DNA of 32,470 nt, from assembly GCA_013377005.1 (NCBI GenBank), contig JACABE010000035.1:1-32470 (forward strand), given 5' to 3'. Shown here in pieces: positions 1-32,470 of this stretch. A program made the position numbers and the translations under genes. This DNA comes from Bacteroidota bacterium (GTDB lineage: Bacteria; Bacteroidota; Bacteroidia; Bacteroidales; JACABE01). Under the pieces are notes generated by a model, which worked only from the letters and a program-made list of their open reading frames with translations, was not told the origin of the DNA and made no database searches. Numbering within the stretch: position 1 is the first letter of the stretch; every line of letters begins with the position of its first letter.

Positions 1-119
1 TTTTTTAGACCTACCAACAATTTAAAAGTAAATCTTTCCTAAATGCACAACGGGTATTCTTAATAATTATTTGATTTGCAAATTTATTTCAAACTATATT
101 AAGAATTTTTAAATGATTA

Positions 120-153
120 TTTGCAAATTAACTACAATTTTTTGTTTACTTTG
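120..153 (+). promoter_or_regulatory. weak candidate promoter of the first gene
   Basis: TTTG at 120-123 is followed 22 nt later by TTACTTTG at 146-153. This is one base away from the Bacteroidota -7 consensus TAnnTTTG. It lies about 30 nt before the ATG at 182. The spacing is at the long end of what is accepted, so this is only a suggestion. The rest of 1-181 shows no gene. Confidence 0.3.
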
Positions 154-181
154 TAGTTTCTAAGTAATAAATAATTATGCC

Positions 182-814
182 ATGAAATATCTATGTAGTA
201 TATTATTCAATGTTTTAATATTTACTTCATTATTAGCACAAAATCAAAATTATTTGTCTGAAGGTGATACATCTTTTCTTTTTCAAAAGAAACAATATTC
301 TGCAATCAATAAATATGATAATAAGCTTCAGCTTCATTTTGAAACTGGAGCAAGTATTACTTCGTTTGGTAAAAATACTATCTTTTCAAAATGGATAGCC
401 CCTAGCTTTATATACAAAGTAAATTCCAAATTAAACTTGCATATTGGCAGCTTGATATTAAATGAAAATGCGAATTATCCTTCTTATAATAGTGAGCAAC
501 TCAATGTAGAAAAGAAAAATCCTACCCAATTATTTTTATATATTTCAGGTGATTATCAAGTTAATAAAAGTATTCGTTTAAGAGCCACTACTTTTAATGA
601 GCTACAAAACCCTAACTCCCAACAGAATCGTTTTTATTACAATCAAATGGGGGTAGATATAAAAGTAACTGATAATTTCTTTATTAGTGCTGATTTTATT
701 AATCAGAAAGGTAACTATCCTTATGGAATGTACAATAATAATATGTTTTTCAATTCAGAAGATTACCAGGGAAACGGTTTTTTACATAATATTTTAATAA
801 ATACCTTTAGATAA
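182..814 (+). CDS. secreted, probably outer-membrane beta-barrel-like protein
   Basis: I do not recognise a family. The 210-residue product starts with a short basic stretch and a hydrophobic core (residues 4-17) ending in LLAQ, a plausible signal peptide cleaved near residue 19-20. The mature part alternates polar and hydrophobic residues in strand-like stretches (for example LHIGSLIL, QLFLYISGDY, MGVDIKVTDNFFISADFIN) and is rich in Asn and Tyr. That composition is typical of Bacteroidota outer-membrane barrels. At 210 residues it would be a small barrel of roughly 8 strands. It stands alone, with the convergent msrBA gene starting 140 bp downstream. The location is inferred from composition only; no function can be given. 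Confidence 0.6.
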   Translation: MKYLCSILFNVLIFTSLLAQNQNYLSEGDTSFLFQKKQYSAINKYDNKLQLHFETGASITSFGKNTIFSKWIAPSFIYKVNSKLNLHIGSLILNENANYPSYNSEQLNVEKKNPTQLFLYISGDYQVNKSIRLRATTFNELQNPNSQQNRFYYNQMGVDIKVTDNFFISADFINQKGNYPYGMYNNNMFFNSEDYQGNGFLHNILINTFR

Positions 815-956
815 TAATCTAGAAAATAATTTTAAATTTGAGTAATAAATGAAAATTCGAATTTTAAAACAAGACTTCTATAAAAATATTCTATTTTTCA
901 AATAGATAGATTATAATACGAAAGTTCATGGACAGTATTAATTATTATTTTAGCTT

Positions 957-1889
957 CTAAAACCTTTTTACATATCCATGACAATAAGGTCTGCTTCCTT
1001 TATGTTCGTAATATTGCTGGTGATAATCTTCTGCCTTCCAAAAAGTAGTTGCAGGACTTAGTTTTGTTACAACATTTAAACCTTTTGCTTTTAAAAGATG
1101 AATTAAATTTTCAATTACTTCTTTTTGATGTTGATTGAAATAGAATATTTCGGAACGGTATTGATCTCCCACATCCGGTCCTTGTCGGTCAGTTTGTGTA
1201 GGATCATGTATTTCGAAAAAGAGTCGTGCCAGTTTTTCATACGTAGTTTTTGTAGGATCAAAAATAATTCTGACAGCTTCAGCATGTCCTGTATTATGAT
1301 TGCAAACGTCTTTGTATGTCGGATTAATAGTTTTACCTCCAATATAACCAACTTCTGTAGATAACACACCGGTTTCTTTCTGAAAAAAGTATTCTACACC
1401 CCAAAAACAACCTCCGGCAAAAATAGCGGTATCAGTAGTTTGTATTTCTGCTGCCGGAACAAAGTTTAGTGAGATAGAGTTTACACAATGACGAGTGTCT
1501 TTTTTGGTGAGGTTTTCACCTTCAAAAACATGGCCTAAATGAGCTCCGCAGTTGGCACAAATAATTTCAGTTCGGCTGCCATCTGCATCCAACACTCTTT
1601 TAACAGCTCCTTTTATTTCGTCATCAAAACTGGGCCAGCCACAATTTGACTCAAATTTATCAGATGAATTATAAAGTGCAGCATTACATCGTTTGCAGTT
1701 GTATGTTCCTTTTTCGTTGAATTTATAATATTTTCCTGTAAAAGGTCTTTCGGTGCCTTTGTTTATAATTACGTTTTCTTCTTCAGGTGTGAGTTTATTG
1801 TAATTCATGGTATTGTTTTTTTTATTTTGTTGAGCACAAGCTGATATTACTAATAAGAAGCTAAATGCAATAACGATATGTTTTTTCAT
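957..1889 (-). CDS. msrBA: bifunctional peptide-methionine sulfoxide reductase MsrB-MsrA, lipoprotein
   Basis: It repairs both stereoisomers of methionine sulfoxide in oxidised proteins. A lipoprotein signal ends in VISA-C, with the lipid-carrying Cys at 18, so it should sit on the periplasmic side of a membrane. The MsrB domain comes first (about 30-145): two zinc pairs (C65/C68 and C111/C114), the CGWPSF motif near 83-88 and the catalytic Cys135 in RHCVNS. The MsrA domain follows (about 153-310), with catalytic Cys161 in GGCFWG. Both active sites look complete. The B-A order is the reverse of some fused Msr proteins. The gene is monocistronic. Confidence 0.95.
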   Translation of the reverse strand: MKKHIVIAFSFLLVISACAQQNKKNNTMNYNKLTPEEENVIINKGTERPFTGKYYKFNEKGTYNCKRCNAALYNSSDKFESNCGWPSFDDEIKGAVKRVLDADGSRTEIICANCGAHLGHVFEGENLTKKDTRHCVNSISLNFVPAAEIQTTDTAIFAGGCFWGVEYFFQKETGVLSTEVGYIGGKTINPTYKDVCNHNTGHAEAVRIIFDPTKTTYEKLARLFFEIHDPTQTDRQGPDVGDQYRSEIFYFNQHQKEVIENLIHLLKAKGLNVVTKLSPATTFWKAEDYHQQYYEHKGSRPYCHGYVKRF

Positions 1890-2054
1890 TTGAATTCTAA
1901 AAAGTTTGTAAAATTAATAAAGTTTATAATGGTAGTAATGTAATTGTAGTGATTTAAGTGTTAAGATGGAAAGCTTTTATTACTTTCTTTCTTCTGAATA
2001 CTTAATAGCTCATTAATCAAAGACCTAAATGAATCTAAATATTTAAAGAAAGAC

Positions 2055-2675
2055 TTAGTTCACAAATTCCTTTAGCGACTTTATTAAACCATCTGTAATT
2101 TCATTCATGGATTTATCAGGATAATGCTGAACAATAGAAGTTACAAATTCGCCATGTTCTCTGCCTTTGCGGTAATCGGGTTCACGTTTAGGATGCTGTA
2201 TGTATTTTTCAATTACCTCAATGCTTTCAGCTACATTCAATACTGCATGGTAAAATATTTTGTCTTTTTTATGGTAAATAGAGGAACCTAATATTTTTTT
2301 TTCACCAATGGCTAAATCAGAAATTCCTTTATGATTTACATTTTCAATACCACTTATTAATAAACCTTTAATGATAAAATCGTTAAACCTGGCAAAATAC
2401 TGATGCGGTCTTTTTACTTCAGGATTGACGAAAACAGCAGAAATTACCAGCGTATTAGGAGTTAATATAACCGTTTCACCACCCGATGGTCTTTTTAAAA
2501 CTGTAATTTCATCCAATTCAACTTTGTCGAGGAACAATGATGTTTCCATTTTATTGCTCTGACCCAAAATTAAATATATTTTGTCAGGATGCCAGATATG
2601 AAATTTATAATCCTTTATCGTATTATGAAAGATTTCAATATCGGGTAAATCATATTCCTTAAGCTCAATGCCCAT
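2055..2675 (-). CDS. short lipoate-protein ligase A-like protein
   Basis: The 206-residue product matches the catalytic core of the biotin/lipoate ligase superfamily. It has LKRPSGGETV at about 61-70 (family RRxSGGGxV) and the lysine-containing GEKKILGSS at about 125-133, the lipoyl-AMP binding region. The C-terminal accessory domain of classical LplA is absent. The third Gly of the SGGG motif is Glu here. ATG at 2675 is preferred over an in-frame TTG one codon upstream. It lies 80 bp downstream of the E3 gene in the same direction. The likely job is therefore loading lipoate or octanoate onto the E2 subunit encoded in the same cluster. Ligase and octanoyltransferase activity cannot be told apart from sequence alone. 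Confidence 0.75.
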   Translation of the reverse strand: MGIELKEYDLPDIEIFHNTIKDYKFHIWHPDKIYLILGQSNKMETSLFLDKVELDEITVLKRPSGGETVILTPNTLVISAVFVNPEVKRPHQYFARFNDFIIKGLLISGIENVNHKGISDLAIGEKKILGSSIYHKKDKIFYHAVLNVAESIEVIEKYIQHPKREPDYRKGREHGEFVTSIVQHYPDKSMNEITDGLIKSLKEFVN

Positions 2676-2757
2676 CAATAGTTTGAATTTTAAAACATTC
2701 TAAATATAGAAAAAATAAAAATGCCTGATTAACAATTCATAATTCATAATTAATGAT

Positions 2758-4110
2758 TCACAATTCCTTTTCCACCGCTTCCAAACCGGCTTCCATAAAT
2801 ACTTCCGAAATGGTAGGATGCGCATGAACTGTTTTAGCTACATCATAAATGGTAGATTCCACCTGCATAAATGCAGCTGCTTCTGCTATCATATCAGTTG
2901 CATTTGAAGCAACAATCTGAACACCTAACACTTCTCCGTATTTTTTATCAGAAAGCATTCTTACAAAGCCAAGATTTTCGCCTTCGATAATAGCTTTTCC
3001 ATTTGAGAAAAGTGAAAATTCACTTACTTTATACTCAATTCCATTATCTTTTATTTCAGCTTCGGTAAGTCCAATCTGTGCAACTTCAGGAACGGTATAC
3101 ATATTCATCGGGAATTTTTTGATATCAATGGTTTCGCTAACCCCTTTGATATGATTGATTACATGCAAACCTTCGGCAGAAGCAATGTGTGCATACATAC
3201 TTTTACCGTTTACATCACCGATTGCAAATATAGAAGGAAAATTAGTTGTAAAATGTTCGTCGGTAGTAATAAAGCCATTTTCAGTTTTTAAAGCAATATC
3301 TGATTCAGGAATAATGCCTTTTCGCATTTTGCTGTTGACAAATAAATCGCAGGGGATATTTATTTCACCCGATACCAAAGCACCCTCTTTATATTTGTAT
3401 TGTGCTAAATCAGCATCTACATCAAAAATGATTTTAATTCCACTTTTCTGTAACAAGTTTTTCATATAATCCGAAACGTAAACATCAGCCAGCGGCATAA
3501 TTTTGGAATCAGGAACTAATAAAGTAACCTTTTTCTCAATCAGATTGAAAAACTGAGCCAGTTCAACAGCTACCGTATTCTGTCCAAAGACTACAATGTT
3601 TTCAGGCAATTCTCTATCCTTGAATAAATCCCAGATATTAACAGTGATGTCATCCAAGGTTGAATTGTTTACTTTCTCTTGTCGGGAACCTGTAGCAATA
3701 ATTATATTCTTAGCTTCAATAAGTCTGTTGTCAACTAAAATAGAATGTTCAGCAACAATTTTAGCAGTTCCGTTGATTAATTCAACCCCGTTTTTCTTGA
3801 AAAGGAAGTTAATACCAGCTCCTAATTTTCTTACAATACCATCGGTTCTTTTGATGGTTTGTTTCCAATCGAAACCAATGGCTTTTGTATCAATTCCTGT
3901 TACACCAAAACTGTTTGCATCTTTTTTTATTTTCTGATAAAACTTAGCGCTTTCGATAATTGATTTTGATGGGATGCAACCCCAATTCAAACACATCCCT
4001 CCTATTTTATCTTTCTCTATAATTGCTGTTTTCAAACCTAATTGTCCGGCTCTGATAGCTGTAACATATCCTGCAGGTCCTGAACCTATAATTACTATAT
4101 CGTATTGCAT
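2758..4110 (-). CDS. lpdA: dihydrolipoyl dehydrogenase (E3)
   Basis: This flavoprotein reoxidises dihydrolipoamide on E2 and passes electrons to NAD+. At 450 residues it is typical in length. The N-terminal FAD site GSGPAGY is at 9-15. The redox disulfide is C40/C45 in GGMCLNWGCIPSKS. A central NAD-binding region holds the VVFGQNTVAVELAQFF stretch, where the usual GxGxxG is altered to GQNTVA. The second FAD motif is IFAIGDVNG, and the dimerisation domain ends with HAHPTISE, catalytic His431 and Glu436. It is the last dehydrogenase gene of the operon, 23 bp after the E2 stop. The degenerate NAD glycine motif is the only oddity. Confidence 0.92.
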   Translation of the reverse strand: MQYDIVIIGSGPAGYVTAIRAGQLGLKTAIIEKDKIGGMCLNWGCIPSKSIIESAKFYQKIKKDANSFGVTGIDTKAIGFDWKQTIKRTDGIVRKLGAGINFLFKKNGVELINGTAKIVAEHSILVDNRLIEAKNIIIATGSRQEKVNNSTLDDITVNIWDLFKDRELPENIVVFGQNTVAVELAQFFNLIEKKVTLLVPDSKIMPLADVYVSDYMKNLLQKSGIKIIFDVDADLAQYKYKEGALVSGEINIPCDLFVNSKMRKGIIPESDIALKTENGFITTDEHFTTNFPSIFAIGDVNGKSMYAHIASAEGLHVINHIKGVSETIDIKKFPMNMYTVPEVAQIGLTEAEIKDNGIEYKVSEFSLFSNGKAIIEGENLGFVRMLSDKKYGEVLGVQIVASNATDMIAEAAAFMQVESTIYDVAKTVHAHPTISEVFMEAGLEAVEKEL

Positions 4111-4133
4111 ATTATTTTCTTTTAAAAATTTGG

Positions 4134-5408
4134 TTAATCCATTATCAATGAAACAGGATCTGATAAATATTCCATAATTTGATTGACAAAACGTGCAGTT
4201 TCGCCTCCATCAACTATTCTATGATCAACTGATAGAGATAATGGCATAATGGTACCAGGCACCACTGCATCATCTTTTACAACGGGTTTCTTTAATATTC
4301 TGCCGATTCCTAATATGGCAGCCTGAGGATAATTAATAACAGGAACAGCAAATTGTCCGCCAATAGAACCAAAACTTGTGATGGTAAATGTACCGTCTTT
4401 CATATCTTCCATGGTAATCTCACGTTTACGTGTTTTTTCAGATATTTCATTTATTTTTTGAGCAATCTGGAAGATACTGAGTTTGTCAACATCTTTAATT
4501 ACAGGAACAATTAATCCATCTTCGGTATCAACAGCAATTCCGATATTGTAATAATTTTTATAAATCATTTGATTATTATCCAAGTCCATTTGAGCATTCA
4601 ATGCTTTAAATTTCTTCAAAGCTAAAGCAGTAGCTTTTAAAACAAATGGCAAATAGCTGAGTTTAACCTGTTTTTCAAGGAATTTGCTTTTGTATTTTTC
4701 ACGTACACGAACCAGTTCGCTTACTTCAACTTCATCAAATACTGTCATGTGAGCAGCATTGTGTTTCGATTGAATCATATTACGGGCAATGGTTCTTCTG
4801 AGCTGAGAAAGTGGTTTTAATTCAACTCTTTCTTCGTCAGAAACAACAGTATTTGATTTTGATGAAGTAACTGTATTTTTCTGCAGGTATAAAAGGATAT
4901 CTTCTTTCATTACCCTTGCTGCAGGACCCGTTCCTTTAACCAAATCAATGTTTACACCCAGCTCCTTGGCCATGGCTCTGGCAACCGGAGTTGCAAGAAC
5001 TTTCTTCGTTGATTTTTGAGATTCTTCTTTGGTTTCTGAGGTTCCTTCATCACTTGCAGGCATATATGCATTATTACCTGCTATTTCCAATGTACCAACT
5101 ACTCCGGCTCCTTCTTCTTTGACAGCTTCTGTAACTTTGGCTTCTTCTACAGCAGCTGCACCTGAAACACCTTCAATTTCTATTTCAACCAACGCATTTC
5201 CTACATGTATGGTTTCTCCAACTTTGCCATAAATAGCGGTAATGGTACCTGATTTTGGAGATGGAATGTCGGCAACCACTTTATCCGTTTCCATTTTTAC
5301 TAATGAATCTCCTGATTTTATTTGTTGTCCTTTTGCAACATACCATTCTACAATAGTACCTTCGTCCAGACCTTCACCAATATCAGGAAAATTAAATATA
5401 TATCTCAT
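4134..5408 (-). CDS. pdhC: dihydrolipoamide acyltransferase (E2) of a 2-oxoacid dehydrogenase
   Basis: E2 is the core of the complex and transfers the acyl group from lipoamide to CoA. Domains in order: one lipoyl domain (1-80) with the lipoylated Lys43 in METDKVVAD; an Ala/Glu/Thr-rich flexible linker (about 85-135); a peripheral-subunit-binding domain (about 137-176, ATPVARAMAKELGV...GPAARVMKEDI); and the catalytic domain (about 195-424) ending in SVDHRIVDGG, His396 and Asp400. Having a single lipoyl domain is common in both pyruvate and branched-chain E2 proteins, so substrate is inferred from the E1 alpha gene. It starts 6 bp downstream of the E1 beta stop. Confidence 0.9.
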   Translation of the reverse strand: MRYIFNFPDIGEGLDEGTIVEWYVAKGQQIKSGDSLVKMETDKVVADIPSPKSGTITAIYGKVGETIHVGNALVEIEIEGVSGAAAVEEAKVTEAVKEEGAGVVGTLEIAGNNAYMPASDEGTSETKEESQKSTKKVLATPVARAMAKELGVNIDLVKGTGPAARVMKEDILLYLQKNTVTSSKSNTVVSDEERVELKPLSQLRRTIARNMIQSKHNAAHMTVFDEVEVSELVRVREKYKSKFLEKQVKLSYLPFVLKATALALKKFKALNAQMDLDNNQMIYKNYYNIGIAVDTEDGLIVPVIKDVDKLSIFQIAQKINEISEKTRKREITMEDMKDGTFTITSFGSIGGQFAVPVINYPQAAILGIGRILKKPVVKDDAVVPGTIMPLSLSVDHRIVDGGETARFVNQIMEYLSDPVSLIMD

Positions 5409-5414
5409 AGTTTA

Positions 5415-6392
5415 TTAGTATTTAACGGTTCTTTCAATTTCATAAAATATCTTTTCGGGTGTGAGTAAATAAAAATGCTCACCTTTTGGAAGTGGTACTA
5501 TTGTATCAAATCCGGTTACTCTTTTGGGTGGAGCTTCTAAATGTAAAAAAGCTTCTTCACTGATTATAGCTGCAATTTCAGCTCCCATACCAAAACTGGT
5601 AGGACCTTCGGCTACAGTTATTATTCTTCCTGTTTTTTTAACAGAAGCTGTAATTGTTTCTTTATCGATTGGATAAATAGTTCGTAAATCTATCAATTCA
5701 ACAGATATACCTGCTTCTTTTGCCATAACCATTGCTTTTTGCACTTCGCGAACCATGGCACCATAAGCAACTACAGTTACATCTGTTCCATTACTTAAAA
5801 CTTTAGCCTTACCAATTGGTACATTGAATTTTTCTTCTGCTACTTCTTGTTTAATGGCTCTGTATATTCTTTTTGGCTCCATAAATATAACAGGATCGTT
5901 GCTTTCAATGGCTGAAATTAATAATCCTTTTGCATCGTGAGGTGTAGATGGAATAACCACTTTTAAGCCCGGTATATGACCATAAAAAGCTTCCATACTT
6001 TCTGAATGATGTTCCAGTGCATTGATGCCGCCACCATAAGGCATACGAATTACCATTGACATATTGTATCGGCCTCTGCTTCTGTTATGAAGTCTAGATA
6101 CATGAGAAATTATTTGATTTAATGCAGGATAAGCAAATCCTGAAAACTGCATTTCTACAACCGGTCTCAAACCTGCTGCTGCCATTCCGACTGCGGTACC
6201 TACGATGGCTGATTCTGCCAAAGGAGAATCAAAAACTCTTTCGACTCCATATTTTAATTGTAAGCCTTCGGTAACTCTGAATACGCCACCTTCAACGCCA
6301 ACATCCTCACCGTAAACAATTACATTTCTATCTTCTGCTAATTTTATATTTAATGCATCATTAATTGCATTTACCATATTCATTACTTTCAT
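5415..6392 (-). CDS. pdhB: 2-oxoacid (pyruvate) dehydrogenase E1 component, beta subunit
   Basis: It is the partner of E1 alpha in the thiamine-diphosphate decarboxylase step. It shows the transketolase-like pyrimidine-binding region (EDVGVEGGVFRVT near the N-terminus), the FDSPLAESAIVGTAVGMA stretch and the C-terminal domain around PKRVTGFDTIVPLP. I place the start at ATG 6392 (325 residues) rather than the longer frame from 6410. That ATG overlaps the E1 alpha stop as ATGA, which implies translational coupling. It is also preceded by GGAAGGAGG, an unusually good Shine-Dalgarno sequence for this phylum, about 7 nt upstream. Confidence 0.92.
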   Translation of the reverse strand: MKVMNMVNAINDALNIKLAEDRNVIVYGEDVGVEGGVFRVTEGLQLKYGVERVFDSPLAESAIVGTAVGMAAAGLRPVVEMQFSGFAYPALNQIISHVSRLHNRSRGRYNMSMVIRMPYGGGINALEHHSESMEAFYGHIPGLKVVIPSTPHDAKGLLISAIESNDPVIFMEPKRIYRAIKQEVAEEKFNVPIGKAKVLSNGTDVTVVAYGAMVREVQKAMVMAKEAGISVELIDLRTIYPIDKETITASVKKTGRIITVAEGPTSFGMGAEIAAIISEEAFLHLEAPPKRVTGFDTIVPLPKGEHFYLLTPEKIFYEIERTVKY

Positions 6393-7477
6393 TTTCGCGC
6401 CTCCTTCCATTTCATAAAATTCTCATATTCATTTTGCTGTTTTTTCAAATCATCGGGCATTTCGTCATACATATATTTAAAAACATCTTCTAATTTATAT
6501 GCCGGATAATTTTCCGCTTCTTCAAATTGACGATCTACTTCTAGTTTGTATTCTTCTACAAGCTGATCTTCTTCTTTCTGCGACCAAAGTTTTTTGGAAA
6601 TCAAATAAAGTTTAAGTCTTTTTAAAGGATCTGTGCAATCCCATGCTTCTTCTTCTTCTTTGCTACGATATTTTGTGGGATCATCAGATGTAGTGTGTGC
6701 TCCCTTGCGATAGGTTTCAGCTTCAATCAAAACAGGACCATTTCCTGCCAAAGCATGTTCCGAAGCGTTTTTAACTGCCTGATACATGGCAAAAATATCG
6801 TTTCCATCTACTTGTATGCCTTTCATCCCATAAGCTATTGATTTAATAGCAATACCTTTGGATGCCGTTTGCATTTTAAACGGAGTGGATATTCCGTATT
6901 GGTTATTTTGCACAATAAATATTACAGGTGCTTTCCATACAGCTGCAAAATTTAATGCTTCATGAAAATCGCCTTCAGAAGTTCCACCATCACCTACAAA
7001 AGCATAAACAACCTGCTTTTTTTTATTATAATTTATTTCGTAACCAATTCCAGCTGCATGTAGTAATTGCGATGCAATAGGAACGGAAGTGGGCAACATA
7101 TTATTGGCATTTTTAAAAACATTCCCGTCTTCATGTCCCATAAATACAAGGAACAATTCTTTTAAAGTGGCACCTTTTGCCAGATAGGCACCCATTTCGC
7201 GAAAAGCGGGTACTAACCAGTCTTCGTTGCGCATAACCATCGCTGTAGCTCCTGATATAGCTTCTTGTCCGTAATTGGGTGGATAGGTATAAATTCGCCC
7301 TTGTCGTTGATAGGAAACAGTCTGCAAATCGGCAGTACGGGCAAACAGCATATCTTTATATGCCTTTATCAATCGTTCGTTGCTTATTTCGGGCATCCAT
7401 TTTTTATTGATAACTTTTCCATCGTTATCAATAACCCGAAATATTTTTTCGTTGATAGGATTATATTCTTCAAACAT
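6389..7477 (-). CDS. pdhA: 2-oxoacid (pyruvate) dehydrogenase E1 component, alpha subunit
   Basis: First gene of the operon. The 362-residue protein carries the thiamine-diphosphate motif from GDG (162-164) to NN (191-192), and the phosphorylation-loop-like HTTSDDPTKYRS. The N-terminus (RVIDNDGKVINKKWMPEI) and the DDPTKYRS loop resemble PdhA of Gram-positive bacteria, so pyruvate is the favoured substrate. The related branched-chain 2-oxoacid dehydrogenases cannot be excluded by eye. It is followed by E1 beta (ATGA overlap), E2, E3 and a lipoate ligase-like gene, a self-sufficient unit for acyl-CoA production from a 2-oxoacid. Confidence 0.92.
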   Translation of the reverse strand: MFEEYNPINEKIFRVIDNDGKVINKKWMPEISNERLIKAYKDMLFARTADLQTVSYQRQGRIYTYPPNYGQEAISGATAMVMRNEDWLVPAFREMGAYLAKGATLKELFLVFMGHEDGNVFKNANNMLPTSVPIASQLLHAAGIGYEINYNKKKQVVYAFVGDGGTSEGDFHEALNFAAVWKAPVIFIVQNNQYGISTPFKMQTASKGIAIKSIAYGMKGIQVDGNDIFAMYQAVKNASEHALAGNGPVLIEAETYRKGAHTTSDDPTKYRSKEEEEAWDCTDPLKRLKLYLISKKLWSQKEEDQLVEEYKLEVDRQFEEAENYPAYKLEDVFKYMYDEMPDDLKKQQNEYENFMKWKEARK

Positions 7478-7564
7478 TATATATGATATTAATAATTATT
7501 CTAAACTTTTACAAAGAACAATTATTAATACGAAAGGTTCAAAAGAAAAAATATGATTTTGACT

Positions 7565-7987
7565 TTATTTTAAAGGAATGGTTTTCATTTCCTCCAGTAT
7601 TTTTATGATTTTATCTAATTTTTCAACATCAAGGGCATCCAGTTTTTTTGTCAGAGCTTCTATTTCAAGTTTTGCATCAATATTAGTTTGATAATCAGAC
7701 TCTGCATGCATACGATCTCTTTCATTTTGTCTATTTTGAGCCATCATAATAATGGGAGCTGCATAAGCTGCCTGAGTTGAAAATACAAGGTTGAGTAAGA
7801 TGAATGGATAGACATCCCAATGAGAAATAAATCCTATTACATTTAAAACCATCCAAAGAAATACCAAAATTGTCTGAATGATGATAAATTTCCAGGAGCC
7901 CATTCCTGAAGCCACAGAATCAGCTAAACGATTACCAAAACTTAAATTATCTTTGTGTTTTTGATGCCAATTTTTTTGAATTTTCAT
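7565..7987 (-). CDS. DUF1003 family membrane protein
   Basis: The 140-residue product has the DUF1003 layout. There is a short cytosolic start with the family-like GNRLADSVASGMGSWKFIIIQT. Two hydrophobic segments follow (about 33-53 and 60-82, separated by SHWDVYPF), then the conserved APIIMMAQNRQ and a charged coiled-coil tail (about 90-140). Its function is unknown. It has its own intergenic region. A lone TACTTTTG (minus strand, 8017-8024) lies 30 bp upstream without a clear -33 partner. Confidence 0.85.
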   Translation of the reverse strand: MKIQKNWHQKHKDNLSFGNRLADSVASGMGSWKFIIIQTILVFLWMVLNVIGFISHWDVYPFILLNLVFSTQAAYAAPIIMMAQNRQNERDRMHAESDYQTNIDAKLEIEALTKKLDALDVEKLDKIIKILEEMKTIPLK

Positions 7988-8116
7988 GTTCTTTTAATGT
8001 AAGATATAACAACTCCCAAAAGTAATATTTTTTTAATAGTTTTATTAAAAAAACAATCTATAAATATTAAAAGTTAATGATGCTAGAATCTAAACGTTCT
8101 GTTTTATTTGTAATAC

Positions 8117-8887
8117 TTATCCATTATTCTTTTCCGGCAAATAATTCCAGAATCGTTTGGGCATAAATTGCATTTGTACTTTTAAATTCTTACGTTCCTT
8201 TATATTAATAGCGTCAAAATAACTTTTCCAGAGAACTTGGTAGCATTCTTCTTTTTCTTCGAGCAACGAAGCATCTATTTTCCCGGATGATTTATTAATA
8301 TTGTGTTGTTCCAGTTTTATTTCTTCAACAGTTTTTAAATCATAATACAAGCCATAATCCCTCTCGGTATCGTAAATAATCCAGATTTGATCGCGAAAGC
8401 GGTTTTTGAAATGTTTTCCAATAAGAGGTATTACATCATATTTAGGCTGAATGGGAGCGAAATAAATATCGTTATTAGTTTTTTGAAATCGCACAAACAT
8501 AAACATCCGATGTGCTTCTTTTAGCACCTTTTGTTGAATTTGTTTAATTAGAAGTACAGATTCTTCACGATAATTTACCGATACATTGTAATTAGCAGCA
8601 AAAGTCAGTTGCAAGTAATGAAAAATAATCATTCCAATATTATCCATACCAGAAAGAAATGTATGATAAACCATATCACAAGCTTCCTTACTGGTTTTTG
8701 CTTTTATTCCATTCCATACTCTTTCTGCTTTTAAAACATCCGTAATAATTTCAAAAGAGATATCCAACAACGAAGGCTGATATTTGTTTTTATAAACAAT
8801 TGCGTCAGGCAAGATTTTTAATTTAAAAGATTCAAAAACAACGGTTAGTAAACCTTCAAAAGTATTGTCATATAAAAAAATATTCAT
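8117..8887 (-). CDS. DUF4130 (TIGR03915-type) putative DNA metabolism protein
   Basis: The 256-residue product resembles the family that is repeatedly found next to the radical SAM protein encoded immediately upstream. It starts IFLYDNTFEGLLTVVFESF, contains MFMFVRFQKTNNDIYFAPIQPKYDVI and DQIWIIYDTERDYGLYYDL, and ends PKRFWNYLPE, all typical of this family. In other bacteria it is linked to, or fused with, uracil-DNA glycosylase-like domains, which are absent here. It is 69 bp downstream of the radical SAM gene and probably co-transcribed. The role in DNA repair or modification is inferred from the family association; the biochemical activity is unknown. Confidence 0.8.
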   Translation of the reverse strand: MNIFLYDNTFEGLLTVVFESFKLKILPDAIVYKNKYQPSLLDISFEIITDVLKAERVWNGIKAKTSKEACDMVYHTFLSGMDNIGMIIFHYLQLTFAANYNVSVNYREESVLLIKQIQQKVLKEAHRMFMFVRFQKTNNDIYFAPIQPKYDVIPLIGKHFKNRFRDQIWIIYDTERDYGLYYDLKTVEEIKLEQHNINKSSGKIDASLLEEKEECYQVLWKSYFDAINIKERKNLKVQMQFMPKRFWNYLPEKNNG

Positions 8888-8955
8888 TAAATCAGTTTGT
8901 AAAGTTCATTAAGGTAATAGGTTTAAATTTGATTTTTTTGCAAATTATAGAATTT

Positions 8956-10227
8956 CTATACAACTAAATCGCCAAATAACGACAACTGATTTTCATTAAA
9001 ACGCTTTAGTAATTTATTTTTCTCGTTCAAAATATTTCTTCTGATAATGGAAGGTAAAATATCTTTATGACCATCAGTTAGTTGATTACAAGTTATAAAA
9101 TATTTAGCTCTTTTTAAAACAATTCCCATTTTCTTTAAATGATTTTCATTTAATCTTCCAAATTTTCGCGAATGTACAATCAGTTTAGCTGAACGAACCC
9201 CAACTCCTGGAATTCTAAGAATCATTTCATAATCAGCTTTATTGATATCGATTGGAAATATATGTGGATTTCGCAAAGCATAACTTAGTTTTGGATCAAG
9301 CTCAAGATCCAATTGTTGAAACTCATCATTAACAATTTCATCTACCTTGAATTCATAAAACCTCAAAAGCCAGTCAGCTTGATAAAGCCTATTTTCTCTG
9401 ATTAATGGAGGTTGTTTCAAAGCAGGCAACCGATTATCTGCAAGTGTAACTGGAACATAACCTGAATAATATACTCTTTTTAGTTTTTGAAAATCGTATA
9501 AACCAGATGCTAATTGTAGTATTTGTCTGTCGTTTTCGGGAGAAGCCCCTATTATCAATTGTGTACTTTGTCCTGCAGGCGAAAAAACAGGTGATTTTCG
9601 ATATTTTTTTCGTTCTTCTTTGCTGATTATAATGTTTTCTTTAATCAAAGCCATAGGTTGATAAACACTTGCAAAATCTTTATCAGGTGCTAATATCTTA
9701 AGATTCTGCTCTGTTGGTATTTCAATATTTACACTCATTCTATCTGCATATAAACCAGCTTGTTTTACTAAATCAGGACTTGCTCCTGGTATGGCTTTCA
9801 AATGGATGTAAGCATTAAATCTATAAACCTCTCTGAGCTTTTTTGCAACATTCATCAATCGTTCCATTGTATAATCAGGATTTCGCATTACACCCGAGCT
9901 TAAAAACAAACCCTCAATATAATTTCTACGATAAAAATTAATCGTTAACTCAGCCAATTCATCTACTGTAAAAGCTGCACGAGCAATATCATTACTACTA
10001 CGATTTACGCAATAAGCACAATCGTAAATACAATGATTGCTCAATAATACTTTTAACAGCGAAATACATCTTCCATCTTCTGTAAAGCTATGACAAATGC
10101 CACAACTAACAGTATTCCCAATATTTTTACCATTATTACTTCTGCTACTTCCACTCGAAGAGCAAGATACATCATATTTGGCTGCATTTGCTAGAACATT
10201 TAATTTTTCAAGAATAGTATCGTTCAT
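8956..10227 (-). CDS. radical SAM protein, putative DNA modification/repair, with helix-hairpin-helix
   Basis: The 423-residue protein has the radical SAM Fe-S motif C66-x3-C70-x2-C73 (NHCIYDCAYC) and extra N-terminal cysteines (C42, C45, C54). The C-terminal helix-hairpin-helix ILRIPGVGVRSAKLIVHSR indicates DNA contact. It fits the TIGR03916 family (radical SAM linked to UDG-like proteins). The tail QLSLFGDLVV contains QLSLF at 414-418, matching the bacterial sliding-clamp binding pentapeptide QLxLF. The gene diverges from the LexA-like regulator across a 110-bp region holding a palindromic operator. The substrate of the radical chemistry is unknown. Confidence 0.88.
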   Translation of the reverse strand: MNDTILEKLNVLANAAKYDVSCSSSGSSRSNNGKNIGNTVSCGICHSFTEDGRCISLLKVLLSNHCIYDCAYCVNRSSNDIARAAFTVDELAELTINFYRRNYIEGLFLSSGVMRNPDYTMERLMNVAKKLREVYRFNAYIHLKAIPGASPDLVKQAGLYADRMSVNIEIPTEQNLKILAPDKDFASVYQPMALIKENIIISKEERKKYRKSPVFSPAGQSTQLIIGASPENDRQILQLASGLYDFQKLKRVYYSGYVPVTLADNRLPALKQPPLIRENRLYQADWLLRFYEFKVDEIVNDEFQQLDLELDPKLSYALRNPHIFPIDINKADYEMILRIPGVGVRSAKLIVHSRKFGRLNENHLKKMGIVLKRAKYFITCNQLTDGHKDILPSIIRRNILNEKNKLLKRFNENQLSLFGDLVV

Positions 10228-10248
10228 GATAAAAAAAGTATAAAAGTA

Positions 10249-10279
10249 TTTGGAATTGAAAAAATAAATACTAATTTTG
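10249..10279 (+). promoter_or_regulatory. promoter of the LexA-like regulator / dinB operon
   Basis: TTTG at 10249-10252, a 19-nt gap and TAATTTTG at 10272-10279 make a good Bacteroidota promoter. The predicted start is near 10285, some 50 nt before the ATG at 10338. A TACTAAT half-site (10269-10275) overlaps the -7 element. Confidence 0.65.
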
Positions 10280-10290
10280 TGCTACAAAAA

Positions 10291-10307
10291 TACTAATAAT
10301 ATTAGTA
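10291..10307. promoter_or_regulatory. palindromic operator of the LexA-like regulator
   Basis: TACTAATAATATTAGTA is a perfect 17-bp palindrome just downstream of the predicted transcription start. Further half-sites lie at 10269-10275 (TACTAAT) and about 10319-10325 (TTTAGTA). The half-sites cover the promoter, as expected for autorepression. A TATTTTTG -7-like element for the divergent radical SAM gene (minus strand, 10285-10292) touches the palindrome, so both directions may be controlled. The site is seen directly; the protein that binds it is inferred. Confidence 0.6.
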
Positions 10308-10337
10308 ATAAGTTATAATTTAGTAATATTTATAATT

Positions 10338-11135
10338 ATGAAATATATTTCAGTGAATATCAAGTATTTACGAAAGAAAAAGCAGTTAACTCAAGATGAT
10401 TTAGCTTTGAAAATTGGAGTAAAACGTGCAATGATTGGGTCTTATGAAGAATCTCGTGCAGTACCTAAACTACCATTATTACAAGCTTTAGCCTATTATT
10501 TTGATGTTCCGCTAAATGATTTGTTAGACAAAGATTTAAGCAAAATAACAGATTCAAAAAACCACATATCAAAAATTGATTTGGAAGGTAATAATTTAAG
10601 AGTTCTTTCTACCATAGTTGACAAACAAAACAATGAACTCATGACAGTAGTTCCTGCAAAAGCTGCTGCGGGTTATTTAAATGGCTATGCTGATGTTGAA
10701 TTTGTTGAAAGCTTAACTGCTTTTTCTTTGCCTTTAGCAGAAATCTCTCATGATCGGACCTATCGTATTTTTCAGATCAAAGGTGATAGTATGGAGCCAT
10801 TGCCAACAGGTACTTATATTATATGCAGATATTTAGATAACTGGTACAATATTAAAGATGGAAAAACTTATGTAGTCCTTACCAAAGATGATGGAATTGT
10901 TTACAAAAGATTGTATAATCGACTGGAAGAAACAAAAACATTAGAAATGATTTCTGACAATCATTTGTATCCACCATTTAGTGTTCATATAGAAAATGTA
11001 TTAGAAGTATGGCAAGCTATTGGATTGATAAGTTTTCAGTTACCCGATTCGGATGTACCTTCATTATTCAAATTAAACACTATGTTTACGGAATTGAAAA
11101 ATGAAATAAATACTCTAAAAAAAGCTATTGGCTGA
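10338..11135 (+). CDS. LexA-like (XRE + S24 peptidase) transcriptional regulator
   Basis: The 265-residue protein has an N-terminal XRE helix-turn-helix (about 5-62, LRKKKQLTQDDLALKIGV...IGSYEESRAVP). The C-terminal S24 peptidase domain has a candidate Ala111-Gly112 scissile bond, Ser151 in GDSMEP and Lys190 in VYKRL, the complete self-cleavage set of LexA/UmuD/CI-type proteins. It should repress the operon until RecA-stimulated cleavage. It lies 3 bp before dinB, so repressor and polymerase form one damage-inducible unit. The DNA-binding domain is of phage-repressor type, not the winged helix of classical LexA. Self-cleavage is inferred from the conserved residues. Confidence 0.88.
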   Translation: MKYISVNIKYLRKKKQLTQDDLALKIGVKRAMIGSYEESRAVPKLPLLQALAYYFDVPLNDLLDKDLSKITDSKNHISKIDLEGNNLRVLSTIVDKQNNELMTVVPAKAAAGYLNGYADVEFVESLTAFSLPLAEISHDRTYRIFQIKGDSMEPLPTGTYIICRYLDNWYNIKDGKTYVVLTKDDGIVYKRLYNRLEETKTLEMISDNHLYPPFSVHIENVLEVWQAIGLISFQLPDSDVPSLFKLNTMFTELKNEINTLKKAIG

Positions 11136-11138
11136 TAA

Positions 11139-12209
11139 ATGATTAGAAAAATCATACATATTGATATGGATGCTTTTTATGCTTCTGTTGAACAAAGAGA
11201 TAATCCTGAATTAAGAGGAAAACCTGTTGCTGTTGGCTGGGATAAAGAAAGAAGTGTAGTTTGTACCGCAAGCTATGAAGCACGCAAATTTGGTGTTCGT
11301 TCAGCTTTACCTTCTGTTACTGCAAAAAAGAAATGTCCAGAGTTGGTTTTTGTAAAACCTCACTTTGATAAATACCAAAAAGTTTCAAAACAAATTCGAG
11401 AAATTTTTCTGGAATATACCGATTTGGTTGAACCTTTATCTTTAGATGAGGCTTATTTAGATGTAACTGAAAACAAAAAGAACATAGCATCTGCAAGCAT
11501 TATTGCCAGACAAATTAAAGATAAAATAAAGGAAATTACCGGATTAACTGCATCAGCTGGCGTTTCCTATAATAAGTTTCTGGCAAAAATTGCTTCAGAT
11601 TATCAGAAACCTGATGGCTTATTTGTAATTAAACCCAATGAAGCTATGCATTTTATAGAAGAACTTGAAATTGAAAAGTTTTTTGGAATAGGTAAAGTAA
11701 CTGCAAAAAAAATGCATCAATTGGGTATTCACAAAGGAATAGACTTAAAACAACTTTCAGATAAAGAATTATCAAAACTATTTGGCAAACAAGGTGCTTA
11801 TTATTATAATATTGCAAATGGAATTGATGAACGTGAAGTTATTGCTCATCGTGAACGAAAATCCTTGGGTTCTGAAAGTACTTTCGAAAAAGATTTAACT
11901 AAAAAGTTTGAAGTTATTACAGAAATGTATAGGATTGAAAAACATTTAATGGAAATGATTGAAAAATATCATTATTTCGGGAGAACATTAACGTTGAAAG
12001 TGAAATATTCGGACTTTAAACAACATACTAAAAGTAAATCATTAAATTGCGATATTAACAATTTTCAACTATTGCATTCAACTACTAAAGAATTATTAAC
12101 ATCAATACCTTTCAATAATACCAATCTAAAGATTAGATTATTGGGGTTAAGTGTATCGAATTTTAATTATCTTCATCCAAAAATCAATCAATTGGAGTTG
12201 ACTTTGTAA
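11139..12209 (+). CDS. dinB: DNA polymerase IV (Y family)
   Basis: This is an error-prone translesion polymerase. The 356-residue product has the Y-family metal site: D9 in HIDMDAFYASVEQ, and D103/E104 in SLDEAYLDVT. The steric-gate region FYAS and the thumb HhH region EKFFGIGKVTAKKMHQLGI are also visible. The last residues QLELTL resemble a sliding-clamp binding motif, as in other Pol IV proteins. It starts 3 bp after the LexA-like regulator gene and is probably induced with it. A terminator at 12349-12390 is shared with the convergent pgk gene. Confidence 0.95.
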   Translation: MIRKIIHIDMDAFYASVEQRDNPELRGKPVAVGWDKERSVVCTASYEARKFGVRSALPSVTAKKKCPELVFVKPHFDKYQKVSKQIREIFLEYTDLVEPLSLDEAYLDVTENKKNIASASIIARQIKDKIKEITGLTASAGVSYNKFLAKIASDYQKPDGLFVIKPNEAMHFIEELEIEKFFGIGKVTAKKMHQLGIHKGIDLKQLSDKELSKLFGKQGAYYYNIANGIDEREVIAHRERKSLGSESTFEKDLTKKFEVITEMYRIEKHLMEMIEKYHYFGRTLTLKVKYSDFKQHTKSKSLNCDINNFQLLHSTTKELLTSIPFNNTNLKIRLLGLSVSNFNYLHPKINQLELTL

Positions 12210-12268
12210 AATTATTTTGTATCTTTTTTTAAATTAATAAAATATGTATTGGATTTCTATAAGAATTA

Positions 12269-12340
12269 TATGTTACAGGTCTTCCTAAAGAATCCGATAC
12301 AGCTAAATGGGAAACTCAGATTTATTATTCAGTAAAATAA
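12269..12340 (+). pseudogene. possible short gene remnant
   Basis: A 23-codon in-frame stretch ending in TAA reads like ordinary protein (VTGLPKESDTAKWETQIYYS...). It has no usable start codon close by, and the frame is closed upstream. It could be the 3' end of a decayed gene between dinB and pgk, or chance. I do not recognise it. Confidence 0.2.
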
Positions 12341-12348
12341 TTATAATA

Positions 12349-12390
12349 AAAAAAAGAGTCAGGTTTTATAAAAGCCTGACTCTTTTTTTT
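12349..12390. terminator. bidirectional terminator between dinB and pgk
   Basis: GAGTCAGG (12356-12363) pairs with CCTGACTC (12375-12382). The stem is flanked by an A-run on the left and eight T on the right, so it works for both converging genes. Confidence 0.85.
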
Positions 12391-12408
12391 ATTATATGAA
12401 TAATTGTA

Positions 12409-13602
12409 TTATTTGTCTAAAATAGCTTTAACACCCGGCAATACTTTACCTTCAAGATATTCGAGCATAGCTCCACCACCTGTTGAAACATAGCTAATTT
12501 GATCGGATAGATTATATTGATTAAGAGCCGCAACGGAATCGCCACCACCTACTGCTGAAAAAGCACCACTGATAGTAGCACTGGCTACAGCAATTGCAAC
12601 AGACTTGGTACCTTGCTTAAATCTATCCATTTCGAATACGCCCATAGGCCCATTCCAAAGTAATGTTTGAGAATTATTAATAATTTCGGCAAATCGTTTA
12701 CAACTTTTAGGTCCAATATCTAAGCCCATCCATTCTTCTTTAATATCATCTGCCGAAACTATATGAAAATGGGAATCGTTTGAAAAAGCATCGGAAATAA
12801 CAGCATCCGTTGGCAAATAGAGATTTACACCTTTAAGCATCATTTCCTGTACCATTTCGCGGGCAACATCAATTTTGTCTTCTTCAATCAAAGAATTCCC
12901 GACTTTGCCTCCCAAAGCTTTAATAAAGGTAAAAGCCATACCACCTCCAATAATCATATTATCTACTTTTGGAATCAAGTTTTTGATAATATCAATCTTA
13001 CTTGAAACCTTTGCACCTCCAATAATGGCAGTAAAAGGAGCTTGTGCACTATGCAAAAGTTTTTCAAGATTTTGAATTTCATTTTCGAGTAACAATCCAA
13101 AATATTTTGCTTTTGGGAAAAATCTGGCGATAGTTGCAGTAGAAGCGTGCTCTCGATGTGAAGTTCCAAAAGCATCATTAATATATGCATCACCTAAACT
13201 TGCCAGTTTTTTTGCAAATTCAACATCACCATTTATTTCCTCAGGGTAAAAACGAAGGTTTTCTAATAGAATTATTTCGCCTGGTTTCAATATTGCTGCA
13301 GCATCAACGGTTTTTTGACCAAATAAGTCTCTCGTAAAAATAATATTACGGTTTAGTAATTTTGATAAATGAGGAACGATAGGAGTAAGGGAATAATCTT
13401 CTTCATAGCCTCCTTTAGGACGACCAAGGTGAGCCATTAAAATAACTGCTGCACCATCATTTAAAACTTTATTGATAGTTGGTAATGATTCTACAATTCT
13501 AGTATCATCAGTTATTTGACGATTATGGTTCAATGGTACATTAAAATCGACTCTGATGAGAACCTTTTTTCCTTTAAAATTAACATCGTTTATCTTCTTC
13601 AT
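12409..13602 (-). CDS. pgk: phosphoglycerate kinase
   Basis: This glycolytic enzyme interconverts 1,3-bisphosphoglycerate + ADP and 3-phosphoglycerate + ATP. At 397 residues it is the standard bacterial length. Signatures are RVDFNVPLN near the N-terminus, MAHLGRPKG, ENLRFYPEE, GGAKVSSKIDII in the hinge region and GGGDSVAALNQY in the nucleotide-binding C-terminal domain. It is monocistronic and ends at the shared terminator. A TATTTTTG -7-like element (minus strand, 13628-13635) lies 26 bp upstream of the ATG, without a convincing -33 element. Confidence 0.96.
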   Translation of the reverse strand: MKKINDVNFKGKKVLIRVDFNVPLNHNRQITDDTRIVESLPTINKVLNDGAAVILMAHLGRPKGGYEEDYSLTPIVPHLSKLLNRNIIFTRDLFGQKTVDAAAILKPGEIILLENLRFYPEEINGDVEFAKKLASLGDAYINDAFGTSHREHASTATIARFFPKAKYFGLLLENEIQNLEKLLHSAQAPFTAIIGGAKVSSKIDIIKNLIPKVDNMIIGGGMAFTFIKALGGKVGNSLIEEDKIDVAREMVQEMMLKGVNLYLPTDAVISDAFSNDSHFHIVSADDIKEEWMGLDIGPKSCKRFAEIINNSQTLLWNGPMGVFEMDRFKQGTKSVAIAVASATISGAFSAVGGGDSVAALNQYNLSDQISYVSTGGGAMLEYLEGKVLPGVKAILDK

Positions 13603-13674
13603 AATATGTTTGGTTTAAATTTGACTTCAAAAATAATAAAAATATAATTAGATAGCTAAAAATATTTCAATGAA

Positions 13675-15360
13675 TTAATTTAAAATCAAATTTCTGTCTT
13701 TGTCATATTTGATGGTATAAGTAAAATTTACAATTTTATTTTCCTTTGGTTTTAGTTTCATTTTCCAGCTTAGCATTCCTGTTGTTTCATTATAATTGCC
13801 TGTAAAATTGTCAGAATCAAAACTAACTTTTATATCCTTATCATTAGACATAGGGATTTGGTCTTCTAATACCATATCAATAGAAGTGTTTTTATTATTT
13901 TTTACAGAAACTTCCATGCTAATAGTTTTAGATCGTGAATTTCCAACAATTTGTTCCTTTTCTTTATCTTTTAGTTTTTTTCGTTGAATGGCAATACCTC
14001 TATCTCTTCCCAAAGAAAGTTCAAGCGTATCGGCAATAATATTGGGGTCGATGATAGTTTCTCCAACAAATCCTCCTTCAAAATAAATATTTGCTTTTGC
14101 TGCCAACAAATTTAAATCTTCCCATCCACTGAGTTTTGCAATAAGAAAGGCATCTTTGTCAATTTTGGGTGCTGCAAAATAATTATAAGTTGTGGATATA
14201 TTGTCTTGATTGTGTACATATACCAGATGATATTTTCCATCACTTGGAATAGAATAAGGTAATTCAATACTATATTCCATAGCTGTTAAATTTTGAACTT
14301 CTGTAGTATAGTTTGAAGCTAACTGAGCTGAAGGTAATTTTTTGGAAATATCTTCGTCTTTCATAGCATCTAATTTTTCATAAGAGGCTGCAGCCGGAGC
14401 ATTAGTTCCCATTTGTAAATTGGAGGTATAAGCTGATACCGGCATATAATAATTCAAGTACCAAGATGAAAGATATGGCTTTATATTGCTTTTAATGGGA
14501 TTGTTAGTGGAGAGTTTTAATTTTACATTGTTCCAATCTTCACCCGTGTTTTGGTAAACATTGGCTTTAAATGCTAATTCAACAGGAGCATTAATATCAT
14601 TTACGCGAATATCGTATGATGGCGTCCAGCCAGCATTAGAACAGATATATGAAATTGAAAGGGTTCCTGTAACCGCTTCTTTTGCAGATACAGTTACTAT
14701 AACCTGATAAATAGGTGCATTTGAACTGGTTTTCTCACTTATAATTCTTTCTTTGTAGGCTAAGAGGTCGTTATAACGTGTTTGAAGTTGAGTTCTTTTA
14801 ATTAAAACTTTACTTTCTTCACGTTTGATCTTTTGAAGTTCAACATTAATACTATTCATTTTTGTATTAAAAAATTCCATGGCATCTTTCAATATTGGCA
14901 AAGAATCACTTTTACCGCCACCACGCATCAATGGATTATTGCTTAACATATCTTTCTGCTTGCTATAAAGATCTTTACGGTCTTTAATAACATCATAATC
15001 ATAATTAATTTCATTGAGTGTGTCTTGAGTTGTTTCTATTTTATGTTGCAATGCAGCTGGAATTAGAATTTCAGGATTATCAGCAGGCTCCGGATACTTA
15101 ATATTATGGCGAGAATCAAGGATTACAAAGTTGCCTTTACCTGATGGCTGAATACTGGCAATATTGGTGTAGGGTGAAATTCCCTCAAATACAAGCTCGC
15201 TAACACCTGGTTGCAAGTTTATGTTGGCAGAACGAATAATTTGTGCTCCATTAGTAAATATAGTAGCTTCTTTTATTGTAGATTTTAAATCTTTTGGTGT
15301 TTGAGCTATTACTAATTGTTGGCAGCAGAACAGAATAAAGATGATCCTAATTTTTCTCAT
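13675..15360 (-). CDS. DUF4139 / mucoidy-inhibitor-A-like secreted protein
   Basis: The 561-residue protein begins with a signal peptide (hydrophobic residues 5-19, ending VIAQ). The N-terminal part (about 25-125) fits DUF4140: KEATIFTNGAQIIRSANINLQPGVSELVFEG. A charged helical, probably coiled-coil stretch follows (about 105-220). The C-terminal DUF4139 region (about 220-561) contains ISYICSNAGWTPSYDIRVND and VYQNTGEDWNNVKLKLST, both typical of the family. It is exported, probably periplasmic or outer-membrane associated. The molecular function is unknown. It stands alone between pgk and a repeat-bearing intergenic region. Confidence 0.8.
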   Translation of the reverse strand: MRKIRIIFILFCCQQLVIAQTPKDLKSTIKEATIFTNGAQIIRSANINLQPGVSELVFEGISPYTNIASIQPSGKGNFVILDSRHNIKYPEPADNPEILIPAALQHKIETTQDTLNEINYDYDVIKDRKDLYSKQKDMLSNNPLMRGGGKSDSLPILKDAMEFFNTKMNSINVELQKIKREESKVLIKRTQLQTRYNDLLAYKERIISEKTSSNAPIYQVIVTVSAKEAVTGTLSISYICSNAGWTPSYDIRVNDINAPVELAFKANVYQNTGEDWNNVKLKLSTNNPIKSNIKPYLSSWYLNYYMPVSAYTSNLQMGTNAPAAASYEKLDAMKDEDISKKLPSAQLASNYTTEVQNLTAMEYSIELPYSIPSDGKYHLVYVHNQDNISTTYNYFAAPKIDKDAFLIAKLSGWEDLNLLAAKANIYFEGGFVGETIIDPNIIADTLELSLGRDRGIAIQRKKLKDKEKEQIVGNSRSKTISMEVSVKNNKNTSIDMVLEDQIPMSNDKDIKVSFDSDNFTGNYNETTGMLSWKMKLKPKENKIVNFTYTIKYDKDRNLILN

Positions 15361-15526
15361 AATACATTGAATGATTTAATAATAAATAAACTGATTTTAT
15401 TAAAGATATTTAGCAAATTACATGCCATGTTTTCAAAAGACCTGAAAAGTTAAAGATGTAAGTACTAAGAACCATTTATTGTCATATTTGAAATATAGAA
15501 TTAATTTTTCTAATGTATTTTTCATG

Positions 15527-15652
15527 AACGCGGATGACGCAGATCCCTTCGGGAAACGCTGATAAAACGGATTATTAATATATTAAAATCAAAACATTCT
15601 GAATAATTCGTGAAAATCTGCGTTTAAGGAACGTATCCGTTTAATCAGCGTT
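15527..15652. repeat. large imperfect inverted repeat of the AACGCTGATAAAACGGAT type
   Basis: AACGCTGATAAAACGGAT (15555-15572) is mirrored by ATCCGTTTAATCAGCGTT (15635-15652) with one mismatch. An outer part, GACGCAGAT (15536-15544), matches ATCTGCGTT (15616-15624). The GC content is higher than its surroundings. I recall similar sequences scattered between genes in Bacteroidota genomes, so this is probably a dispersed palindromic element. The rest of 15361-15838 is AT-rich with no gene. TAATTTTG at 15771-15778 could be a -7 element for the next operon, but no -33 element fits. Confidence 0.6.
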
Positions 15653-15838
15653 CTAATGTTTTTATACATTAATTAACGAAACTAAAAATATGCGTATTTG
15701 CTGTTTACTACTTAATTGCTTTTTTTCTATTTCTATTTTTGCAATTTTTAAATCTTATAATATTTTTTTATAATTTTGTAACAGTACAATCACTAACTTA
15801 TCGTAATATTGCAAATTGAGAATTAAATATTAAAAGAA

Positions 15839-16093
15839 ATGAAAATAAATAAAAACATTGCTATTAGCGATACCGGTTTTGTTTTCAATCCACTGAATGG
15901 TGAATCATATTCGATTAACCCTATAGGGATTGAAATTATTAATATGATGAAAGAAGATAAATCTTTTGAAGACATCACCCATACGATGCTTACAAAATAT
16001 ACTGTTGAAGATGCCACATTTGAAAAAGACTATTTTGATTTTATCGGAATATTAAAGCATCATAATTTAATTGACACCAATGAGCAAGCGTAA
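15839..16093 (+). CDS. PqqD-like (RiPP-recognition-element fold) protein
   Basis: The 84-residue protein fits the PqqD family. It opens with strand-forming IAISDTGFVFNPLNGESYSINPIGIEIINMM, with the family's 'NP.NG..Y.IN..G..I' pattern. Helices SFEDITHTMLTKY and FEKDYFDFIGILKHHNLI follow. PqqD-like domains bind leader peptides and present them to modifying enzymes. It is the first gene of a three-gene set with an ATP-grasp enzyme (14-bp overlap with the start chosen below) and a PLP decarboxylase. No separate precursor peptide gene is visible, but the decarboxylase itself begins with a leader-like segment. The assignment to the fold is fairly secure; the partner is inferred. Confidence 0.75.
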   Translation: MKINKNIAISDTGFVFNPLNGESYSINPIGIEIINMMKEDKSFEDITHTMLTKYTVEDATFEKDYFDFIGILKHHNLIDTNEQA

Positions 16094-17126
16094 AGTTACA
16101 ATTGCTGTGAGTGGCTTAAATGCCATTGACAGCCCTGGGCCAGGCGTTGCTGTTATCAGAGCCTTGCGTGAGGCAAAGAGTTTCGACGTAAAAATCATCG
16201 GATTATCTTATGAATCGCTCGAACCTGGGATATATATGCATAACATTATTGATAAAACTTATCATATTCCTTATCCAACAGCAGGAACCGACAGTTTATT
16301 GTCAAGAATGGAATACATACATAGTATTGAAAAAATTGATGTAATTATTCCCAATTTCGATGCTGAATTATATTCTTTCATGAAGTTGGAAGATACTTTT
16401 AAGGCTATGGGTATTCACATGTTTTTGCCTACTTTAAAACAGTTTGAAGAACGTCATAAAGTAAACCTTCCTGAATTTGGTAAAAAGTATGATATAAAAG
16501 TACCTTTTAGCAGAAATATCTTTAGCACTCAGGAAATTTTTACATTAACGGATGATTTTGAATTTCCTATGGTAATCAAAGGAAAATATTATGATGCGAG
16601 TATAGCCTATAATTTTGAGCAGGCGAAGAGTTATTTTAATAAAATCAGTGCTAAATGGGGTTTGCCAATAGTAGTTCAGCAATTTGTGCATGGAACCGAA
16701 TACAATATTACTGGTTTAGGCGATGGAAATGGAAATACCATAGCGGCGGTTCCTATGCGTAAGCAATATATTACCGATAAAGGAAAAGCCTGGGGTGGCA
16801 TTTCTATTGAAGATAAGAAAATGATAGACCTAACTCATAAGTTTGTAAGTCAAACCAAATGGAGAGGTGGTTTTGAGCTTGAATTAATGAAAGGACAGGA
16901 CAATGAATTTTATTTATTGGAGATAAACCCGAGGATTCCTGCCTGGATATATTTAGCAGTAGGAGTAGGGCAAAATATACCTGAATCATTGGTGAATCTG
17001 GCATTGGGCGAAAAGGTTGAACCTTATACCAGTTATGATGTGGGCAAAATGTTTATTCGTTATGCTTGGGATATGATAGTTGATATTGAAGAATTTCAGC
17101 AAATTTCTACTATAGGCGAATTATAA
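16080..17126 (+). CDS. ATP-grasp superfamily ligase
   Basis: The 348-residue protein has an N-terminal Rossmann-like pre-ATP-grasp domain (about 1-115, VTIAVSGLNAIDSPGPGVAVIRALR). An ATP-grasp fold follows, with Lys167 in VIKGKYYDA, the hinge IVVQQFVHGTEYNI (195-210) and the Mg-binding EINPRIPAW (281-289, E281/N283). Such enzymes activate a carboxylate with ATP and join it to an amine or another nucleophile. It most resembles carbamoyl-phosphate-synthase-like stand-alone ligases. I chose ATG 16080 over an in-frame TTG at 16071. It lies between a PqqD-like protein and a PLP decarboxylase. Substrate unknown. Confidence 0.82.
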   Translation: MSKRKVTIAVSGLNAIDSPGPGVAVIRALREAKSFDVKIIGLSYESLEPGIYMHNIIDKTYHIPYPTAGTDSLLSRMEYIHSIEKIDVIIPNFDAELYSFMKLEDTFKAMGIHMFLPTLKQFEERHKVNLPEFGKKYDIKVPFSRNIFSTQEIFTLTDDFEFPMVIKGKYYDASIAYNFEQAKSYFNKISAKWGLPIVVQQFVHGTEYNITGLGDGNGNTIAAVPMRKQYITDKGKAWGGISIEDKKMIDLTHKFVSQTKWRGGFELELMKGQDNEFYLLEINPRIPAWIYLAVGVGQNIPESLVNLALGEKVEPYTSYDVGKMFIRYAWDMIVDIEEFQQISTIGEL

Positions 17127-17157
17127 TAAATACAAAATAATTTATAAAAAAAATAAA

Positions 17158-18516
17158 ATGGAAAAATTAAGATATGAAAGACCGGTAATTAAAAAATTAG
17201 AAGCCGGTATGCCAAATAAATTTGGGCTAAGAACAGAATATACTCCAATGACACATATTGATGGTGTAGCTGTAAAAGATTTGGTAAAGGATTATGGTTC
17301 GCCTTTGTACGTGATTTCTGAAACAACTATCCGTTCAACTATTAATAAAGCTAAAAAAGCATTTACTACCCGTTATCCAAAAGTTCAGTTTGCCTGGAGT
17401 TATAAAACCAACTATCTGAATGCTGTTTGTAATGTTTTTCATCAGGAAGGTTCTTGGGCTGAAGTAGTTTCGGGTTTTGAATACGAAAAAGCTTTACGTA
17501 ATGGCGTAGATGGTAAAAAAATTATCTTCAATGGACCCGATAAAAGCGAAGCCGATTTACGAAAAGCAATCGAAAATGAATCTTTGATTCATATTGATCA
17601 TCTTGACGAATTGTATACTATTCTGGAAATTACCGAAACAATTGATAAACGTCCAAAAGTAGCTATTAGAGTGAATATGGATACAGGTACTTATCCTGTT
17701 TGGGATCGTTTCGGATTTAATTACGAAAATGGTCAGGCATGGGATGCTTTGAACAAAATTATGCGTTCAGGTAAACTGGAATTGGTTGGTTTGCATTGTC
17801 ATATCGGAACTTTTATGCTTGCAGCCAGTGCTTATGCTATTGCAGCAGGTAAATTAGCTGATCTTGCAATTGGAATCGAACAAAAATACAATCATTGCAT
17901 CAAATATATAGATATGGGTGGCGGATTTGCTTCAAAAAATACATTAAAAGGTTCTTATTTGCCTGGTTCTGATACCAATCCTACTTTTGATGATTTTGCT
18001 GAAGCCATCACAACTGCATTAATCAACAGTAATTTTAAGAACAACGAATTACCCACACTTATTTTAGAAACCGGGCGTGCATTGATTGACGAAGCAGGTT
18101 ATTTGATTGGAAGTGTAATTGCTAATAAACGTACTTCTTTGGGTAAACGTACTACTATTATTGATGTGGGGGTTAACTTATTGTTTACTGCTTTTTGGTA
18201 CGAACACAAAATGACACCTGCTCAGCCATTTACACATTATACGGAAACCTCACAGGTTTTTGGGCCTTTATGTATGAATATTGATGTAATTAGAGAAAAC
18301 ATTGATTTGCCACTATTAAATAAAGGCGATCAGGTGGTTATTTCTACTATTGGTGCTTACAATATGACGCAGTGGATGCAGTTTATTACCCTTCGACCGA
18401 ACATTGTGATGATTGATACTGAAGAAAAAGTGCATCTAGTTCGTGAAAACGAAAAGCTGGAAAGTATAACTGATCTGGAAAAAATGCCCGAACATTTAAA
18501 GAAATTTGATTTGTAA
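17158..18516 (+). CDS. type III PLP-dependent (LysA/ornithine decarboxylase-like) decarboxylase with leader-like N-terminus
   Basis: The 452-residue protein has the alanine-racemase-type PLP barrel: Lys83 in SYKTNYL, HCHIGTF (213-219), the phosphate-binding GGG (254-256) and ETGRALI (304-310). The C-terminal barrel has C372 and Y401 (GAYNMTQ). The usual 'GPxCDxxD' reads GPLCMNID here: the Asp after the Cys, which contacts substrate amines in ODC/DAPDC, is Met. The substrate is therefore probably not plain diaminopimelate. Residues 1-30 extend beyond the normal start and contain Y6-x2-P9 followed by I11, L14 and G17, close to the YxxPxL...G leader motif read by PqqD-like proteins. It lies 31 bp after the ATP-grasp gene. 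A terminator follows. Confidence 0.8.
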   Translation: MEKLRYERPVIKKLEAGMPNKFGLRTEYTPMTHIDGVAVKDLVKDYGSPLYVISETTIRSTINKAKKAFTTRYPKVQFAWSYKTNYLNAVCNVFHQEGSWAEVVSGFEYEKALRNGVDGKKIIFNGPDKSEADLRKAIENESLIHIDHLDELYTILEITETIDKRPKVAIRVNMDTGTYPVWDRFGFNYENGQAWDALNKIMRSGKLELVGLHCHIGTFMLAASAYAIAAGKLADLAIGIEQKYNHCIKYIDMGGGFASKNTLKGSYLPGSDTNPTFDDFAEAITTALINSNFKNNELPTLILETGRALIDEAGYLIGSVIANKRTSLGKRTTIIDVGVNLLFTAFWYEHKMTPAQPFTHYTETSQVFGPLCMNIDVIRENIDLPLLNKGDQVVISTIGAYNMTQWMQFITLRPNIVMIDTEEKVHLVRENEKLESITDLEKMPEHLKKFDL

Positions 18517-18540
18517 TAATCAGATTAACAATATTGCATC

Positions 18541-18579
18541 AAAAAAGCCGATGGCATTGATATGTTATCGGCTTTTATT
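18541..18579 (+). terminator. terminator of the PqqD/ATP-grasp/decarboxylase operon
   Basis: GCCGAT (18547-18552) pairs with ATCGGC (18567-18572), followed by TTTTATTTT. The first CRISPR repeat starts 6 bp later. There is therefore almost no room for a classical CRISPR leader on this side. Confidence 0.8.
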
Positions 18580-18584
18580 TTCTA

Positions 18585-20673
18585 GTTGTGATTTGCTTTT
18601 AAATTGTATCTTTGACATCTTATAAACAACGTTCCAAAGTTCCTTAATATGTGCTTTTTGGTTGTGATTTGCTTTTAAATTGTATCTTTGACATCTTATA
18701 AACAACAGCAGTATCAATATCAACTACAACCTGCCGTTGTGATTTGCTTTTAAATTGTATCTTTGACATCTTATAAACAACGATACTAATATTAATAATG
18801 CACCTGGGTGGGTTGTGATTTGCTTTTAAATTGTATCTTTGACATCTTATAAACAACTGTCACCATGTTTTTCTTGAACTCTTTCAGGTTGTGATTTGCT
18901 TTTAAATTGTATCTTTGACATCTTATAAACAACTGTGTTGGTATTACAAAGCAGTCATTATCGTTGTGATTTGCTTTTAAATTGTATCTTTGACATCTTA
19001 TAAACAACCTTCAAAATTTGGAGTATCAACACCTACAAGTTGTGATTTGCTTTTAAATTGTATCTTTGACATCTTATAAACAACAACTTATCACAATTCC
19101 GATCAGGTTGAAATGTTGTGATTTGCTTTTAAATTGTATCTTTGACATCTTATAAACAACAAGAAAATAGGCTTTTACCACGATGCTGTGTTGTGATTTG
19201 CTTTTAAATTGTATCTTTGACATCTTATAAACAACATATTTGCATCATATTTATAATACAAATAGTTGTGATTTGCTTTTAAATTGTATCTTTGACATCT
19301 TATAAACAACTAAAAAAATGCTCACTACACTCACTACATAGTTGTGATTTGCTTTTAAATTGTATCTTTGACATCTTATAAACAACGGTGGGTCTTTTAA
19401 TAGTAATTTCGCCCTCGTTGTGATTTGCTTTTAAATTGTATCTTTGACATCTTATAAACAACCTAAAAGTCTCTGTTCCTTGTTCAATTTTAGTTGTGAT
19501 TTGCTTTTAAATTGTATCTTTGACATCTTATAAACAACTGGTGGCAATAGCTCTAAAGCTATTCAGAAGTTGTGATTTGCTTTTAAATTGTATCTTTGAC
19601 ATCTTATAAACAACTTGACGATTTATACAATCGTTTTGCTGATTGTTGTGATTTGCTTTTAAATTGTATCTTTGACATCTTATAAACAACAAATATTCGG
19701 AATCTACAAAGGTAGCTATGTTGTGATTTGCTTTTAAATTGTATCTTTGACATCTTATAAACAACTAAGGGTGATGCAGGTGCGGCTGGTGCTAAGTTGT
19801 GATTTGCTTTTAAATTGTATCTTTGACATCTTATAAACAACTTATATTGAAGATTTAAGCAATATAAATTAGTTGTGATTTGCTTTTAAATTGTATCTTT
19901 GACATCTTATAAACAACACTAATATAACTATGCCACAATAACATAAGTTGTGATTTGCTTTTAAATTGTATCTTTGACATCTTATAAACAACATGAACGT
20001 AAGGATAATAAGGTTTCTCTGAGTTGTGATTTGCTTTTAAATTGTATCTTTGACATCTTATAAACAACCTTTTTCCCAGTAGCGTATGTATTTAGTAGTT
20101 GTGATTTGCTTTTAAATTGTATCTTTGACATCTTATAAACAACAATAACTATTAACACGTTAACTGTTGAAGAGTTGTGATTTGCTTTTAAATTGTATCT
20201 TTGACATCTTATAAACAACATGCCAATTATGAAATGCTTAAAAAGAGTGTTGTGATTTGCTTTTAAATTGTATCTTTGACATCTTATAAACAACGAAGCA
20301 ATATCCATCAATTGCAGCTTATATGTTGTGATTTGCTTTTAAATTGTATCTTTGACATCTTATAAACAACTTATTTGGGGTCAAGGTCCTGCATTTTACG
20401 GTTGTGATTTGCTTTTAAATTGTATCTTTGACATCTTATAAACAACACTACGAATCACTTAAATTGCTATTTATGAGTTGTGATTTGCTTTTAAATTGTA
20501 TCTTTGACATCTTATAAACAACCCCAACAAACAATTACAACAACAGAAACAAGTTGTGATTTGCTTTTAAATTGTATCTTTGACATCTTATAAACAACAT
20601 ATTGATAATCTGCTTTTGAAGATTCTAGTTGTGATTTGCTTTTAAATTGTATCTTTGACATCTTATAAACAAC
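18585..20673 (+). CRISPR. type II-C CRISPR array, 28 repeats of 46 bp, 27 spacers of 29-30 bp
   Basis: All repeats look identical by eye. Each begins GTTGTGATTTGCTTTTAAAT and ends ATCTTATAAACAAC. Repeat starts: 18585, 18661, 18736, 18812, 18888, 18963, 19039, 19115, 19190, 19265, 19341, 19417, 19493, 19569, 19645, 19720, 19796, 19872, 19947, 20023, 20098, 20174, 20249, 20325, 20401, 20477, 20553, 20628. All spacers differ. The plus strand is the crRNA strand, because the tracrRNA at 28868-28942 is complementary to repeat nt 2-8 and 12-23. Repeat nt 2-4 (TTG) and 23-30 (TATCTTTG) form a promoter with an 18-nt gap. Repeat nt 1-23 thus serve tracrRNA pairing, and the second half serves transcription start. 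A terminator follows at 20746. The absence of decayed repeats gives no hint of which end is older. Confidence 0.98.
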
Positions 20674-20745
20674 ATAGGTGGGGTTTATAGGTTCAAATTA
20701 AGAAAGTTAAGTGTGTTATTAGAATTGAAAAAAGATGTGCATTTA

Positions 20746-20782
20746 TAGCTCAAATCTGTAAGGTTTGGGCTATTTTTGTTTT
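20746..20782 (+). terminator. terminator of the CRISPR array transcript
   Basis: TAGCTCAAA (20746-20754) pairs with TTTGGGCTA (20764-20772, one G-T pair), followed by TTTTTGTTTT on the plus strand. It supports plus-strand transcription of the array and would stop transcripts before they enter cas2 from behind. Confidence 0.75.
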
Positions 20783-20805
20783 CTGAAATCTGGGTTTGTA
20801 TCTAT

Positions 20806-20840
20806 ATTCATCGGATGACTATAAAAGTCATCTGATGAAT
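20806..20840. repeat. REP-like palindrome pair between array and cas2
   Basis: ATTCATCGGATGACT (20806-20820) and AGTCATCTGATGAAT (20826-20840) are inverted copies with one mismatch and a 5-bp loop. The TCATCAGATGA core recurs at 22622-22687 and 23059-23124 around and inside the RAYT gene. It also makes a hairpin just downstream of the cas2 stop. Confidence 0.8.
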
Positions 20841-20849
20841 AGGAGAGGA

Positions 20850-21182
20850 CTAAAATAATTCTAATTGCTGCGGAGTGTCGGGTTTATTCTTGGGTTCTTT
20901 GCCTCTAAAGAGTTCTATCATCCCAAATTGTTTGTCGGTCAACGAAAAGATAATTACTTCGCCTCGTGGTGGTAATATGGTTTTTACTCTTTTTATATGT
21001 ACATCGGCATTTTCGCGACTGTTGCAGTGACGGATATAGATAGAGTATTGCATCATGGTATAGCCGTCTTTTTCCAATCCTTTATGGAAAAGACTATAGT
21101 TTTTCCTATCTTTTTTGGTTTCTGTAGGCAAATCAAAAAATACAAATACCCACATAATCTGATATTGGTTTAAACGATTCAT
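20850..21182 (-). CDS. cas2: CRISPR-associated protein Cas2
   Basis: Cas2 is the small structural partner of Cas1 in spacer integration. The 110-residue product has the ferredoxin-like start MNRLNQYQIMWVFVFFDLPT, with the conserved Asp in FFDLPT, and QYSIYIRHC. The start is set at ATG 21182; an in-frame TTG lies one codon upstream. The C-terminal tail is disordered-looking and Pro/Lys-rich and ends exactly in QLELF, which matches the QLxLF sliding-clamp binding motif. It is separated from cas1 by a four-helix-bundle gene. Confidence 0.95.
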   Translation of the reverse strand: MNRLNQYQIMWVFVFFDLPTETKKDRKNYSLFHKGLEKDGYTMMQYSIYIRHCNSRENADVHIKRVKTILPPRGEVIIFSLTDKQFGMIELFRGKEPKNKPDTPQQLELF

Positions 21183-21197
21183 CAATATTAATGAAGG

Positions 21198-21660
21198 AAT
21201 GAAGGAATGAAGAAATTGAAAAATATTGGAATATGAATAGTAAAATATAGTTTTTGAAATTTATTCATTTTATAAATTCTCTTTGGATGATTTTAATATT
21301 TTAGTCAATATTATTATAATTTCGTTACAATCGAATAATAGTGAATCGAATATAGCTTTGTCAATATATTCGCAATCAAATAAAAGTCTTAACCAATAAT
21401 GTGTTTCTTTGGCTTCTTTGAGTGAAATGGATAGTTTAGCAATAAAGTCTTTTTTGCTCTGACCAGAGTTGGCTTCTTCTATGTTTGCACCCACCGAAGT
21501 ACCACTTTTTAATATCTGTTTAGATAATACATATTCTTTATGCTCTTTAATCAAATACTTGTTTAGCTTTACAATGCGAACAGCAAAAGAATATGATTTT
21601 TCTTTAATTATATTTTCTTTCATTTGTCAAATTTTTTCTCAATTTCTACATTCTTTCATT
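21198..21660. mobile_element. IVS-like element: four-helix-bundle gene flanked by inverted repeats
   Basis: A 22-bp segment at 21198-21219 (AATGAAGGAATG then AAGAAATTGA) recurs inverted at 21639-21660 with two mismatches. The pair encloses the gene at 21270-21623. Genes of this family were first known from intervening sequences in 23S rRNA, where flanking repeats form a stem. The right arm overlaps the last codons and stop of cas1, so insertion between cas1 and cas2 probably rewrote the Cas1 C-terminus. That it moves as a unit is inferred. Confidence 0.5.
21270..21623 (-). CDS. four helix bundle protein (23S rRNA intervening-sequence / S23 family)
   Basis: The 117-residue, mostly helical product has the family hallmarks: YSFAVRIVKLNKYL, LSKQILKSGTSVGANIEEANSGQSKKDFIAKLSISLKEAKETHYWLRLL and IIIILTKILKSS. 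The family forms four-helix bundles that oligomerise and has a basic face. It is common in Bacteroidota both in rRNA intervening sequences and as free-standing genes of unknown function. It is placed between cas1 and cas2 on the same strand and enclosed by inverted repeats. There is no evidence that it takes part in CRISPR adaptation; a passenger element is the simpler reading. Confidence 0.9.
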   Translation of the reverse strand: MKENIIKEKSYSFAVRIVKLNKYLIKEHKEYVLSKQILKSGTSVGANIEEANSGQSKKDFIAKLSISLKEAKETHYWLRLLFDCEYIDKAIFDSLLFDCNEIIIILTKILKSSKENL

Positions 21661-22597
21661 TCTCAATTATCATTATCGGATATAATATTTTGCGTGTTTC
21701 GCCCTCAAAACAACTCGCCAATGATGCGGTAGTGCGTTGCATACCTACCATCAGCGGGCTGCTCTTTTCATCTATTATAATATCAATTACCGGCAACTGC
21801 AACAATCTTATTTTAATCTCTTTCGTTAATTCTTCGGTATCGGGATTTTCTTTCAAAATTTCAATCACAATTTTATCTACATAAGGGCGATAAGGTTCCA
21901 TAATATCATCTGCCAAACAATAAGGATTGTATTTGTTGCGATGATGGATGCCCAATGCCAATAACATACCACTGGCAACCAACGAGCGGGCAACTACAGC
22001 TCTTAATATGGCATAACCATAATTCAACAGATTATTGGGTGGGTCTCCAAATCTTCGTCTTGTGAAGTTTTGGATGTGTTGAAACAGGTTTTCCCAATAA
22101 TAGGCTGCTGCTCTGCCTTCGTAATTATCAGGGTCGCCACTTCCAACACTATTTTCCCAATATTTCATCTTGTCGGCATTGATGCCTGTGCTTGCCAGCA
22201 ATATTCTTTGATTCCTTATTTTTGCCATTACGGTTTGTTGCCACAAATTCTTTATCAAAGGCAATGACGAATCAATCTGAAATCGCATTTTTTCGGTAAA
22301 TGTATGATGGGCATACATAGGTAGCATTAAGCCTTGTGGCAAATGCGATGCGTTGCAACTAACGATGGCTACATTATTGTCGGTAAGTGCGGCTATTAAT
22401 CCCGATGTTATAGTTATTTGTTGGTGGTCAATTACAATTACACCAATATCTTCGATAGGGATGCTGGCAACACTTTCTTTTTTAAATCTATCGGTAAGTG
22501 TATCGTTGTTTTCTACCTCAGGCAATTTTACAAGCAATTGGCTGTTTTCCAGATGAAGATAAGCCGGATTGCCAAAATAAAGCGTTCGTTTTATCAT
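21656..22597 (-). CDS. cas1: CRISPR-associated endonuclease Cas1 (type II)
   Basis: This is the integrase of new spacers. The 313-residue product has the type II Cas1 signature with metal ligands Glu160 (DNYEGRAAAYYW), His218/219 and Glu234 (GIHHRNKYNPYCLADDIMEPYRP). The N-terminal beta domain begins KRTLYFGNPAYLHLENSQLL. The C-terminal YPIMIIEK is encoded within the inverted-repeat arm of the adjacent four-helix-bundle element, so the native tail may have been altered. No csn2 or cas4 gene is present, which supports subtype II-C. A REP pair lies immediately upstream (22622-22687) and separates cas1 from the RAYT gene. Confidence 0.97.
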   Translation of the reverse strand: MIKRTLYFGNPAYLHLENSQLLVKLPEVENNDTLTDRFKKESVASIPIEDIGVIVIDHQQITITSGLIAALTDNNVAIVSCNASHLPQGLMLPMYAHHTFTEKMRFQIDSSLPLIKNLWQQTVMAKIRNQRILLASTGINADKMKYWENSVGSGDPDNYEGRAAAYYWENLFQHIQNFTRRRFGDPPNNLLNYGYAILRAVVARSLVASGMLLALGIHHRNKYNPYCLADDIMEPYRPYVDKIVIEILKENPDTEELTKEIKIRLLQLPVIDIIIDEKSSPLMVGMQRTTASLASCFEGETRKILYPIMIIEK

Positions 22598-22621
22598 AAT
22601 TTTTGTTTTGAATAATAACTA

Positions 22622-22687
22622 ACTCATCAGATGACTAATTGAATTATGTTTCTATAATAGGCTGTATTTTGAGGTCATCAGATGAGT
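22622..22687. repeat. REP pair (BIME-like) between cas1 and the RAYT gene
   Basis: ACTCATCAGATGACT (22622-22636) and GGTCATCAGATGAGT (22673-22687) are inverted relative to each other, with about 36 bp between. They share the TCATCAGATGA core with the copies at 20806 and 23059. RAYT transposases characteristically sit next to such paired palindromes. Confidence 0.75.
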
Positions 22688-22692
22688 ATATT

Positions 22693-23202
22693 TTAGATTC
22701 TTTTAAATAAGGAATATTCAATAGCCCTTTCTCTGTTAATCAGTTTTCCGTTTCTCAATCCACAGTAATCTTTGCAAGAAGAAAACTCCCAGTCTTCGGC
22801 ATTTTTAACCAAATTTGCTTTTACAGGATTATTATGTATATAATCAAAACAAAGTTGGGGGTATTCTCTTTCGGGAATGCTTAAATTCAGATACGTTCCG
22901 TAAGGAGAATTAAAATAAGAAGGTGTAATACTTTCGGCTTTTGTAAGACATTGGGCTTTTGTATGAGGCTTAAACAAGGATCCTGTTCTGTTTTCCTGAA
23001 TATTTATAGCACGAGTGTAAGAGCGAAGCAGCGTAGCAATGGATTTGGTTAACTGACTACTCATCTGATGACTTGGTTGTTCCTGCTTGTTACTCATCAG
23101 ATGACTTGAGGTCATCTGATGAGTGTCTTTAATATACACCAACAAATGAAAATGATTTGGCATTAACCCTGTCAAATAAGATTTGAATTTTCGTTGTTCC
23201 AT
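22693..23202 (-). CDS. REP-associated tyrosine transposase (RAYT), C-terminal part of an interrupted gene
   Basis: This is the 3' portion of a Y1 HUH transposase (IS200-like/TnpREP). It has the HUH motif in MPNHFHLLVYIKD, the catalytic-Tyr region LLRSYTRAINIQENRTGSLFK and the family block YIHNNPVKANLV. The first 13 codons come from the end of the inserted GIY-YIG element; native sequence starts at MPNHFH (ATG 23161-23163). The N-terminal 50 codons lie at 23479-23628, beyond the insertion. Residues 27-55 (THQMTSSHLMS...SHQMSSQ) are translated REP palindromes. If expressed, this truncated protein keeps both HUH and Tyr, but lacks the first strand of the fold and is probably inactive. Confidence 0.85.
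   Translation of the reverse strand: MEQRKFKSYLTGLMPNHFHLLVYIKDTHQMTSSHLMSNKQEQPSHQMSSQLTKSIATLLRSYTRAINIQENRTGSLFKPHTKAQCLTKAESITPSYFNSPYGTYLNLSIPEREYPQLCFDYIHNNPVKANLVKNAEDWEFSSCKDYCGLRNGKLINRERAIEYSLFKRI
23059..23124. repeat. three REP palindromes inside the RAYT coding sequence
   Basis: ACTCATCTGATGACT (23059-23073), ACTCATCAGATGACT (23092-23106) and GGTCATCTGATGAGT (23110-23124). The last two form a tight inverted pair. They stay in frame, adding a Ser/His/Met/Gln-rich insert between the HUH and Tyr regions of the transposase. Confidence 0.85.
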
Positions 23203-23478
23203 CCTTTTAATCTATTTTTTAAAAACATTTTGCCATAATGAGTTTTAAGATATTTTTCTCTATGAGTTGCGTCTTGTTGGTTTAAAGAACCTTCAAAATA
23301 GATTAAAATTAAAGGTCTTCTGTTTTTAGTAGATGCTACATATCCATTGCAGTGTTGTTCAAATCTTAATTTTAAATTTTCAGTATAACCTGTATAATTC
23401 AATCCATCTTTAAGACTCCTCAATACATAAACATAATAAAATTTATTCATATTGAAAATTTTAAATTATTTGACAGGG
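23167..23478 (-). mobile_element. 312-bp insertion element carrying a GIY-YIG gene
   Basis: The ends are perfect 13-bp inverted repeats, CCCTGTCAAATAA (23167-23179) and TTATTTGACAGGG (23466-23478), extending imperfectly to about 26 bp. They are flanked on both sides by TAA (23164-23166 and 23479-23481; TTA in gene orientation), a 3-bp target duplication. The element splits the RAYT gene between Leu50 and the MPNHFH motif. Deleting element plus one TAA (315 bp) restores an open frame of 206 codons reading WCL-MPNHFH. The only gene inside is the GIY-YIG frame, whose stop codon lies within the terminal repeat. Confidence 0.85.
23172..23450 (-). CDS. small GIY-YIG nuclease
   Basis: The 92-residue product is a single GIY-YIG domain: YYVYVLRS (GIY strand), NYTGYTENLKLRFEQHCNG (YIG strand and helix with the conserved Arg), then THREKYLKTHYGKMFLK. 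It belongs to the UPF0213/YhbQ-like single-domain group, which is abundant in Bacteroidota. Only 28 bp separate the ATG from the element's right end, and the stop TGA is part of the left terminal repeat. The gene therefore fills the element and has no room for its own promoter; expression would depend on the host gene. Whether the nuclease drives movement or is cargo is unknown. Confidence 0.88.
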   Translation of the reverse strand: MNKFYYVYVLRSLKDGLNYTGYTENLKLRFEQHCNGYVASTKNRRPLILIYFEGSLNQQDATHREKYLKTHYGKMFLKNRLKGWNNENSNLI

Positions 23479-23628
23479 TAAACACCAAGCCAGCACATCG
23501 GCATAAGGCAATATATGTTTCCTTATTTTCTGCAAAAAGTAAAGATAGTTTTCTCTATTAAAGAAAATCTTTTGCCTATTGTTCCCTTGGTTGTATATAT
23601 GGTATATATGTCCGCTTTCAAAATCCAT
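23479..23628 (-). pseudogene. RAYT transposase, N-terminal fragment
   Basis: There are fifty codons from ATG 23626-23628. They read MDFESGHIYHIYNQGNN..., then RQKIFFNRENYLYFLQKIR and ILPYADVLAWCL, the typical start of this transposase family in Bacteroidota. The frame runs straight into the inserted element and ends at a TAA inside it. Joined to the ATG at 23163 it gives the complete 206-residue RAYT. No base changes are needed for the join, so the insertion looks recent. Confidence 0.88.
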
Positions 23629-23657
23629 AAACGCTGTGTTTTTTGAGTTTGATTATT

Positions 23658-23692
23658 AAGTGGGAGTGCGACTCAAAGTCGCACTCCCACTT
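23658..23692. repeat. GC-rich perfect hairpin downstream of the HU-like gene
   Basis: AAGTGGGAGTGCGACT (23658-23673) and its exact complement (23677-23692) enclose a 3-nt loop. A T-rich run follows on the plus strand only. It may end transcription of the HU-like gene or be another dispersed palindrome. It is far richer in G+C than the neighbouring sequence. Confidence 0.75.
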
Positions 23693-23696
23693 TTAT

Positions 23697-24092
23697 TTAG
23701 AAGCTTACCCGTTCAAATTTTGCTGATTTCAGTCGTCCTTTTAAGGGTTTCGAAGGAACAAATACCACCCTTTTTACCGAAATAGATTCCGCTCTTATTT
23801 CCGAAGGATCTTTTACTTCGCGGCGGCATTCAGCCGTAAGCGAAAATGTGCCGAAACCGTCAAAACAAACGCTGTTGCCGTTTAATAATTCTTCTTCAAT
23901 ACAACTTAACAAAACGCGAATAGTGCCTTCCATTTCAAAAGCATTGTTCTTTTTGCCCCGTGCCACTTGCAGTGCCAAATCAGCAATATTAACCGTTGCC
24001 GAGCGAACTACCTGCGGATAATAACCCGACTTCTTTTTATCGTCGGGATTCAGATAATCTTCCCGCTTAATCATTTTGTACTTTATACCCAT
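23697..24092 (-). CDS. HU-like DNA-binding protein
   Basis: The 131-residue product fits the Bacteroidota HU-HIG group. It has an N-terminal GIKYKMIKREDYLNPDDKKK lead, then an HU/IHF core with SATVNIADLALQVARG (helix), IRVLLSCIEEELLNGNSVCFDGFGTFSLT and the DNA-binding arm through ESISVKRVVFVPSKPLKGRL. It should bind or bend DNA. It lies between cas9 and the RAYT gene on the cas strand. HU/IHF proteins assist spacer integration in some systems, but this is probably coincidence here, as these genes are widespread in the phylum. Confidence 0.85.
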   Translation of the reverse strand: MGIKYKMIKREDYLNPDDKKKSGYYPQVVRSATVNIADLALQVARGKKNNAFEMEGTIRVLLSCIEEELLNGNSVCFDGFGTFSLTAECRREVKDPSEIRAESISVKRVVFVPSKPLKGRLKSAKFERVSF

Positions 24093-24423
24093 TGGTGCTT
24101 ATGTTTTAATGTAATTACCCCAAACAATTAGCAAAATACTCACAACAAAGTATTATAAACAATGCTATATATTTATTGTAACATATATATGCTAATAAGT
24201 GTATATTATATAAGTTAATACTATTAGCATATATATATTATATTAGCTATCATATATATGTTATTTTAAAAACTTTTCGTTGTAATAGATAAATATTCAT
24301 ATAGTTTGGTTTAATTTGTTGGTAATCTTTTGTTAGTTTGTAAGCATGAAATTCAAATTTTGATTTTGCTTAATGTTTTTTCGTTTGCTTAATTGAAAGC
24401 TTCAATAAAAGCGAAACACTCAA
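24093..24423. other. AT-rich gap with a 15-bp inverted repeat
   Basis: No gene is seen between the HU-like gene and the end of cas9. ATATATATGCTAATA (24183-24197) is mirrored by TATTAGCATATATAT (24222-24236), and a further degenerate copy follows near 24241-24262. No clear promoter for the HU-like gene is found: CAAA-rich stretches at 24120-24150 miss the consensus. It may be a regulatory site or a relic of an insertion. Confidence 0.5.
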
Positions 24424-27400
24424 TTATAGTTGTTGTATAAATGTAATTTCCCCGTCAGGGTTTATTTTGAAATCATAATTTTCAAATAAGCAATCTATAT
24501 TTCCAATACTTAATTTTAGTTTAGGCCAAGGGTTTTCATAGTTTACAAAAGAAAATCCTTGCCAGATTCCCTTTCCATATGTACTTTCAAGCTCTTTAAG
24601 TTGTTTATCTGTTCTACTATCTAAATGAAAACTAAATCTTATTCTGCCATCTTTCTCAAACCCATTTATTATATAAAGTCTTTTTGATAATTCATTTAAA
24701 TCAAGTTCTTGTATATACTCTTTTCTTTTATAGAATAAAACTTTTTGACCAATTTTTAAAGTTGCATATAAATTCAACTTATCTCCTTTTTTATTATAAT
24801 CAATTTCAGATACAACATCTAATTTGTGATTTTCGGATATACTTAACATTCCTGCAATATCAAACAAATTAAAAAGACGAAAACCTCTTACAATTTTTCC
24901 ATTAATAATTCCTTGATATAAAGCATATGCATAGTTTTCACCATTTGCAGCATAGACATATTGTTTATACTCTTTGTTTGATAAATTTATATTTTCTTTT
25001 TGAGAAAGGTATGTTTGTTTTTTAATTTTAAGGGGAGCTTTGTCTCTCACAAAGATTCTAATGCGTCTTATTTGATTAACTTTTTCTCCATATTTATTTA
25101 ACATAAAAATCCCATCATTCATCGCATCTTTAAATGATTTACCTTCAATTTGTTTTTTTATAATATTTTCAAAAAGATCTTTATTAACAATGCAATTTTC
25201 AATTTCCTCTAATGTTTTAAAGCCAGGACTCTGAGCATCCTTTTTAAATACAAAAGGTTCTCTAACAACATATATTATTTCATCATTAATAACAAATTTC
25301 CCGTCTTTAATAAGATAATCACCATTAGCATCTTTATATGGTAGTTTTATTGCACCAAGGTTAGTATCCTTATGTAATTCTCCTCGAATACAATCTCCTT
25401 GTGCAATTTTCGGAATTAGATTTCCATTCACATCTTTTATTAAATCGCCTTGTTTATCTCTTAGGTAAACAACTTTACCTCTTCGGCGAACTATCTTTTT
25501 ACCAGGAGTCAAGGTTTGATCTTTTGCTGAATTATTTATCAATATTGTTTCTTCAATTTTATTTAAAATATATTCGATATTTGGCAAATTCAGTTGTTTT
25601 AATTTGTATGATAATCTTTCTTTGATTTGAGAGGCAATGTCATTTTTTTGCAATTGCTTGTTTTCAAGATATTCATAGAAGATTTGTAGAATTTCATCTC
25701 GTTTTGCTGCTGTTGGTATCATTGTAAGTACCGTGGCATCAATAGCATGATGCGAATGTTTATCACGGCTCTTTTTTACATACATTTCTTGTATTCCAAG
25801 AATTTTTCTGAAATCGGCTGTAATATTTCCTTTTTGAACATCTACGCGATTGAATGCTGTTTTAAGATAATGCAAAGCGTATTTTGATATAAGTTGTGTA
25901 TCTATAAGCTGGCTGTTTTTAAATCCGCTCGTTACTTCTATCATAGTAAAACGATTTAACTTATTTTGCCAATAATCCAACTCCATTTGCCAAAGGTGCC
26001 TTTGACGGATGGCATCGTCTTTATAATTTTTATCTGATGCTGATTTTGATTTACCTTTCCAAAACTCAATATTGGTTTTTAATTGCTGTACCTTTCCCTC
26101 CCAAGCCTTTAAACGAGGTTTAATAGCTTGATATCCACTCCATTCTTGTTCGTAGTTTGGTAATTGTGTTGGAATCATGTTTCCTTTTATTTGCCTGTTG
26201 TATTGAGCATAACAAACAGTAAGATTAGCCAAGGAATTGTCAAAAGAAATGCTTCTTGGAATGGTGTGTTCAAAATCGACTTTGTTTTCATCAAATAAAT
26301 CGGTTAATGAAATCATTTTCCCTGTGTACATACACACACATTGTTGTTCCTTCCATAAACGATATTTCTCAATATCTGTTTTCTTTGCATAAGACTCTTG
26401 AATTAGCTCAGTTGTGTTATTTTCCCACTTTTGTTGAGCATATTCACCTTTGCCTTTTTGGACGGGATTGTTGTTCTCTAATTGTTCATACCAAAGTCTT
26501 ACTTTATCTATATCCTCAGAATTCTCTGGATTTGTATTTGTTCCATTATTAAATAATTCCTTTAATGCTGCTTTGAATTCATTATTTTCAGCTTCTCGTT
26601 GTTTTTGGTATGCTTCAATTGCCCATCGTTTATTGGCATCGTTTAATTCTCTGGCGGTTTCAACTACTATGCGAGTTTCTTCGTCAATCTGCCCTGTTTT
26701 AATAAGGTAGTTTATAAGTTTGCGAAGTTCATGTAAGGTTCGCATTGCCATTGGATTTTTAAAAGAACCAGTTTTAGGACTTTGCAAATATATTTTACCA
26801 TCCTCGTTTCTTTTCGCACTTGGATAGATTTCTATCATGGAAGGATGATACAGTGTTTGAAGTTTTTTATTAGATATTTCGGGGAATTTTTGTTTTATAA
26901 ATAAAGCAATTGTATCTGATACTCTTGGTAAAATATAAAATTCTCTTTTACTGTTCTGAAAAAAGCTTTGATAAAAATATGTTACTTCATCAAGCACCAT
27001 ACTTTTATATGTTTCATCTGCTTTTTCCCATGTCTTTTCCCCTATTGATCCAATAATAGTTTGAAGTATTTCTTTTTTATCACTTTCATCTAATTTGTAA
27101 TCGGTATTCCTAAAAGCAAACTGTTCATTGTCTGGTAAAGCTTTGTATTTTGAGATTAAAATATTGACAATGTTTCTAACTCGTTTTTCATATTGATTTT
27201 GTTCAATCAGCGTTTTCATACTTGTTGTAAGTAATTTACTATTCTCCATCCAAAGATCTTTTCCTAAAATACTTGGCATATTTGCCAACATAACGGCTTC
27301 CGAATAAATAAATCCTTGTCTTAAAAAAACATTAATTTTTTCAATAGCATTAAGGCTCAACATGGCATATCCATCTTGCAATCGTTTCCATGTGGCAACA

Positions 27401-28827
27401 AATTTGTCTGTTAATTCCAAATCAAGATTTAGTTTTTCAATCGCAAATTCTTTCACAATTTCATCATCTTCAAAAGAAAATAACACATGCCAAATATCAT
27501 GTACGTTGTATGAGATGGAATGTATTTTTGTTTCTGCCTTTTTATTAATGGTAATTCTTGTTGTGGTAGTTTCTTTTTTATATTCTTTCCAGTTTTCTCC
27601 GAATATTTCTTTTAAAGAGGCGGATATCGGGCAAGCAGAAACATTTGTTTTGTCATTGTAATTAATAGTTTTAGCTTTATAATCTAACTTCAGATTAAGG
27701 CTTTTTTCCATCTTCTTTCTAATGTCTTCAAAATGAAAATTGGTTTTTGATTTTCTAAAGAATAAAGTATCGTATATTTCTTGCTTAAGTTCCGTAGTGA
27801 GTAAATACCAGACTCCATCTTGTTTGTATTGAATATTATTGAGAAGAGATAGTGCTCTAAATTCTTCAAATTCTGGATGATTAATTGGACAACGAGGCTT
27901 TCCTGTTTGAATAGCTTTTCCTGTTTTTTTATCAATGAAAAAGCTATTCTCAAGAGAACAAATTCCAACCAATCCTTTTTGTGAGCGTAAAGGTCTTTGA
28001 AAGAATATTGCTCCGTTAAATCGGTTTTTTTTATTTTCAACGAGATTTTTATAGAAATCAGATTCAATACCAATATTTTGAAATTCAAATATAGTAGTGA
28101 TTTCTTCTTTATATTGTTTCCTGAAAGTATGTTGTATCCAGTTTAAACGAACTCGTTGTTTTTGTGTTTCTATAAAGTGTAATGCACAACCTATTGTTTT
28201 AAAATCCGATAATGATTTCTCAAACTGTTTTTGCAATTCTTTTTCAAATTCATCATTCTTTTTTAATTCGGATTTAGCTTCTTTACCTTCACTAGTGTCA
28301 GTTGCTTGAGCATCTTTTCTACTACTCTTAAATCCTCGACGTTGAGCAATATGATAAAAGGCACGCCCAATCTTAAAACGATTACTTTCAATAGTTAAAT
28401 CAAGTTTTGTTTCAACTAATTCTGCTCTTAATTGGTATGGGCTAAAATAATCAGGTTTACCATCATTATTAAAATCTAATCTTATCCATTGTTCAAATAT
28501 TTCGATGTGAGGATAGGCTCGTTTTGTTTCTTTATCGTACTTTCTCCATTTATCTAATTGCTCAATTGTCATTGGACAATACCCAAACTTAATAAGAACT
28601 TCCAATGTTGCCCATAGTCTATATTTCCTTGCTTGATTTAATCTTCTTCCTGCACGGTGTTTTGTTCTTTCTGCTGCAAATGAGAATTCTCCGGTTTTTC
28701 CATTACCAACACCTTTCTCAAATGTTACAACACCAAATTTTTCAATTTCATTTTCTGATAAGTCTGTGTTTCTGATTGACCATCCAATGGAATTTGTTCC
28801 TAAATCTAATCCTAAAATTTGTCCCAT
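24424..28827 (-). CDS. cas9: CRISPR-associated endonuclease Cas9, type II-C
   Basis: This is the RNA-guided double-strand nuclease. At 1467 residues it is of the large Bacteroidota II-C type. Active-site parts are complete: RuvC-I Asp8 in ILGLDLGTNSIGW; an Arg-rich bridge helix (about 50-85, AERTKHRAGRRLNQARKYRLW); RuvC-II Glu723 in IVVETARELN; HNH His854 in VDFEHTIPRS; and RuvC-III His1027/Asp1030 in SHHAIDATV. The C-terminal PAM-interacting region (about 1150-1467) is divergent, and no PAM can be read. The predicted promoter is at 29025-29056, giving a leader of roughly 190 nt that crosses the tracrRNA gene in antisense. Confidence 0.98.
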   Translation of the reverse strand: MGQILGLDLGTNSIGWSIRNTDLSENEIEKFGVVTFEKGVGNGKTGEFSFAAERTKHRAGRRLNQARKYRLWATLEVLIKFGYCPMTIEQLDKWRKYDKETKRAYPHIEIFEQWIRLDFNNDGKPDYFSPYQLRAELVETKLDLTIESNRFKIGRAFYHIAQRRGFKSSRKDAQATDTSEGKEAKSELKKNDEFEKELQKQFEKSLSDFKTIGCALHFIETQKQRVRLNWIQHTFRKQYKEEITTIFEFQNIGIESDFYKNLVENKKNRFNGAIFFQRPLRSQKGLVGICSLENSFFIDKKTGKAIQTGKPRCPINHPEFEEFRALSLLNNIQYKQDGVWYLLTTELKQEIYDTLFFRKSKTNFHFEDIRKKMEKSLNLKLDYKAKTINYNDKTNVSACPISASLKEIFGENWKEYKKETTTTRITINKKAETKIHSISYNVHDIWHVLFSFEDDEIVKEFAIEKLNLDLELTDKFVATWKRLQDGYAMLSLNAIEKINVFLRQGFIYSEAVMLANMPSILGKDLWMENSKLLTTSMKTLIEQNQYEKRVRNIVNILISKYKALPDNEQFAFRNTDYKLDESDKKEILQTIIGSIGEKTWEKADETYKSMVLDEVTYFYQSFFQNSKREFYILPRVSDTIALFIKQKFPEISNKKLQTLYHPSMIEIYPSAKRNEDGKIYLQSPKTGSFKNPMAMRTLHELRKLINYLIKTGQIDEETRIVVETARELNDANKRWAIEAYQKQREAENNEFKAALKELFNNGTNTNPENSEDIDKVRLWYEQLENNNPVQKGKGEYAQQKWENNTTELIQESYAKKTDIEKYRLWKEQQCVCMYTGKMISLTDLFDENKVDFEHTIPRSISFDNSLANLTVCYAQYNRQIKGNMIPTQLPNYEQEWSGYQAIKPRLKAWEGKVQQLKTNIEFWKGKSKSASDKNYKDDAIRQRHLWQMELDYWQNKLNRFTMIEVTSGFKNSQLIDTQLISKYALHYLKTAFNRVDVQKGNITADFRKILGIQEMYVKKSRDKHSHHAIDATVLTMIPTAAKRDEILQIFYEYLENKQLQKNDIASQIKERLSYKLKQLNLPNIEYILNKIEETILINNSAKDQTLTPGKKIVRRRGKVVYLRDKQGDLIKDVNGNLIPKIAQGDCIRGELHKDTNLGAIKLPYKDANGDYLIKDGKFVINDEIIYVVREPFVFKKDAQSPGFKTLEEIENCIVNKDLFENIIKKQIEGKSFKDAMNDGIFMLNKYGEKVNQIRRIRIFVRDKAPLKIKKQTYLSQKENINLSNKEYKQYVYAANGENYAYALYQGIINGKIVRGFRLFNLFDIAGMLSISENHKLDVVSEIDYNKKGDKLNLYATLKIGQKVLFYKRKEYIQELDLNELSKRLYIINGFEKDGRIRFSFHLDSRTDKQLKELESTYGKGIWQGFSFVNYENPWPKLKLSIGNIDCLFENYDFKINPDGEITFIQQL

Positions 28828-28832
28828 AATAT

Positions 28833-28863
28833 TTTGTTGTTTTATATTTTTTAATTACTTTTG
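28833..28863 (+). promoter_or_regulatory. tracrRNA promoter
   Basis: TTTG (28833-28836), a 19-nt gap and TACTTTTG (28856-28863) match the Bacteroidota consensus. The predicted start, about 5-7 nt downstream, coincides with the first bases of the anti-repeat. Confidence 0.8.
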
Positions 28864-28867
28864 CAAA

Positions 28868-28942
28868 ACAATTTAAAAGACTTATCACAATAAGGCTATA
28901 AGCCGAAGAAATTCTCAACCCTGCGTTTCGTAGGGTTTTTTA
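28868..28942 (+). ncRNA. tracrRNA
   Basis: The anti-repeat is ACAATTTAAAAG (28868-28879), pairing with repeat nt 12-23, then a 4-nt bulge (ACTT), then ATCACAA (28884-28890), pairing with repeat nt 2-8. This is the bulged duplex expected for Cas9 loading. A small hairpin GGCT-ATA-AGCC follows (28894-28904). The end is a terminator hairpin CCCTGCG/CGTAGGG (28919-28925 and 28929-28935) with a T-run. The length is about 75 nt. It lies upstream of cas9 on the opposite strand. RNase III would process the duplex. The pairing is seen directly; the exact ends are predicted. Confidence 0.88.
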
Positions 28943-28945
28943 TTT
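28918..28945 (+). terminator. tracrRNA terminator
   Basis: A 7-bp stem CCCTGCG/CGTAGGG with a TTT loop, extended by A-T pairs and followed by TTTTTTATTTT. Confidence 0.85.
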
Positions 28946-29024
28946 TCTTATCTTTCCATTTTCTTTATGTTCTTACTTTCAAAAGCACGTTATTATTCAA
29001 TTAGTCAAATTTTTTTTAAGACAT

Positions 29025-29056
29025 CAAACTTATTGATAATTATTAACTCTACCAAA
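29025..29056 (-). promoter_or_regulatory. candidate cas9 promoter
   Basis: On the minus strand, TTTG (29056-29053), a 20-nt gap and TAAGTTTG (29032-29025) form a full consensus. No equally good site is closer to the cas9 start, so the mRNA leader would span the tracrRNA gene in antisense. Confidence 0.6.
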
Positions 29057-29270
29057 TTATTTGTTAAATATTTTGTTTATAATTAACATCAATAAAAATA
29101 CACAGAAATAAATCTAATAACTCGCATTTTAAGGGAATCAGGAAGTATAGTAAAGTTTTGTTATAACTTTTTAAATATTATTATTCAATAATACATAAGA
29201 TAGAAACCATAGCCTTCAAATTTTCAATTATTATTACTCAAGTTTTACACACTTTTTTGTAAAGTTTTAA

Positions 29271-29424
29271 TAGTTAAGAGTTCCAAGTCATAAATCAACG
29301 GGGGAAAATCAATAGTCAAGTGTTCCAAGTCGTAATTCATCGGGGGAAAATCAATAGTCAAGTGTTTCAAGTCAATATTCAATGGGGGAAAATCAATAGT
29401 TAAGAGTTCCAAGTTATAAATTGA
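29271..29424. repeat. 42-bp tandem repeat, about 3.7 units
   Basis: Units start at 29271, 29313, 29355 and 29397 (partial). Each begins TAGTYAAGWGTTYCAAGT and ends GGGGGAAAATCAA; a middle stretch of about 12 bp is more variable. Unlike a CRISPR there are no separate spacers. I see no gene in 29057-29270 or 29425-29705. Confidence 0.85.
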
Positions 29425-29708
29425 TATGCTGCTAAAAAATCAAATTCATTAAAAACAGCAAAATAAGCTAATCCAAGCTAAGTTATAAAATCTTTAGTTT
29501 TCTTCTTTGTTGTGATATTATATTATCTTTTTTAAATTTTATTTCTTGATTCGCACTAAGAAGGGTGATAACATTATCTATTCATGCAAAAATTATATAA
29601 TATTTAAGAATTATTTCAAATCAAACTCAAAATATATAATTATAACATATAGATAATCAGGTAAATATAGAATAATATTTATTGATTAAAAAAAAGTTTA
29701 GAAAAAAG

Positions 29709-29738
29709 TTTGTAGAATTAATTTTTTTTGTACTTTTG
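29709..29738 (+). promoter_or_regulatory. tRNA-Ser promoter
   Basis: TTTG (29709-29712), an 18-nt gap and TACTTTTG (29731-29738). The start falls essentially at the tRNA 5' end. The same -7 sequence occurs before the tracrRNA, and its 18-nt spacing equals that inside the CRISPR repeats. Confidence 0.75.
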
Positions 29739-29742
29739 CATC

Positions 29743-29827
29743 GGAGAGTTGGCAGAGTGGTCGATTGCGGCGGTCTTGAAAACCGTTGAACTGAGAGGTT
29801 CCGGGGGTTCGAATCCCTCACTCTCCG
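29743..29827 (+). tRNA. tRNA-Ser (anticodon TGA)
   Basis: Acceptor GGAGAGT pairs with ACTCTCC, with discriminator G. The anticodon loop is CTTGAAA, giving TGA (Ser UCA codons). A long variable arm and the T loop GGTTCGAATCC are present. The CCA end is not encoded in full. Confidence 0.97.
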
Positions 29828-29840
29828 CATAAAATAAAAC

Positions 29841-29880
29841 AAAAAAGCTTGAAATATATATTTCAGGCTTTTTTGTTTTT
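29841..29880 (+). terminator. terminator after tRNA-Ser
   Basis: AAAAAAGC and GAAATAT pair with ATATTTC and GCTTTTTT, followed by a T-rich run. Confidence 0.8.
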
Positions 29881-29932
29881 TATAATGTAGTAGATTGAAT
29901 ATTGCATTTGATGGGGATCATTTTTAATGCAT

Positions 29933-29968
29933 AAAAAAAAGGCTTCAGTTTTAAGTTGAAGCCTTTTT
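29933..29968. terminator. terminator of rny (possibly bidirectional)
   Basis: GGCTTCA (29941-29947) pairs with TGAAGCC (29957-29963), with an A-run on the left and a T-run on the right. It lies 24 bp past the rny stop. Confidence 0.85.
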
Positions 29969-29991
29969 CTATATGTTATGATATAGAACTT

Positions 29992-31533
29992 TTATTTTGC
30001 GTAACTAATTGCTCTGGTTTCCCTAATAACAGTTATTTTAATTTGACCTGGATAAGTCATCTCATTTTGAATTTTGTGTGATAAATCAAATGATAACTGA
30101 TTAGCTTCAGTATCTGAAATCTTATCAGCTCCCACAATTACACGCAACTCTCTACCAGCTTGTATTGCATACGTTTTAATAACTCCAGGGTAGGAGAGTG
30201 CTAATTCTTCCAGATTATTCAATCTGTTAATATAAGCATCTACAACTTCTCTACGAGCACCAGGACGGGCTCCGGAAATAGCATCGCAAACCTGTACAAT
30301 AGGAGCAATGAGTGATTCCATTTCAACTTCATCATGGTGAGCACCTATAGCATTACAAATTTCAGGTTTTTCCTTAAATTTTTCTGCTAATTTCATACCT
30401 AGAATTGCATGTGGTAAATCAGGTTCATTATCTGGCACTTTTCCAATATCATGTAATAAACCTGCACGTTTTGCAATTTTAGGATTTAAACCAAGTTCAG
30501 CAGCCATGGTTGCGCATAAATTAGCAACCTCTTTTGAGTGTTGCAATAAGTTTTGTCCATATGAAGAACGATATTTCATCTTACCTACCAAGCGTATCAA
30601 CTCATGATGCATATTTAAAATGCCAAGGTCAATAGTTGTACGTTTTCCAATTTCAATGATTTCCTGTTCAATTTGTTTCTTTACTTTAGCTACAACTTCT
30701 TCAATACGAGCAGGATGAATTCTTCCGTCTGTAACTAATTTGTGTAATGATAATCGAGCAATTTCTCTTCTAACAGGATCAAATCCCGAAATAATTATAG
30801 CATCAGGCGAATCGTCAATAATAATTTCAACACCGGTTAAAGCTTCTAAAGCTCTGATATTTCTTCCTTCACGTCCAATAATTCTACCTTTAATTTCATC
30901 GTTTTCTATATTAAATACAGAAACAGAATTTTCTATTGCATGCTCAACAGCAGTGCGTTGTAATGTTTCAATTACAATCTTTTTGGCTTCAATATTAGCA
31001 GTAATTTTGGCTTCATCCACTACGTCTTTAATCAGATTAATTGCTTCATTTTTTGCTTCATCCTGAAGTGCTTCAATTATCTGAACTTTTGCTTCTTCCG
31101 CAGATAGTCCGGCGATAGCCTGAAGTTTATCTATTTGTGTTTTGTGAAGTTTGTCAAGATCACCTTGTTTTTTATTGATAATCTCTAATTGACTGTTTAA
31201 ATTTTCGCGAATAGCAGTTAATTCATTTTGTTTGCGTTGAATTTCTTCAATTTTTTGCGATAACGTAGTTTCTTTCTGTTTAATGCGATTTTCACTTTTC
31301 TGAATATTGCTATTCTTTTCAAGAATAATACTTTCGTGTTCAGATTTAAGTTGTAGGAATCTTTCTTTTGCCTGAAGCATCTTTTCTTTTTTGATAACTT
31401 CAGCTTTTTCTTCTGCCTCCTTTATAATAAGTTGGCTTTTTTTATCAGCATATTTTCTTAACACAGTAGAAGCTAAGATACCTCCTAATGCCAGGGAAAA
31501 TAATGCAATGATAATAGTAAGTGTTAAACTCAT
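29992..31533 (-). CDS. rny: ribonuclease Y
   Basis: This is a membrane-anchored endoribonuclease that starts mRNA decay. The 513-residue product has an N-terminal membrane segment (about 3-22, [20 protein letters not shown]). A long coiled coil covers about 30-190 (Lys/Glu/Gln-rich). A KH domain follows (about 200-265, [25 protein letters not shown]), then the HD domain with the metal motif LLHDIGK near 360. The layout and length are standard. It is preceded by the 6S-like RNA gene on the same strand. Confidence 0.97.
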
Positions 31534-31575
31534 AGTAGTTTTATTAATAGTTAATATATAATTAGTAAGTACTAA

Positions 31576-31779
31576 AAATAAAAACCCGCAATTAATTCGA
31601 TAGAGTTTTGTAAACCCCTAAATGAAATTTATAGAGTTGCCAGAAGCATCGAATGTCCACTGTCTCTTATTAAGAGAACCCAACGAATTGGGGTGAGGCC
31701 TACTCTGAACTTCAGTAAGCGTAATACTCTAGTTAATATAATGTTGAGTTTACAAACTGTAAGTGAATAATTGCGGGTA
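31576..31779 (-). ncRNA. ssrS: 6S-like regulatory RNA (6S-Flavo type)
   Basis: Between zapA and rny, the minus strand can fold into a long rod. CCCGCAATTATTC at the 5' end pairs with GAATTAATTGCGGG at the 3' end, and an inner GTTTGTAAACTC/GGGGTTTACAAAAC pairing follows. A run of T at the 3' end terminates it. 6S RNA sequesters the housekeeping RNA polymerase holoenzyme, and its gene neighbours zapA in many bacteria. Upstream, TTTG-N20-TAAGATTT is a near-consensus promoter. The class is inferred from fold and context. Confidence 0.75.
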
Positions 31780-31822
31780 AATCTTACGATAAATGTATGA
31801 TTTTTTCAAAGAACGTAATCTA

Positions 31823-32116
31823 TTAAAAGGCAGATATATTTTTGTTTAAAACATTGTCTATTTCATTTAGTTTCAATACCAATTCGCTATCATTGAAAGA
31901 AAGCTGTTCTTCAAATTTTAACGAACTTGTTGTATATTGTAATGCAACCAATGCCAATAAATCCTGTTTGTCCTTAAAAGCGTAATTTTGAGCATATTCC
32001 ATTAATTTTTCAGATAATAATTTAGTTGCTCTTCTAAAAACCTCTTCTTCATCTTTTTCTATCGTTAGCTTATATTGTCTATCAGCTATCCTTACCGTTA
32101 TCGAGATTTCTTCCAT
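31823..32116 (-). CDS. zapA: cell division protein ZapA
   Basis: ZapA crosslinks FtsZ filaments at the division ring. The 97-residue product has the family start ITVRIADRQYKLTIEKDEEEVFRRATKLLSEKL, followed by a helix with DKQDLLALVALQY. It lies 22 bp downstream of a coiled-coil protein gene. The next feature on the same strand is the 6S-like RNA, the usual arrangement. Confidence 0.9.
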   Translation of the reverse strand: MEEISITVRIADRQYKLTIEKDEEEVFRRATKLLSEKLMEYAQNYAFKDKQDLLALVALQYTTSSLKFEEQLSFNDSELVLKLNEIDNVLNKNISAF

Positions 32117-32138
32117 TAAGTTTAATATTCAAAAATAT

Positions 32139-32426
32139 CTATTTATTTAAAAGACCTATACACTTGTCAACTTCCCGCAGTATTTCGTTGATTTTTATTT
32201 TTTGATCAAACGAATTTGTACTACTTTCCAGCGATTTTGCAATCTTTAGTACTTTGTACTTTTCTTGTGATTTATTTATTATTATTTTTTGATTTTCAAT
32301 TAAATTGTTTAATTCTTCTTGTGTTTTTAATAATTGAGCGTTTTCAATTTTAAGTTGATTATTTTGTTCAATTAGTTTACGTAATTTAAACTCAATTCCT
32401 GATACTAAAATACTTAAATCTTGCAT
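32139..32426 (-). CDS. small coiled-coil protein upstream of zapA
   Basis: The 95-residue product is almost entirely a predicted coiled coil (about 10-65, LRKLIEQNNQLKIENAQLLKTQEELNNLIENQK). I chose the second Met (ATG 32424-32426). The longer frame from 32447 adds the unlikely MWKVFFF and would bring the start very close to the promoter. The position before zapA suggests a division-related, ZapB-like partner, but no conserved signature proves this. Function unknown. Confidence 0.7.
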   Translation of the reverse strand: MQDLSILVSGIEFKLRKLIEQNNQLKIENAQLLKTQEELNNLIENQKIIINKSQEKYKVLKIAKSLESSTNSFDQKIKINEILREVDKCIGLLNK

Positions 32427-32458
32427 AAAAAAGAAAACTTTCCACAAAAATTGTTTTA

Positions 32459-32466
32459 CAAATATA
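32459..32466 (-). promoter_or_regulatory. -7 element of the coiled-coil/zapA operon promoter
   Basis: TATATTTG on the minus strand matches TAnnTTTG, about 33 nt before the ATG. The -33 element would lie outside the window. Confidence 0.5.
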
Positions 32467-32470
32467 CAAT

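Follow-up and report, generated by a model that had tools for sequence, protein, structure and literature searches.

The GIY-YIG gene lodged between the two halves of a RAYT-like gene in this Bacteroidota genome is the only gene of a compact element with inverted ends, and comparison with its relatives brings out the insertion itself, conserved complementary arms, a link between nuclease lineage and invaded gene, and gene-less forms with the same ends. With moderate confidence, we interpret the unit as a homing-like mobile element driven by its own Slx1/UPF0213-like nuclease, which would act as the mover. In the open-licence literature, we found no work on GIY-YIG proteins as the sole gene of bacterial inverted-repeat elements.

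The insertion in the RAYT-like gene

In the window, by which we mean the whole 32,470-nucleotide stretch of DNA analysed, the split RAYT-like gene and a gene for a four-helix-bundle protein (23S_rRNA_IVP; 21270-21623) lie among type II CRISPR-Cas genes (20850-28827), together with cas2 (20850-21185), cas1 (21656-22597), an HU-like gene (23697-24092) and cas9 (24424-28827), all of them on the minus strand. A direct-repeat array with a period of about 75-76 bp (18500-20850) adjoins cas2, as expected for a CRISPR array. Genes of the four-helix-bundle type are in turn invaded by relatives of the element, as described below.

The element measures 312 bp from CCC to GGG (23167-23478, minus strand), as delimited by the sequence and a repeat search. 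Its perfect 13-bp inverted repeats, CCCTGTCAAATAA at the 3′ end of the nuclease gene (23167-23179, plus strand) and TTATTTGACAGGG upstream of it (23466-23478, plus strand), are exact reverse complements of each other, and their pairing runs one A/T pair further (23166 with 23479), giving 23166-23479 with this outer pair. On either side, the element is abutted by TAA, or TTA on the gene strand (23164-23166 and 23479-23481). The gene enclosed (23172-23450, minus strand) encodes a 92-aa, single-domain GIY-YIG nuclease, its TGA stop falls within the terminal repeat, and the transposase that would be expected of an insertion sequence is absent. All of this, from the discrete insert with perfect ends and TAA on both sides to the nuclease as the only gene with its stop in the terminal repeat, had been anticipated in the original prediction and is borne out by the repeat search, the open reading frames and the Pfam match.

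Omitting 315 nt joins the 50 N-terminal codons of the RAYT-like gene (23479-23628, minus strand) to the remainder, which starts with MPNHFH (22693-23163, minus strand), in one open frame encoding a 206-aa protein, just as had been proposed. The empty site is real, because six uninterrupted homologues from related genomes read through the junction, five with AWCLMPNH[FY]H and one with AYCLMPNHFH, in agreement with the predicted reading WCL-MPNHFH. At the level of sequence, the stretch 23167-23478 is thereby confirmed as an insertion with inverted ends that splits a RAYT-like gene. The name RAYT is a below-cut-off label here, given that the NCBIfam REP_Tyr_transpos cut-off is 80 bits and that the joined 206-aa protein reaches 59.6 bits and the fragments 31-48 bits; at locus L035, the N-terminal fragment has no REP_Tyr_transpos match, and the gene part beside the element matches weakly (28.9 bits). 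REP_Tyr_transpos is nevertheless a better test than PF01797 (Y1_Tnp), because only the former detects the RAYT-like gene of the window, which the latter misses. Just upstream of this gene lies a perfect inverted repeat (23658-23692; arms of 16 bp, loop of 3 nt), which could be a terminator or a palindrome of the REP type.

A coding MITE could likewise show inverted ends with TTA to either side. Such a non-autonomous element would depend on a DDE transposase acting in trans, perhaps one of the IS5 type, and would carry the GIY-YIG gene as a passenger. Some IS5-type groups produce a TNA duplication, and a fixed TTA or TNA target duplication had indeed been proposed. This part of the original prediction fails at the eight loci where conserved codons flank the junction: the net insertions of 315, 312, 314, 316, 316, 316, 287 and 288 nt differ, and the flanks are unequal (the comparators being the six RAYT homologues, L030, L031 and L033 mutually, L047 for L039, and the four-helix-bundle gene of the window for L074). 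A target duplication of constant length, as insertion sequences have, is not seen, the edges are not constant, and the TTA repeat of the window is, on these alignments, one outcome among several. We consider the coding MITE rather unlikely, and further evidence on it is given below.

The same junctions bear on an RNA-level intervening sequence, either a group I intron or a bypassed segment such as that of T4 gene 60, which gene expression would remove or skip. With complementary ends, the gene halves could be brought together, and the net 315 nt of the window are divisible by 3, but this holds for 3 of the 8 measured insertions, which is about chance. Moreover, besides the arms there is hardly any non-coding DNA, too little for a group I core, and an Rfam scan of the element locus of the window (L003) at gathering thresholds found no match. 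Frame and size lead us to reject ribosomal bypass and intron splicing, and an explanation of this kind seems to us scarcely credible.

Covarying arms across the family

A scan of a species-genome collection retrieved 62 loci encoding relatives of the window nuclease, 56 of which were examined alongside the window, with the partial matches L083, L084 and L088-L091 left out. Complementary arms (score of at least 9) surround the gene at 31 of the 34 non-epimerase loci (33 plus the window), compared with 4 of 34 when the right flank was reversed, and thus exceed chance. The expectation that relatives in many genomes would carry the same kind of ends around their GIY-YIG genes was therefore met by the data, and terminal inverted repeats, a hallmark of insertion sequences, are a feature of the family as well as of the window, where they are perfect over 13 bp. 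At the epimerase loci, introduced below, good arms are mostly absent (9/23 versus 4/23 in the control).

The commonest arm form is ACCCYGTSAAATAA...TTATTTSACRGGGT, and the variants CCCTGTC, CCCCGTG, CCCTATG, CCCGGTGG and CCCTGTT change jointly on both sides. Across 26 distinct arm pairs, pairing amounts to 91.7%, as opposed to 75.8% (highest 82.1%) with the right arms re-dealt, and none of 5000 re-dealings reached the observed value; position 8 of the arm alone is occupied by G-C in 17 pairs, C-G in seven and T-A in one, and is unpaired in one. From arm to arm, the elements are mostly 271-330 bp long. By record titles, hosts of elements with arms include Bacteroidota, Moranbacteria (L038), Parcubacteria (L060), Saccharibacteria (L082), Nitrospinae (L080) and Clostridia (L045), many of these records being metagenome bins in which a single host name may be wrong. 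Judged from the aligned arms, they covary across Bacteroidota, CPR and other hosts.

The flanks follow a partial rule. Around the ACCC...GGGT unit, TTT/GAA or TTC/AAA was found at 14 of the 39 gene-bearing elements that could be aligned (a set that leaves out epimerase loci and 6 duplicates), compared with a shuffled mean of 6.4, and 14 was reached in none of 20000 shufflings. These two combinations are mutual reverse complements, one end reading TTTACCC and the other TTCACCC inward. The window, flanked by TTT/TAA, is an exception to the rule, and among 11 further rows that could not be aligned, inspection by eye found that L006, L007, L008 and L132 obey it, that L021 does not, and that six have other arms.

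How widely such elements have spread was gauged in several ways. The exact 13-mer end occurs at two places in the 3.69-Mb draft genome of the window, both at the element itself, which is thus present in a single copy. In 198 genomes of the same phylum, the end pattern gave 44 matches versus 19 in the reversed control, from which we conclude that the element is patchy; as an account of why small GIY-YIG genes are so numerous in this phylum, the proposal remains weak. The short-palindrome pattern TTYACCCYN{12,42}RGGGTRAA showed no overall excess in 59 relatives (37 matches versus 50 in the control), while G054 had five versus none. Two loci of one Galbibacter genome, L049 and L051, lie in two epimerase genes and carry nucleases with 96% DNA identity, and their flanks beyond 60 nt are at alignment background (0.71 and 0.69). 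L123 and L124 of G305 share 88% identity with flanks likewise at background, and the remaining same-genome pairs tried share 74-79%.

Target genes and the nuclease

Six nucleases reside in RAYT-like genes and occupy three different sites, namely WC^L-MPNHFH (the window, L032 and L035), NNPV^HHGF (L031 and L033) and HP(F)^EY (L030). The genes of L031 and L033 are visibly of a different RAYT subtype from those of the window and L032, and the last two sites are reciprocally empty: the gene of L030 shows no break at the position filled in L031 and L033, and neither of these two has one at the L030 position. Other elements lie in four-helix-bundle (23S_rRNA_IVP) genes, with L039, L042, L047 and L066 passing the Pfam cut-off and L040, L041 and L074 staying below it. 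A second large clade is found at TGGAGF^IG in genes which, by this motif, we label nucleotide-sugar epimerases/dehydratases, and at 20 of its 23 loci a 5′ stub upstream of the element is accompanied by a complete gene start downstream. At L061 and L085, a truncated nuclease copy stands upstream in tandem (the end of the copy being repeated), and at the epimerase loci L052 and L067, the upstream region resembles the downstream linker; these arrangements suggest, as far as sequence can tell, that the same epimerase gene was invaded repeatedly.

The six RAYT-inserted nucleases form one clade (support 100/95). Trees were built from 48 and 49 proteins, with rows containing stops or too short omitted, and on the larger tree, which rests on 84 columns and has weak deeper forks, the target label changes 6 times, compared with 23.7 times when shuffled, a value reached in 0 of 200 shufflings, although target family and host taxonomy are in part confounded. 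Nuclease lineage, as read from this tree, predicts the invaded gene family, an association that speaks against a mere passenger gene in a coding MITE. A homing endonuclease would be tied to a conserved target, as the clade-target association indicates here (6/6 RAYT-like), and it would also cut one defined site, whereas this one clade has used three within RAYT-like genes; what insertion seems to follow is the gene family, here RAYT, and not one exact site.

These observations have to be weighed for a free-standing homing endonuclease gene that would spread by ordinary double-strand break repair, its palindromic ends being incidental or acting at the transcript level as terminators. Besides the association of nuclease clade and target family, the epimerase loci fit such a gene, as they keep an intact gene beside the 5′ stub, mostly without good arms, and the T4 seg/mob genes provide a precedent for intronless homing and for transposition-like insertions that split genes (PMC2988022). 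The T4 seg GIY-YIG homing endonucleases resemble the present family in being stand-alone genes, in their lineages being tied to conserved targets and in gene-splitting insertion (PMC2988022). The window family differs from them in its covarying terminal inverted repeats, its gene-less relatives, several sites per target family, and a nuclease fold nearer UPF0213/Slx1 than I-TevI. By these likenesses, free-standing T4 endonucleases are the nearest analogue of the gene-bearing form. Arms that covary and are kept at nearly all non-epimerase loci, dispersed gene-less elements with the same ends, and three different sites within RAYT-like genes nonetheless make a homing gene with incidental ends quite improbable.

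The nuclease itself, which in our preferred reading drives the element, matches the Pfam GIY-YIG family with E=3.4e-15, and its AlphaFold2 model consists of a single confident GIY-YIG domain (pLDDT 91.6). The nearest solved folds in Foldseek are UPF0213 (1zg2, E 9.3e-4) and the branched-DNA nuclease Slx1 (7cq2, E 2.2e-3), with I-TevI (1ln0, E 2.3) far behind. Residues Y8, Y19, R29 and E65, which we take to be catalytic, are invariant in 37 of 37 nucleases, so that modelled fold and conserved Y, Y, R and E together point to a UPF0213/Slx1-like member of the GIY-YIG superfamily. Like UPF0213/Slx1 nucleases, the protein is a minimal GIY-YIG domain, and it differs from them in being the only gene of an inverted-repeat element; within its 92 aa, there is no separate DNA-binding domain able to read a long target. 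Ka/Ks was 0.02-0.11 in the 5 of 10 nuclease pairs with a usable ratio, which do not include the gene of the window and in three of which Ks exceeds 1; in the other five, Ks was saturated in three and zero in L063/L064, and the estimate failed for L058/L069. From these ratios, the GIY-YIG protein appears to be kept for its function by purifying selection, which again counts against a passenger role in a coding MITE. The window nuclease had no match in the plasmid collection, the phage collection, PADLOC or PHROGs, and a profile scan of viral contigs returned one locus (52% identity).

Gene-less relatives and a proposed route of movement

Matches to the arms clearly exceed the reversed control in three of 25 genomes, G303 (32:2), G305 (15:2) and G302 (40:18), and are also more than twofold in G315 (11:4) and G321 (20:9); no such excess was found in the other 20, including the genome of the window (13 versus 17). 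Regions of G302, G303 and G305, all of which possess GIY-YIG relatives, contain short elements, mostly of 31-65 bp, that form hairpins and carry the same arms, and in G303 a partner arm lies within about 180 nt in 17 of 18 regions. Among 37 rows of mini-elements, three of which are nested readings of one tandem array (L160), the flanks are TTTA/TGAA or TTCA/TAAA in 15 and TTTA/TAAA in five, and 21 fold into a three-way junction made of one outer stem and exactly two hairpins inside it, a count made without a shuffle control. Tandem arrays of mini-elements occur at L160 and L185.

Several further structures were seen in the same genomes. In G303, a complete tRNA gene lies within a 145-bp element that shares these arms (L180, G303:C8:25400-25800). 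In G305, a 16S rRNA gene contains, close to its 5′ end, a more distant GIY-YIG gene (36% identity) whose complementary arms are 20 bp long (L141, G305:C9:52000-54369; 16S match from 1109). In G302, two tandem distant GIY-YIG genes (43% identity) follow an apparent tRNA gene end, with CCCCCTCTCTCCGC repeated beside each of them (L139, G302:C43:155000-158400).

REP/RAYT systems combine a small single-domain nuclease, a Y1 enzyme, with dispersed short palindromes that fold into hairpins, and RAYTs are thought to mobilise REP elements. The present family shares this combination, and a RAYT (Y1 HUH) transposase might accordingly mobilise the hairpin-ended elements: the six-member clade sits in RAYT-like genes, the mini-elements are REP-like palindromes, and G000, G302 and G305 have Y1_Tnp or REP_Tyr_transpos matches (seven and five, respectively, in G305). 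However, the nuclease of the family is a GIY-YIG and not a Y1 enzyme, other clades reside in four-helix-bundle and epimerase genes, and G303, a draft genome with the clearest arm excess, has palindromes without any Y1_Tnp or REP_Tyr_transpos match, so that the dependence on Y1 that characterises REP/RAYT elements is not observed there. We regard mobilisation by a RAYT as very unlikely.

The gene-less mini-elements also fit a coding MITE, as do DDE_Tnp_1 matches in the genome of the window (three, on C6, C40 and C16), G302 (two) and G303 (one, on C37). But none of these contigs in G000 or G303 has an arm match, G302 has one contig shared by both, with about 32 kb between them, and G305 has no DDE_Tnp_1, the only DDE family searched; no full-length IS sharing the ends of the element was found for DDE_Tnp_1 in G000, G302, G303 or G305. 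Among Y1_Tnp, REP_Tyr_transpos and DDE_Tnp_1, no alternative enzyme common to G302, G303 and G305 was found. Like bacterial MITEs and IS, the element of the window is short, has inverted ends and a short flanking repeat, and is inserted in a coding gene, whereas its family has no transposase, a conserved nuclease of its own and no constant target duplication. The first interpretation hence survives in part: the discrete, inverted-ended nuclease unit and its relatives stand, the fixed TTA duplication does not, and the idea of an IS5-like transposase moving a coding MITE is weakened, given the lack of a second exact end in its own genome and the single contig on which DDE_Tnp_1 and arms meet.

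Mitochondrial double-hairpin elements and GC clusters are described as mobile by an unsettled mechanism, endonucleases having been proposed, and they resemble the gene-less forms as hairpin elements without genes, found both in genes and in spacers (PMC4478555, PMC2800124). The window family differs from the double-hairpin elements in being bacterial and in having outer arms common to a nuclease-encoding element. On these grounds of analogy, they are the nearest analogue of the gene-less forms.

If the nuclease is the mover, as we favour, the arms would form a hairpin or cruciform, often a three-way junction in the gene-less forms, and the nuclease would cut the base of the branch, the preferred target gene, or both. 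Repair could then copy the element in through a few bases of microhomology at the TT...AA edges, which would account for edges of 1-3 nt being variable and for TTT/GAA and TTC/AAA being frequent flanks. The targets of the epimerase branch remain whole, as the 5′ end of the gene is duplicated next to the element. Counting against a nuclease-driven route are the presence of one clade at three sites, unlike a classical homing endonuclease, the partial flank rule (14/39), the single copy in the genome of the window, the 20 of 25 genomes with arm matches at no more than twice the control, the short-palindrome pattern falling below its control in 59 relatives, the lack of a separate domain for a long target in so small a protein, and the epimerase loci mostly lacking good arms.

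Small stand-alone GIY-YIG genes are usually named only by family, and here, in several phyla, a coherent set of them makes up the whole gene content of compact elements, which have diagnostic ends, preferred targets and derivatives without the gene. More tentatively, and with somewhat less than even confidence, we suggest that these are a transposase-free class of prokaryotic elements, in which a minimal Slx1-like nuclease would recognise branched DNA formed by the palindromic ends, insertion into favoured gene families would proceed by break repair, and gene-less forms would spread in trans as bacterial counterparts of mitochondrial double-hairpin elements. The epimerase branch would represent homing in which duplication of the 5′ end keeps the invaded gene intact. 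If the nuclease does move these elements, they would follow a route of transposition that needs neither a DDE nor an HUH transposase, and would offer a tractable bacterial system for asking how palindromic double-hairpin elements, those of mitochondrial DNA among them, are mobilised.
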